Positions 1 through 64,000 of a stretch of DNA of 64,000 nt are shown piece after piece. Made by a program: the position numbers and the translations under genes. Location: positions 16,645-80,644 of the forward strand of contig CAMBDY010000010.1 of NCBI GenBank assembly GCA_945865525.1, read 5' to 3'. How positions within the stretch are numbered: the stretch's first letter is position 1; each line of letters starts with the position of its first letter. The notes beneath the pieces were generated by a model. It was given only the letters and a program-made list of their open reading frames with translations. It searched no databases and was not told where the DNA came from. The DNA is from Nitrospira lenta. Its GTDB lineage: Bacteria > Nitrospirota > Nitrospiria > Nitrospirales > Nitrospiraceae.

Positions 1-1536
1 CTGCACCCGGCGCAGCGAGTACAGCCTTGCGCTGGACGTTGGCGTACTATCGAAAAACAACAACGACACGGCCCCAGTCATGGGGTCCACGACTCCCCGT
101 CCTGTAATCGAGAGATAAACCACGGTGGTCAGATCCACATGCATCGGTAGCCACTCCTCCAAGACCTCTGCTACATCGCTCTTAAGAGCATGGGCATCCA
201 GGAGTGTGCGCACGCGCTCGTGAGGAATGCCTCCAACCGATGTGAGATAGCGGGCCATGGCCTCCGCATCCCGTGCGGCATACTTCACCCTAGCCAGGCC
301 GCTCTCCCGAAACTGCCCCACCCCGATGACGATGCCGATGGCCTTCGGCTGCTTGAGCAGGCCAACCCACTTCGGTAGATCATCAACATCCACCGGCTGC
401 GCTTGAGCCTCCTTCACGGACTCAGGCTTCATGGCCACCAGAAACTTCTTGGTATTGGGCAACTGGACGGTCGAGGACCCAGCCCGCAGGGTCAGCGTCA
501 ACTCCCCCTGCACTACCTCTTTGACCAAGCCAACCTTACCGTCCACCGTCATATGCTTGACCTCGCCTGGCTGTAAATCGCCGATGAAAATCTGTTCGGG
601 GATCCGCTCGATCAAGGGTGGCCTGGTGGTCACAAGCAATTCGACCGCCTTGGCAATTCCTGGCCCATCATTTTTGACTTCCAACTCAATCGCGATGGCT
701 TCCCCGCTATGAACTACCTGATTGCGGTTCTCGTCACGAATGATCGCCCGGAATATCACCTTGGCAGACTCATCCAATGGAACCCGCGCAGCGCCTGGTA
801 CGGCTGATTGCAGCGCAACTGGCTTGGGCGCAGCAACGGAAATCCCGCTGGCTGCTACAGGAGAGCGAGGAGGAGCGGCCATCGCAGCAGCCTGGACGCC
901 ACCAGCCTTCCGGGCATCTGCTGCATTGAGGATCTTGCTCGATGTCCCCAGTTGCTTAGCCATGCCGTCCGTCACGAGACCGAAGGCCTCTTGGACAACC
1001 TTGTCTAGCCCCTTCACTTCGCAGGACGAAGCTGTAACATCGACGTCGCCGCGACCGATACTTTGGATTTTTTTCCTGTGCAGGACCGTGCCATCGGCAG
1101 CGGTGTAGGCAAAGTCTAATCCTACTGTGATGGTGGCTGGATAGCTTCTGTTAGCCTGTTGCACAATCGCTAGATCGAGATTGATCATACCCAGTACGAT
1201 ATCAACATAGCCATCGGGCATAGACGAGGAAGCAACCTCGCCTGTCAGGACCTTTTTGAAAACGCGGGAGATTTTCTGTTTAAGCGCGTCCTCTAATGGC
1301 GCAACGAGTGACAAGGATTGCGGCTGACCGCAGGCATCCTGATAGGAAAGCTGGGCTCCAGCGATGCTAGGATCCGTGCGAAGCTGAACGGTCAGGGGGA
1401 GATTATCGCCGGTGGTCAGGCCGTTTCGACCTGGGAAGAGCGAGCAGCTCGTCAACATCGCAATACAAAACCACGCCCCACCCCATGAGGCGGCACGTAA
1501 GAGAACGGATGGTCGTGTTGAATTAATCACATGCAT
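1..1536 (-). CDS. Putative lipoprotein, 3' end beyond left edge
   Basis: Not in ORF track (no stop in window). Manual reverse translation of sampled stretches is open: MHVINSTRPSVLLRAASWGGAWFCIAMLTSCSLFPGRNGLTTGDNLPLTVQLRTDPS..., with a signal peptide and lipobox LTSC; frame also open at the left edge (..LFFDSTPTSARLYSLRRVQ). Confidence 0.75.
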   Translation of the reverse strand, partial: MHVINSTRPSVLLRAASWGGAWFCIAMLTSCSLFPGRNGLTTGDNLPLTVQLRTDPSIAGAQLSYQDACGQPQSLSLVAPLEDALKQKISRVFKKVLTGEVASSSMPDGYVDIVLGMINLDLAIVQQANRSYPATITVGLDFAYTAADGTVLHRKKIQSIGRGDVDVTASSCEVKGLDKVVQEAFGLVTDGMAKQLGTSSKILNAADARKAGGVQAAAMAAPPRSPVAASGISVAAPKPVALQSAVPGAARVPLDESAKVIFRAIIRDENRNQVVHSGEAIAIELEVKNDGPGIAKAVELLVTTRPPLIERIPEQIFIGDLQPGEVKHMTVDGKVGLVKEVVQGELTLTLRAGSSTVQLPNTKKFLVAMKPESVKEAQAQPVDVDDLPKWVGLLKQPKAIGIVIGVGQFRESGLARVKYAARDAEAMARYLTSVGGIPHERVRTLLDAHALKSDVAEVLEEWLPMHVDLTTVVYLSITGRGVVDPMTGAVSLLFFDSTPTSSARLYSLRRVQ

Positions 1537-1747
1537 CACATGCTTATACAAAAAATCAGTCAACCAGCACAACCCGCCGAACCAAATGACGAGACGAGCT
1601 AGACTGGCTCGGCGAACGACAGAAAGCGGGGTCGAGGGTCGATGTTTTCAACACGTCGTTCTGGTCGCGCCTTTCGTGTATATCTCGTGCGGCGCACCAG
1701 TGGCTCCACAATTGACAGCCCCGCACCCCTCGGCTAAGTTCACATCC

Positions 1748-2635
1748 ATGATTCAATCTTCTTCACCGGCGTCAAGGCCGCAACTTTCCAAGTCTGCCGT
1801 CAGCCGGCTCATTCGCCTTCAGAACCAGACTGGAACCTGGCTGCTCCTGCTCCCAACCCTCTGGTCATTAGTCTTGGCCGCTCGCGGACTACCGCCCCTT
1901 CACTTGCTGGCCATCTTCGCCGCAGGGTCTTTCGTAATGCGCAGTGCGGGAGTTGTGTTGAACGATTTGGCGGATCGCTCGTTTGACCGGCAGGTGACGC
2001 GCACACTAATGCGGCCCCTCGCCTCCGGCGAACTCAGCACCACCCATGCCCTGCTGGTCCTCGGATTCTTTCTCGCTCTGGCTGGCCTGCTCGTGCGACT
2101 GCTGGACCCGCTGACAATCCTTCTGAGTCCCATTGCCGTCCTCCTGGCGGCCCTCTACCCCTTTGCGAAACGAGTCATCCACATTCCCCAAGCCATGCTG
2201 GGCATCGCCTTCGGCTGGGGCACCATCATGGCCTGGGCCGCCTCACGGGGGTCCCTTGGCGCCCCTGCCTGGTGCCTCTTTGCCGCGACAGTCTGCTGGG
2301 CCATCGGATACGATACAATCTACGCCCTACAAGACAAAGAGGACGATCGCCGGATTGGCGTGAAATCTTCGGCTCTGCTGTTCGGCTCATCCACCTGGAT
2401 CGCCGTCGGCACAAGCCTCTGCACGATGTTGCTGCTGCTGGGACTGGCTGGCTGGCTGACCCAGATCGGTTGGGCCTACTATGCCACGCTGGTTCCTGTA
2501 GGAGGCTGGTGTCTGAGGCAAGCCGGACAGATCAGGGGGGCCGTCTCAGCCCCTACCGCTTTCCACATGTTTCAACAACATGTGTGGGTAGGAGCCGTGG
2601 TCTTAATTGGAATGATTGCGGGATTTATCTTCTGA
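1748..2635 (+). CDS. UbiA-family prenyltransferase (4-hydroxybenzoate polyprenyltransferase-like)
   Basis: Polytopic protein with NDLADRSFDRQVTRTLMRPLASG (NDxxD-type motif) and a second DKEDD motif; start moved to ATG at 1748 (MIQSSSPAS). Confidence 0.85.
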   Translation: MIQSSSPASRPQLSKSAVSRLIRLQNQTGTWLLLLPTLWSLVLAARGLPPLHLLAIFAAGSFVMRSAGVVLNDLADRSFDRQVTRTLMRPLASGELSTTHALLVLGFFLALAGLLVRLLDPLTILLSPIAVLLAALYPFAKRVIHIPQAMLGIAFGWGTIMAWAASRGSLGAPAWCLFAATVCWAIGYDTIYALQDKEDDRRIGVKSSALLFGSSTWIAVGTSLCTMLLLLGLAGWLTQIGWAYYATLVPVGGWCLRQAGQIRGAVSAPTAFHMFQQHVWVGAVVLIGMIAGFIF

Positions 2636-3655
2636 TCAACCGGCTGGCTTTTGGATTGGGGCATCCGGCTTTGGCGCACGCAACGTACCCAAATACATCG
2701 TCACGGCCTTGGCTTCGTCATCGCTGAGCCCAAGTGCCGGCATTCTAGTTTGCGGCTTCATCGCCTGAGGATTTTTTATCCAGCGGTAAACCCAGGTCCC
2801 GTTCAAACGGAATCCTGCCCGATCGAGCGCTGGGCCGACCTTGCCGCCCTCTGCACCTATGCTATGGCAGGCGTTACAACCGTACTTGTTCGAATAGAGA
2901 CGTTTCCCGCGTTCCACCATCTCCGCTACCTGCTCTGGCTTTACGGTCAGGTCCGGTCTGGTAACGTTCACGCCTTTTCCAGGTCTGGTGACGAAATTGG
3001 TGACGAACGCCTGGGCCACGTTGAGTTCCTTTTTCGCTTGGACCATGACTGCCAGTTCTTTGGCGTAGGTGGAGTCGTCAGCTTCAACGTCATTAACGTT
3101 TAACTCTTTGGCCTTCTGTTCGGCGTCGTCATTCGCCTTCTTTTCGGCCACCTCATAGGCCTGCGTGGCCTGGTCTGACTTACTCTGCGCCGCTTGAAGG
3201 GCTGCTGCCAGCTCTTTCTTTCGTTCCTCGACTTTGAACTCCAGCTTCATTCCGTGGAGGCCACGAACGTAGCCGACAATCGCCCAGATCTCGTCTTCCG
3301 ACAGGGTGTACTTGAGGCTCGGCATGGTGGGTACGGCGAACTCGTCATCGCCGATCTTATCGCCACCGGGACTTGTGTCCTTCATGTCGCGGTAAATCGT
3401 ATAAAAAATCTCTTCGTCCTTGAAGGTGCCCATCTCCGACTTATTCGAGAGATCTTTGGGCTTCGGATCCGGCATCGACGACCAATTGAACCCTTCGTTC
3501 TGACGACCATTCTCACCATGGCAATGCATGCAATAGTGACTGTAGAGTGCACGCCCCTTCTGCTGCTGCTCGCTAGCGCAGCCACCGGCCATCATGGCCC
3601 ATACGCCGATCAATCCACCCACTGTTCCTAGTGCAAAGAGCCGAGCCACTTTCAT
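2636..3655 (-). CDS. Diheme cytochrome c (lipoprotein-like)
   Basis: Two CxxCH motifs (CMHCH, CNACH) separated by a charged helical linker; start MKVARLFALG with a signal peptide/GGC; 4-nt overlap with upstream gene. Confidence 0.85.
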   Translation of the reverse strand: MKVARLFALGTVGGLIGVWAMMAGGCASEQQQKGRALYSHYCMHCHGENGRQNEGFNWSSMPDPKPKDLSNKSEMGTFKDEEIFYTIYRDMKDTSPGGDKIGDDEFAVPTMPSLKYTLSEDEIWAIVGYVRGLHGMKLEFKVEERKKELAAALQAAQSKSDQATQAYEVAEKKANDDAEQKAKELNVNDVEADDSTYAKELAVMVQAKKELNVAQAFVTNFVTRPGKGVNVTRPDLTVKPEQVAEMVERGKRLYSNKYGCNACHSIGAEGGKVGPALDRAGFRLNGTWVYRWIKNPQAMKPQTRMPALGLSDDEAKAVTMYLGTLRAPKPDAPIQKPAG

Positions 3656-4479
3656 GCTGATTGCCCTTTCTTTAGCTTGCGGATCAGAATGAACTGAAAT
3701 CCAAAAGCCAAGCCCACGGCGAGAGCTGCGTAGTAATAACCAGAGTAGTCCGGTGGGGCTTCTGCACGGAAATACCACCAGGACGAGATCGCCTTTTGCG
3801 ACCCCTTTTCTTTCAGCTCACCGCTTATATCCTTCTTCCCGTCCCAGACAGCGAAGGCGATATTAATAAAACCACCCGTCTTGATCTGTGTATCTTCCTC
3901 CGGATGTTCGGTGGCGAGTGGCCGGGTGAAGAGCACTTTCCAGGTGCCGTTGGCATAGGCGCCCTTGGCTTTCACGTCCTGGTGCGTCTGCACGCTAAGC
4001 GTGCCGAAGCCCTTGGCATTCATGTCCATGCCTTTGGCGTCTTTGTTCTTCCAATACCAGATATTGACCGGACCGCCTTCCACCTGGGCCATTGGCTGAC
4101 CATGCGCAAAGTGGGCTTTCTTATCCCCCACCATGAATTCAATGGCAGCCGCATCGTCAGGATCTTCCGAGGGATCGGCATATTCCAGGAGGATGGTGAC
4201 GTTCGTCCCGTCATGCAGAGCCCGCACGCTCAAGTCACGGACCGTCGCTTCCAGAATGCGGGTTGGCCAATGAACTTGCGGGGACATCGGAAAGGTAGCT
4301 GGAGCTACGCTGCTCCAGACCGCGGCATTTGGATCATCGGCCGGCAAGAGGCCCTTTACCATCTGGGCGCGCACGGCAATGCTCTCTTGAGCTGCAACGG
4401 GCTCCACAGCCAAGAATCCCATAACCAGCAATACCCCGCCAATGACGCCCGTGGCGATTTCACTCACTCCATGCTTCAT
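3652..4479 (-). CDS. Ethylbenzene-dehydrogenase/type II DMSO reductase gamma-like (NxrC-like) heme b protein with C-terminal TM anchor
   Basis: N-terminal signal peptide, gamma-subunit-like beta domain (ILLEYADPSEDP...AAIEFMVG...PVNIWYWKN...GTWKVLFTRPL...INIAFAVWDG), C-terminal TM helix. Confidence 0.7.
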   Translation of the reverse strand: MKHGVSEIATGVIGGVLLVMGFLAVEPVAAQESIAVRAQMVKGLLPADDPNAAVWSSVAPATFPMSPQVHWPTRILEATVRDLSVRALHDGTNVTILLEYADPSEDPDDAAAIEFMVGDKKAHFAHGQPMAQVEGGPVNIWYWKNKDAKGMDMNAKGFGTLSVQTHQDVKAKGAYANGTWKVLFTRPLATEHPEEDTQIKTGGFINIAFAVWDGKKDISGELKEKGSQKAISSWWYFRAEAPPDYSGYYYAALAVGLAFGFQFILIRKLKKGQSA

Positions 4480-4606
4480 ACGTTTCGTCCTCTCTCTACT
4501 CTACTCACATCTCAGAGGATGGGCCACTGCGTCTTCACTTGCGTTTACCGAGCGCCTGCACGCATGCGCAGTGCGCGAGCACAAAGGCCTAAGGGCCTAC
4601 CCGCGC

Positions 4607-5326
4607 CTACTCCCAGGTCCTGGGAGATTGATGCGCGCCATCATACTCGCCCATGATGATTTTCCAGATCCACTCGTCAGGGAGCTCAACTTCCCAGCGC
4701 GGCATCGCAGACTTCCATGGCATACCCTCGATCGGGAGGCCCACGCCACCCTTCTTGATGCGCCAGAAAAGATAACTTTCCTGAAGCATAGCAATTGTCG
4801 TGGGGTCGGAGAAGTTGGCGGGAGGAGGATTGAATCCTCTGGAGGCTGGGCCCTTCCCGTCGAAATTTCCTCCGTGGCAAGGAGAACAGAATGCAGCATA
4901 GAAGCCCTTCCCCTGCTGAATCGCATCCGGCGTCTTGGCGATAGGATTCGACAAGCCGGTGTACTCGCCTGGCGGAGCCGGATGGATCGTCCGATTTTCG
5001 GCAGGCGGTGCCGCACTGATTGCCGTGCTATTGTAGGTCTGCCAGCCGACGATCAGAGGGAGCAGCAAGAGCACTCCGTACCGGAGTACTTGCAAATTAC
5101 CGATGTTCTCTCCGGTCAGGAACCGCTGGATCGGACCCCAGAAGGCGTCTTTAGACTCTCCGCTCAAGGTCGCGAAGATCACAATACCCGACGTCGTCAA
5201 CATCAGATACAGAAAGATCAGACTGGCGGGCAACGGTGCCGAGCCAGGTATATTGGGCACAGCGAACTTTAAAATCGCATAGACAATCCCGATCAAGATG
5301 ACCGGCTTAAGCAACGGACCCCCCAT
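4607..5326 (-). CDS. Membrane-anchored monoheme cytochrome c
   Basis: N-terminal TM helices followed by CSPCHGG heme motif and cytochrome c fold. Confidence 0.85.
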   Translation of the reverse strand: MGGPLLKPVILIGIVYAILKFAVPNIPGSAPLPASLIFLYLMLTTSGIVIFATLSGESKDAFWGPIQRFLTGENIGNLQVLRYGVLLLLPLIVGWQTYNSTAISAAPPAENRTIHPAPPGEYTGLSNPIAKTPDAIQQGKGFYAAFCSPCHGGNFDGKGPASRGFNPPPANFSDPTTIAMLQESYLFWRIKKGGVGLPIEGMPWKSAMPRWEVELPDEWIWKIIMGEYDGAHQSPRTWE

Positions 5327-5335
5327 ACGTTCCTC

Positions 5336-5959
5336 CTAGTGCGCTTGCACCACGTCCACTGGACCGGACTGAGCGACCTTCACCGGGGCGACTAGCGTCT
5401 GCCCCGGCACTTCGAGTTCAGCGACATTGACAGAAATCGGCTCCCCGCTCATTTGCTGCAGGAAAGCGATGACCGACAGAATTTCATTCTTGGACAGCCC
5501 AATTGGGTTCTTATTGATGTATGGCATCCGGGCCGGATATTCCTTTGGCTGGCCTCCGTGGCGATAGTCAAGATAGATGTAGGCCTGGGGCTGCGTCAAA
5601 CTTTCAAAGAGAAACTCGCGGCTCAGCTTAGCGCCGATTCCTTTCAAGTCGGGGCAGCGGGCTGATTCGCTGGGCCCAATGGTATGACACAGCGCGCATT
5701 GGCCCTTACTAAAGAAAATTTTCTGCCCGATTGCCGCCATGTCGGTCGGTGTTTTCACCGTGGCAATGTCGAACTTCTCCTCGATCGGCGGCAGGGATGC
5801 CATCTGCGGTACCGACAGCGCGACGAGGGTGAAGAGGCCGAGGACGATCCCAACGAATCCGATGACCCGGGCGAACTGCGCTCGAATCAGAAGCAGAATG
5901 AGGGTACCGCTCCCCACAATCATCAGACCGATCAACTGCAATGTAGCAACTTCGCTCAT
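5336..5959 (-). CDS. Membrane-anchored monoheme cytochrome c
   Basis: Two N-terminal TM helices, CALCH heme motif. Confidence 0.85.
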   Translation of the reverse strand: MSEVATLQLIGLMIVGSGTLILLLIRAQFARVIGFVGIVLGLFTLVALSVPQMASLPPIEEKFDIATVKTPTDMAAIGQKIFFSKGQCALCHTIGPSESARCPDLKGIGAKLSREFLFESLTQPQAYIYLDYRHGGQPKEYPARMPYINKNPIGLSKNEILSVIAFLQQMSGEPISVNVAELEVPGQTLVAPVKVAQSGPVDVVQAH

Positions 5960-5986
5960 AAGACTCCTCTTGCGAAATCGATCGCC

Positions 5987-7765
5987 TCAGCTATGCGGCG
6001 CCTTCGCCTTATCGCTCATCGTGGCCACCCAGAAGATAAACGCAGTAATCATGCAGAAAATAAATGTGTTCAAAGCCATGATCGCCGCGGCATACCCGAG
6101 CGCCGGCGAAAACGCATATGGCGAGGAATCCCGCATCACACCATAGACATGCCAATGAACGCGCGAGGACGACCTAGCGTAACCCATCAACGTCATGAGC
6201 AGGATGACCATGACCGCATTGAGGACAAGAGCATAGCCGGCGCGAGGCGGCATCTTCCCCCAGACCATTTCCGTCGTAGTTTTGGCACTCTTCAGCAGTA
6301 GAGCCGTCAACGGCGTAATCGTCAGCATGACGAAGAGCACAATCAGCACTTGCGAGGTCGAGAAGTAGTTGATACGGACAATGGCCGGCACAAAGTAGCC
6401 CCAGACGCCCAAGACAACGACGGCGATTCCCGCGAGGACCAGCAGAGAGTTCATAACCGCTTTCGCGGCCTTCGCCCATCCGGCAGTCTCTTCCTTGCCT
6501 GCGCGCCAATACATGATGAAGCTCATAAACGTGACGAGGATCATCAAGTTCGACACCGTCATTTTCGCCGACATGACGCCGAAGACTCCCAACAGCGGAT
6601 GGTGGGTGCCGCCCATCTTTCGCGCTTCTTCCAAGCTCGCCACGAGGGAGTGCGGCGTCATCCAGACACCAAGACACAAAAGCAGAATCAACAACATCGA
6701 CAGCATCGGCTTCCGATACTTCAGCTCGGAACCAGGGATGCGATAGGTGATCCCCAACCAGAAGTAATAATTCGAGCCGAGAAAGAGTACGCCGATGAGC
6801 ATGGCTTGCAAAATAAACAACCAGGAGAGGAAGCCGCCCATGAGCGTGATACCCATCTGCTGGTTGTACTGATAAACTTCACGCATAAGCCAGTAACCGG
6901 CAAAGGGGAGGGGCAAAAGGCCGAATACCCCAATGAAGTTGCCGACGTAGCCCATCCAATCGTAATGATCACGCTCTTCCGCGTTCCTGGCGGACAAGTA
7001 GCGAATCCCAGCATACGCGCCACAAATATACCCGCCCAGCACCACATTCGCGATCAGACGGTGAATGTTCACCGGCCACCAGGTTGGGTTCCAAGTCGCG
7101 GCCCAGGCCCTGGCAAGGTCCGAGCCCTCGGCGAGCACAACTGGACTCGCCTGGAACGTGGCCCAGGAGTTCGGCACGATCATGATGAAAAAGGCAAAGA
7201 AGTTCAGCATGAAACCAAGAAAAATATGAAACTTCTTCTTGCCGCCGTCCTGCATTGCATCCCAGCCATACCAATAGAGGTACAGGGTCGCAGTCTCAAC
7301 CAGGAAGAGTAGGCAATAGACGATGAACGAGGGGAAGAAAATATCGGTGAGGTAGTTCATCAACTTGGGATAGAAGGAAATCAGCAGGAACAACAGAATG
7401 CCGCCGAAGAGCGCGGTCGTGGCATAGGCAGAGGTGAGGAGCTTCGTAAACTCTTTAGCAAGTTTGTCGTAGCGTTTTTCGCCAGTCTTCCAGGCGACAA
7501 CTTCGCACAACCAGGCGAAGATTGGCACGCCCAACACAAACCCTGCGAGCAGCAGATGGAGCTGCGCAACAACCCACACGAGGTTGCGGCTGCCGATGTA
7601 GGGGATATCGCGATACTCGGTTGCGGCGGCTGGTGCGACATCGGCCCCGAAGGCCAGCGCGGGAAGGCTGAGGAGGCCCACGGCCCACAACAGCCCTGAG
7701 AGGGTCCCCCCATGGCCTTTGACGGCCCGGAGAAGTCTCTGAATCCATCCACCCTGTTGTTGCAT
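5987..7765 (-). CDS. Cytochrome bd-like oxidase subunit I (divergent, paralogue 1)
   Basis: Multi-TM protein; QLHLLLAGFVLG, FLVETATLYLYWYGWDAM and HRLIANVVLGG align by eye to CydA regions around H19, E107 and H186. ATG at 7765 preferred over GTG at 7789 because a GAGG-rich RBS precedes it. Confidence 0.75.
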   Translation of the reverse strand: MQQQGGWIQRLLRAVKGHGGTLSGLLWAVGLLSLPALAFGADVAPAAATEYRDIPYIGSRNLVWVVAQLHLLLAGFVLGVPIFAWLCEVVAWKTGEKRYDKLAKEFTKLLTSAYATTALFGGILLFLLISFYPKLMNYLTDIFFPSFIVYCLLFLVETATLYLYWYGWDAMQDGGKKKFHIFLGFMLNFFAFFIMIVPNSWATFQASPVVLAEGSDLARAWAATWNPTWWPVNIHRLIANVVLGGYICGAYAGIRYLSARNAEERDHYDWMGYVGNFIGVFGLLPLPFAGYWLMREVYQYNQQMGITLMGGFLSWLFILQAMLIGVLFLGSNYYFWLGITYRIPGSELKYRKPMLSMLLILLLCLGVWMTPHSLVASLEEARKMGGTHHPLLGVFGVMSAKMTVSNLMILVTFMSFIMYWRAGKEETAGWAKAAKAVMNSLLVLAGIAVVVLGVWGYFVPAIVRINYFSTSQVLIVLFVMLTITPLTALLLKSAKTTTEMVWGKMPPRAGYALVLNAVMVILLMTLMGYARSSSRVHWHVYGVMRDSSPYAFSPALGYAAAIMALNTFIFCMITAFIFWVATMSDKAKAPHS

Positions 7766-7790
7766 GCCCCTCACCTCATCATCTCTCACG

Positions 7791-8807
7791 TTACGGTTTC
7801 TTGGCGACAGGCGGAGCCGGCGCAGTTGCCGCCGGCATTTTCACTGCATTTGTGCCTGCCTTACCATTGCCTTTGCTCTTCTTGGCATTGACCGCGTCGG
7901 CTTCCGCCTTCTGCTGTTCCAGCGCCTCAACTTGCGCGGCAAGCTGCGCCAGCATCTTCTCGTCTTTATTCAGCGTCTCAACCGGTTTCAAAACCTGTGG
8001 CGCCTTCACCTCAGGCTTCTTACAGCATTCATGCGGGTGAGGGGTAAAAACCGGCAAAGACGACCAGAACAGGAGCGACAGGAGCACCGCCCCTCCGGTC
8101 AATGATGCCAACATCAACCCCTGGTCCGCCGGCACCCGCATCAGGTCCCAGCGGGCAATCAACTTTTCATAGCTCTCCGACGCCGGAGCGGCCGACTCCA
8201 CCGTGCCGCGGATGATCCGCCCCACAAGCCACAGACCAGCAATCGACAGACCCAGCAACATTCCTGTGGCTACCGTGCCCCAGAGGACTAGCTCAATACT
8301 GATTTTTTCCGCAATCGGTACGAACTTGAGAAAGTCCATCTCGAACAGGGAGTGGGAAATCTTAATCGCGGTATCCGTCGTGAAACTCACTGCCACCCAG
8401 AGGACCGGCAGAAAGAGGCCACCGACTAGCGCGCATTTCCACCAGAGCGTCAGCCCTAACCCCTCTTGCGGTTCACGCTTGAGCTGTTCGAGAAAAAATG
8501 TGCGGCCCACGACCCCGAGTGCCCAGATATCGATCGGAATCGACAAGAGGAACAGCAATGGAATGCCGACCCCTTCGCCGAGGTGCGACTCCAGACCGAG
8601 AGTAATCGCGGGAAGCGCGAACACGGTGACCGGACTCGCCAAGAGCATCAAGAAGGCGAGACCGATTCTCGTCTCAAAATGGACCATACCCAGCGATAGA
8701 AACAAGAGCACGAACGCCAGCTTGATCGGGAAACCCGTCCAGAAAGCAGGCCAAAGAATGCCAAGCCCGAGCTGCGTGGGACACATTGAGCCGCGTTCGT
8801 TACTCAT
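7791..8807 (-). CDS. Polytopic membrane protein of unknown function in respiratory cluster
   Basis: Several TM segments, HPHECCKK segment, then an Ala/Lys/Pro-rich tail; no family recognised. Confidence 0.75.
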
Positions 8808-8839
8808 AAGCAGGCCGAGTCCGTTCTACGAGATCGCCA

Positions 8840-9952
8840 CTAATCCAAAAACTCTCGGTTGATAACAGCAGAGATCGTGAAAATCAGGATCGCCGCCATG
8901 ACCACCGCCCATCCGATCAGCGCAACAGGGCGCTTGAAAATATTCCGTTCTGGATCTCGGTCAATGAAGGGCAACGCGGCTAGCAGAGCCATGAAGGCGC
9001 CAGGCAAGGCTATCGCCCCGACAAACTGCCCGAACTCGCCAGAGAACATCTTCAGACGCAGCAGCTGGAACAAGAACAAGAAGTACCACTCCGGCTCCGG
9101 ATGATAATCGCCCGGGTCAGGCGTCGCCTCTTCCAGCAAGACCACCGGCTCCCAGAAGGCCAGGGCACAGATACAGGCAAACACGGTTACCATCCCGACG
9201 ACGTCTTTCCAGATCTGCCGCGGGAAAAAATAGTCGGTCTTCGCCTTCAACTCTGCCGGCGTGCCCCGGAATGGGCCGGCTGGTCCTGCGGCCCTGAAGA
9301 GGAAGAGGTGCAACCCCGCCAACCCCATCAGGGCCGCAGGAAGCACCATCACGTGAATGACAAAAAATCGACTCAATGTCATTTGGCCTGGCGTCGCGCC
9401 TCCCTTGAGGAACCGCGCCATGAAGTCGCCCAGCAAAGGCGTTTTATCCATAATCTCGACGCCGACGGTCGTGGCCCAATAGGCCCGCTGATCCCATGGA
9501 AGCAGATAGCCCGTGAAGCCGAATCCCATGACGATGCCAAAGAGCGCCAGGCCCACCAACCAAATTAGTTCACGCGGCTTCTTATAGGCGCCCCAGAGAA
9601 AGACTTGGGACATATGGGCGAAGACGCAAACCACCATGGCCGTCGACCCCCAAAAATGGTAGCTCAGCAGAAACCAGCCATAGTCGACGTCATGCAGAAT
9701 GTATTGAGTGCTGGCGTAGGCATGGTCGGCGGTGGGCACATAATAGAACATCAGCAGCACACCGGTAATGGCCTGCATAATGAAGATGAATAGCAACGCC
9801 GACCCGAAGACATAGGCCCAACGAGACCCGCCAGGAACGGGTTCATTAAGCATCTTGGCAGCGAGCAGCTTCAGCCCAACTCGCTCATCGACAAAGTCGA
9901 TGATTTTTTCCACGATCGTTGCTGGCGCATGAGGAGAAAGGGGATGGCTCAT
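8840..9952 (-). CDS. Cytochrome b (bc1/b6f type, fused N- and C-terminal domains)
   Basis: ALLFIFIMQAITGVLLMFYYVPTADHAYAS, GYLLPWDQRAYWATTV, PEWYFLFLFQLLR motifs. Confidence 0.92.
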   Translation of the reverse strand: MSHPLSPHAPATIVEKIIDFVDERVGLKLLAAKMLNEPVPGGSRWAYVFGSALLFIFIMQAITGVLLMFYYVPTADHAYASTQYILHDVDYGWFLLSYHFWGSTAMVVCVFAHMSQVFLWGAYKKPRELIWLVGLALFGIVMGFGFTGYLLPWDQRAYWATTVGVEIMDKTPLLGDFMARFLKGGATPGQMTLSRFFVIHVMVLPAALMGLAGLHLFLFRAAGPAGPFRGTPAELKAKTDYFFPRQIWKDVVGMVTVFACICALAFWEPVVLLEEATPDPGDYHPEPEWYFLFLFQLLRLKMFSGEFGQFVGAIALPGAFMALLAALPFIDRDPERNIFKRPVALIGWAVVMAAILIFTISAVINREFLD

Positions 9953-10885
9953 CTAGACAATCCGTGTTTGGGACTTCGTCCCGGCTTTGAATTCCATGTC
10001 AATAATTTGCACTTCCCCGCTCGCGGAGACCTTAATCGGCAGCGGGTCGAGAGGGCGCGGTGCAGGACCGTCCAGGACCTTGCCGGACGCATCATAGATA
10101 CTCAGGTGACAGGGACAGAGGAACACTTGCCCGAGGACCTTATGCTGGCGCCACTTAAATCCGCATCCGAGATGGGGGCATTTACCGGAGAAGGCGACGT
10201 AGGGCACGTCCTTCTTATTGGTCCAGATGGTCTTCCCCAAGGCATCACGGAACTCCATATCTTTGCCTTGGTAGACTTTTTCGAGGACCGCAGGGGTCGC
10301 CTTTAAAACCCACACGTTCTTTTCAATCTCTGCTTCTGGCAGATAGGCCTCTTTAACCTTGCGCCTGAACTTGAACTGGGTGCCAGCGTCGTCCACCTTG
10401 ATCTTCCCAACATTACCAATCTTCAGCCAGCCGTTATCGAACGGGGCATACATTGGCTTCATCAAATACTTCAGCACAGGGAACGCCAGCGGCAACGCGA
10501 TAAAAAGGCCGATCACATGGGTCAAGTTTGCGAAAAATGTCCGCCGCTTGACGTTGCGCTCCAGCTCAGGGAACGGCACGAGCACTTCGCCAGGCGTGAC
10601 GTGTAGATGGTCTTCCAGGTGAGGAATCTCGACTTCATGCGTCGTGACATAGTCGTCGCGCTTGAACGGCGCGAAGGCTAAGAAATCCGTCTTGGTCATC
10701 GACAATTGCACCAGACCGTCCGTCACGGTCTCCACCGCACACATCGGCACTTGCCGATCCTCCGTGCCGCTGACCGACACGACAAGATCGCTGATCTCGT
10801 GCGACAGCGGATCGACGATGACCTTGGTGACTTCTCCGATTTCTTGATCGGCACCACGGACTTTTGATTTCAGTGTAGGCTGCAT
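9953..10885 (-). CDS. Rieske iron-sulfur protein with N-terminal PRC-barrel-like domain
   Basis: CPHLGCG...CPCHLS Rieske motifs; N-terminal VRGADQEIGEVTKVIVDPLSHEISDLVVSV resembles PRC barrel; start revised to ATG at 10885 (MQPTLKSKV). Confidence 0.85.
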   Translation of the reverse strand: MQPTLKSKVRGADQEIGEVTKVIVDPLSHEISDLVVSVSGTEDRQVPMCAVETVTDGLVQLSMTKTDFLAFAPFKRDDYVTTHEVEIPHLEDHLHVTPGEVLVPFPELERNVKRRTFFANLTHVIGLFIALPLAFPVLKYLMKPMYAPFDNGWLKIGNVGKIKVDDAGTQFKFRRKVKEAYLPEAEIEKNVWVLKATPAVLEKVYQGKDMEFRDALGKTIWTNKKDVPYVAFSGKCPHLGCGFKWRQHKVLGQVFLCPCHLSIYDASGKVLDGPAPRPLDPLPIKVSASGEVQIIDMEFKAGTKSQTRIV

Positions 10886-10886
10886 G

Positions 10887-11693
10887 CTACTTCTTCTTAA
10901 TGGGCTTTGGCGTAGCCACTGCTGTATTCTTGAATGTTCCCAGCCAGGAAGCGAGCGCCACGACGTCCTTCTCTTCCATGAGGTCCTTGTACTTATCCGG
11001 CATCTTGCCCTTCTCGTACTCCTTCTCAAAGCCCTCGGCCATAAAACTCTTGGGGTCGAGAATCTTCTGCTTGATCTCGTCAACCGAAAGGTAGCTGGCG
11101 ATATTATCCAACTCAGGACCGCGCTTCTTACCGCCCTCACCCTTTAGCTTGTGGCAGTTGTAGCACTCTTGTAGTTGCCACTGCTCCTCGCCCAACTTCA
11201 TAAAGTCTCCGGACGACGCGACGGTCGTCGCGGGAGGGGCACCTGGCCCGCCCGCCGCCTGATCCTTCGTCGCCTGGTCTCCGCCTAAATCCTTGAGCCG
11301 CGCCGACAAGACCTTCACTTGCTCGTCCAGCGCCTTAGCCCGCGCAAGCAATTCATCAGCCTTGCCCTGCTCGGTTGCAGCCCGCTTGGGTTTCAGGATC
11401 TTCTCGATCTTGCCCTTTTCGTCTTCGGGATCATATTGTGGCCACATCGAAGCGCCGGAAATATACACCGTGCAGAGCACGATATAAAACCCCACTAAGA
11501 CTCCCACGGACTTGATTCCGCTCATCGGCTTGACCGCCGGCGCATCCAGGATGATAAAGACGACAGCCCCCAGCATGGCATAGGCGAAAAACATCATCTG
11601 GAAGATGACGGGGAATTCGAACACCCTCGTAAAACCTACGAGCGCGCCACCCACCACTAGGCCAATCATCAACTTCTTAATTACGTTCCCCAT
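10887..11693 (-). CDS. Membrane-anchored monoheme cytochrome c
   Basis: TM helices near N-terminus, coiled-coil segment, CYNCH heme motif; start MGNVIKKLMIG at 11693. Confidence 0.82.
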   Translation of the reverse strand: MGNVIKKLMIGLVVGGALVGFTRVFEFPVIFQMMFFAYAMLGAVVFIILDAPAVKPMSGIKSVGVLVGFYIVLCTVYISGASMWPQYDPEDEKGKIEKILKPKRAATEQGKADELLARAKALDEQVKVLSARLKDLGGDQATKDQAAGGPGAPPATTVASSGDFMKLGEEQWQLQECYNCHKLKGEGGKKRGPELDNIASYLSVDEIKQKILDPKSFMAEGFEKEYEKGKMPDKYKDLMEEKDVVALASWLGTFKNTAVATPKPIKKK

Positions 11694-11762
11694 ACAAATC
11701 CTCTTTCCTTCAGGAGGCCTTCCACGCCTCGGGTACATGGCCCGACAGAGACAGGACTGCTT

Positions 11763-13430
11763 TTAGGCATGCCCCTTCGAATCGGAAGGCCGCAGAGTCA
11801 CGAGAATGGCAAAACTCACGACTGCATAAAAGACGACGGTAATCCCGGTGATCCACCAGGCGGCGTACGACAGCGTTGGCGTAAAGGACTCCGCGGTAAA
11901 ATCGGGCAGCAAATTGTACGTATGATAGTACTTCCGGAGCAGCGAGCGGACGGCGCCCATCAAGCCCATCGTCCAAATCGCGGTGAAAGCCAAAAAGATC
12001 AGGACGAATTGGGAAATGAAATCGATCTTCCCCCAGACAATCGTGCCCTGACTGATGGCTCGGTTATAAATCACATAATTGATGACTGTGACGAACACCA
12101 ACGTGAAGGCTGCGGAGTTCTTGGCCGGCATCAAGGCTAAGAAGTTCCAATCAGATGGCAACTCCAACTCCGCCACTAGCTTGGCGCCGGTGGGCACGAA
12201 TCCGTGCGGCGTCAGCCAAATGGCATCGCCCACGACCACCATCAAGAAACCAACCTTGATGACCGTGCGCGCCGACACGGTGAGCGGAATAAAGCGACCG
12301 AGGGTAAAAGGCGCGAGCAACATAGGTATCAAGAACGCGAGCGCTATCGGATCCGGGACTGCATAGTCTGTCAGTACCTTGGTCATGACCAAGGGGAGCA
12401 ACACCATCACGACAGGAGCCAGGATCGTCATCCGAACCTTCTCAACTCCTTCGATGCGCTTCATACTGAGCCAGATGTAATAGTTACTGCCTAGAAAAAT
12501 GAGCCCGATCATCGCGCCCTGCATTTCGAAGAACATCGAGAGCTGGTCGGCCATCATATAGGGACAGATTGAGGCATCGTAGTCGCAGAGCTCGTACGCT
12601 AAGAGATAGCCCATGAACGGAAGGAACAGCAATGCGCCTACACCGATCAGATTGCCGACAAAACCCATCCAATCGTAATAGGCCCGATCTTCGTCCTTCT
12701 TCGCCCCCATAAACATGTAGGCCGCGATCAAACCTGCCACAAACCCACCGAACGTCACGTTACCGACAAGACGGTGGAGGTTCAGCGGCATCCAGCTGTA
12801 GTTGGAGATCTTGTCCCACAGGGATGCGGTGGCAAGAAACTCTTGCGGCGAAATCCCCTCGGCTTTCACCGGGGTATTCATAAACGACGTCGGCCCGTCG
12901 ATCACGAAGAGCGTGATCGTACCGATCAGATTCAAAAGCACCCCTAGGGCAATATGGCGGGCCTTCTTCTCGCCCTTCCAGGCATCCCAGGTATAAAAAT
13001 ACATGTACAGCAAGATCGTTTCGCTGATGAACAACAGTGGATAGATTACGGCGAACAGCAGGTAGAAATGATTGATAAGCCATGTCGTAAACTGTGGATA
13101 GGCCGCCAGCAACACGAAAATAAAGAGGCCCCCAGTCAGGGCGGTCATACTGTAGAGAATAACCGTCACTTTCGTGACCTCTTTGGCTAAGCGATCGTAT
13201 CGGGGATCCTGCTTCCGATACCCCAACCACTCTGAGATGACGACAAAGATTGGAGCACCGAGAATGAACCCAGCAAATAGGATGTGAAGCTGGGCGACGA
13301 CCCATACCGCGGTCCGGTTCCCCATGTAGGGGAACTCCACGGATGGCACGGGAGCCTGGGCATATGCCACTCCGCCGAACAACGCTAGAAGCGCGAATGC
13401 CGCCACGAGACTGCGCTGCCACATTTTCAT
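11763..13430 (-). CDS. Cytochrome bd-like oxidase subunit I (divergent, paralogue 2)
   Basis: Clear homologue of 5987-7765: VWVVAQLHILFAGFILGAPIF, ISETILLYMYFYTWDAW, HRLVGNVTFGG, YYDWMGFVGNLIGV, LGSNYYIWL. Confidence 0.78.
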   Translation of the reverse strand: MKMWQRSLVAAFALLALFGGVAYAQAPVPSVEFPYMGNRTAVWVVAQLHILFAGFILGAPIFVVISEWLGYRKQDPRYDRLAKEVTKVTVILYSMTALTGGLFIFVLLAAYPQFTTWLINHFYLLFAVIYPLLFISETILLYMYFYTWDAWKGEKKARHIALGVLLNLIGTITLFVIDGPTSFMNTPVKAEGISPQEFLATASLWDKISNYSWMPLNLHRLVGNVTFGGFVAGLIAAYMFMGAKKDEDRAYYDWMGFVGNLIGVGALLFLPFMGYLLAYELCDYDASICPYMMADQLSMFFEMQGAMIGLIFLGSNYYIWLSMKRIEGVEKVRMTILAPVVMVLLPLVMTKVLTDYAVPDPIALAFLIPMLLAPFTLGRFIPLTVSARTVIKVGFLMVVVGDAIWLTPHGFVPTGAKLVAELELPSDWNFLALMPAKNSAAFTLVFVTVINYVIYNRAISQGTIVWGKIDFISQFVLIFLAFTAIWTMGLMGAVRSLLRKYYHTYNLLPDFTAESFTPTLSYAAWWITGITVVFYAVVSFAILVTLRPSDSKGHA

Positions 13431-13468
13431 GATGTTTCGCCGCCCCTCCTCACGTGATTAGAATCTGC

Positions 13469-14026
13469 CTACTTGCCTGCCGGTGCCGGAGCTGCTGCTG
13501 GAGCCTCTGCCGAGGTCGGCGCGGCGACCGCGCCTGCCGCCGGCAGGCTCGCCGCATCAACCCAGGCGTGCTTCTCGGGGTCCCAGCCCTTGCCAGCCAA
13601 GCCGAAATTCCGCTCAAACAACACGATCTTCCAGCGATCTTCCTCTGACAACTTGCTCTTCCAAGCCTTCATCTTCGTGTTCGGCACCCCTTCGGCAATC
13701 CGCCAGAACCACACGGAATCGGAATAGAGCGCCATCCGATCACCCTTCCGGAAATCACGGGCACCCGCCTTGACGGGCTTGCCATCCTTGCCGTGACAGC
13801 TCGCACAGTTCACATCGGGGTTTGTCTCACCAATGAAGAGCTTCCGCCCTTCTTCGAGCTTGGCCGCATCGGTCCACCAGCCAGCCGGCATATGGCTTGC
13901 CGCATATTCAGCAGGAGCGGGCGGAGGCGGAACAACCGGCCCGTCGCTTTCCCCTCCACCGCAGGCCACCATGAACAGCCCCATCCCCAACACAACCGCC
14001 AATTGCGTAGCTTTCATCGGCTTCAT
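13469..14026 (-). CDS. Monoheme cytochrome c lipoprotein
   Basis: Signal peptide with lipobox-like MVACGGG, CASCH motif, Ala/Pro-rich C-terminus. Confidence 0.85.
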   Translation of the reverse strand: MKPMKATQLAVVLGMGLFMVACGGGESDGPVVPPPPAPAEYAASHMPAGWWTDAAKLEEGRKLFIGETNPDVNCASCHGKDGKPVKAGARDFRKGDRMALYSDSVWFWRIAEGVPNTKMKAWKSKLSEEDRWKIVLFERNFGLAGKGWDPEKHAWVDAASLPAAGAVAAPTSAEAPAAAPAPAGK

Positions 14027-14082
14027 AACGCTTGCTCCTTTGTTTCAGACCTTATCGGTTACGTTTCACTTTCACACTAAAA

Positions 14083-14135
14083 CGAAAAAAGCGCTTTTGC
14101 CAAGAGGGATAATCACCCCCCACAAAAGCGCTTAT
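14083..14135 (-). terminator. Rho-independent terminator candidate
   Basis: Inverted repeat AAGCGCTTTTG (14089-14099) / CAAAAGCGCTT (14123-14133); on the minus strand the stem is followed by TTTTTTCGTTTT. Lies downstream of the 14225-14764 gene. Confidence 0.55.
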
Positions 14136-14224
14136 TCTAACGAGCCCTGGACTGCCACTCGTACCCCCGCCACTTTAATTAGCCGACCCTGCGAGGCGCA
14201 CATCAGCCCCACGGACCGCTTAAA

Positions 14225-14764
14225 TTATGTTCGTCGCTTCCCCTGAGACTGGCCTCGTTTCCGTCCCTGCGTCCGCCGTGACCGGAGCATTTTTGCCCCG
14301 ACAAACCCGCCGACTACGACCGCTGCAGCCCCCAACCCCAGATAGACCCACTGCGGGACCCGCTCTCTATCATGGATACAGCCGGTCCCAAAATGAACCT
14401 GAATCTTGCGCTCGGTCTCGAGATCCTTCGGGTCAAACAAAATTTTCTGCTGCTGCCGCTCTTCCCTAGCTTCAATCAACAATGGATCGCCAAGATTATC
14501 GTTATGGAGGTGAAATGTCGCTTTATAGTATCCCTCTCCATCCGTCTTGACGATCTGCCCGTAGGAGATTCGCGTATCCTTGACGAGCACGTCAATATTC
14601 GATGCCCCGCTTCCATCAGTCCCGCAGACGAAACCTTCGACCGTAAACCGATGATCCGCTTCATGCGTCGCAAGCACAACCGACGGAAGGCCGCCCACCA
14701 TGGCCATGACTAGGATCCACTCCCGCCATGGCGACTCACTCTGTACGATCTGTCTGCGCCTCAC
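14225..14764 (-). CDS. Hypothetical exported protein with Ig/carboxypeptidase-regulatory-like domain and C-terminal TM helix
   Basis: VEGFVCGTDGSGASNIDVLVKDTRISYGQIVKTDGEGYYKATFHLH pattern; C-terminal YLGLGAAAVVVGGFVGAKML. Confidence 0.6.
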   Translation of the reverse strand: MRRRQIVQSESPWREWILVMAMVGGLPSVVLATHEADHRFTVEGFVCGTDGSGASNIDVLVKDTRISYGQIVKTDGEGYYKATFHLHNDNLGDPLLIEAREERQQQKILFDPKDLETERKIQVHFGTGCIHDRERVPQWVYLGLGAAAVVVGGFVGAKMLRSRRTQGRKRGQSQGKRRT

Positions 14765-15015
14765 GTGCTCTAAACTGATGCCTCTTCCTGTTGCCGAGCT
14801 CTTGTACTCACTTCACTCAACCGAACGTTCAATCACCAACGAGTCGGGCTATTTTAGGGCCGAGTCTTGTAACATAGCCCCTACCCATTGTCAACGAATT
14901 GACCGCATGATCAAACAGAGCGTACAGCCTATTCCATGCACCATGCACGAGCCAACTGCGATAAGTCTAACCTAACGAAGCAAGGAAGAAATTCGTCGGT
15001 CAGCCAGCGAGGAGC

Positions 15016-15411
15016 CTACAGGATTCCGCGTGTCTTTGCGTCAGCTGCGACCCGTTGCACTTCGGCTTGCCGCTCTGACTCTTTCTTAGAAATCCAGGCC
15101 TCCCAGGATTTCCCTGTCGCGGTATCTTCACCAGTGAAGGCGATCGCCAGGATCTCATTATAACAAATTTTTTGGGCAAGGGAACTGCCGGAGGGAAACA
15201 ACTCAAGCGAGGATTCGGAGCCGCGCACTTGCCGGTTAAACAGATAACCAACGAGGGACTGGCCGGACTTTAGCACGATTGTCACGTCGCCGCGATAGTC
15301 AAACGCCAGCTCCACCGCTTCCGTCAACTCAGCGAGCGAAGTAGGCCGAAACACACGGCCCTCGAGCGAGCCAGCCACACTATCGACACTATGATTTTTC
15401 GTGTCAGTCAT
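15016..15411 (-). CDS. Conserved hypothetical protein
   Basis: 131-aa ORF with plausible composition; no family recognised. Confidence 0.55.
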   Translation of the reverse strand: MTDTKNHSVDSVAGSLEGRVFRPTSLAELTEAVELAFDYRGDVTIVLKSGQSLVGYLFNRQVRGSESSLELFPSGSSLAQKICYNEILAIAFTGEDTATGKSWEAWISKKESERQAEVQRVAADAKTRGIL

Positions 15412-15493
15412 GCGGGACGGTCTTTCGTCAAACGTGTCGCGCAGACAATAATAATCTCAGCGGCGAGAGACGAGCGACGCTTCACGCGCGCTG

Positions 15494-16510
15494 TCATCGC
15501 GAAGTTGGGCTCATTGTCAATTTAATGGTTCGGCCAAACCCGGACACTGTGCTGAACGTATCTTCGACGGCGGACGCTTCATAACCACAATGCACCATGC
15601 AATCGGCGCATTTCTCATTCCGCCCCGTTCCGTAGTGCTCCCACTCCGTGCTCTCCATCAGCTCACGAAACGTCTTAGCATAGCCCTCTTGGAGTAAATA
15701 ACAGGGCTTCTGCCACCCGAAGACGTTATAGGTCGGGTTACCCCACGGCGTACACTCATACTCCCGCCGGCCCATCAAGAAATCCAAGAATAACGGCGAC
15801 TGATTGAATTGCCACCCCTTCTTCGGGCTCCCTAAAATACGGGAGAATAACTCTCTCGTACGCTCCCGCTTCAGAAAATGCTGTTGGTCTGGCGCCTTCT
15901 GGTAACTATAGCCGGGCGAAATCATCATGCCCTCGACCCCGAGCTCCATCATGGCATCAAAAAATTTCCGCACCCGCTCCGGGTTGGCATCGTCAAAGAG
16001 GGTCGTATTAGTCGTGACCCGATGTCCCCGCTTCAACGCCGCCTTGATCGCCTTCACCGCCACGTCATAGACGCCATCGCGGCACACGGCTAAATCATGT
16101 TCATCCTTCAAACCGTCCATATGGACGCTGAACGTGAGGTATTTGGACGGTTGATACTCCTCGAGCTTTCGCTCCATCAAAATCGCATTGGTGCAGAGAT
16201 ACACATACCGCTGCTGCGCGACTAGCCCGCTGACGATCGCCGCCATCTCAGGATGGATCATCGGTTCCCCACCAGGGATACTGACGATCGGGGCTCCGCA
16301 TTCCTCTGCCGCCGCCCAGCATTCTTCAGGCGTTAGCCGCTTGTCGAGGACATGGTCGGGATATTGAATCTTCCCGCACCCGGCACAGGCCAAATTGCAA
16401 CGGAACAGGGGCTCCAGCATCAACACGAGCGGGTACCGCTTCACCCGTTTCACTTTCTGGGTAAGCACGTACTTCGTGACAGTAAACATCTGGGAAATTG
16501 GAACGGCCAT
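15494..16510 (-). CDS. hpnH: Adenosyl-hopene transferase HpnH (radical SAM)
   Basis: Radical SAM motif CNLACAGCGKIQYP, SIPGGEPMIHPE, C-terminal CADCMVHCGYEASAV; next to other hopanoid genes. Confidence 0.9.
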   Translation of the reverse strand: MAVPISQMFTVTKYVLTQKVKRVKRYPLVLMLEPLFRCNLACAGCGKIQYPDHVLDKRLTPEECWAAAEECGAPIVSIPGGEPMIHPEMAAIVSGLVAQQRYVYLCTNAILMERKLEEYQPSKYLTFSVHMDGLKDEHDLAVCRDGVYDVAVKAIKAALKRGHRVTTNTTLFDDANPERVRKFFDAMMELGVEGMMISPGYSYQKAPDQQHFLKRERTRELFSRILGSPKKGWQFNQSPLFLDFLMGRREYECTPWGNPTYNVFGWQKPCYLLQEGYAKTFRELMESTEWEHYGTGRNEKCADCMVHCGYEASAVEDTFSTVSGFGRTIKLTMSPTSR

Positions 16511-16636
16511 CCGACTCTCTCCTCTTACTTACGCGATACCCTGCCTGATACAGGGCTGCGAAACACAGCTGGACTTGCCCTGAAACAACATTCTCGGTCT
16601 TACCATACACGCCCGGGCCATCACGCACACGATGAT

Positions 16637-16712
16637 TGGAGGCGCCGAGCGGAGTCGAACCGCTGCATCGCAGTTTTGCAGACTGCTCCCTTAACCACTT
16701 GGGTACGGCGCC
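16637..16712 (-). tRNA. tRNA-Cys (GCA), CCA encoded
   Basis: GGCGCCGTACCCAAGTGGTTAAGGGAGCAGTCTGCAAAACTGCGATGCAGCGGTTCGACTCCGCTCGGCGCCTCCA folds as a cloverleaf; anticodon GCA, discriminator U. Confidence 0.95.
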
Positions 16713-16767
16713 CCGCGCGCATTATAGTCTAGGCAGAGGATGAGAGGCCAGAGGCGAGAGGAACGAT

Positions 16768-17952
16768 CTAGGATTTACTAGAAAAAACCGGGATTTCTTT
16801 TCCAAGCGTCGAGGGCCGATCCGACTCCGGGGCCATCAACTCCCATCCTTCCTTCGACGAGACGACGGCTTCCCCGTTTCCCTCAGCCTCTTTTTCTTTG
16901 GCCATCTGCTCGACCTCTTCAATCAGCGTGTCCATCAACTCTTCGATGGGCACCTTACGGACGAGCTTGCCTTTCTTGAAGAGGATACCCTTGCCTTCAC
17001 CGCCGGCAATCCCGATATCCGCTTCCTTGCCCTCACCAATCCCGTTGACGACACAGCCGAGGACCGACACATTGAGCGGGGTCTTAATATGACCCAGCTT
17101 CTTTTCTAATTCATTGGCCAGCTTCACCACATCGATCTCGACGCGGCCACAAGTTGGACAGGCGATGACATTGATCCCACGATGGCGCAGTTCGAGCGAC
17201 TTCAGAATCTCGAACCCCACCTTCACTTCCTCGACTGGATTAGCAGCCAAAGATACACGCAAGGTGTCGCCGATACCCTGCGAGAGCAAGTAGCCGAGCC
17301 CCATGGTCGACTTAACGGCTCCCGTCATCGCAGTGCCCGCCTCCGTAATCCCGATGTGCAAGGGATAATCAGACTGGTGCGCAAACAACCAATAGGCATC
17401 AATCGCATGGTGCACATCGGACGCCTTCAGCGAGACCTTCATATTCGTGAAGCCCACGTCCTCTAACGCATGTACGGCATTGAGCGCCGACTCGGCCAAG
17501 GCTTCCGGAGACGGCCAGCCATACTTATCCAGTAAAGGACGCTCGAGCGAGCCCCCATTCACACCGATGCGGAGGGGAATCCCGCGCTCGTTGACGGCCT
17601 TAATCACTTCTTGGACTTTCCACCAGGCCCCGATATTGCCGGGGTTGATCCGAACGCAGTCAACAGTCTCGGCAGCCTTCACCGCCAGCCGGTGGTCAAA
17701 ATGGATATCCGCGATCAACGGCACCGTCATGGCCGCTTTGATCTGGGGGAGCACCGCTGCCGCCTCATCGTCTGGGACAGCCACACGGATGACTTCGCAC
17801 CCGGCCGCCTCCAGCTGACGAATTTCCTCGATCGTGGCAACAACATTACGCGTGTCAGTTGAACACATCGACTGCACAGAGATCGGGGCGTCTCCGCCGA
17901 TCTTCAGCTTGCCGACCGTGACCTGCCTAGTTTTCCGTCGCGTAATATGCAT
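16768..17952 (-). CDS. ispG: 4-hydroxy-3-methylbut-2-en-1-yl diphosphate synthase (IspG/GcpE)
   Basis: MHITRRKTRQVTVGKLKIGGDAPISVQSMCSTDT; ACPTCGR and GCVVNGIGE motifs. Confidence 0.95.
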   Translation of the reverse strand: MHITRRKTRQVTVGKLKIGGDAPISVQSMCSTDTRNVVATIEEIRQLEAAGCEVIRVAVPDDEAAAVLPQIKAAMTVPLIADIHFDHRLAVKAAETVDCVRINPGNIGAWWKVQEVIKAVNERGIPLRIGVNGGSLERPLLDKYGWPSPEALAESALNAVHALEDVGFTNMKVSLKASDVHHAIDAYWLFAHQSDYPLHIGITEAGTAMTGAVKSTMGLGYLLSQGIGDTLRVSLAANPVEEVKVGFEILKSLELRHRGINVIACPTCGRVEIDVVKLANELEKKLGHIKTPLNVSVLGCVVNGIGEGKEADIGIAGGEGKGILFKKGKLVRKVPIEELMDTLIEEVEQMAKEKEAEGNGEAVVSSKEGWELMAPESDRPSTLGKEIPVFSSKS

Positions 17953-18005
17953 GACTGATATTCGTCCGGTACGTTTGTCTTTCTACGTATTCATTTTGAC
18001 GTACA

Positions 18006-19955
18006 CTAGCTACCCTGCTCGTCTCCGTGCGGCAACCGATCGGCCAAGGAGGCGAGTGTGCCCTGCCCTCGCGAGGGAACCAACGCCTGACCAATCAATT
18101 CCTTGACGCCCTGATAAATGCCTTCTGCAGTCAGCCCATACCGTTCGCGCAGAAAGTCCTGTGGCCCCTGCTCGATGTACCAGTCAGGCAATCCGAGGAC
18201 TTTCGTCCTCACATCCGTCACGCCACCGTCGGACAAGGCCTCAAGCACCGCGGACCCGAACCCGCCCATCTTGCAGCCCTCCTCCACCGTCACTACATAG
18301 CGAACCTTCTTTGCCACCTCGACGATCAAATCCTGGTCCAATGGCTTCACGAAGCGCGCATTCACGACTGCGGTTGAAATGCCTTCCTGCTCAAGCCGCT
18401 TCGCTGCCGTCACCGCATGCCAGACCGGCACACCGATCGCGATGATCGCGACCTCTGTGCCTTCCTGCAGCAGCTCAGCCTTCCCCATCGGCAAGGCCGT
18501 CGGCTCCTGATCCATCATGACGCCCAGGCTCAGTCCGCGCGGATACCGCACTGAGGCAGGCCCGTCATGCTCCACACAGGTTTTCAGCATATGCTGCAAC
18601 TCATTTTCATCCTTCGGTGCCATCGCAACCATGTTCGGAATGTGCCGCATAAACACATAGTCAAAGGCCCCGTGATGCGTGGTCCCGTCTTCCGCCACCA
18701 GCCCACCGCGATCGATACAGAACGTGACTGGCAGATTCTGCGTCGCAACGTCATGCACTACCTGGTCGTACGCCCGCTGTAAAAATGTGGAATAGAGGGC
18801 CACGACTGGACGAAGGCCCTGAGCCGCAAGACCGGCCGCAAAGGTCACCGCATGCTGCTCCGCTATACCGACGTCATAGATTCGGTCTGGGAACTCTTTC
18901 TCGAAAATATTCAGGCCGGTCCCCTCGCACATGGCTGCGGTAATCGCGACGATCCGCTTGTCCGCCCGGGCCAGCTTCACCAATGATTCGATGGCAATCT
19001 GTGTATAGGAGGGGCGGGCCGCTTTTTTCGCGGGGGCGCCAGTCTCTCGCACAAAGGGAGGACAGGCATGAAACCACACGGGATTCTTAACCGCCGGCTC
19101 ATAGCCCAACCCTTTTTTCGTGATGACATGGAGCAGCACTGGCCCCTTCATCATTAGGACATTTTCAAGAGTAGGCAGCAAATGCTCGAAGTTATGCCCG
19201 TCGATCGGTCCCGCATACCGAAACCCCAACTCCTCAAAAAGCAGCCCAGGAAGGATCGCGCCCTTGGCCAACTCTTCAGCACGACGCGCCCACTTCTGCA
19301 TATCAGACCCGATGTGAGGGATCTTCCCTAACAAGTGGCCCGTTTCTTCGCGCATCTTGGTGTAAAACTCTCCGGTAAAAGTCCGATTCAAATAGGAGGA
19401 AATGGCACCCACGTTCTTCGAAATAGACATTTGGTTGTCGTTCAAAATCACCAAAAAGTCTTCGTCCAACCCGCCGGCATGGTGCATGCCTTCCAGCGTC
19501 ATCCCGGCCGTCATGGCTCCATCCCCGACCACACAAACTACTTTATGCTTCTGCGCCAATTGCTTACGGGCTGCAACCATACCATAGGCGGCAGAGACGC
19601 CGGTCCCGGCATGGCCCGCATTGAACGTGTCGTAGACGCTCTCCTCGCGTTTAGTGAAGCCGCTCATGCCCCCGTACTGCCGAAGCGTGTGGAATTGCTC
19701 CCGGCGGCCCGTGAGCAATTTATGGGCATACGCTTGATTGCTGGTGTCCCAGACGATCTTATCCTTGGGCGCATCAAGCAGGTAATGCAGGGCAACCGTC
19801 AATTCAATCACTCCGAGATTCGAGGCCAGGTGGCCTCCGACGTTCGAGACCACGCCGATAATCTGTTCCCGCAACTCCTGACATAGAGCAGGAAATTGCA
19901 CGGGCGATAGCCGCTTCAGATCAGCAGGGCTTTGCATGGTCTTCAAGATCGACAT
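18006..19955 (-). CDS. dxs: 1-deoxy-D-xylulose-5-phosphate synthase
   Basis: HLASNLGVIELTVALHYL, GDGAMTAGM, DIGIAEQHAVTFAAGLA-type motifs; start revised to MSILKTMQS. Confidence 0.96.
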   Translation of the reverse strand: MSILKTMQSPADLKRLSPVQFPALCQELREQIIGVVSNVGGHLASNLGVIELTVALHYLLDAPKDKIVWDTSNQAYAHKLLTGRREQFHTLRQYGGMSGFTKREESVYDTFNAGHAGTGVSAAYGMVAARKQLAQKHKVVCVVGDGAMTAGMTLEGMHHAGGLDEDFLVILNDNQMSISKNVGAISSYLNRTFTGEFYTKMREETGHLLGKIPHIGSDMQKWARRAEELAKGAILPGLLFEELGFRYAGPIDGHNFEHLLPTLENVLMMKGPVLLHVITKKGLGYEPAVKNPVWFHACPPFVRETGAPAKKAARPSYTQIAIESLVKLARADKRIVAITAAMCEGTGLNIFEKEFPDRIYDVGIAEQHAVTFAAGLAAQGLRPVVALYSTFLQRAYDQVVHDVATQNLPVTFCIDRGGLVAEDGTTHHGAFDYVFMRHIPNMVAMAPKDENELQHMLKTCVEHDGPASVRYPRGLSLGVMMDQEPTALPMGKAELLQEGTEVAIIAIGVPVWHAVTAAKRLEQEGISTAVVNARFVKPLDQDLIVEVAKKVRYVVTVEEGCKMGGFGSAVLEALSDGGVTDVRTKVLGLPDWYIEQGPQDFLRERYGLTAEGIYQGVKELIGQALVPSRGQGTLASLADRLPHGDEQGS

Positions 19956-20165
19956 AACAGATACTCCTGTACGCACATGCAGAGGGGTCGCGCACGACGA
20001 ATTGAACTCAGATGAGTATAGTGCAGTACTGCAGCAGCTCAGGCAATAGTGGTTCCACTCTCACATAAAAGTCATGTATTGTCAAGCTGTTAGCTGGCTT
20101 ATCCAGAAACCAACACCGCGGATAGCTTGAATTATGAGCCCCCGCCTATCCCTCACAACGATCGA

Positions 20166-21368
20166 TCAATAGGGGAAGTCCAGCCCCGCAAAGATCGCTC
20201 CCCCCTCGCGGCTATAGCCATAGTCGACACGCCCGACGACATTGGGCCGAACGACTCCACGAAATCCGATACCAGGAGTCATCCGATAGCTATGGAAATT
20301 GATTTTTTTGTAGTCGCTGAAAACCTGGCCTGTATCCAAAAACGGGGCAACCTCGAAGTCCGCATTGACGCCCGCCACCTTTGCGCGGGCGAGATGAATG
20401 CGCTCCTCGATGCTGAGCGATAGGAGATGCTTATCGATGAAACGATCGCCGCCGAATCCGCGCAGGTTGTTTTGTCCTCCCAGCGAACTTTGCTCGAAGA
20501 ATGGCACTTGCGACCCAATCGTCGCTTGCAGATCCCCACGTACGACCAGGATCGCACGCTTCGATTCGCTGGGAAACAGCTTCTTCACCTCGATCTCACA
20601 GCGGGAGTAGACGGGATGATCGCCGTTGCGAAGACTCTGGTTGAGCTCCACATAGGCCGTCACGGCCATCCCGTCGGTCGGCGTGACAAGATGGTTGCGC
20701 GTATCGTAATAAAACGTCGCCCGGTGCCCGAGAATGATCGATTCGCCCTGTACCCCATCCACCAGAGGAAACCGGTCACCAGTAAAGGGAAGACCCGTCC
20801 CACCTTTTTGCAGCTGCACATCGCGAAGCCGCTGGCCGACGGAAATCTGCGTCACTTCGTTTGCATAGACTCCGAACCGCCAATTCAGCCTCGTTTCACG
20901 CGCCGTATAATTCGTTTCCTGGGACTCCGGCGTGGCTTGCCCAAGATTAAAGAACCGCGAGGTGGCATTTTTGAAAAACGAGGCCCCAAAATTCAACGAG
21001 TAGCGGCCCTGATCGAACGCCGGATCGGCATAGCTGAACACCACCTTGCGCTCGATCCGCTCGGTAAAGGAGCCGATGAATCGCATCTCCCGTCCGCCTG
21101 GCTCATAGCGAAACACATTGAGGGCGCCGCGTGTCCCGACAATGGAGTTCCGAATAATCATCGGTGCGACGATATATTGCAGCTCCCCATCTGGATCAGT
21201 GATCAAAATTGGCACGAGCAGCCCAGCATCATTTCCATCATTGCGGGTGCTCGACACGGATGGAACTGGAAAATATTGCACGTCCGCTACGCCCGACTCT
21301 GGCAGCGCAACAAGACTCGCTACACAGGACACGAACATAACGGCGATGAGGCCATGCAGTCTGAGCAT
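20166..21368 (-). CDS. Omp85/BamA-like surface antigen barrel, no POTRA seen
   Basis: Signal peptide, beta-strand-rich, LGGQNNLRGFGGDRF (RGF motif), C-terminal aromatic FAGLDFPY. Confidence 0.75.
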   Translation of the reverse strand: MLRLHGLIAVMFVSCVASLVALPESGVADVQYFPVPSVSSTRNDGNDAGLLVPILITDPDGELQYIVAPMIIRNSIVGTRGALNVFRYEPGGREMRFIGSFTERIERKVVFSYADPAFDQGRYSLNFGASFFKNATSRFFNLGQATPESQETNYTARETRLNWRFGVYANEVTQISVGQRLRDVQLQKGGTGLPFTGDRFPLVDGVQGESIILGHRATFYYDTRNHLVTPTDGMAVTAYVELNQSLRNGDHPVYSRCEIEVKKLFPSESKRAILVVRGDLQATIGSQVPFFEQSSLGGQNNLRGFGGDRFIDKHLLSLSIEERIHLARAKVAGVNADFEVAPFLDTGQVFSDYKKINFHSYRMTPGIGFRGVVRPNVVGRVDYGYSREGGAIFAGLDFPY

Positions 21369-21385
21369 GGAATTCTTAAAGCGCG

Positions 21386-22063
21386 TTACAGAGCTTTAAT
21401 CTTATCGGATTTCTTGCGAAGCTGGCCCACAAGGTCGGCATACGACGAATCGCGAAGAATCTTTGAGAACTGCCCACGGTAGTTACTCACTAGGCTCACC
21501 CCGTCCACCACCACATCGTAAACCCACCACTTTTCACCCTTATTCAAAAGCCGGTAGTCGAGAGGAATTTCCGTTTTACCAGTACGTACCTTGGTGCGTA
21601 CCTCGGCGTAGTTTTTCTCTATCCGTTCGTTGATGTACTCCACGCCTTCACCGGAATACGCCTCGACTCTGTCCGCATAGGAAGTGGTGAGCACCGTTCG
21701 AAAGAGTTCGACGAACTCCTCCCTGTCTTTTTGAGCCAACGTTTTCCATGGAGCCCCGAGTGCCCGGATGGACATTTCTTCATAGTCAAACCGGTCTCGG
21801 ACGGTTGCCTCCAAGCGTTGCCGGCGCTCTGTCGCTCGCGACGATTGCTTGAGCTCCTTATCTTGGATAACTTTCAACACGTCATCGATGGTGCTTTTCA
21901 TCGCTTCAGTGGCGCTACCCGCTACGGCTGACTGGACAGCTGCCATGCCAAACAATGCAAGCGTACAAACTGCGCCGCTCGCGATCTTCCTCCAACTCCA
22001 TCTCTGCGCCTCTCCTACAGCAGTCCCCCTGAGTTCCATATCATCTCCCATATAAGCGTCCAA
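21386..22063 (-). CDS. MlaC/Ttg2D/HpnM-like phospholipid-binding protein
   Basis: Signal sequence, ATVRDRFDYEEMSIRALGAPWKTLAQKDREEFVELFRTVLTTSYADRVEAYSGEGVEY...KWWVYDVVVDGVSLVSNYRGQFSKIL. Confidence 0.9.
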   Translation of the reverse strand: MDAYMGDDMELRGTAVGEAQRWSWRKIASGAVCTLALFGMAAVQSAVAGSATEAMKSTIDDVLKVIQDKELKQSSRATERRQRLEATVRDRFDYEEMSIRALGAPWKTLAQKDREEFVELFRTVLTTSYADRVEAYSGEGVEYINERIEKNYAEVRTKVRTGKTEIPLDYRLLNKGEKWWVYDVVVDGVSLVSNYRGQFSKILRDSSYADLVGQLRKKSDKIKAL

Positions 22064-22083
22064 TTAAGCTCCGCTACCATCCA

Positions 22084-22527
22084 TCAGTTCACTTTCCCAT
22101 GCACATACTGGCTAACCAATTCCTCCAGGTCGAGACCCGATTCCGTATCGCGGATCGTTTCTCCAGGCTTAAGCGGATCGCCCCCCCCACCCGGAGACAG
22201 GGCCAAGAACTTCTCGCCGATGATCCCGCGAGTCTTGATCGAGGCAATGGTGTCCGTGTAGAGCTTAACAGTATTATTAATCGCCAGCTTCACCATCGCG
22301 CGATCCTCATTGAGCGTAATCCCGCGGACCCGCCCGACCTCGACGCCAGCGATTTCAACGGTCGACCCCGCCTTGAGCCCCGACGCCGTGTTGAACTGCG
22401 CATCCACTTCATAGACGTCGCCTCGAACCAGTTCAAGCTTTCCGAGTTTGACCGACAGGTATCCAAGACACAGGATACCGATGAGTACGAACAGGCCGAC
22501 CGTCATCTCTAACTTGGCTTTTTCCAT
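22084..22527 (-). CDS. mlaD: MlaD-like MCE-domain protein
   Basis: ETTVGLFVLIG-type start and GLKAGSTVEIAGVEVGRVRGITL MCE motif. Confidence 0.92.
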   Translation of the reverse strand: MEKAKLEMTVGLFVLIGILCLGYLSVKLGKLELVRGDVYEVDAQFNTASGLKAGSTVEIAGVEVGRVRGITLNEDRAMVKLAINNTVKLYTDTIASIKTRGIIGEKFLALSPGGGGDPLKPGETIRDTESGLDLEELVSQYVHGKVN

Positions 22528-22544
22528 ATCTTCCTACTCCTCCC

Positions 22545-23300
22545 TCACCCCACGTGCGATCCGGGCAATACGACCGTCCCGCCGACGGAAATAAATTCAA
22601 GGATATCCGGATCGGTAATCCGCTGGAACTCAGTGGCCGGAGCCATGGCGGCAATCTTACCGCTTCGAAGCATCGCCACCCAATCAGAAATCGCAAAAAT
22701 CTCCGGAATTTCATGACTGACCATCACCGCCGTAAAGCCGAACCGTCGTTGCATCGTGACGATCAAATCATGAATCGATTTCGCCATCAACGGGTCCAGC
22801 CCCGTCGTCGGCTCATCGAACAGGATAATCTCAGGCTCCATGACCAACGCGCGCGCGAGGCCCGCCCGTTTGCGCATGCCCCCGCTCAACTCAGCGGGAA
22901 ACTTGTGCCCCATGCCCTCCAGTCCGACCTGCGCCAGCTTTTCCTCAACTCGTTGCGCCACGGCCGGCCCCTTCATCCGTAACTTCTCCCGCAACGGGAA
23001 CGCCACGTTTTCAAAAACGGAGAGGGAATCGAACAGGGCCGCACCCTGAAACAGCATCGCAAACCGCTTCCGGACATCATTTAAGCGCGTCCCTGACAAG
23101 CGGGAAATCTCCACATCGCCGACCCAGACTTCGCCACGATCCGGCTGCATGAGCCCAATCATGTGCTTGAGCAGCACGCTCTTGCCCTCTCCACTCCGGC
23201 CGATAATGGTCGTCAGCTTGCCCACAGGGATCGTAAGATTCACCCCTTGCAGCACCGCCTGCCCGCCCAACTTCTTTTCAACGCCAATCAGCTTGATCAT
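22545..23300 (-). CDS. mlaF: MlaF-like ABC transporter ATPase
   Basis: Walker A GRSGEGKSVLLKH, signature LSGGMRKRAGLARAL, DEPTTGLDP; start revised to MIKLIGVEKK. Confidence 0.93.
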   Translation of the reverse strand: MIKLIGVEKKLGGQAVLQGVNLTIPVGKLTTIIGRSGEGKSVLLKHMIGLMQPDRGEVWVGDVEISRLSGTRLNDVRKRFAMLFQGAALFDSLSVFENVAFPLREKLRMKGPAVAQRVEEKLAQVGLEGMGHKFPAELSGGMRKRAGLARALVMEPEIILFDEPTTGLDPLMAKSIHDLIVTMQRRFGFTAVMVSHEIPEIFAISDWVAMLRSGKIAAMAPATEFQRITDPDILEFISVGGTVVLPGSHVG

Positions 23301-23305
23301 AGATA

Positions 23306-24082
23306 TCAGAGCAAGACCGAGGTAAGGAAATAGTCCCACACCAGAATGACCACCGAGCTCAGCACCACCGCTTCAGTCGTGGCGGTCCCCAGCCCCTCCG
23401 CGCTCTGCCTCGTGTGGTACCCTTTATAGGAACAGATCCAGGTGATGATCAGCCCGAAACTGATCGACTTGAGAATCCCGCCGTAAACATCTTTCCATTC
23501 CACCGTGGACTCGATTGAGTTCCAATAGGACCCCGCATTCACGCCCAGCAGATCCACACCAACAACATAGCCGCCATAGATCCCAACCACGTCGAAGATG
23601 GCTACAAGCAGTGGTACTCCGATCAACCCAGCTACCAACTTCGGGGCGATCAAATACTGCATTGGATTGATCGCCATGGTATCGAGCGCATCAATCTGTT
23701 CGGTAATCCGCATGATGCCGATCTCCGCCGTCATGGCCGAACCGGCCCTGGCGGTCACCATCAGGGCGGCCAACACCGGCCCCAGTTCACGAATCATGCT
23801 CAAGGCTACTGCAGAGCCTAGCAATCCCTCCGAGCCGAACTTCCGCAAACTGTAGTAGCCTTGCAGCGCAAGGACCATTCCCGTAAACCCGGCGGTCAGA
23901 ACCACTACAAACGTCGATTTATACCCGATGAAATGAAGTTGCTTGAGCATGTGGGAAAATCGAAATGGCGGCCTTGTCAGCCAGGCAAACGCCGACAAGA
24001 CAAACAGCAGCATGCGGCCCATCTCCTGCAGACGCGTGACCACCGATGCACCGATCCGTTCAACCATATTCAAGACCATCAC
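23306..24082 (-). CDS. mlaE: MlaE-like ABC transporter permease
   Basis: GMVLALQGYYSLRKFG, ARAGSAMTAEIGIMRITEQIDALDTMAINPMQYLIAPK motif. Confidence 0.93.
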   Translation of the reverse strand: MMVLNMVERIGASVVTRLQEMGRMLLFVLSAFAWLTRPPFRFSHMLKQLHFIGYKSTFVVVLTAGFTGMVLALQGYYSLRKFGSEGLLGSAVALSMIRELGPVLAALMVTARAGSAMTAEIGIMRITEQIDALDTMAINPMQYLIAPKLVAGLIGVPLLVAIFDVVGIYGGYVVGVDLLGVNAGSYWNSIESTVEWKDVYGGILKSISFGLIITWICSYKGYHTRQSAEGLGTATTEAVVLSSVVILVWDYFLTSVLL

Positions 24083-24913
24083 TTACCTCAGCTCACGACA
24101 GAAGCCGCCGCCCGCTTCCGCATAATGTTCAAACCATTCCGTTAACCGATCCGCAGCTATCCGACTCTGCCGTCGCAGCCGATTCAACCCCACAAAGCGG
24201 GACGGGCGGCTGACGAGCGACCATATACCTTGAATCCATCTAGTGGGCCCGAGAAAGAGATTGAAGTCAAGGGGGAGATCCTCATTCTCTAGATCGGAGA
24301 CCGTCCGCACGAGCGCCATGGGCACTCCTTGCGCCCGAGCCACCAGTGCAATGGCGGCGCTTTCCATATCAAGTCCGATCGCCTCGGTCAACCGGCGCAA
24401 TCGCCGCTTACCCTCGGCCTGCCACAGCACCCTCGGCACAGACACGACCGTTCCTACTCGCGCAGCCATCCCTGCCTCCTGCGCCGCCATAAGGCAACCG
24501 GAACGCACAGCTTCATCGCACAACAGAGAATCGCCCTTCACCGTCCCAGTCTCTTCGATGTCGAAAGAAAAAACCTCCGTGCCAAGAATGAGGTCTCCCA
24601 CTTGAGCCGGCACGAGCGCGCACGCAAAACCGGTGGACATGACCAGCGACATGGCCTGTGTCGTCAAGACCCTTTGCGCAACCGTGCCAGCTGACGCAGG
24701 GCCGATGCCAGTCTGAATCAACCAATAGACCTGATCCCCCTTCTGCCCAACATGACAGCGAACTCCCGCGATCGTCGCAATACGATCCGTAGGAAGTGCA
24801 CGCTTAACAGCCTGCAGCTCCCAGCGAGTCGCGGCAAAGATGGCGATAGGAAGCATTGAGGATTCTAGGCGGGCGGGCCCCGCGCCAGCGATAGAAGTCG
24901 ACGGAGCGCTCAC
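24083..24913 (-). CDS. hpnG: Nucleoside phosphorylase-like protein HpnG
   Basis: Phosphorylase fold (STGFACAL, DMESAAIALVA, RTVSD); GTG start overlaps shc stop (GTGA). Confidence 0.82.
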   Translation of the reverse strand: MSAPSTSIAGAGPARLESSMLPIAIFAATRWELQAVKRALPTDRIATIAGVRCHVGQKGDQVYWLIQTGIGPASAGTVAQRVLTTQAMSLVMSTGFACALVPAQVGDLILGTEVFSFDIEETGTVKGDSLLCDEAVRSGCLMAAQEAGMAARVGTVVSVPRVLWQAEGKRRLRRLTEAIGLDMESAAIALVARAQGVPMALVRTVSDLENEDLPLDFNLFLGPTRWIQGIWSLVSRPSRFVGLNRLRRQSRIAADRLTEWFEHYAEAGGGFCRELR

Positions 24914-27090
24914 TGATCAACTCGATGGCACCCAGACGCCATCACCTGCTCACGCACTTCATCCGCCCGCATTTTCCCACGCGTTCGCAAATTCCGATAC
25001 ATCGCCAAGGCCCACAAGGGAAAATATTGGCAGTACCAATGGTAGCGGAGATAAAACACACGGGGGAATCCAGTGCCAGTATGGCAGACCTCTTCCCAGG
25101 AGCCATCTTTCATTTGATGACGCAACAGATACTGGATGCCGCGCGCAACGCTAAAGGCATCGGTCTTCCCAGCCGACATCAGCCCCATGATGGCCCAGGC
25201 TGTTTGAGATGGGGTGCTACCCCCTTTCCCTCTCCACTCAGAATCGTCGCCATAGGAATGACAGGACTCGCCCCATCCCCCATCAGGATTCTGCTTCGAC
25301 TCAAGCCAGACGACCGCACGACGGATATAGGGCTCCGAAAGGTCTACGCCGATCGCACGAAGGCCGGCCAGCACAGACCAGGTCCCATAAATGTAATTCA
25401 CGCCCCACCGGCCGTACCAACTGCCGTCAGCCTCCTGCTCGCGCTTCAGGAACCGGAGGGCTGGTGCCACGGCTAGATGAGTCTGATCGTAGCCCAACGC
25501 GGCCAGCATCTCGAGACAACGTCCAGTCAAATCCGACGTGCTGGGGTCGAGCAGGGCATGGTGGTCAGCAAAGGGAATATAGTTGAAGACGATACGATTA
25601 TTGTCCTTGTCGTAAGCTCCCCACCCACCATCGGACCCTTGCATGGCGAGGACCCAATTCGTCCCCCGCTGAATGGACTCTTGCAGATCAGCCGCCTGAG
25701 CCATCTGAACTTTCGACAGCGCCATCAAGACCACGGCTGAGTCGTCCACGTCGGGATAGAGCTCATTTTCAAACTGAAAGTACCAGCCGCCCGGTTCCGC
25801 CTTTGGAGAGGAAAATTTCCAATCGCCGACCAGCTTCGTCTGGCGGGAGGCCAGATAGGATGCCGCTTTCTGAAGCGAGGGATGGTCCTGCGATATCCCG
25901 GCTTCGATCAAAGCGTTCATAAGCAAGGCGGTGTCCCAGATCGGCGAATGACAGGGCTGAAGATGCAGCGCCTCGACACACTGCTCGCCGATCGACACAG
26001 TATCGTAGACTTCCAGCGCTTCGATTTCCTGAAACGCCTTTCGCATCAAGGGATCGTCAGCCGCATAGCCCAAGCAGTGAAGGGCCACGATTGAATTTGC
26101 CATGGCCGGATAAATCGCCCCTAACCCGCCGCTGCCCTGGATATGGTCCAGCATCCAGGTGGCCGCCCCGTGCAAGGCCTTCTCTCGCAGCCAACTGAGC
26201 GGCATCTTGTCGTAGAGCTTGAGTACCCCGTCTAATTGCACGAAGAAATTATGCGGCGTGAACCACCGCTGGTCCTTATTGAATGGCGGCACGTCGCGAT
26301 ACCGAATCTGCGCCCGGGGAAAGAGATACAGCTCGTCAATCCCCTGCGCCTTGGGAATACGGCAGACGGGTCGATTCGCAAACACTACCAGCAAGGGAAT
26401 CAGAACAGCGCGGGACCAATAGGAAATCGCATAGATGCTGAAATAGAACCGCTTCGGCAGGAGCATGATCTCCGGTGGCATGCTTGGGAGCCCCTCCCAG
26501 TCGTACTGCTCGAACAGGGCCAGAGTGATTTTCGTAAAGACGTTCGCGGAAACCACGCCGCCCTTGGCGTGAATGCAGTCGCGGGCCCGCAGCATGTAGG
26601 GTTCCTCGGCCGAGATGCCGCTCAATTTCAAGGCGAAATAGGCCTTCACCGATGCGCTGATCTCGGAGGGACCTCCGTAGAAAATCGGCCAGCCGCCGTC
26701 GGGCAATTGCATGGCACGAAGATACCGAACCGCCTTACGCTCCCGCTCAGGATCGACTCGATCCAGAAATTGACGCAATAGGATATATTCAGAGGTCAAA
26801 GTGGTATCGGCTTCGAGTTCGCCAACCCAATAGCCTTCGGACTCATGCTGTCTGGACAGGAACCAGGCTTGACTGCGTCGCACCGCGTCATCAAGCGCAT
26901 CCACCTGGCTCACTGAATGGCTAGTGGGGCGTCGGGCCGCAATGTCGAGCGGGACGGAGAGCGGAGACTTGTCCAACACCAAACGCAACGGTGGAGCCTT
27001 GGGCCGCGCGGTTGCCAGACCCAATTTCTCCGGAACGGAGACAAAGAGACTATCCGAGAGGCGGCCTAGAAACGCTCGAATCAGGTTCAT
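24910..27090 (-). CDS. shc: Squalene-hopene cyclase
   Basis: DVDD catalytic motif (YPDVDDSAVV), repeated QW motifs (QNPDGGWGES, QMKDGSWEE), 726 aa. Confidence 0.95.
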   Translation of the reverse strand: MNLIRAFLGRLSDSLFVSVPEKLGLATARPKAPPLRLVLDKSPLSVPLDIAARRPTSHSVSQVDALDDAVRRSQAWFLSRQHESEGYWVGELEADTTLTSEYILLRQFLDRVDPERERKAVRYLRAMQLPDGGWPIFYGGPSEISASVKAYFALKLSGISAEEPYMLRARDCIHAKGGVVSANVFTKITLALFEQYDWEGLPSMPPEIMLLPKRFYFSIYAISYWSRAVLIPLLVVFANRPVCRIPKAQGIDELYLFPRAQIRYRDVPPFNKDQRWFTPHNFFVQLDGVLKLYDKMPLSWLREKALHGAATWMLDHIQGSGGLGAIYPAMANSIVALHCLGYAADDPLMRKAFQEIEALEVYDTVSIGEQCVEALHLQPCHSPIWDTALLMNALIEAGISQDHPSLQKAASYLASRQTKLVGDWKFSSPKAEPGGWYFQFENELYPDVDDSAVVLMALSKVQMAQAADLQESIQRGTNWVLAMQGSDGGWGAYDKDNNRIVFNYIPFADHHALLDPSTSDLTGRCLEMLAALGYDQTHLAVAPALRFLKREQEADGSWYGRWGVNYIYGTWSVLAGLRAIGVDLSEPYIRRAVVWLESKQNPDGGWGESCHSYGDDSEWRGKGGSTPSQTAWAIMGLMSAGKTDAFSVARGIQYLLRHQMKDGSWEEVCHTGTGFPRVFYLRYHWYCQYFPLWALAMYRNLRTRGKMRADEVREQVMASGCHRVDQ

Positions 27091-27288
27091 TATGGTGTTC
27101 GTCTATAGAAAAATACAGGTGGATGGAACAACGCAACAGCTCTACGCCGCCCCCATGAAGCGTCAACGGCAAGAGACACTTTTATTGCATTGTCCGAGGG
27201 GCAATCTATACCAGAGCCCCGTGTGACGAGTCAAGAAATGCGGAGCGGAAGTCCTTTGAAATACAACGATTTTACTAGTCTTGTCTCT

Positions 27289-30200
27289 CTAGACCGACTG
27301 CAAATTTCCGAGTCGTACCGACACGACTTTCGAGATGCCAGGTTCTTCCATGGTCACCCCAAACAACGAATCAGCAATGGCCATGGTTTGCTTGTTGTGT
27401 GTAATAACCATGAACTGCGCTCCTTCGGAGAGTTCGCGCAAGACACTGGTAAACCGTCCGATATTCTCTTCGTCCAACGGCGCGTCGATTTCGTCAAGGA
27501 TGCAGAATGGTGTCGGCCTGATCAGGAAGCTTGCAAAAAGCAGCGCCATCGCCGTCAAAGTCTGCTCCCCACCCGAGAGCATGGCAATGCTCTTCAAACG
27601 TTTACCCGCCGGTTGCGCCACGATGTCGACTCCGGGCTCCTGTGGTCCGCGCCCTTCCGTTGTTTCATCCGCCAGCACTTCAACCAGCTGAAGTTCGGCC
27701 CGGCCACCGGGGAAGAACTTAGCGAACACCTCACTAAACTTCTGTTGAAGCTCGGTGAACGTCGTGGCAAACATGTCTTTCGTCGTAAGGTTGATCCGCT
27801 GAATAATTTCCTTGAGCGAACTGATTGACGTGGATAAGTCCTGCTCCTGCGTCGTCAAAAATCGATACCGCTCATCCAACTCTTGATGCTCAGGAATGGC
27901 CGCCAAATTGATCGGACCGAGACGGTCAAGCTTCTCACGAAGCTTCTGCAACTGCTCTCTCAGCGACACTGCATCCACCACCGGTTGTTCCCCCGGAACA
28001 GACGCCTCTCCAAGAGATAGTTGCTCATCCGTTCCCTCCACACTTGGCACATTGAGGAGCGCCGCAGGGTCAACCTGGTAGGTCCCACACAACGTGGATT
28101 CGACCGTGCCCAATTGCACCCGAACTTCCGCCTTCTTGACCTCCAGCGCCATGCGGGACTCGCGAAGAGACGAGACCACGTGGCGCACGGCCTCCAATCC
28201 AGCATCAAGCTGGTGCGCCACGGCCATGTCCTGCGTCTGAGCTTCTTGCCGTTCAACCAACTGCGCCTTAACCAGGGCGGACGACTCACCCAGCTCACGA
28301 CAACGCCCTTCTTGCCGCTCCCGTTCAATCCGGCTCTGCTCGATCGAAACCGCAAGTCCCTCGACATGACGTGTCAAGGCCGCAATCCGTGTAATCACGT
28401 CCTGTTGCTGCTGCGAAAGCCGCAGGAGGTCGCGCCGGTGATGTTCGCGGGTCGTCCTGATTTCCTGCGCGACCAATTGCGCCTCAGTGAATCGCTGCTG
28501 AAGCCCCTGCATATCTTGATCGATCTGGGCCACTCGCTCACGCACGCGCCCAACCGCCGCTTCCTGGCCTGCCTTCTCCGCCACCCACTGAGCGAGCTGC
28601 GCCTGCGTGGATTGCACCTCATGATTGAGCCGCTGCACCTCGGCCGCGCCTCGCTGCGCATCGTTCGTCAAGATATCAATTCGCCTAGTCAAATCTTCCA
28701 ACACATGCTGAAGTCCAGCTTCATCTTTTTGCAGTGAAAGCCCACGCATTTCCGCGGTCCGCAGCGACTCCACCAGTTGTCGGCCCTGCTCACGCAACTC
28801 CTGTCCCTGCGACAGCACCCGTTCCCGCCGCTGCTTGCCCTCTTCGACAGCCCCGGTCAGGGCGACGCGCTGCGCGTCCAAGCGCAGCACCTCTCGGCGC
28901 CGCTGCAACAGACCTCCCGTCTCGCTGACCTGTCCCCCTGTCATCACTCCGGCGGCATCCAACACTTCCCCAGCACGCGTCACAAGAACTGGCCCATCAG
29001 GAGCCGCATAGGATTGCTGTGCCCACAAGGTCGTGGCATCCGTCAGCGTCTCCACGAATACGATCCGGTCGAACAGATAGTCACGGGCCACCTCGCGCGC
29101 GCCCTGCACCGCAATCAAATCAACGGCACGGCCACACACCCCGGGCTGGCCCTCCAACGCAGGCCACCAAGACCAATCCGCCACGTCCCGAGGCGCCCAA
29201 CGGGGCTGCTGCGGAATGAAGGTGCCTCGCCCGAGATCTTTCCCTTTGAGAAACGCAATCGCCTCACACGCTACGGCAGGACTATCGACCAACCAGCCCT
29301 TCACCCGTTCGCCCAAAATCGCTTCGACCGCCCGGTCCCATCCAGGAGGGACAACCAGCCACTCGGCAATCGCGTCACGAACTCCCGCGCAGGCCTTAAG
29401 GCCCGTGGACTCTTCATCGCCACGCCGTCCATACCCCATATCTTCCCGCACCACGCCTTGCAGCGTCCGGAGCTGTGAGTCCACGGCTGCCAACTCTTCC
29501 GACTGACGCAAAACTGACTGATCGACGTCGACCAATTCAACCGCGACATGTTCGCTCGACTTCTCAACTGCCTCTCGCTGCCGGCCCAGATCTGCCACTA
29601 ACTGTGCCGCCTCGCGGCAGACCTGCTGAAGCGTCTGGCGCTTATCCACGGCGGTCAGATGCTGTACACGGAGATCTTCTTGTTCACGAGCCAGCCGAGC
29701 CTCACAATCCGTCGCTTCCTGAATACGCGTCGCCAATTGCACCAGCGTCTGCTCGGTATTGGCAACCAAGACCGCCAAATTAAGGACGTCCCGACGCCCT
29801 CGTTCTTCTTCAGCCAGAACAGCGGTTCGTTGCTGAACCAGCTCCTTCAGTTCCCGCTCAAGCGTCGCAAGGGCCTGCTCCCGCTCCGTACATTCACGCT
29901 CTAACGCAACCAGCCTATCCTCGAGGGCTGCCGCTTCCGCTGCGCTCTGCTGCTGCTCCTGGGTAAGACGTTCGAGTTCCTGCCCTTCCTGGCTCTGCTG
30001 CTGCGCATAGAGCTCACTGCGATTCCGTTCCACTTCCGACGCCGTCAAGGCCTGGCTCTGCTGCTGCTCAAGCTTTGCCAACTCATCCCGCCGTTGCTCG
30101 ATCGCCTCGCTCGTCGTGGCAATTGCAAATTTAATCTGCTCAAGCTCGGTATTCAAACGCGCTAGCTCAGCGGCCTGTCCGGACTCGCGATCCTCCAGCT

Positions 30201-30975
30201 GTTGTAGCTCCACCTCGACCGCCGTGATCGCGGTGCGGAGCACGCGATATTCATTCGTGAGCAGCTGGATCTCCAGCGACTTGGCCTCTTGATGCAAGGT
30301 TTGATAGGAGCGCGCCTGCCGCGCCTGCCGCTCCAGCGAATTCAACTGCTTCTTCACCTCAGCAATGATGTCCCGCACGCGCACGAGGTTTTGCTGCGTC
30401 GAGTCCAACTTGCGCAACGCTTCAGCCTTCTGCTTCTTATAGCGAATGATCCCGGCCGTTTCTTCAATCAATTCTCGCCGGTCTTGCGGGGAGGCCTTGA
30501 GGATCTGACCGATTTGCCCTTGGGCAATGACCGTGTGCCCCTTGCTCCCGGCCCTGGTATCCAGCAGGAGGCTCCGGACATCCTTCAACCGGCAGACGGT
30601 CTTATTGATGAGGTATTCGCTCTCGCCATTCCGATAAAGACGGCGCGTAATCATCAGCTCTTGATATTCCGACAGCTGGCTCGACAAATTAGACTGGGGG
30701 TCCACATTGATTCGGTCCAGGCCGCTGATCACAAGCGAAACCTCGGCCATGCCGAGGGGCTTCCGCAATTCAGTCCCGTTAAAAATCACGTCTTCCATCG
30801 TCTCGCTACGCAGAGCCTTCGTGCTCTGCTCACCGAGGACCCAGAGAATTGAGTCAACGACATTGCTCTTTCCACTCCCGTTCGGCCCCACGATGGCGGT
30901 GACGCCATCTGGGAATTGAATCTTGGCTTCAGCGAACGACTTAAACCCCAGCATCTCAAGGGATTTCAAATACAT
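27289..30975 (-). CDS. smc: Chromosome segregation protein SMC
   Basis: Walker [23 protein letters not shown], long coiled coils, hinge, [28 protein letters not shown]. Confidence 0.97.
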
Positions 30976-31138
30976 CGGTCACTCCTTCGGTAGCGGATCT
31001 CGAACGGACTCCAGCGGAAGAATGTCGAATTTTGTAGCACAAGACTAACAAAAAATCAAAGAAAAGCACTGCCTGTGGTAGGCGTGAGGGCGAGGACCTA
31101 CAAGATTTAGGGAGAGGTACGATGGCCGCAAGAAACTG

Positions 31139-32101
31139 TTACCCGGCCTGAGCCCCAACGGACTTGCCGGAAGACTCAATCGTAATGAGCTCTTTGGGGA
31201 GGAGAAACTCGACGTCTTCTTCGATCACGGTCAGATCTTCGACCTCTGCCGGACCGAAGGTCTTGAGATAGGCCACCACCTCTTCAACTAAAACTTCTGG
31301 AGCCGAGGCGCCAGCCGTAATACCGATCGCTTTCGCATGCGCCAACCACAGAGGATCGATGTCGGAGGCAGCATCAATCAAATAGGAGACGATCCCGCAC
31401 CGCTCCCCCAGCTCCCGCAGCCGGTTGGAGTTTGAACTATTAGGAGACCCGATCACCAGTATGACCTCCACCAGTGAGGCAAGCGCCTTCACCGCATTCT
31501 GGCGATTCTGTGTCGCATAACAAATATCTTCCTGGTGCGGCCCCTTGATATGCGGGAACCGCGTATTGAGCGCTGCGACGATATCCCGGCATTCATCGAT
31601 GCTCAACGTTGTTTGCGTGACATAGGACAACTCGTGACCCTGCTCGACCTGCAGCGTCTCGACATCTGCCACCGAGGAAACCAGATGAAACTTGTCCGGG
31701 ATCTGTCCCAGCGTCCCAATCACTTCGGGATGGCCTGCATGACCGATCAGGATGAGATCATAGCCCTGCGTATAGTCGCGATTGACCTCGTTATGAACCT
31801 TGATAACCAACGGACAGGTGGCATCGATCACATGCAACTGGCGCCGATTCGCTTCGTCCCAGACCGACTTGGCAACGCCATGGGCGCTGAAGATCACGAC
31901 TGACCCTTCCGGCACTTCCCCTAATTCTTCTACGAACACGGCGCCCTTGGTGCGAAGCGAGTTCACCACATGTCGGCTATGGACGATTTCATGCCGCACA
32001 TAGATCGGCGCACCGTACTTCTTCAACGAAAGATCAACAATATCGATCGCGCGGTCGACGCCGGCGCAAAATCCGCGTGGATTCGCGAGATAAATTTTCA
32101 T
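31139..32101 (-). CDS. ispH: 4-hydroxy-3-methylbut-2-enyl diphosphate reductase
   Basis: [25 protein letters not shown] motifs. Confidence 0.96.
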
Positions 32102-32298
32102 CAGGATACCTTCCCTTCGTGCCCGTATGCGCGCAGATCACTGCCACCCATCTTACGTCAGAGCAGCCGGCTCCGTCAACACAATTGGCCTCGATCGACA
32201 GGCTCCATGGGCCCCTGACCGACCCCCACCCCGCTCACCTGGCCCTCCTGCCAGTCTTGACAGTCTGCCCCCCCGCCCGTAGGCTAGCGCCACCAACC

Positions 32299-32997
32299 AT
32301 GTCAGGCTCTGGACACAAAAAAATCCTCATCGTCGAAGATGAGCAGGACATTCTTGACTTGATCACTCTCTACTTAGAGAAAGAGGGGTTTCGAACGGTA
32401 TCGGCCAAAACCGGGACAGAAGGACTCCGGCAAGTGAAACAGGAAAAGCCGGATCTGGTCGTCCTCGACTTGATGCTACCGGAGATCGACGGGTTGGAGA
32501 TCTGTAAGCGTCTACGGGCCGCTCCGGACACCGCGCTACTCCCCATCATCATGCTGACCGCCAAAGCGGAAGAATCTGACACGGTCATTGGGCTGGCACT
32601 GGGAGCTGACGACTACGTCACGAAACCCTTCAGCCCCAAAGCTCTGGTCGCCCGCATCAAGGCCCTCTTGCGACGGCTGGAGCGGAAACCGGACGAGAAT
32701 CTCCCCCAATATTCCTATGGCAACCTTGTGATGGATCTTGCGCGGCACGAAGTCAGGGTGCAGAAGAAGGAGATCCCCCTCACAGCAAAAGAGTTTGGCC
32801 TGCTCGAACAGCTCTTACGCAATCCCGGTCGTGTCTTGACGAGAGAAATTCTCCTGAGCACCATTTGGGGGTATGACTACTACGGCACGACGAGGACCGT
32901 TGATGTCCATGTGCGCCGACTTAAACAGAAGCTCCCCTCGCTCAGCGAGGCAATTATGTCAGTGAAATCTCTGGGCTATAAACTAAAGGAACTGTGA
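32299..32997 (+). CDS. phoB: PhoB-like response regulator
   Basis: Receiver domain (ILIVEDEQDILDLITLYLEKEG, LDLMLPEIDG) plus winged-helix output; start revised to MSGSGHKK. Confidence 0.87.
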   Translation: MSGSGHKKILIVEDEQDILDLITLYLEKEGFRTVSAKTGTEGLRQVKQEKPDLVVLDLMLPEIDGLEICKRLRAAPDTALLPIIMLTAKAEESDTVIGLALGADDYVTKPFSPKALVARIKALLRRLERKPDENLPQYSYGNLVMDLARHEVRVQKKEIPLTAKEFGLLEQLLRNPGRVLTREILLSTIWGYDYYGTTRTVDVHVRRLKQKLPSLSEAIMSVKSLGYKLKEL

Positions 32998-33065
32998 TGA
33001 CTCCCGGGTGAAGAGCGCTAGGGTAGCACCCACTCCTCCCCCACGTATCACGCGTCACTATCCCT

Positions 33066-34880
33066 ATGACACTCCCCATCCGATGGAAAGTGATAATCGC
33101 AACCCTGCTGGTCCTCGCCTGCGGACTACTCATTGCCCGCACCCTGGCGATTCGTTCTTTTGAACAACAAGAAATCGTCCGCTCGGAAAAGATACTGGAA
33201 GCCAGAGCCAGCCTGATTGCCTATGGGCTGCAACCGTTCCTGATGCAACCGGGATCACTAAGTGCCACGCCCCGACTGCAGGCCGCCGTACGCGATCTTG
33301 GCGCACGGGCCCTGACCCGTGTGACCCTCATCGCACCGGATGGGCGGGTACTGGCCGACAGCGCCGTGCCGGATAACACCCTCTCGGCGGTGGAGAACCA
33401 TCTGGCGCGGACAGAAATTCAGCAAGCGGTGGCTACAGGACGGGGAAGGGATGTGCGCAGGAGCCAGACAACCGGTGAACGCACGCTTTATCTGGCATTG
33501 GGATTGCCCACCCAGAATCAAACCACACCCGCCGTCTTCTTGCGACTCGGGCTGCTAATGACCACGTTCGATCGTGAGGTGGGCAAGTTCCACAAGGACC
33601 TCGCCCTTACCTTCGGGATCGCCTTCTTAATTGCCGTTGCACTCAGCGTGGGCCTCGCGCACAGCATCACCAAACCCCTGTCCGATATTGCGATCGCCGC
33701 ACGGCAGCTGGCAGGGGGCGACCACGAGGTTCACATCAGAACCGGCTCGCGGGATGAAGTCGGCCTCCTGGCCGATACGCTCAACCACATGACGAATCAG
33801 CTAAAAGCCAAGATCAACGAGCTCTCCGAAGACCGAGCCCAGCTCCTGACCGTGCTGACCTCAATGGTCGAAGGCGTGATGGTCCTAGACTGCAAAGGCC
33901 GTGTACTCCAAGTTAATCCGGCACTAGAAGGAATGTTCGACGTTACCAGGCTGGACGCACGCGCGCGCCTCTACTCCGACATCTTCCGACATCCGCAGCT
34001 GGATACGTTGGTCTCAACCGTCCTGGCCAACCGGGTGAACGAAGAAGATGAAATCCTGCTACAGCCGAGTGGCCGCTGCCTCCATATCGAGGCCTCAGTC
34101 ACCCACTGCGATCGGGAGAACGACGCCTGCATGGTGCTAGTCTTTCACGACATTACGGAATTACGACGCCTGGAAAACATCCGGAAGGATTTTGTCGCCA
34201 ATGTCTCCCACGAATTGAGGACCCCGCTCACATCGATCAAGGGATATATCGAAGCCTTGCGCGACGGCGGAAAGGACGATCCGACGACCAGCGCCAAGTT
34301 CCTAGATATTATTCTCAAGCAAAGCGACCGGCTGAACCTGATCCTGGAAGATCTCCTCCAGCTCTCACGGATCGAATCGGGACAAATTCTGTTCAAGCGA
34401 GAACCACTAGATATTCAGAGGGGCATCGAACGAACGCTGGCCATGATCAAACCCTTGGCAGACAAGAAGGGACACCGGCTGGTGACCGTCATAGAAGACG
34501 ATCTACCGGCGGTACTCGGCGACGAAGACCGGCTGATGCAAGTCTTCTCGAACCTGCTCGATAACGCTGTGAAATACACCCCTGAGAATGGAACCATCAC
34601 CGTGGCCGCCCGTCCAGTATCGGGCGATCCCGAACGGCCCTCAATCATGACAACCGTGGAGCTGAGTGTGAGCGATACCGGCATCGGCATTCCTGAACGG
34701 GACCACCCACGCATCTTTGAACGATTCTATCGAGTCGATAAGGCCCGCTCACGGGAGTTAGGTGGAACAGGGCTTGGGCTGGCGATCGTCAAGCACATCG
34801 TCGAGGGACTGGGAGGGCAAGTGTGGGTCGAGGCGAACGTTCCAACCGGCACCCGCTTTGTCGTCCGATTACCGATCTAA
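33066..34880 (+). CDS. phoR: PhoR-like sensor histidine kinase (HAMP, PAS, HisKA, HATPase)
   Basis: FVANVSHELRTPLTSIKGYIEAL H-box, DTGIGIPERDHPRIFERFYRVDKARSRELGGTGLGLAIVKHIVE. Confidence 0.87.
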   Translation: MTLPIRWKVIIATLLVLACGLLIARTLAIRSFEQQEIVRSEKILEARASLIAYGLQPFLMQPGSLSATPRLQAAVRDLGARALTRVTLIAPDGRVLADSAVPDNTLSAVENHLARTEIQQAVATGRGRDVRRSQTTGERTLYLALGLPTQNQTTPAVFLRLGLLMTTFDREVGKFHKDLALTFGIAFLIAVALSVGLAHSITKPLSDIAIAARQLAGGDHEVHIRTGSRDEVGLLADTLNHMTNQLKAKINELSEDRAQLLTVLTSMVEGVMVLDCKGRVLQVNPALEGMFDVTRLDARARLYSDIFRHPQLDTLVSTVLANRVNEEDEILLQPSGRCLHIEASVTHCDRENDACMVLVFHDITELRRLENIRKDFVANVSHELRTPLTSIKGYIEALRDGGKDDPTTSAKFLDIILKQSDRLNLILEDLLQLSRIESGQILFKREPLDIQRGIERTLAMIKPLADKKGHRLVTVIEDDLPAVLGDEDRLMQVFSNLLDNAVKYTPENGTITVAARPVSGDPERPSIMTTVELSVSDTGIGIPERDHPRIFERFYRVDKARSRELGGTGLGLAIVKHIVEGLGGQVWVEANVPTGTRFVVRLPI

Positions 34881-34896
34881 CCATCCGGCCCGTCGT

Positions 34897-35889
34897 TTAG
34901 GTGAATCGGGCCCCGATCAGATAGATAAGCGATGCGAGAAGCGCCGATCCGGGAAGGGTAAAAATCCAGGCGTATACAATTTTGGTGGTGACACCCCACC
35001 GCACCGCCGAAAGCCGTTTGCTCGCACCAACCCCCACCACCGAGGTTGTGATGGTGTGAGTCGTACTGACCGGCAGACCAATGTGGGCCGTCACGAGCAA
35101 CACCGCCGACGAGGCGGCCTCCGCCGCGAACCCATGCACCGGCTCCAACTTAACGATGCCCATGCCCAGTGTGCGAACAATCCGCCAACCACCCGCAGCC
35201 GTGCCCAATCCCATCGCCACCGCGCAAGCGCCGATCACCCATCCCGGCACCTCGCCGGAAGGAATCTGACCGGCAGAGAGCAGGGCAAGCGTTATAATCC
35301 CCATGGCCTTCTGCGCGTCGTTGGCACCGTGACTGAAGGCCATGAAACAGGCGGAGACCAGCTGCAGCTTTTTAAACAACCGAGTGGCGACGCTCCTCGT
35401 TACACGAAAACAGGCCCAACTGATCAACACCATCAGGGATAGCCCGATGGCGAAACCGAAAAACGGCGCGAGCACCATCGCTTCCATCACAGGCCGAAGC
35501 CCAGACCACTTCACCATGGTCCAGCCTCCATGGGTCACCGCTGCCCCGATTAGGGCGCCGATCAAGGCATGAGATGAGCTAGTCGGTAAACCCAACAATA
35601 GCGTGAAGAGGTTCCAGAGGATCGCACCGGCCAAGGCGGCCGCCACCATTTCCAGGCTGACTAATGCCGGATTGACGATTCCCGACCCCACCATCTTGGC
35701 CACAGCAGTCGACATGAAGGCTCCGGCTATATTAAGAAGGCCGGCTGCCATGACTGCCATAAAGGGGCTCAGGACTCGCGTCGAAACGACCGTTGCAATC
35801 GCGTTGGCGCTATCATGCCACCCGTTCGAAAAATCGAATAGCAGCGCCAACACCACGACAACCAATAACATTCCAGTCAGTTCAGGCAT
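34897..35889 (-). CDS. pit: Inorganic phosphate transporter (PiT family)
   Basis: FDFSNGWHDSANAIATVVSTR and FSHGANDAQKAMGII motifs; start revised to MPELTGM. Confidence 0.93.
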   Translation of the reverse strand: MPELTGMLLVVVVLALLFDFSNGWHDSANAIATVVSTRVLSPFMAVMAAGLLNIAGAFMSTAVAKMVGSGIVNPALVSLEMVAAALAGAILWNLFTLLLGLPTSSSHALIGALIGAAVTHGGWTMVKWSGLRPVMEAMVLAPFFGFAIGLSLMVLISWACFRVTRSVATRLFKKLQLVSACFMAFSHGANDAQKAMGIITLALLSAGQIPSGEVPGWVIGACAVAMGLGTAAGGWRIVRTLGMGIVKLEPVHGFAAEAASSAVLLVTAHIGLPVSTTHTITTSVVGVGASKRLSAVRWGVTTKIVYAWIFTLPGSALLASLIYLIGARFT

Positions 35890-35993
35890 GCAACCCCGTG
35901 ATCGGTCATAAGTGATGGGTGAGGCGTCTATCGAGGGCCTATCGCCGAACGCGGTCCGGCCCTTCATGCATCACGGATTACGCGTGACATTCG

Positions 35994-36614
35994 TCAGTGG
36001 TGCTTGATCGCAATCCGCTCAAGAATGTTCGCGACATCTTCGCAGCGGTCAGTTCCCGCCTCGAAGTTCTCGTAAATTTCTTTCCACTTGAGCACCGCGA
36101 TCGGATCGGTTTCTTTTTCAAAGAGGGCCGAGATCGCATCGCGGGAGACTCGGTCTGACTCATTCTCTAGACTGTTCACGCGCACGCTGCAGTCCTTCAA
36201 CGCGGGATGCGCACCCCCCAACTGATCCACTCCGCTCCCCACGGCCACAGACGCCTGATACAGGATATCCGCGAGCTTGATTGCCATCGGGGTCGGCTGC
36301 GTCACTTTGTATAACACGAAGCGGTCGGCGATCGCCTCCGTGACATCCAGAATGTCGTCGAGGGCGCTCGCCAAATCGTGAATATCTTCCCGATCGATCG
36401 GCGTAATAAAGGTCCGGTTCAGGCGAACCACAATGTCATGCGTGATGCCATCGCCAACATGCTCGACGTCCTTGATCTTCTTGGCCTGATCGACGGGAGA
36501 CCGGAAGTCTTCCATCATCACCTTGAGAAGACGGCTCCCCTCAATCATATTATGTGCGGCCTGCTTGAACAACTTAAAGAAGGCCTCTTCTCGAGGGATC
36601 AATCCAAATAACAT
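35994..36614 (-). CDS. DUF47/PhoU-like phosphate transport regulator
   Basis: LFGLIPREEAFFKLFKQAAHN, HVGDGITHDIVVRLNRTFITPIDREDIHDLASALDDILD. Confidence 0.92.
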   Translation of the reverse strand: MLFGLIPREEAFFKLFKQAAHNMIEGSRLLKVMMEDFRSPVDQAKKIKDVEHVGDGITHDIVVRLNRTFITPIDREDIHDLASALDDILDVTEAIADRFVLYKVTQPTPMAIKLADILYQASVAVGSGVDQLGGAHPALKDCSVRVNSLENESDRVSRDAISALFEKETDPIAVLKWKEIYENFEAGTDRCEDVANILERIAIKHH

Positions 36615-36693
36615 CGCGACACTCCTCGGTTCAGATACAATGAGCTTTGCACGCCGACGGACAACGGTCTGCCTACCGCGCCGCCACCGACTT

Positions 36694-37686
36694 TTACCAG
36701 CGAACCAATCCTGCCGCCCACGTTACGCCTCCGCCAAAACTGCCCAAAAGGACCATGTCGTTAGGTGAAATTTTTCCCGAACGAACGACATCATCAAGCG
36801 CGATCGGCAAGGAGGCCGACGAGGTATTCCCGTAGCGACCGATCACGGAACTGACTCGTTCCGGCAAGACCCCCAGCCGCTTCGTGAGCTGACCGAGAAT
36901 CCGCCCGTTGGCTTGATGCAAAACTAGTTGCGCAAGATCTTGCAGATCGACACCGAACTCTTTGACAATCCCCTGAATCGCCTGCTCCAGCCGCTTGACG
37001 GCCAAACGAAATAGTGGTGTCCCCTGCATCCGTAACGTATGACACCTTCTCGCAACCGTTTCCGCCGTCGTTGGCAGCCGTGAGCCACCAGCGGGAATCG
37101 TAATCAAACCATGCTGCGACCCGTCTGCATAGAGGCGAAGCCCCAAGAGGCCACGCCCAGCCGAGCCGGTCTCCGGCTCACCCCGCAAGACCACCGCGCC
37201 GGCTCCATCACCGAACAAGAGGACCGTATCGCCATCAGCGGGATCGAGGGACCGGGATTTCACCTCTGCCGCCACCACCAAACATGTCTCAATCTGACCG
37301 CTCCGAATCATCGCATCAGCCATCGAGAGCGCATAGAGAAAGCCCGAGCAGGACGCCGCCACGTCGAAGGCGGGAATCGTCGCACAACCGAGCATGCGCT
37401 GCACATGGCAGGCGGTAGAAGGAAAGACTGAATCGGGAGAGGTCGTCGAGAGCACGATTGCCCCCAGCTCCGACACCGGAAGCCCCGCCGCCTCCAGCGC
37501 CTGCCTAGCCGCCTCCACCGCAAGATCGGACGAGGCTTGCGAGGCCGCAGCCCAGCGCCGCTCCTCAATCCCTGTTAGACGAAAGACGTCGGCCGGGTCG
37601 AGGCCTAACGTAGCCCCTACCTCGCAATTCGACACCACTCGTTCCGGAAGGTACGAGCCAGTCCCAATAATCTTTGTCCGTATCAT
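36694..37686 (-). CDS. fabH: 3-oxoacyl-ACP synthase III (FabH-like)
   Basis: Catalytic Cys (AASCSGF), His (LHQANGRI), Asn (YGNTSSAS). Confidence 0.88.
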   Translation of the reverse strand: MIRTKIIGTGSYLPERVVSNCEVGATLGLDPADVFRLTGIEERRWAAASQASSDLAVEAARQALEAAGLPVSELGAIVLSTTSPDSVFPSTACHVQRMLGCATIPAFDVAASCSGFLYALSMADAMIRSGQIETCLVVAAEVKSRSLDPADGDTVLLFGDGAGAVVLRGEPETGSAGRGLLGLRLYADGSQHGLITIPAGGSRLPTTAETVARRCHTLRMQGTPLFRLAVKRLEQAIQGIVKEFGVDLQDLAQLVLHQANGRILGQLTKRLGVLPERVSSVIGRYGNTSSASLPIALDDVVRSGKISPNDMVLLGSFGGGVTWAAGLVRW

Positions 37687-37773
37687 AGGTCTGACTACTA
37701 TTATGCGCTTGTAACAATGTCGGCGGGATTATAAGTCTCGGTGCCATAAGGGTCAACTCATCGGCTCACATCA

Positions 37774-38802
37774 TTGCATTCAACTCACGCTCCTGTTACA
37801 TTTTCCCGAGTAATGGCATGTTTCCCCCCCCTACTGACCTCTCTTTCACGCCGCGCAACAGCCCTTAGCCTGTGCGCGCTAGCCTTTTGCGTCATCACCG
37901 CCTGCTCCAGCACACCCGCGGCACCAGATGCGGCAAAGAAAGCTCTAAGCGGCACGGACGAACAGATCTTCCTGGGCGATACGATTGAAAAGAACTACGA
38001 TCCCAACGTCATCATGAAGCGGGGTGAAGCCTTCTTTGAAAAAGAAGAATACACGGAAGCAATCACCGAGTATAACCACTTTCTCGACCTCCATCGCACC
38101 CATGCCCTCGCCCCCTATGCCGCATTCCGGATCGGAGAAAGCCAGATGAAACGGGGCAAGGGATTCGACCATGAACCAGAGCCTGTCCACAAGGCCATCG
38201 AAGCTTTTGAAAAGCTACGGAAAGATTTCAAGGGAAGCAAGTACGACGGCCAAGCACTTGAAAAAATTCAGGAGTGCCACGACCTTCTGGCGCAGATGTC
38301 TTTCTTCGTGGGCGAATTCTACTATCGACGGGGCGCCTATCTGGCCTCTGTAAGTCGTTTTGAACAGATCATGAAGCTGTACCCAGACAAAGCCGTTGCG
38401 CCGGGCGCCCTATACTTTCTTGCGCTCAACTACCATGATTTGGGCTCAGACGATTGGGCTCGTCAATACTTAGCCCTGTTGGAAAAAAAATATCCTGGCA
38501 GTAAATACTCCCCCGAAGGGGCCACCCTGCTCGCGAAAATCAACGGACAAACATCCTCGACCTTACTCGCCAAAGGGGCCGAGCTGCTCGCGAAAATCAG
38601 CGGACGAAAATCCACGACGCTACCAGCCAAACAGACCGAAGCAGCATCCGCCTCGAATACGCAACCGACGTTGCCATCGAACAATCCATCAGGTCTAGCG
38701 TCGGGGCTCATCCCCTCCGTCACCACCAACTCGCTCCGTCTTTCCTCCGCTACGGTATTAGGCCAATCGTTCGTGATGTGCCGCCTCGGCGCCTGGTGCT
38801 GA
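37774..38802 (+). CDS. bamD: BamD/YfiO-like outer membrane assembly lipoprotein
   Basis: Lipobox ITAC, TPR-like KRGEAFFEKEEYTEAITEYNHFLDLHRTHALAPYAAFRIGESQ; start may be ATG at 37813. Confidence 0.8.
   Translation: MHSTHAPVTFSRVMACFPPLLTSLSRRATALSLCALAFCVITACSSTPAAPDAAKKALSGTDEQIFLGDTIEKNYDPNVIMKRGEAFFEKEEYTEAITEYNHFLDLHRTHALAPYAAFRIGESQMKRGKGFDHEPEPVHKAIEAFEKLRKDFKGSKYDGQALEKIQECHDLLAQMSFFVGEFYYRRGAYLASVSRFEQIMKLYPDKAVAPGALYFLALNYHDLGSDDWARQYLALLEKKYPGSKYSPEGATLLAKINGQTSSTLLAKGAELLAKISGRKSTTLPAKQTEAASASNTQPTLPSNNPSGLASGLIPSVTTNSLRLSSATVLGQSFVMCRLGAWC
38527..38640 (+). repeat. 57-bp in-frame tandem duplication in bamD-like gene
   Basis: Units 38527-38583 and 38584-38640 encode LLAKINGQTSSTLLAKGAE / LLAKISGRKSTTLPAKQTE. 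Confidence 0.85.
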
Positions 38803-38876
38803 TCTCCAATCGGCAATACAGCTCTTAGCTATTAGCTTTTCAGAGGCTGACGGCGAAAGGCGGGTTGTTGATCCCT

Positions 38877-39043
38877 GGCAGAAGGCTCAAAACGTTCCTC
38901 CAGCCATCCAGACGACGTGAAAAGTGAACGATTGCGGAGAAGAGACGGCCAACATTCCCATGTTGCACTTTCGACGCCTTACATTTCACGGCTCTTAAGA
39001 GCGGGCCGAGAACAAAACTGGTGGACGGTTTCGGTATCCTGCC
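38877..39043. repeat. Imperfect inverted-repeat intergenic element, copy A
   Basis: GGCAGAAGGCTCAAAACGTTCCTCCAG (38877-38903) versus reverse complement of CTGGTGGACGGTTTCGGTATCCTGCC (39018-39043), between convergent genes. Confidence 0.55.
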
Positions 39044-39045
39044 GA

Positions 39046-39792
39046 CTACTGGCCGAGGTACCAGCCCACCCCATGCTGCTCTAAGAAACTGGTAATCATT
39101 GTAAGCGTATTGGCGTAAATCATGATACCCACCACGATCAGCAAGACTCCGCTCACAGTGGATACGCCCCACAAATACACACGCGCTTGCTTGAAATAGG
39201 CAAGGAAACGATCCACTCCCAGGGCTGTCAGAAACAACGGCAATCCCAAGCCCAACGAATAACTCGTCAGCAACAGGACTCCGTTGAGCATCGAATCGGT
39301 CGTACTGGCATACAATAAGATCGTGCCGAGTACCGGTCCGACGCAGGGTGTCCAGCCAGCGGCGAACGCCACCCCGATCAGGAACGACCCCACATAGCCA
39401 ACCGGCCGGCTCCTAAATTGAAAACGATGCTCCATTTTCAGAAAGCTAATATTCAGAACTCCCAGGAGGTAGAGCCCGAAGACGATGATCAGGATGCCGC
39501 CAATTCGGCGAAGGTGATCCTGATAGGTGATCAGCGCCTGGCCGATGAAGCTCGCCGACGCCCCAAAGGACACAAACACGGCAGTAAACCCTGCGATGAA
39601 CAGCAGCGCGTTGACGATGATCGATTTCTTAAACTTCGACCGCACCGTCGCATCAGTAAGTTGTTCGATCGACAGTCCCGTGATGTAGGAAATATAAGAA
39701 GGCACCAGCGGAAGCACACAGGGGGACACGAACGAGAGGAGACCGGCCGAAAAGGCCGCAACAAGAGAAATGTTCGTGATCGATTGCGACAT
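39046..39792 (-). CDS. ccdA: CcdA-like thiol:disulfide transporter
   Basis: AGLLSFVSPCVLPLVPSYISYITG, GVAFAAGWTPCVGPVLG. Confidence 0.93.
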   Translation of the reverse strand: MSQSITNISLVAAFSAGLLSFVSPCVLPLVPSYISYITGLSIEQLTDATVRSKFKKSIIVNALLFIAGFTAVFVSFGASASFIGQALITYQDHLRRIGGILIIVFGLYLLGVLNISFLKMEHRFQFRSRPVGYVGSFLIGVAFAAGWTPCVGPVLGTILLYASTTDSMLNGVLLLTSYSLGLGLPLFLTALGVDRFLAYFKQARVYLWGVSTVSGVLLIVVGIMIYANTLTMITSFLEQHGVGWYLGQ

Positions 39793-39822
39793 GGCAAATC
39801 AGGATGATATGAACGATCCGGA

Positions 39823-40362
39823 CTAGGACTTCATCAACTGCTGCACTAGCTGATGTGCTTCCGTCGCACCCCAGTCGCGCGCACCGAAAATCTGGTGGCG
39901 GACGACTCCCTGTCGATCCACCATGAAAGTCATCGGGAGGGCCCTCGCCCCATAGGTCAATCCCACGCGATAGTCGGCATCGTGAAGAATGGGAAAAGTC
40001 AAACGGTTCTCTTGCTGAAACGGCCGAGTGATCGCGGCCCCTTGTGTATCCGTTGATACGGCAAGAATTTCAAAATCCTTCCGAGAAAATGCCTGATATA
40101 GTTTTTCCATCTCCGGCATCTCTACTCGGCAGGGACCGCACCAGGTCGCCCAAAAATTCAGCAGCACAACTTTGCCGCGCAAGTCCGACAGCGCCACTTG
40201 ACGTCCGTTCAAGTCGCGAAGCTGAAAATTCGGCGCGAGTTCTCCTACCCTAACGACCGCACGCTTGGCCACCAGCAGGCGATCAGACGCCATGGCACTC
40301 CCCATCGCCACCAGCGCAACCACGAGACAGAAGACTGTGCCCGCAATGGCCCGCTTCGTCAT
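39823..40362 (-). CDS. TlpA/ResA-family thioredoxin-like protein 1
   Basis: [26 protein letters not shown], signal sequence. Confidence 0.92.
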
Positions 40363-40988
40363 CCTCTCCCCACTCCACGATCCAAAGAATGTACGTCGGC
40401 TGCCTTGGGCGTCACATTCAGCAACTTAGTCAAGATCTCCAAACTATCGAGCCTCGTCCAATCCCGCGGCCCGATAACGATCTCGCGGATGACGCCTTCC
40501 CGATCGATGATGAAGGTTTCCGGGACACCCATGCGCTTGTAGGGCTTGTCGGTTTTTCCCCAGGAATCAATCAGCACGGGAAAGGTCAGGTTCATACCCT
40601 TGATGAAGGGAGGAATATCCTTGGTCGTCGTCACACGATCGATACTGACTGCCAGAATCACCAACCCATCCTTGTCAAAATTCTTGTGGAGCACTTCCAT
40701 CGAGGGCATTTCTTCGCGACAAGGCTTGCACCAAGTCGCCCAAAAATTCAGAAAGACCACCTTGCCTCGGAAATCCGAGAGCTGCTGTGGCTTGTCATTT
40801 AGATCGGTGAGGACGAAGTCCGGCGCCTGCTTCCCCACGGCCAGCAGGTCATATTTGGCGCTCTGCATCCAGACAATGCTAAAAACCACGGCAAGAATGA
40901 CGGTGCCGGCCAAGAGGATGGCCGTGCGGGACGAGCTCTGCTCGCCCGCCTTACCGTTCACGCTGGGCTCGGACTCATGCATAGGCAT
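40359..40988 (-). CDS. resA: TlpA/ResA-family thioredoxin-like protein 2
   Basis: [24 protein letters not shown]-terminal TM anchor. Confidence 0.9.
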   Translation of the reverse strand: MPMHESEPSVNGKAGEQSSSRTAILLAGTVILAVVFSIVWMQSAKYDLLAVGKQAPDFVLTDLNDKPQQLSDFRGKVVFLNFWATWCKPCREEMPSMEVLHKNFDKDGLVILAVSIDRVTTTKDIPPFIKGMNLTFPVLIDSWGKTDKPYKRMGVPETFIIDREGVIREIVIGPRDWTRLDSLEILTKLLNVTPKAADVHSLDRGVGRG

Positions 40989-41892
40989 GAAGGCCTGAGA
41001 GCAAGAAGTTCACGCCCCAGAAGCAGAAGATCACCATCAAGAAACCAAAGACCGCATAAATGGCGGCACGGTGGCCTTCCCATCCGCGCGTCATCCTGGC
41101 ATGGATGTAGGCGCCGTAAATCAACCAGACAATCAGCGACCAAGTCTCTTTCGGGTCCCAGCTCCAGTAACCACCCCAGGCATAGTTGGCCCACATGGCC
41201 CCGAGGATAATGCCGAAGGCTAGCAAGGGGAAGCCGATCGTGATCGCTTTGTAGCCCAGCTCGTCAATGGTTTCAAGATCAGGGAAGGCCGCATAGAAAC
41301 GGGAGGTGCTACCCCGCCGCTCTGCCCGTTCCTTAAAGAGATACATCACACCTAACCCGCCGGCCATCGCAAAGGCCGCATAGCTGGTCAACGTGATCGA
41401 CACATGGATATAAATCCAGTAACTATTGAGCGCCGGCACAAGAGGCTCCGCCGTCTGATACCGGTAAGGCAACAGAGACGCCGCGCCCATGGCAATGAAC
41501 CCGATACCCACCACGAAGGCGCCAATCGCTTTAATCTTGTAGCGCAGTTCCAACAGCACATAGCCCAAGATGATCGCCCAAGACACATAGGCCATGGCTT
41601 CGAACTGGTTCGACCAGGGGGCAAAGGTTCCGGAGGTCTGCATCCGCTCGAAGGCGCGCATAAACAAGGCGCCCGTATTGACGATCCATCCGAACACCGT
41701 AATCAGAGTAGCGGTCTGGCCCAATTGCATGGCCCAGGCTCCGTCTCGTTCATCGAAGTTGCCCGCCGAATGGCCAGCAGGGGCCAAGGTCATGATCGGA
41801 CGGCGCGCGAAGAGATACGCGATGTAGAGGGTCAAGGCGGCAAGATAGAGCCAAAACGTCATGTCGAACAGAAATAAAGATCGGACCATCAT
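40975..41892 (-). CDS. ccsA: Cytochrome c biogenesis protein CcsA/ResC
   Basis: WANYAWGGYWSWDPKETWSLIVWLIYGAYIHAR tryptophan-rich heme-handling motif. Confidence 0.93.
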   Translation of the reverse strand: MMVRSLFLFDMTFWLYLAALTLYIAYLFARRPIMTLAPAGHSAGNFDERDGAWAMQLGQTATLITVFGWIVNTGALFMRAFERMQTSGTFAPWSNQFEAMAYVSWAIILGYVLLELRYKIKAIGAFVVGIGFIAMGAASLLPYRYQTAEPLVPALNSYWIYIHVSITLTSYAAFAMAGGLGVMYLFKERAERRGSTSRFYAAFPDLETIDELGYKAITIGFPLLAFGIILGAMWANYAWGGYWSWDPKETWSLIVWLIYGAYIHARMTRGWEGHRAAIYAVFGFLMVIFCFWGVNFLLSGLHAYA

Positions 41893-41968
41893 GTCCTCCG
41901 TCGAGCAGTTGAGGCCAATGTGACTACTGCTATCATACTCACTATATGACCGGTTTGGCTACCAGGCC

Positions 41969-43459
41969 TCAAGCCCCGCTGATTCGTGAGGGAGAAGCCG
42001 ACAAGCGCTGAAGCTTCTCCGTCAGCTTTCGAAATTCCCGCTGGAAATCAATCTGACTCTTATGGGTCGTACCGCCGATATAGACCGTCACCCCCTCTGG
42101 AGTCGGAAGGATCTTCATCCAGATCCGACGGTGGAAGATAAACGAGGAGAGGGTAATGCCCACCACGATCATGGTCGAGCCGGTCCAGACGATATTGATC
42201 CCAGGATTTTTGGCAATCTGCAGACCGGTGTACTTCTTCGGCGTATACCCCACTAACTCAAACTGGTACTTCGATTCTTTGATATCGAAGAGGTCAGGAA
42301 ACTGGGCGAAAATCCAGGGCGTCGACTGAACCGCACGCCGCTCATTGACCGCCAAGCGGATCGCGGGATTCGCATGTTCCACCGTCTTGGAAAAGACTTT
42401 TTTCTCAGTCGAATTAAAGGCAAAGTCCGCCACGAAATCCGTCATCGAAAGCTTCAGGTCGAGCTCAGGAACCGCCTGCTCCCTTCGCCATTCCAGATCG
42501 ACGGTCCTGAGGATTCGGTCCGTCTCTTTGTCCTTGATATTGATCCGCGCCACTTCAATCTGCTCCCAGGAGTCCCCGTAGCTAGACTGATAGAACCAGA
42601 TGCCTTTGTAAACGAGAGGATCGTTGACTGAAATCGTCTTGGTGACGACAGACTGGCCACCATCAATGACCGTCAACGTACTATTGTAGGACTTCACAGA
42701 GCCGTTCTCGTGATAGTCGATCCAGAACTTATCGACCTTGAGATCAAAGTTGCCACGTGGAATATGATAGGTCTGTCCTTCAAGGCAAACCCCAAAGTCC
42801 TGGAACCCATAGTAGGTGCCGATCAGACCACCGACGATGATGACGGTGGCGCTTAGATGGGCCATATGCGCGCCGACGCGACCCAAGACACCCTTCGTCG
42901 CGTAGAGGGTCACCTCGCGCGGTTCATTCTTCGCAAGCACCTTATATCCCTTCTCAATAAAATGCTGTGCTAGCTCCTGCGCTACGACTTCCTTGCTCCT
43001 CGCGATCGAGACCTCGGCCTGCTGCTTCATCCCCTTCACGAAATCTAGCGATACACTGACGCGGTCCTGCTGCATCGACCGCCAGACACCAGGGAACCGC
43101 TTATAGAAGCACGTGAGGGAGTTAATACAGAGGAGGCCGAGGAGACTGGTAAACCACCAGGTATGATAGACGTCAATGAAACCCAGCCGGAGAAACCAGC
43201 GATAGGTACTCTCTCCGTATTCCTGAATGTACGATTCCGGTCGTTCATTCTGCTGAATCACCGTCCCAATCGTGGCAGTGATAGCAATGAACAGAAAGAG
43301 GAACATCGCCAACTTAATTGAGGCAAAAAACTCGACTAGTTCACGGGAGAACTCCTCCCAACCCAGCCCTGGAGTCGATGATCGTGGACTCTTCTGTTCA
43401 GACATCGCGTCCGACTGGCCATTCATCGTGTTGACAGTCCCTTTTTCGTCACGAGACAC
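41969..43459 (-). CDS. resB: Cytochrome c biogenesis protein ResB
   Basis: FFASIKLAMFLFLFIAITATIGTVIQQNE and ResB-like topology; start may be ATG at 43426. Confidence 0.9.
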   Translation of the reverse strand: MSRDEKGTVNTMNGQSDAMSEQKSPRSSTPGLGWEEFSRELVEFFASIKLAMFLFLFIAITATIGTVIQQNERPESYIQEYGESTYRWFLRLGFIDVYHTWWFTSLLGLLCINSLTCFYKRFPGVWRSMQQDRVSVSLDFVKGMKQQAEVSIARSKEVVAQELAQHFIEKGYKVLAKNEPREVTLYATKGVLGRVGAHMAHLSATVIIVGGLIGTYYGFQDFGVCLEGQTYHIPRGNFDLKVDKFWIDYHENGSVKSYNSTLTVIDGGQSVVTKTISVNDPLVYKGIWFYQSSYGDSWEQIEVARINIKDKETDRILRTVDLEWRREQAVPELDLKLSMTDFVADFAFNSTEKKVFSKTVEHANPAIRLAVNERRAVQSTPWIFAQFPDLFDIKESKYQFELVGYTPKKYTGLQIAKNPGINIVWTGSTMIVVGITLSSFIFHRRIWMKILPTPEGVTVYIGGTTHKSQIDFQREFRKLTEKLQRLSASPSRISGA

Positions 43460-43749
43460 ACATGGTCACTATCGACTGGATACAACACCACGGTCTTGCC
43501 CATAGCAGGATCATGGTCCCGGGAGACGGGGCCTATCCCAAACGCGCCCCCATGGCATCGTAGATAGAGAAGGCGAGGACCGCGGAGCTGCACTTATTTT
43601 ACAAGGGCCAGAAAAGGGGTGTCAAGCAAACAGCCTGCGGAGACTACTCCACGATTCCACGGAGTAAAAGAAATAGACAGCCGGAGCCTCGCCATACTAA
43701 TATTGTCTCTGGGTCCATTAATTCTTACTAATTAAGCCTTGAGGAGCTG

Positions 43750-44898
43750 ATGAGAAATAACTACCTATTCACGTCAGAGTCCGTAACCGAAGGGCATCCG
43801 GACAAAATCGCCGATCAGATCTCCGACGGGATCCTCGACGCAATCATTGCCAAAGACAAGTTTGCCCGGGTGGCCTGCGAGACGATGCTGACTACGGGCA
43901 TTGCCTTCGTGGCCGGCGAAATCTCCACCAAAGCCTATGTCGAAATTCCCGACATTATTCGAGAGGTTATCAAGGATGTCGGCTATACCGACGCCGCTTG
44001 GGGATTTGACTACCACACCTGTTCCGTCCTCACCGCTATTCACCATCAGTCGAACGATATCTCCATGGGGGTCGATTCCGGGGGCGCTGGCGACCAAGGC
44101 CTCATGTTCGGCTTTGCCAGCGACGAGACCTCCGAGCTCATGCCCATGCCGATCGTCCTCGCCCATCGGCTCACCAAGCGATTGGCGGAAGTCAGGAAAA
44201 AGAACATCCTGCCCTGGGTCCGCCCAGACGGCAAATCCCAAGTAACTGTGGAATACAAGAACGGCAAACCGGTGCGCATCGACACCATCGTCGTCTCTAC
44301 CCAACATAGCCCTGACGTAACAAATAAGCAGATCACGCGCGACATCATGGAAAAGGTGATCAAGCCCGTCATGCCAAAAGGGCTCTATGACCCGGCGAGC
44401 GTGATCCACCACATCAATCCCACCGGCCGCTTCGTCGTTGGTGGCCCAATGGGCGACACCGGACTGACGGGCCGCAAGATCATCGTCGACACCTATGGCG
44501 GACACGGCAGCCATGGGGGCGGCTGCTTCTCTGGCAAGGATCCCACGAAGGTGGACCGATCTGCGTCGTACATGGCCCGCTACATCGCTAAGAACATCGT
44601 CGCAGCTGGGTTGGCGGGAAAGTGCGAAGTGCAGCTCGCCTATGCCATCGGCGTGGCAGAACCGGTCTCGGTATTGGTCGACCCGATGGGTACGGAACGG
44701 GTAGCCGCTGAGAACCTAAACAAGCTTGTGCGGAAGCACTTCCCCATGACCCCACGCGGCATCATCGAGCACCTCAAGCTCCGCCGGCCGATCTTCAGAC
44801 AGACCGCCGCCTATGGACACTTCGGCCGAAACGAACCGGATTTCACCTGGGAAAAGACCGACAAAGCCAAGCTCTTGCGTAAAGACGCAGGTCTGTAG
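43750..44898 (+). CDS. metK: S-adenosylmethionine synthetase
   Basis: [45 protein letters not shown]. Confidence 0.97.
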
Positions 44899-44958
44899 CC
44901 TGCGCCAGACCGATGGCAGGGGGACGGATTGAACACCCCGTCCCCCTGCTCCCCCTGA

Positions 44959-46259
<1,301 letters not shown>

Positions 46260-46260
<1 letters not shown>

Positions 46261-46381
46261 CAGGAATACTGAAAGTGTCCTTAGCGGCGTTCTCACTTCA
46301 CGAAGAGGCCAACGCACCAAGCCCTACGCCGCACCGCTTGGCTCGCCGTGGCCTTGATGAAGGGAGTTTTGAGTATCCTGT
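46260..46381. repeat. Imperfect inverted-repeat intergenic element, copy B1
   Basis: ACAGGAATACTGAAAGTGTCC at left; GGAGTTTTGAGTATCCTGT at right (reverse complement ACAGGATACTCAAAACTCC). Confidence 0.6.
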
Positions 46382-46524
46382 CGGTATTTAAGCCACAGTA
46401 TCACTCGGAGCGGGGCGTTCCTATCCCTATCGTCCGTGAGATTCTGCCGATGGCCGTGAGCTATGCCATTGGGTTAGCAGCGAAGCAAATCTTGGGAATT
46501 CCAGTCTAGCAGGAGCGACAACTT

Positions 46525-46655
46525 GCAGGATGCTCAAAAATTCCATCCAGCAAGACCCCAAGCGGAGCAAGCAGCGGAGGTACATCCCTCAATCACGCGT
46601 TGAGAATGTTTGTCCGCTAGGAACGATGCTGACAGACCGTTTCAGAATTCTACGC
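46525..46655. repeat. Imperfect inverted-repeat intergenic element, copy B2
   Basis: GCAGGATGCTCAAAAATTCCATCCAGC at left; reverse complement of the right arm GATGCTGACAGACCGTTTCAGAATTCTACGC aligns imperfectly; left arm resembles copy A left arm. Confidence 0.5.
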
Positions 46656-48304
46656 TAGCGGGCGTGGACCATCGGAAGCTCGCGCGAGCCTTCTGCTTCT
46701 TGTTGAATACGGAGCCGTTCCAGCCGCGACTCCTCCAACACATGCTGGAGGACCTCGTCGGTCATCTGAGTCATCTGCGCCGCAACATCTTTCATCTCAC
46801 CATGCTCGACTGCCCGTGAAAGCACTTCGGCCTTCGTGGCCCCTTTCTTCTGGCCCATAAACGGCTTAATGATCAGGTAGGCCACATCTCGAGCCGGCAT
46901 GAAACGCAGGAATCGTCGTAGCAATCGGGCGGTCTGTACGGGATAGTGCAGAAGCTTATAGATGAAGAGCCGCTTGAGTCCTTGCCGACGAACCTCGTTA
47001 ATCACTTCGCCGGGCAAACAGGTTGGATCAATCTCCGAACATTTAAAATACTTATACCAATCGGCCGTTTCGCTCACCAATCCCCGCTTTACATATTCCT
47101 GCCAAAGGGGTGTACCTCGATAGACACACAGCCGATTGAAGCCGAACGTGTCGAGCGGCAGCTTGGAGGCGAGATCGAACGTCGCCTCCATGTCCTCGAC
47201 CGTTTCATCTGGATTGCCCACGGTAAAGAAGCCATGCACGATCTCGATACCGGCCTTCTTAGCGTTTCTGACTGCAATAGCGACTTCCGCCAGCGTCTGT
47301 TCTTTTTTGAGGCGATCGAGGATCTTCTGGCTGCCGCTTTCAATCCCAAACATGACCGTCCGACAATGGGCCTTGGCCATGGCAGGAAACAAATGCTGGG
47401 CGACCGAGTCTACGCGCCCTTCGATGCCCCACTGGATCGTGAGTTTCTCATCCATCACGCCCTGGCAAATCGCCTCGATCCGCTTCGGTTGCAGCAGAAA
47501 ATGGTCATCGACGAAGTAGACTGACCCGTACCCACAGGCTTCTAGATACTTCAGTTCGCTGACCACATGTGCCGCAGTCCTCGCACGCCACTTACCCTCG
47601 TTGAAGATTGGGATATCACAGAACACGCAAGGCCAGGGGCAACCACGCGACGTCTGCATCGTCGTGAACCGCTCCATCGAGAGCACCGCCGGCACGTCAA
47701 GTGGCATAGACTCGACAAAGTCGAGCGGGAGGCCTTCGCGATCGGGAAAGGGCCACTGATCGAGATGCCGCTCCATCGGCCTACCTACATTCTGAATCAC
47801 TTGACCGTCTTTGGCCCAAGTCAAACCTGCGACGCTGGACGGGTCGTCAAATCGTTCGAGCAGATCGAGGAGTAATTGCTCGCCATCTCCGCGGCACACG
47901 TAATCCACTTCAGGGCACTGCAATTTCACGAGCGCAGCATTTAAGCTGGCAAAAACGCCACCGAACGCCAACTTGACCTTCTGGTTCCCAGCGCGAATCT
48001 GTCGGGCCAGGATCTTTGCGTAGGGATAGCTGGTGGTGCTGAGAAAGCTGAGGCCGACCAGGTCCGGCTGCTGCCGGTTGATCTCTTCGAGAATCACGTC
48101 ATTCGGCGTGTCCGGGTTTGCCTGATCAAACATCACGCACTCGTGGCCGGCCTGTTTGAGCACAGACGAAAGAGACATGATGCCGATGGGCGGAAAACCC
48201 ATGACCCGGATACGGCCATTTTTTGCACGAGTTTTAGCTGGGAGAGCGTAGAACTGAGGATCGCGAACGTGAATCAGGAATACACGCATGGGGCACCCTA
48301 ACAC
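46655..48304 (-). CDS. B12-binding-domain radical SAM protein (class B methyltransferase-like)
   Basis: N-terminal cobalamin-binding-like domain, radical SAM motif TSRGCPWPCVFCDI, FGIESGSQKILDRLKK. Confidence 0.85.
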   Translation of the reverse strand: MLGCPMRVFLIHVRDPQFYALPAKTRAKNGRIRVMGFPPIGIMSLSSVLKQAGHECVMFDQANPDTPNDVILEEINRQQPDLVGLSFLSTTSYPYAKILARQIRAGNQKVKLAFGGVFASLNAALVKLQCPEVDYVCRGDGEQLLLDLLERFDDPSSVAGLTWAKDGQVIQNVGRPMERHLDQWPFPDREGLPLDFVESMPLDVPAVLSMERFTTMQTSRGCPWPCVFCDIPIFNEGKWRARTAAHVVSELKYLEACGYGSVYFVDDHFLLQPKRIEAICQGVMDEKLTIQWGIEGRVDSVAQHLFPAMAKAHCRTVMFGIESGSQKILDRLKKEQTLAEVAIAVRNAKKAGIEIVHGFFTVGNPDETVEDMEATFDLASKLPLDTFGFNRLCVYRGTPLWQEYVKRGLVSETADWYKYFKCSEIDPTCLPGEVINEVRRQGLKRLFIYKLLHYPVQTARLLRRFLRFMPARDVAYLIIKPFMGQKKGATKAEVLSRAVEHGEMKDVAAQMTQMTDEVLQHVLEESRLERLRIQQEAEGSRELPMVHAR

Positions 48305-48492
48305 ACATATCGCCAGAAATACCGAAAATATTTAGCGGGTAAGGTGTGCGGCCATCATCTTTACTCGTGTGGTACAGCGCACCCCATGTGGGCTTGGTCA
48401 TTTGTGAAACGGTTCAACAACTTTCGATCGGTGCGTGGCCACCCACACATCCCCAAGCTCGGATCGTTCTGCGCAAAAACTGAAACTCTATC

Positions 48493-49365
48493 TTACCGCC
48501 CGAGCGCTAGCTTGACCGCCTGGCCGATCTCGGCCGGATTTTTCACTACCCGCACACCAGCCGCTTCAAGAATCTTCATCTTCTCAGCCGCCGTGCCCTT
48601 ACCACCTGACACGATGGCACCGGCATGGCCCATGCGCCGGCCAGGAGGAGCCGTGATCCCTGCGATAAAACTGACGACCGGCTTCTTGACCTTCGTTTTA
48701 ATGAATTCAGCGGCTTTCTCTTCTGCATCGCCCCCGATCTCGCCGATCATCACAATCGCCTGAGTCTCTGGATCTTTTTCGAACAAGGCCAACACATCAA
48801 CGAAACCCGTACCATTAACCGGATCTCCGCCGATACCGACGCAGGTCGTTTCACCAAGGCCTAATGTGGAAAGTTGATGTACGGCTTCATAGGTGAGGGT
48901 CCCGCTGCGCGACACGACGCCCACGACCCCCTTCTTATGGATGAAGCCTGGCATAATCCCGATCTTCGCTTCATCAACGGTAATCACGCCGGGGCAGTTC
49001 GGCCCAATCAAGCGGACATCGCGGCCATAGAGCGCGCGCTTGACCTTGACCATGTCGTTCACCGGAATGCCTTCAGTAATGCAAATGATCAGCGTCACGC
49101 CGGCATCGGCTGCCTCCAAGATTGCATCGGCACAAAATGGCGGAGGAACGAAGATCAACGAGGTATCGCACTGGGTTTTCTTCACCGCATCACGCACCGT
49201 GTTAAACACCGGAATGCCCTCGACTGTCTGGCCCGCCTTGCCAGGCGTGACGCCCGCGACCATCTGCGTCCCATAGGCCTTGCACTGCGTCGCATGGAAC
49301 GACCCTTCCTTGCCCGTGATCCCCTGCACCACCACCCGCGTATGCTTATTCACGAGAATGCTCAC
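48493..49365 (-). CDS. sucD: Succinyl-CoA synthetase alpha subunit
   Basis: [45 protein letters not shown]. Confidence 0.96.
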
Positions 49366-49510
49366 AAGTCCCTCTTCTTTCTTATTCCACCTTCACCCAC
49401 ACCGAAAAACATCTTTCAGGAACGGCCGGGCTGAGCCCGTCACGCGGACACATTGGAGTTGTGCGCGCGCTGGGAGCAAATGGACCTCAACCCCTGTTGC
49501 CCTCAATCCC

Positions 49511-50689
49511 TTAGGCTGCTTTCCCAGTCAGCTTTACAATTTTTTGTGCCGCTTCCCACAAGTCGTCCGCCACTTCTAGCTTGAGGTCGGACTCGGCCAG
49601 CAGCTTGCGGCCTTCTTCTGCATTCGTGCCCTGCAACCGCACCACCAACGGCACATTGATCTTCACTTCCTTGGCCGCTTCGATCACGCCATGCGCAATC
49701 CGCTCACAACGAACAATCCCGCCGAAAATGTTAATGAAGATGCCCTTGACGTTAGGGTCCTTGAGGAGAATCCGAAATCCCGCCGCCACAGTCTCTTTAG
49801 TCGCGCCTCCACCGACGTCCAGGAAATTCGCCGGCTCGCTACCAGCCAGTTTGATCACGTCCATCGTCGCCATGGCCAGGCCCGCACCGTTCACCATGCA
49901 ACCGATATTGCCGTCCAACTTGACATAGTTCAGATTATTCTCGCCCGCTTCGATTTCCAGCGGCTCTTCCTCGTGGAGATCGCGCATCTGCTGCACATCG
50001 GCATGCCGGAACAGGGCACTATCGTCGAAGGTGACCTTGCCATCCAATGCAATGAGCTTCTTATCGCTGGTGATCACCAGCGGATTGATCTCCACCATGG
50101 CCGCATTCTTGTCCATAAACATGCGGTAAAGATTCCCCAGCATCAAGATGAAAGGATTGACGATTACCGGTTCCATGGCAGGGAGCCCGAGTGCGAAAGC
50201 GATGTTCCGCCCGTTGTACCCCTGAAATCCGACGGCTGGATCGATCGCTTCACGGATGATCTTCTCCGGCGTGTGAGCTGCGACTTCTTCAATCTCCATC
50301 CCGCCTTCCGTGCTCGCGATAAACACGGGCCAGCCACTATCCCGATCGACGACGATGCTCACATATAATTCTTTGGTAATCGCCGCGCCCTCTTCAATCA
50401 ACAACCGCCGCACTTCCCGCCCCTTGGGACCGGTCTGATGCGTGACCAGAGTCTTGCCGATGAGTTCCTTGACCAGGCCTGGCACGGCTGCCTTGTCCTT
50501 CGTAATCTTGACGCCGCCAGCCTTGCCTCGTCCACCTGCATGAATTTGTGCCTTGACGACAAAAACCGGCACATTGAGTTCCGCCACCCAGGCAGAGCCA
50601 GCCTCAGGAGAAAGGATCTCTTTCCCGCGCGGTACCGAAATCCCAAACTGACCGAACAACTGCTTCGCCTGAAACTCATGAACGTTCAT
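49511..50689 (-). CDS. sucC: Succinyl-CoA synthetase beta subunit
   Basis: MNVHEFQAKQLFGQFGISVPRG, AQIHAGGRGKAGGVK, NIFGGIVRCERIAHG; start revised to 50689. Confidence 0.96.
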   Translation of the reverse strand: MNVHEFQAKQLFGQFGISVPRGKEILSPEAGSAWVAELNVPVFVVKAQIHAGGRGKAGGVKITKDKAAVPGLVKELIGKTLVTHQTGPKGREVRRLLIEEGAAITKELYVSIVVDRDSGWPVFIASTEGGMEIEEVAAHTPEKIIREAIDPAVGFQGYNGRNIAFALGLPAMEPVIVNPFILMLGNLYRMFMDKNAAMVEINPLVITSDKKLIALDGKVTFDDSALFRHADVQQMRDLHEEEPLEIEAGENNLNYVKLDGNIGCMVNGAGLAMATMDVIKLAGSEPANFLDVGGGATKETVAAGFRILLKDPNVKGIFINIFGGIVRCERIAHGVIEAAKEVKINVPLVVRLQGTNAEEGRKLLAESDLKLEVADDLWEAAQKIVKLTGKAA

Positions 50690-50702
50690 ATCTTCTCCTT
50701 GC

Positions 50703-50782
50703 ACGAAAGATGCGACGCATGGGATTCGGGAGAAGCGCGATGCATACGAATACCCATCGCACCTCTCCCGCTCATCTCGTGC
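50703..50782. repeat. Quasi-palindromic intergenic sequence between sucC and frdA-like gene
   Basis: Outer arms GCACGA(AA)GATG and CATCTCGTGC plus partial matches inside (GCATGGGATTCG / CGAATACCCATCGC). Confidence 0.4.
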
Positions 50783-50788
50783 GTCCTA

Positions 50789-52369
50789 CTATTCTTTTCT
50801 TGTGTATGGCGGCAGGATCATGGGGGACACGACTCCGCTCACACTGCCGTGTTTCTTGGCTTCGGCACGGAAGCCCTTCAGATGCCCGACCGTCAACTTT
50901 CCTTGCGGTATGGATGCAGCGCGAGCTGCAGCCGTCAACCCGGACCGCTTCCCAAAGACCATCAGATCGAGCAGAGAGTTCCCCATTAATCGATTACGTC
51001 CATGTAATCCGCCGGAGGCTTCCCCTGCCACGAACAGATTCGTGACGTTGGTTTCGGAATTCGTATCAATCTTCACCCCGCCGTTCTGATAATGCAGCGT
51101 CGGAAAAATCAACACGGGATCCTTGCTGATATCGATATTGAATCGTTCGAACTGCAGCATCATCGCCGGAAAATGTTTCTTCATCGTTCCGGGGCCTTGC
51201 GCAGCATCAAGCAGCGGCGTGTCGAGCCAGACGCCGACACGCCCGGACATGGTGCGGATACCGCGCCCCTCTTCACATTCCCGAATAATCGACGCAGACA
51301 CGACATCGCGGGTATCCAGTTCATTCACGAACCGCTCCCCTTTTGCATTGACTAAGTGCCCGCCTTCTGAGCGAATTCCCTCTGTGACCAATGCCCCAAT
51401 GAGCTGTTCCGGATAGACCGCGCCGGAGGGGTGATACTGAAACGTATCGATATGCACGAGCTTTGCGCCCAACCGATAGGACAAGCAGAGGCCATCCCCA
51501 GTGGCACCATAATGATTGCTGGTCGGAAATCCCTGAATATGAAGGCGGCCGATTCCACCCGTCGCTAGGATGACGGACTTGGCCCCTACGACGACATCGC
51601 GGTGGTTATCGAGATCCTTGAAAATCACACCGGTACAGTTTCCATTTTCATCACTCATCAACTCGACTGCGGCGCAAAATTCGAGCAGCTGGATATTCTG
51701 ATTGAGCACCTCGTCCTTGAGCACCCGCATGATTTCGAGACCGGTATAGTCCGAGCAGGTCAGAAGACGAGGCTTAGAACTGCCGCCACCCTTCTTTACA
51801 TGGAGATTGCCGTCCCCATCGCGATCAAACAGGACACCTAGGCTCAAGAGCCATTTTGCAATCGCAGGGCCTTCCTCCACCATCACCTTGAGCAGCTGAT
51901 GGTCATTCTCCATGTGGCCGCCCTTGAGCGTGTCCACGAAGTGGGCGACGGGAGAGTCCTCCGGCGCGACAGAAATCTGCATGCCACCCTGAGCCATCAC
52001 GCTGTTGGAGTCGCCGAGGCGAAGCTTGGTCGCCAGCATGACCTTGGCGCCTGCCGCATGGGCATGGAGGGCCGCCGCACAGCCGGCGCCGCCACCGCCC
52101 ACCACTAGCACATCGGTCATATAGTCCGGCGTCAGATCGAATCCGTCGGTGACGGAGCTGTCGCCTTCCAGTAAGGTCGCTAGCTCAATCGCCGTCTTGT
52201 CCCCCACATTAGGGCCGAACCGGATTGGACGAAAAGCGCTCTCCCGAAAATCAGGATGATATTTGTGGATCAGTTGATCTCGTTCGGCGGGGGAAAGTTT
52301 GGAAAGGGTCTGTTTGCGTCGAACATCCCGCGTCTGGTGCACGATCTGTTGAAGGGCGTGAATGTCCAT
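50789..52369 (-). CDS. frdA: Fumarate reductase/succinate dehydrogenase flavoprotein subunit
   Basis: DVLVVGGGGAGCAAALHAHAAGAKVML FAD motif, HPSGAVYPEQLIGALVTEGIRSEGG, GEASGGLHGRNRLMGNSLLDLMVFG. Confidence 0.92.
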   Translation of the reverse strand: MDIHALQQIVHQTRDVRRKQTLSKLSPAERDQLIHKYHPDFRESAFRPIRFGPNVGDKTAIELATLLEGDSSVTDGFDLTPDYMTDVLVVGGGGAGCAAALHAHAAGAKVMLATKLRLGDSNSVMAQGGMQISVAPEDSPVAHFVDTLKGGHMENDHQLLKVMVEEGPAIAKWLLSLGVLFDRDGDGNLHVKKGGGSSKPRLLTCSDYTGLEIMRVLKDEVLNQNIQLLEFCAAVELMSDENGNCTGVIFKDLDNHRDVVVGAKSVILATGGIGRLHIQGFPTSNHYGATGDGLCLSYRLGAKLVHIDTFQYHPSGAVYPEQLIGALVTEGIRSEGGHLVNAKGERFVNELDTRDVVSASIIRECEEGRGIRTMSGRVGVWLDTPLLDAAQGPGTMKKHFPAMMLQFERFNIDISKDPVLIFPTLHYQNGGVKIDTNSETNVTNLFVAGEASGGLHGRNRLMGNSLLDLMVFGKRSGLTAAARAASIPQGKLTVGHLKGFRAEAKKHGSVSGVVSPMILPPYTRKE

Positions 52370-52378
52370 CAGTTCGCT

Positions 52379-52443
52379 TTCAGCGTTCAGCTATCAGCAT
52401 CCAGCGCCGGCCTCAATTTCAGAAACTGAGAGCTGACGGCTGA
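52379..52443. repeat. Inverted repeat in frdB-frdA gap
   Basis: TCAGCGTTCAGCT (52379-52391) versus AGCTGACGGCTGA (52431-52443), 11/13 complementary; near-palindrome CTCAATTTCAGAAACTGAG between them. Confidence 0.55.
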
Positions 52444-52455
52444 TTGCTCGTTATG

Positions 52456-53169
52456 CTATTTGACCGTCGCGCAGTGATCGACCAATTCCGTCTCGGTCAT
52501 CTTGAGGATCTTGGTCCATTCATCGTTGAAACGGCCGTCCTGGATTTCCTTAATGCGGACATCCAGCCCCGTAGGCTTCTCGGTGAAATGAGCCCCCTGC
52601 GCCCGGCTCACGTACAGGGCTACGAGGTTGGGCGCGATGTCCGCGATACAAACTGGCGCACACATCCCGCACATCACGCAATCCATGAACATCTCAGAGA
52701 CGCTTTTAAAATCTCCGAAGACGGCCTTCCAGACTCCCTCCCGCACATCAATTTTCTGCGGGCAGGCCTCGGTGCAGGCGTTGCAGTTCCGACAGAGCGG
52801 CGCTTCGGGATAGAGATTGAAGAGGTCTTGCTTGGGATCTTTGAGCGTTTGAATATCATAGGCGGCCTTTCGGGCCGGAAACGGAGGCATCATCGTGATT
52901 GACATACCGTCTTGCACCGCCATTTGGCAGGCCAGACAGGTCCGCACTTTCGGATCGTCCTTGGTCCGATAGTAGGCCGCACACGCGCCACAGAACCCAC
53001 CAAGGCAGCCGGCTCCCCGAACCACTTCCTGCCCAGAATACCAGAGGGCCTTAATGATCGTAATCCCTTCCGGTACGTCGTACTTCTTCCCGGCGATCTC
53101 AACCGTGACCATCTTGTGCCGAAGGACCTCCGGCTGATCAATGATATTCTCTTTGTCTTCTTGTGCCAT
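52456..53169 (-). CDS. frdB: Fumarate reductase/succinate dehydrogenase iron-sulfur subunit
   Basis: CLGGFCGAC...CLAC 2Fe-2S pattern, CRNCNACTEACP and CVMCGMCAPVC cluster motifs. Confidence 0.9.
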   Translation of the reverse strand: MAQEDKENIIDQPEVLRHKMVTVEIAGKKYDVPEGITIIKALWYSGQEVVRGAGCLGGFCGACAAYYRTKDDPKVRTCLACQMAVQDGMSITMMPPFPARKAAYDIQTLKDPKQDLFNLYPEAPLCRNCNACTEACPQKIDVREGVWKAVFGDFKSVSEMFMDCVMCGMCAPVCIADIAPNLVALYVSRAQGAHFTEKPTGLDVRIKEIQDGRFNDEWTKILKMTETELVDHCATVK

Positions 53170-53253
53170 CTTCCTCTTCAGAGCGCGTATAACGTGAACC
53201 GTCGAGACAGGTCGCTCCCCCCATCACGCATCACAGAGTGCCTTGCATGGCTC

Positions 53254-55509
<2,256 letters not shown>

Positions 55510-57756
55510 TCAATTCAGCGCATTCAACGCTGAACCAGCCTTGAACCACGCAATCTGCTGGTCGGTGATGCTGTGGTTCGCCTGGATGGTGAGCGAAGCG
55601 CCATCCGCCTTGTGAATCGTCACCTGCACCGATTTGCCGGGAGTCAGACTATTCAACCCCATCACGCTAATGCGGTCCTGTTGCTCAATCTTCTCGTAAT
55701 CCTTCGGATCAGCGAAGGTCAACGCCAAGATGCCCTGTTTCTTCAAATTGGTCTCATGGATACGGGCAAAGCTCTTCGTGAGCACGACTTTCACATTAAG
55801 AAAACGCGGGGACATGGCAGCATGTTCACGGCTGCTCCCCTCGCCGTAGTTCTCGTCTCCGACGACGATCGAGCCAATATCCTTGGCCTTATAAGCCCTG
55901 GCGATCTGCGCGATGATCAGATTCGATTCGCCGGTAAGGACATTAGCGCCCTTGCCCGGCTCGGACGAAAATGCATTATTGGCGCCCAAGAACATGTTGT
56001 CACTGATCTTATCAAGGTGACCGCGGAACTTCAGCCAAGGTCCGGCTGGAGAAATATGGTCCGTGGTAGTCTTCCCCTTGGTCTTAATTAAGAGCGGCAA
56101 TTTCTCAAAGTCCTTGCCATCCCACCGCAGGAAGGGCTGCAAGAGCTGTAATCGCTCGCTGGTCGGCGGAATATCGACCGTCAGTCCATCGCCGTTCTCT
56201 GCCGGCGCCACAAACCCTTCATCGCCCGTGGCAAACCCTTTTGCAGGGAGCTCTTCACCCTGCGGGGGCTCCAGCTTGAATACTTTTCCGTTGGCGTCCT
56301 TGAGAGTCCCATTGACCGGATCAAATCCCAAATCACCGGACAGCGCATAGGCCGTGACCACTTCTGGACTGGCGAGGAACGACAGGGTTTCGTTGATACC
56401 ATCGTTGCGGCCTGGAAAATTCCGATTAAAGGAGCTGACAATCGAATCCGCCTTGCCCTTCACTCCGTCAGCACGCTTCCACTGACCGATACAGGGACCG
56501 CACGAATTGGACAGGACCGTGCCGCCTAACTTTTCAAATGTCTCTAAAAACCCATCGCGCTTCATCGTGTGATAGATGCGCTCTGAGCCGGGCGAGACGA
56601 GGAACGAGGCCTTGGCCTTGAGACCCGCCTTCAGCCCCTGCTGGGCAATATGAGCCGATCGGCTAATGTCTTCATAGGATGAATTGGTGCAGCTGCCGAT
56701 GAGGGCCGCCTTCACCTCGATAGGATAGCCCTTTTCCTTCGCCTCGGCGGCCATCTTAGAGATGGGCCGTGCGAGGTCCGGCGTATGAGGTCCGACCACA
56801 TGGGGCTCCAGCTTCGAGAGGTCCACTTCGACAATCTGATCGTAGTACTTCTCCGGCGATTGATGAACCTCCGGATCCGCCACGAGCAACTCTTTATGGG
56901 ACACAGCCAAGCTAGCCAGATCCGCCCGATCCATGATGTTCAAATAGGCCACCATTTTCTGATCGAAGGGGAACACCGAGGTTGTGGCGCCCAGCTCTGC
57001 ACCCATATTACAGATAGTGCCCTTGCCGGTTGCGCTGATAGTTTCGGCACCGGGGCCGAAATATTCAACGATCTTATTCGTTCCGCCTTTAACCGTGAGC
57101 AACCCGCAGAGATAGAGAATCACGTCCTTCGGCGAGGCCCAGCCGCTCAACTTCCCGATCAATCGAATCCCAATCAATTTTGGATGGAGCACTTCCCAGG
57201 GCAGGCCGGCCATGACTTCGCCTGCGTCGGCCCCGCCGACACCGATCGCTAAGCCACCCAACCCGCCGCCGTTCGGTGTATGTGAGTCGGTGCCGATGAT
57301 TAAGCAGCCAGGAAACGCATAGTTTTCCAACACGACTTGATGGATGATGCCGGCGCCTGGCTTCCAGAAGCCGATACCGTACTTTTTAGCTGCAGAAGCA
57401 AGGAAATTATAGACTTCCCTGTTCTCATCCATGGCGCGGAGCAGATCCTTCTCGGAACCCATTTCTGCACGAATCAAGTGGTCGCAATGAATGGTGCTGG
57501 GCACGGCTGCCTGCTTCTTATTGGCCTGCATGAACTGCAAAATAGCCATCTGCGCCGTCGCATCCTGCATCGCCACGCGATCAGGGCGCAAGGCCAGCAT
57601 CGCCTTGCCTCGCTCCCAGGTCTGGGTATCGAAATTGTCGGTGTGAGAAACCAGTACCTTCTCCGCCAACGTTAACCCACGACCAAACTGCTTTCTGGCC
57701 TTGGCAAACACGGCTGGCATCTTCGCATACAGATTTTCGGCTAGATCCATCGACAT
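55510..57756 (-). CDS. acnA: Aconitate hydratase (mitochondrial-like type)
   Basis: PSTIHCDHLIRAE, GTDSHTPNGGGLGGLAIGVGGADA, IGSCTNSSYEDISRSA, SNSCGPCIGQW. Confidence 0.94.
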   Translation of the reverse strand: MSMDLAENLYAKMPAVFAKARKQFGRGLTLAEKVLVSHTDNFDTQTWERGKAMLALRPDRVAMQDATAQMAILQFMQANKKQAAVPSTIHCDHLIRAEMGSEKDLLRAMDENREVYNFLASAAKKYGIGFWKPGAGIIHQVVLENYAFPGCLIIGTDSHTPNGGGLGGLAIGVGGADAGEVMAGLPWEVLHPKLIGIRLIGKLSGWASPKDVILYLCGLLTVKGGTNKIVEYFGPGAETISATGKGTICNMGAELGATTSVFPFDQKMVAYLNIMDRADLASLAVSHKELLVADPEVHQSPEKYYDQIVEVDLSKLEPHVVGPHTPDLARPISKMAAEAKEKGYPIEVKAALIGSCTNSSYEDISRSAHIAQQGLKAGLKAKASFLVSPGSERIYHTMKRDGFLETFEKLGGTVLSNSCGPCIGQWKRADGVKGKADSIVSSFNRNFPGRNDGINETLSFLASPEVVTAYALSGDLGFDPVNGTLKDANGKVFKLEPPQGEELPAKGFATGDEGFVAPAENGDGLTVDIPPTSERLQLLQPFLRWDGKDFEKLPLLIKTKGKTTTDHISPAGPWLKFRGHLDKISDNMFLGANNAFSSEPGKGANVLTGESNLIIAQIARAYKAKDIGSIVVGDENYGEGSSREHAAMSPRFLNVKVVLTKSFARIHETNLKKQGILALTFADPKDYEKIEQQDRISVMGLNSLTPGKSVQVTIHKADGASLTIQANHSITDQQIAWFKAGSALNALN

Positions 57757-57798
57757 AGTGACCTCAATTTAAAATTGACAATTTAAAATTAAAAATCG

Positions 57799-59622
57799 TC
57801 ATTGCTTAAGCGGCGGGACCTCACGCCGCTTCGGCGCCGCATAGTTGACGAGGTAATCGAACAATCGGATCAAGCGGCTGTCCTGACGCTTTTGATCCAC
57901 CCAATGGCCGATGAGCCCGATCGTGCGCGAAAGGATAAAGAAACCGTTCAAACTGTCGACTGGGAATCCGATATCGACGAGTACCGCTGCCATGGTGCCG
58001 TCCACATTCAAAATCAGGTTGTCCTTCTTCACCGAGGTGATCTTTTCGACTTCGAGCGCAAAGTCTAGGCAGGGGGTCTTCGTATTCAAACTCTTGACGT
58101 ATCCAACCAGCTCCTTCACCCGCTTGTCCGGATTGCGCAAGCTCTTGACGCGGTGGCCGATCCCTGGCACAGGTCCATGATTTTTCTTCATGTACACTAG
58201 GAACTCATCCACCGTCATCTTGTTATCGACGGCATACTTGAAGTAACGGCCTGCATCCGTCACGGCGCCACCAAAGCGGGGGCCGATCATAATCAAGCCT
58301 GCGGCTACGGACTGGGACATCCCGATTCCGGCGCAGGCAGCGATAATTGTCCCCAAGGCGCCGCTGACGCAAGGGCCATGATCAGCGGAAAGCATCATGA
58401 TGCGCTTAATGATTTCTGCTTCCTGATTAGAAATCAGTCGCTTGTCCCACAAGAGTCCAACGACGTGGGGAATCTGATAGCCCTTGTTGATGAGCTCGGA
58501 GGCAGGATATCCGTCGTAGCAAGGCTCATCGCCTCGGTCGTCACTGATGGTAGTGCGGATCAACGGAGCCACCATGACTTCGTCAGCCTTCATCGCCTCT
58601 TCGACCGTCTTCGGTAGCTTCGGTAGTGAGGCCGGCTCAACCGGTTCTTTGACCAGACCGGACTTCAACATCTCCTGATAGGCTTCTTTGATCGCAGGCC
58701 CCAAAGCACCGAACGTCGCTGGCACAATTGCGCCAGCATTCTTGAACGCATCGGACTTGGCACGGGCCGATCCTTCGCCCTTCAACCCTTCCTTCGCACC
58801 GGCGTGACCAAACTTCATACCCTTGGGCAAACTTTCTTGACAGAAACCGGAGACGACGGCCATCAACTTTACCCGCCGCTTCTTCGCCCCATACCACTCG
58901 GCTGCCCGCTCTTCGAGATCACCACCCATTTCGCCAACAATGACGACCGCCTTCGTTTGGGGATCATTCTCAAACATTTCGAGGTAGCTGACATAGTCAG
59001 TTCCCGGGTAAGCATCGCCACCAATCCCAATGGCCGTCGTGATGCCGTCGGCAAACTGCGAGCAGATCCAGATGATTTCATTAGAGAGGCCGCCCGATTT
59101 AGTGATGACCCCAAACGAACCTTCGCGATAAAGCTTAGAAAGGACGAGATTGTCAAAGGCGCCGCCGATGACACCCAACCGGCAGGAGCCAGCTGACACA
59201 ATGCCGATCGACGAAGGGCCATTAAAAACCTTCCCGAGCTTCGTCGCATGCCGACCTAGGATTTTGGCGTCTTTTTCCGGTACACCCTCGGTGATCATGG
59301 AGACCACCTTGATGTGCGCATCGTCCAAGGCTTCCATCCCACCCTTCATGGCCCGATCCGCGCCGATGTATACGAGGCTGGTATTGATCTGGGGATGGTG
59401 CGTGGTGGCTTCCGCTACAGTCTTATAAATGGGAACGGCTACTAACCCGCTGCCATAGGGGATCTCATGGCTCTTGCCTGCATCAGGTGGATAGACGAAG
59501 GCCAGCACGTTCAGCGAGCGCTTGATCAGGTAGCAAAATTCGGCCATCCGACGCGCGGCGTTGACGCCGGCGACACCGCCCTGAATAACCACATAGGTGT
59601 CTTTGTTTGCCAGGATACTCAT
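57799..59622 (-). CDS. aclA: ATP-citrate lyase, subunit with CoA-binding/citrate synthase-like domains
   Basis: SucD-like N-terminal region, MKFGHAGA phospho-His region, citrate synthase-like C-terminus (PGIGHRVKSLRNPDKRV). Confidence 0.93.
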   Translation of the reverse strand: MSILANKDTYVVIQGGVAGVNAARRMAEFCYLIKRSLNVLAFVYPPDAGKSHEIPYGSGLVAVPIYKTVAEATTHHPQINTSLVYIGADRAMKGGMEALDDAHIKVVSMITEGVPEKDAKILGRHATKLGKVFNGPSSIGIVSAGSCRLGVIGGAFDNLVLSKLYREGSFGVITKSGGLSNEIIWICSQFADGITTAIGIGGDAYPGTDYVSYLEMFENDPQTKAVVIVGEMGGDLEERAAEWYGAKKRRVKLMAVVSGFCQESLPKGMKFGHAGAKEGLKGEGSARAKSDAFKNAGAIVPATFGALGPAIKEAYQEMLKSGLVKEPVEPASLPKLPKTVEEAMKADEVMVAPLIRTTISDDRGDEPCYDGYPASELINKGYQIPHVVGLLWDKRLISNQEAEIIKRIMMLSADHGPCVSGALGTIIAACAGIGMSQSVAAGLIMIGPRFGGAVTDAGRYFKYAVDNKMTVDEFLVYMKKNHGPVPGIGHRVKSLRNPDKRVKELVGYVKSLNTKTPCLDFALEVEKITSVKKDNLILNVDGTMAAVLVDIGFPVDSLNGFFILSRTIGLIGHWVDQKRQDSRLIRLFDYLVNYAAPKRREVPPLKQ

Positions 59623-59650
59623 CGGGATCTCCCTCTTCTTGCAGTGCTGC

Positions 59651-59686
59651 GTGCTGAGTTCAAGAGCAGTTCTAACTGCTCAGCAC
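59651..59686. repeat. Hairpin-forming inverted repeat in aclB-aclA gap
   Basis: GTGCTGAG (59651-59658) / CTCAGCAC (59679-59686) and nested AGCAGTT / AACTGCT, both perfect. Confidence 0.7.
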
Positions 59687-59689
59687 TTG

Positions 59690-60889
59690 TTACTGTTTCT
59701 GTAGCGCTTTATCGACAATGTCGGTGAGCGGCGTATGGCGGTCAAAGACGTTGATGTCAAATCCTTCATCCTTGAGTGCGCGCATCGCATCGAGCCCTTC
59801 CTTCTCACGTGGGCCACCGCGACGCACCCAGATTTTGACGCCCTTGAGCTTCCCCTCGGACTTCGCCTTACGAAATCCGTTGATGATGCCGCCGAACGTC
59901 TTCTTCACGTCGGTAAAATTAGCGATCGCGCCGCCGACGATGATATTCTTGATCCCAGGCAACGAACAGACCTTGTCGGTCAAAACTTCGACTGCCCAGT
60001 CCGGCGGATCACCGGAGTACTCGGCATAGTTTGCGAGCTTGCCACCGCGGGCGACCACTGCGTCGGAATAATAGACGCTGGCGCCTCCACCAGCCGGGAG
60101 CATGGCCGTATCTCCGCCAGGGATCTCGATAAATTTGACCGAGCCCTTGATCTTGGAGTCGACCGCCATAACTTCCATTTCATGCTTGGAATAGGCACGG
60201 CCGAATTCTGCGGCAAAGGCAAAGTTCCAATCGAGATGCCGGAATTTGGCGTCGCCATCGAGCAACGTCACCGCATCTAAGGCGATCAACGCACCATCCA
60301 GCTCGCGCAGGACGACAGGATTGACTTCCAGATACTGTGCATCTTCGCTGTCGAAGCAGGTAAACATCTTGCCGGCAAAGTCGGCCATCTTTTTCACGAG
60401 GGGACCGGTAAAGCCCGCCTCTTTGGCTACCTTCTCAAGTGCGTCCGCCGAGGGCTGCTGCCCGACTTCCAGAGCCAGGCACTTCACACGCTCCCAATTC
60501 GATTCCACTTCAATGCCGCCGCAATTGGCAACCAAAATATCCGTCCCTTCACGGGTAGACTTCACTGCACAATAATATTCTTCCTTGTGCGGGATCATTT
60601 CAGACACGATCACTTGTACGACAGTGATGCTGCCAACCTGGCGGCCGAGCATCTCCTTCGCCGCCGCTTCCGCCCCCTTGAAGTCCAGGTCCACCTTAAC
60701 CAGACCGAGCTTGAACCGAGAGCCAAGCGCTTCATGCGCTTTCACGACCAACTTAGATTTCTTCAGCCATTCATTGACTTGGCCGAGTTTCGTCAGTTCG
60801 TCAACCGAGGTGACGACGACATAGTTGGGAACTGTAATGCCCCATTTCTTCATCAGCCCCATCCCAGGCCCCTCGAGCACCTTCGCCAT
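59690..60889 (-). CDS. aclB: ATP-citrate lyase, ATP-grasp subunit
   Basis: 399 aa, ATP-grasp SucC-like fold, MLPAGGGASVYYSDAVVARGG, IIVGGAIANFTDVKKTFGGII. Confidence 0.93.
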   Translation of the reverse strand: MAKVLEGPGMGLMKKWGITVPNYVVVTSVDELTKLGQVNEWLKKSKLVVKAHEALGSRFKLGLVKVDLDFKGAEAAAKEMLGRQVGSITVVQVIVSEMIPHKEEYYCAVKSTREGTDILVANCGGIEVESNWERVKCLALEVGQQPSADALEKVAKEAGFTGPLVKKMADFAGKMFTCFDSEDAQYLEVNPVVLRELDGALIALDAVTLLDGDAKFRHLDWNFAFAAEFGRAYSKHEMEVMAVDSKIKGSVKFIEIPGGDTAMLPAGGGASVYYSDAVVARGGKLANYAEYSGDPPDWAVEVLTDKVCSLPGIKNIIVGGAIANFTDVKKTFGGIINGFRKAKSEGKLKGVKIWVRRGGPREKEGLDAMRALKDEGFDINVFDRHTPLTDIVDKALQKQ

Positions 60890-60939
60890 GACATCACTCC
60901 TTCAGACAGAATGGTGAAGAACAAATTAAACGGAGCGGA

Positions 60940-60968
60940 ATTCTAACGAAATCAGCTGGATGACTCAA
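60940..60968 (-). promoter_or_regulatory. Sigma-70-like promoter candidate for rTCA operon
   Basis: Minus strand TTGAGT - 17 nt - TAGAAT, about 50 nt upstream of aclB ATG at 60889. Confidence 0.45.
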
Positions 60969-61063
60969 TGCACCAGAGGAACTAAGCCCATCGGTTCAAA
61001 AGGCCTATTGAGAATGGCAGCAGGCACAATAGGACCTAAGCCACTGAAACCATGGGATAATCT

Positions 61064-61096
61064 CCGGCTCTCCCTACGAAGCCTCGCATGAGCCGG
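61064..61096 (-). terminator. Hairpin just downstream of mutM, possible terminator
   Basis: CCGGCTC (61064-61070) / GAGCCGG (61090-61096) perfect 7-bp stem; no clear U-tract. Confidence 0.3.
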
Positions 61097-61105
61097 CAAG
61101 AAAAA

Positions 61106-61945
61106 TTACACTGAAAAACGATTGGACTGGCAGGCTGGGCAAAAAAATGAGCTCCGTTCGCTTTGGAGGCGGCGAATTATCCTGCCACAGAGGTTGGGAC
61201 AGGGCTGGCCTTCTTTGCCGTAGACGAGATGGTGGTTCTTGTAGTGGCCTTCCGTCCCATCTGGCGCAAAGAAATCCTTAACGCTTGAGCCACCACACGC
61301 AATCGCCTCGCGAAGCACCGACTGCATCGTGTCATAGAGCACAGTCATCCTCGCCTCACGTAGCCGATTGACCTCGCGGTTCGGATGGAGCTTGGTACGA
61401 AAAAGAATTTCATTCGCGTAAATATTCCCGATTCCCGCGATGACTTGCTGATGCATCAACAATGGCTTGAGTCGGCCCCGCTTAGCTTGCAGAAGACAGA
61501 CGAACTCTTCTCGCGACACGGTAAGGGGATCGACCCCGAAGCGGCGAGCACGATAGGTATCGAGTCCTGTCCGATTGAGCAAAGACATCCGTCCGAACCG
61601 CCGAGGATTCCAATAGCGCAGCTCGGATTCACGGCCCCCCGTGAATGACAGACGGACATGCACATGCTGCGGGTGTTTCGTCTGCGTCGCGTGAAAAAGC
61701 AGGAGGCCCGTCATACCAAGCTCGGTAACGATATATCTAACTTCACGCTCTTTCCTGAACCCCAGCGCTACACTCTTGCCGTATCGCACCACATCTTCCA
61801 GCATTGCGCCCCGATACCAGGGAAGCGTGGGCAGCCCTTCCCGGACGATATCCGCCCGTCCCACCATGCAGTCGTTCAACTGCGCGCCGAGAAGATGGGC
61901 TCGTATCTGGCAGGCAACAACTTCGGCTTCTGGCAATTCCGGCAT
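61106..61945 (-). CDS. mutM: Formamidopyrimidine-DNA glycosylase
   Basis: MPELPEAEVVACQIRAHLLG N-terminus, HQQVIAGIGNIYANEILF, zinc finger CPNLCGR...FFCPACQ; start revised to 61945. Confidence 0.94.
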   Translation of the reverse strand: MPELPEAEVVACQIRAHLLGAQLNDCMVGRADIVREGLPTLPWYRGAMLEDVVRYGKSVALGFRKEREVRYIVTELGMTGLLLFHATQTKHPQHVHVRLSFTGGRESELRYWNPRRFGRMSLLNRTGLDTYRARRFGVDPLTVSREEFVCLLQAKRGRLKPLLMHQQVIAGIGNIYANEILFRTKLHPNREVNRLREARMTVLYDTMQSVLREAIACGGSSVKDFFAPDGTEGHYKNHHLVYGKEGQPCPNLCGRIIRRLQSERSSFFCPACQSNRFSV

Positions 61946-61967
61946 AAAAAGAGATCCTTCGACAAGA

Positions 61968-62423
61968 TTACGAGCCAGAAGCTGGATACGGCATGGAGCC
62001 CTGTTTGTCCTTCGCACGAGCCTCGCGAAGACGACCAACCTGCTTGATCACCGCTTCAAGCCTGGGAAGGGGCATGGCCCCGGGACGTTGCGTTCTCACC
62101 AACTGCAGCACCTCGACATAGGTCATCCCCTGAACACAGCAAAGATAGGCCATCACAACGGATACAGACCGGCTCATCCCGGCACGGCAGCAGATGATCA
62201 CCCGATTGCCAGGATGATGTCGCTCAACCCAGCTCACTGCCTGATCCAACAACTGCGGCTCGGCTTCAGCATACTCCGGAAATGGAACTCTACCCGATAG
62301 CAGCTGGCTAGGCGGCCGGGCGGTGAATTCAGCCGCGACCTGTAGAACCGCATTGATTTGTGGCGGAGGCTGGCTGATGTCGTTGATATTGCCAACCAGA
62401 AGAGTGTCGGTAATAAAATGCAC
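61968..62423 (-). CDS. Dual-specificity phosphatase-like protein
   Basis: VIICCRAGMSRSVSVVMAYL matches CX5R signature. Confidence 0.85.
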   Translation of the reverse strand: MHFITDTLLVGNINDISQPPPQINAVLQVAAEFTARPPSQLLSGRVPFPEYAEAEPQLLDQAVSWVERHHPGNRVIICCRAGMSRSVSVVMAYLCCVQGMTYVEVLQLVRTQRPGAMPLPRLEAVIKQVGRLREARAKDKQGSMPYPASGS

Positions 62424-62554
62424 GATAACCTCCGTGTCGGCAGCGCCTCTGCCAGTTTCAGAAGGAGTCCAAATCTTATCCCGTTGCGATCACTTCCGCA
62501 TGAACGCTATACTGCATCAGACTATTGCAGGACCTCGCATAAGGAGCCGACTCA

Positions 62555-62914
62555 ATGCCCAGCCTGACCGTTGAAGATGTCGAAGCCAGACTCAAGACTG
62601 TTCCCTGCGCGATTTGTAAGGAATCGAGCTTTGGAGTCGACCGGCGGTTCATGCAATCGGATGGTGAATGGCGCGGTGTCTGCAAAAAATGTCATTACAG
62701 CTTCCCTATCTATACGGACATGGAGTTCTATCAGCGCACACAGCCGGATATCCCCTACCGGCTCAAAGAAATGTCCTGCCCGAGCTGCAATCAGCGGGGC
62801 GTGAGCCTCAATTTCCGCATCACCATGTCCGTCCGGGAATCCATCTACTTCTTGACCTGTATAACGTGCCAGGGAACATTCCCGGAGCGGTCATCCCTAG
62901 AAGCTTTTGAGTAA
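62555..62914 (+). CDS. Small protein with two zinc-ribbon-like Cys pairs
   Basis: CAIC...CKKC and CPSC...CITC pairs; no family name assigned. Confidence 0.7.
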   Translation: MPSLTVEDVEARLKTVPCAICKESSFGVDRRFMQSDGEWRGVCKKCHYSFPIYTDMEFYQRTQPDIPYRLKEMSCPSCNQRGVSLNFRITMSVRESIYFLTCITCQGTFPERSSLEAFE

Positions 62915-62951
62915 CTCCCCTTTTACCCTCACCCTCGTGTATACTCTGCCC

Positions 62952-63146
62952 ATGGCTGACACCCCAAAAAATCCATCGACCACACCTGCTTCTCCTGCAC
63001 CTGAGAGCGTGCCCAAAACGAGAAAAGAAATCCCGCTCGTGTCAGTGCCCAACGACCGCGACATGATCGCCGAGGAGATGGCCGAAATGTTCGATGAAGA
63101 CCGAGTTTCGCATCAGCACGGGAGCTCAGAACCAGAAGCGGATTAA
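62952..63146 (+). CDS. Small acidic hypothetical protein
   Basis: MADTPKNPSTTPASPAPES...; low-complexity; start revised from 62907. Confidence 0.45.
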   Translation: MADTPKNPSTTPASPAPESVPKTRKEIPLVSVPNDRDMIAEEMAEMFDEDRVSHQHGSSEPEAD

Positions 63147-63154
63147 CCCCGCCC

Positions 63155-64000
63155 TCAGGCTGGCCTAATCAACTCCACCGTTCCCTCTGCCGGTATCCGT
63201 CCCAACGTTGATCCTTCTTTCCGCTTTACCCCGTCAAGCCGAATGATCGCGCCCCGATGACAGACTTCCAATGCCGCATTAGTCGAAGAGGCGGCTCGAT
63301 CAAGTCGCCCAATCTCGGATCGACCCAGCACGTTACAAAGCCAGGCTCTGGTATCGCCCTTCAATTCCCGCAGCTCGCTCACAACCCGAAAAATCTGCGG
63401 ACTCCGTGGCACAATCGTACGGCCATCTGTGCGTAACAGCAGATAGGCAAACTTCAGCGCGTCCTTGATGAAGCCCACCTTCAAATCAATGGCGGCAACC
63501 GCGGGAGGCGCCTGCCAAAGTCGCTCCTCATGGCACCAATCGTCCGGATGGTCTAACGCGGGACAGCCTCCCCCATGCAGACACGGGCTATAGACTGTGC
63601 AGAGACCCTGCTTGAGCAAATGATTCCGTACTAAATGTAGCGCTCTGGCCGTCTGCCGTAAGGCCGGCTCAATAATCATAATAGTACCCTGCGGTGCGAG
63701 AAATGGCAGAAACTGCCCAACAACTGCAGCTCGTTCTGCTGGGGGATCGGAGGCGGTCACAAACAATTCATTGAGACAGTTAGCCATGATGATGAGGTCA
63801 TAGGGTCCGCCCTTCGCAATCTGCTTGCCGAGATCACCCTTAAACGGATGTTCCAGATTACCTCCAACGCATCGAAGGCCTGTGCTGGCAATCCCCACCT
63901 CCTGACAATAGGCCTCCCACAGTTTTTTCGTCTCCTGCAATGGCGCCGGTGAGGAGTCGGCTGCCAACACCGATAGAGACTTCGCCCGCTCCGAATCACG
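63155..64000 (-). CDS. Rsm22-like methyltransferase, 5' end beyond right edge
   Basis: Frame stays open to window end (RDSERAKSLSVLAADSSPAPL); GTIMIIEPALRQTARALHLVRNHLL and CLHGGGCPALDHPDDWCHEERLW cysteine cluster. Confidence 0.75.
   Translation of the reverse strand, partial: RDSERAKSLSVLAADSSPAPLQETKKLWEAYCQEVGIASTGLRCVGGNLEHPFKGDLGKQIAKGGPYDLIIMANCLNELFVTASDPPAERAAVVGQFLPFLAPQGTIMIIEPALRQTARALHLVRNHLLKQGLCTVYSPCLHGGGCPALDHPDDWCHEERLWQAPPAVAAIDLKVGFIKDALKFAYLLLRTDGRTIVPRSPQIFRVVSELRELKGDTRAWLCNVLGRSEIGRLDRAASSTNAALEVCHRGAIIRLDGVKRKEGSTLGRIPAEGTVELIRPA

What the first reader, a model, noticed from the sequence alone, without database searches (positions are those of the whole stretch)
2636..14026. 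Ten-gene respiratory cluster combining bc-complex parts, five c-type cytochromes and two bd-like proteins
One strand carries, with small gaps or overlaps: diheme cyt c, NxrC-like heme b protein, two membrane-anchored cyt c, bd-like I, unassigned membrane protein, cytochrome b, Rieske, another cyt c, a second bd-like I, and a cyt c lipoprotein. No heme-copper oxidase subunit and no recognisable CydB is present. Interspersing cytochrome b/Rieske between two bd-like subunits suggests one physical complex or a quinol-cytochrome c-oxygen (or reverse electron flow) module rather than separate enzymes. Divergent bd-like oxidases are known from Nitrospira (established knowledge); the joint complex is my inference.
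Basis: partly seen in the sequence, partly recalled or inferred. Interest (0 to 1): 0.75.

Follow-up and report, generated by a model that had tools for sequence, protein, structure and literature searches.

The report
Nitrospira complex III–oxidase gene cluster
This is the well-described respiratory gene cluster of Nitrospira bacteria, which probably passes electrons from nitrite either to oxygen or back to quinone; it is real and very well conserved, but the cluster and the idea that its proteins form one supercomplex were already published.

Summary
Eleven genes (not ten) lie on the minus strand at 2636-14026: five c-type cytochromes, an NxrC-like heme-b protein, two bd-like CydA homologues, cytochrome b, Rieske and one unassigned membrane protein. 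This nearly complete genome (1.80 Mb, 99.74%) has no CydB, no heme-copper oxidase over its cut-off and only one cytochrome b, so the cluster is its only recognisable complex III and its main oxygen-reductase candidate.

The gene order is complete in 37 of 39 fetched Nitrospirales loci, in N. defluvii and N. moscoviensis, and largely in two other families of the class. However, the cluster and the supercomplex idea are published: Mundinger et al. 2019 (CIII_1, bd-like_1, bd-like_2, alt_NxrC_1), with the OR-N CydAA' oxidase discussed in later papers.

New details found here: one Nitrospirales family keeps the bc genes and OR-N1 but lacks OR-N2, the NxrC-like gene and NXR; two other class families have OR-N2 without OR-N1; two families keep the NxrC-like gene without NXR. 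These patterns argue against an obligate OR-N1/OR-N2 pair and against a fixed NXR link. The physical joint complex remains untested. Verdict: already known, with useful tests added.

The parts
13469..14026 (-). gene a: monoheme cytochrome c, predicted lipoprotein
   Evidence: PF13442 34.7 bits, one CxxCH in 40/40 homologues, lipobox MVAC
11763..13430 (-). gene b: bd-like CydA homologue (bd-like_1; OR-N1 by inference)
   Evidence: PF01654 80 bits; equivalents of CydA H19, H186, E107 kept; forms its own clade
10887..11687 (-). gene c: membrane-anchored cytochrome c
   Evidence: PF00034 35 bits, one CxxCH, predicted N-terminal TM helices
9953..10885 (-). gene d: Rieske protein with N-terminal PRC-barrel-like domain
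   Evidence: PF00355 38 bits; motif in 40/40; PRC-like match in 10 of 16 members
8840..9952 (-). gene e: cytochrome b, b6-like, the only one in the genome
   Evidence: PF00033 166 bits; two His pairs; PEWY 40/40
7791..8807 (-). gene f: unassigned membrane protein with TPHPH motif after the last TM helix
   Evidence: found in 140 of 147 Nitrospirales genomes, next to cyt b; no family or fold match
5987..7789 (-). gene g: bd-like CydA homologue (bd-like_2, NIDE0901 type, OR-N2), the best oxygen-reductase candidate
   Evidence: PF01654 71 bits; H396 and H545 invariant in 38/38; PDB fold hits are CydA
5336..5959 (-). gene h: membrane-anchored cytochrome c
   Evidence: PF00034 35.5 bits, one CxxCH
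4607..5326 (-). gene i: membrane-anchored cytochrome c
   Evidence: PF13442 31.5 bits, one CxxCH
3652..4479 (-). gene j: NxrC-like heme-b protein with C-terminal TM helix (alt_NxrC_1)
   Evidence: PF09459 88 bits; TIGR03477 113 bits, below cut-off
2636..3658 (-). gene k: diheme cytochrome c, predicted lipoprotein
   Evidence: two CxxCH in 40/40; PF00034/PF13442
14085..14133 (-). hairpin plus T run, probable terminator separating the cluster from the upstream gene
   Evidence: z-score -4.4, 0 of 200 shuffles fold as well
14225..14764 (-). small anchored protein of unknown family, frequent upstream neighbour
   Evidence: also beside the cluster in f4 and in f8/f9 loci; no Pfam match

Best explanation
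The cluster is the Nitrospira complex III plus complex IV operon. Genes c-d-e (with f) encode a cytochrome b6-type quinone/cytochrome c oxidoreductase. Gene g encodes a bd-superfamily protein (OR-N2, NIDE0901 type) without a quinol site, which most likely reduces O2 with electrons from c-type cytochromes. Gene b encodes a second CydA-like subunit (OR-N1). Cytochromes a, h, i, k and heme-b protein j carry electrons from periplasmic donors, including nitrite oxidoreductase. Nitrite electrons go mainly to O2, and a fraction is pushed back to quinone through the bc complex for CO2 fixation. Shown: gene content, conservation, ligand residues, lack of alternatives in this genome. Inferred: electron routes, O2 chemistry, any physical contact.
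For: Only complex III and no other recognised oxygen reductase in a 99.74% complete genome. By tally, 57 of 124 high-quality Nitrospirales genomes have neither CydB nor a full-length heme-copper oxidase. Heme ligands of the N-terminal CydA half are conserved and quinol residues K252/E257 are replaced. The fold model of g hits CydA chains. Cyt b and Rieske motifs are intact in 40/40. Conserved gene order. High joint transcription in N. moscoviensis (PMC6606698).
Against: No biochemical proof of O2 reduction was found in the papers read. The C-terminal half of the bd-like proteins does not align with CydA, and the g model has low confidence. Family f4 lives without g and without any other detected oxygen reductase; its lifestyle is unknown.
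Confidence: 0.7

Rival explanations
1. All eleven proteins form one stable physical complex (a III/IV supercomplex, possibly docking NXR through j), as Mundinger et al. 2019 suggested and the first reader re-derived.
For: Tight, deeply conserved gene order; joint high transcription in N. moscoviensis (PMC6606698).
Against: g-i-j are missing in f4 while the rest remains; f7/f10 have g without b; f8/f9 keep j without a detected NXR. Inside the order, flanking genes without clear respiratory role are syntenic too.
Confidence: 0.35
2. OR-N1 (b) and OR-N2 (g) form the CydAA' heterodimer oxidase, separate from the bc complex; clustering only reflects co-regulation.
For: Proposed in the literature (PMC12342949, PMC10839748); no CydB present; both genes in one cluster in nearly all Nitrospirales.
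Against: b occurs without any g-type protein in f4, and g without any b-type protein in f7 and f10. Other bd-like proteins could substitute as partners there, so this does not exclude the pair in Nitrospira.
Confidence: 0.4
3. The bd-like proteins are not oxygen reductases but quinone- or cytochrome-linked electron-transfer subunits used for reverse electron flow.
For: Close homologues are reported in anaerobic anammox bacteria (PMC3578206). f4 has bd-like proteins but no detected NXR or other oxygen reductase.
Against: This genome would then have no recognisable oxygen reductase. The quinol residues are absent from both proteins. g carries H396, which the bd-like_3/4 paralogues lack.
Confidence: 0.2

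Closest known systems
N. moscoviensis CIII_1 / bd-like_1 / bd-like_2 (CIV) / alt_NxrC_1 region (Mundinger et al. 2019, PMC6606698)
   Same: Same genes in the same order a-k at the N. moscoviensis locus (L080); two cyt c genes between bd-like_2 and alt_NxrC_1; the supercomplex is already proposed.
   Different: Nothing essential. This genome is much smaller and has no second complex III, CydAB or other oxidase detected.
OR-N type CydAA' oxygen reductase (Murali et al. 2021, cited in PMC10839748 and PMC12342949)
   Same: Two CydA-like proteins, no CydB, no quinol-binding residues.
   Different: Partners separate in f4, f7 and f10. The original paper was not held, so the OR-N1 label of b is inferred.
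bd-like_3/bd-like_4 cluster with alt_NxrC_2 (Nitrospira, Nitrospina, anammox; PMC6606698, PMC3578206)
   Same: Same kind of module: bd-like protein, membrane cyt c, NxrC-like protein; present on contig C5 of this genome.
   Different: No bc genes beside it, and its bd-like proteins lack H396.
Canonical cytochrome bd quinol oxidase CydAB
   Same: CydA fold and the H19, H186 and E107 equivalents.
   Different: No CydB, no quinol residues, C-terminal half not alignable.
Manganitrophus TO_3/TO_4 complexes (PMC9040806)
   Same: A bd-like protein combined with complex III-like genes; L147, L149, L152 and L153 (class families f7/f10) show such a layout.
   Different: Different gene order and no OR-N1.

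Membership tests
Cytochrome bd superfamily, subunit I (CydA-like) | PF01654 above curated cut-off | tested here: met
   71.2 and 80.1 bits against 26.2, N-terminal half only
Cytochrome bd superfamily, subunit I (CydA-like) | Heme ligands H19 and H186 and acidic E107 conserved | tested here: met
   g H78, H243, E165; b H49, H219, E137; His invariant, E 0.95-1.00
Cytochrome bd superfamily, subunit I (CydA-like) | C-terminal ligands M393 and E445 | tested here: inconclusive
   C-terminal half not alignable; model coordinates not available
Canonical CydAB quinol oxidase | CydB present | tested here: not met
   No PF02322 match in the genome
Canonical CydAB quinol oxidase | Quinol residues K252 and E257 | tested here: not met
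   Aligned to hydrophobic residues in both proteins
OR-N CydAA' oxygen reductase | Two CydA-like proteins, no CydB, no quinol site | tested here: met
OR-N CydAA' oxygen reductase | OR-N1 and OR-N2 always occur together | tested here: not met
   f4 has b without g; f7 and f10 have g without b
OR-N CydAA' oxygen reductase | Reduces O2 with electrons from cyt c | not testable with these tools
   Needs biochemistry
OR-N CydAA' oxygen reductase | Placement in the reference OR-N1/OR-N2 clades of Murali et al. 2021 | not tested
   Paper and reference set not held; g identified by position as NIDE0901/bd-like_2 type
Cytochrome bc/b6f complex | Cyt b with two His pairs and PEWY; Rieske CxH...CxxH | tested here: met
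Cytochrome bc/b6f complex | Cytochrome c1 or f subunit | tested here: inconclusive
   Gene c is an adjacent membrane cyt c, but matches no c1/f family
NXR / type II DMSO reductase gamma subunit (NxrC) | TIGR03477 above its cut-off | tested here: not met
   113 bits against 169.85; PF09459 is above its cut-off
NXR / type II DMSO reductase gamma subunit (NxrC) | Occurs only with NXR | tested here: not met
   f8/f9 keep j without a Nitrospira-type NxrA match
Heme-copper oxidase | COX1 subunit in the cluster or genome | tested here: not met
   Only a 29.9-bit partial match (cut-off 34.8) in a 426-aa protein on another contig

The most novel reading that the evidence does not exclude
OR-N1 (gene b) is not the obligate partner of OR-N2 but a CydA-derived subunit bound to the cytochrome b6/Rieske complex. 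OR-N2 is the oxidase on its own or with other partners. The f4 lineage (OR-N1 plus bc, no OR-N2, no NXR, no other oxygen reductase detected) would be the natural test case.
Probability: 0.25. Interest if true: 0.6.

Novelty: already known. Interest (0 to 1): 0.35.

Why it matters
Nitrospira are among the most widespread nitrite oxidisers, yet none of the papers read here shows their terminal oxidase biochemically. In this small genome the cluster is the only recognisable complex III and the main oxygen-reductase candidate, so it is a clean test case. The lineages in which the modules come apart give concrete predictions about which subunits belong together.

Tried and rejected
(1) Chance neighbours: rejected by the conserved order.

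(2) Gene f as CydB or a known bc subunit: no Pfam, NCBIfam or PDB sequence match. The best fold hit was a chain of a cytochrome bd structure (9r2g_D), but at E 0.72 and TM 0.20, so it is meaningless.

(3) Gene f as two genes in distant relatives: the two tblastn pieces are one ORF lacking a segment that the window protein has.

(4) Global hhalign of bd-like against CydA failed; local mode worked for the N-terminal half only.

(5) H396 and H545 as a strict oxidase signature: H545 also occurs in bd-like_3 type proteins of f4 and f7 and is Tyr in some OR-N2; H396 is better but also occurs in some phylum-level homologues.

(6) The split cluster in G073 as a real rearrangement: the scaffold has N blocks and is 78% complete, so it was discounted.

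(7) The missing cyt b in G106 is a contig break.

(8) The promoter scan found fewer sites than shuffles and was not used.

(9) No paper held mentions PRC-barrel, Rieske and cytochrome b together; no paper on native complexes of Nitrospira appeared among the hits listed.

Murali et al. 2021 was not held.
Full report
WHAT IS THERE. The window lies in a small, nearly complete genome (G000, 1.80 Mb, 39 contigs, 99.74% complete). Its closest named relatives are Nitrospira MAGs, several from freshwater. Its size resembles the streamlined Great Lakes Nitrospira (median 1.83 Mb, PMC9239080); that it belongs to them is only a guess. Two NxrA-like ORFs of 1149 aa fit a nitrite oxidiser. The eleven genes, called a to k in the order of transcription, run from 14026 down to 2636 on the minus strand with gaps of -7 to 127 bp. 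A strong hairpin with a T run at 14085-14133 separates them from the upstream gene, so the cluster probably starts its own transcript; this was not tested.

GENE CONTENT. Pfam and NCBIfam assign five c-type cytochromes (a, c, h, i, k), a Rieske protein (d), cytochrome b (e), an ethylbenzene-dehydrogenase/NxrC-like heme-b protein (j) and two PF01654 proteins (b, g). Gene f matches nothing. Its AlphaFold model (mean pLDDT 77, pTM 0.63) has no significant PDB match. Cytochrome b has His pairs spaced H-x13-H and H-x14-H, and PEWY is present in 40/40 homologues. The Rieske motif is intact in 40/40. The Rieske protein carries an N-terminal PRC-barrel-like domain (best E 2e-4; 20.0 bits against a cut-off of 21.2 in the window copy).

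GENOME-WIDE CONTEXT. The genome has no CydB, no COX1 over the cut-off and a single cytochrome b. It has four PF01654 proteins: the two here and two on contig C5 beside cyt c and NxrC-like genes, the layout of the published bd-like_3/bd-like_4 cluster. Among 124 high-quality Nitrospirales genomes, by my tally have CydB and three more have only a full-length heme-copper oxidase; 57 have neither. In many Nitrospirales the cluster is thus the main recognisable oxygen-reductase candidate, in line with PMC12342949.

CONSERVATION. Cyt b is found in 143 of 147 Nitrospirales genomes and gene f in 140. Among 39 fetched loci the order a-k is complete in 37. It is also complete in N. defluvii (L079) and N. 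moscoviensis (L080). Families f8/f9, outside the order but in the same class, retain the cluster: a-k complete in L141, and in L146 with gene b hit in two pieces, but without a detectable f in L142 and L143. There the HpnH-like and 15016-15411 flanking genes are not found and UbiA only in L141, so the linkage outlasts regional synteny. Inside the order those flanks are conserved as well, so synteny there is weaker evidence than it looks.

WHERE THE MODULES COME APART. Family f4 (four genomes, 73-96% complete) has a-b-c-d-e, only the C-terminal part of f, then h and k; g, i and j are missing (two loci read). Where a second PF01654 protein is found in f4 it belongs to the bd-like_3 clade, not to the g clade, and a partial hit in G016 is type b. 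f4 also has no detected heme-copper oxidase, CydB or Nitrospira-type NxrA. Conversely, families f7 and f10 have g-type proteins and no b-type protein found in the whole genome (six genomes, 95-99% complete); f11 and f12 look the same. Some of these loci combine g with Rieske and cyt b in another order. Families f8/f9 keep j although no Nitrospira-type NXR was found. Each absence rests on MAGs, but the f4, f7 and f8/f9 patterns repeat across several genomes.

THE TWO bd-LIKE PROTEINS. Both keep the equivalents of CydA H19, H186 and E107, and neither has the quinol residues K252 and E257, in agreement with what PMC3578206 reports for bd-like oxidases. The model of g, although of low confidence (mean pLDDT 60), matches only CydA chains at E <= 0.001. 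H396 is present in all g-clade members compared and absent from the b clade and the bd-like_3/4 types; H545 is less consistent. By position g is the bd-like_2/NIDE0901 type: two cyt c genes separate it from the NxrC-like gene, as PMC6606698 describes. The OR-N2 label for g and the OR-N1 label for b follow from this and from PMC12342949; Murali et al. 2021 itself was not held.

MECHANISM. The best reading is a reversible cytochrome b6-type complex III (c, d, e, f) and a cyt c-fed oxygen reductase (g, perhaps with b), supplied by cytochromes a, h, i, k and heme-b protein j. [quoted passage not shown] Gene content, conservation, ligands and lack of alternatives are shown. Electron routes, O2 chemistry and physical contacts are inferred. 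One supercomplex is possible (0.35), but the module losses show that it is not obligatory in all relatives.

COMPARISON AND NOVELTY. The cluster, its high transcription and the supercomplex idea are in Mundinger et al. 2019 (PMC6606698), and the OR-N CydAA' view is in later papers. The finding is therefore already known.

Noticed in passing
window 10600-10885 (gene d, N-terminal part): The Rieske protein carries an N-terminal PRC-barrel-like domain (PF05239 match in 10 of 16 members), an unusual architecture for which no paper was found in the library.
   Followed up: partly
L034, L035, L191, L192 (family f4): A Nitrospirales family with OR-N1 plus bc genes but no OR-N2, NxrC-like gene, NXR, CydB or heme-copper oxidase detected; how it respires is unclear.
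   Followed up: partly
L141-L143, L146 (families f8/f9): The NxrC-like gene is kept in the cluster although no Nitrospira-type NxrA was found, which speaks against a fixed role as NXR anchor.
   Followed up: partly
L005:1066-2346: A 426-aa membrane protein with a weak partial COX1 match (29.9 bits, cut-off 34.8), with similar matches in many Nitrospirales genomes; probably not a canonical oxidase subunit.
   Followed up: partly
window 14225-14764: A 179-aa protein of no known Pfam family sits upstream of the cluster and is also found there in f4 and f8/f9, where the other flanks are mostly lost; its role is unknown.
   Followed up: partly
window 7791-8807, around residues 40-75: Gene f carries an extra segment here that is missing in more distant Nitrospirales, and f4 keeps only a short protein matching its C-terminal part.
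   Followed up: partly
L009 (G000 contig C5): A second cluster with two more bd-like proteins, membrane cyt c and a longer NxrC-like protein, the layout of the published bd-like_3/bd-like_4 region.
   Followed up: partly
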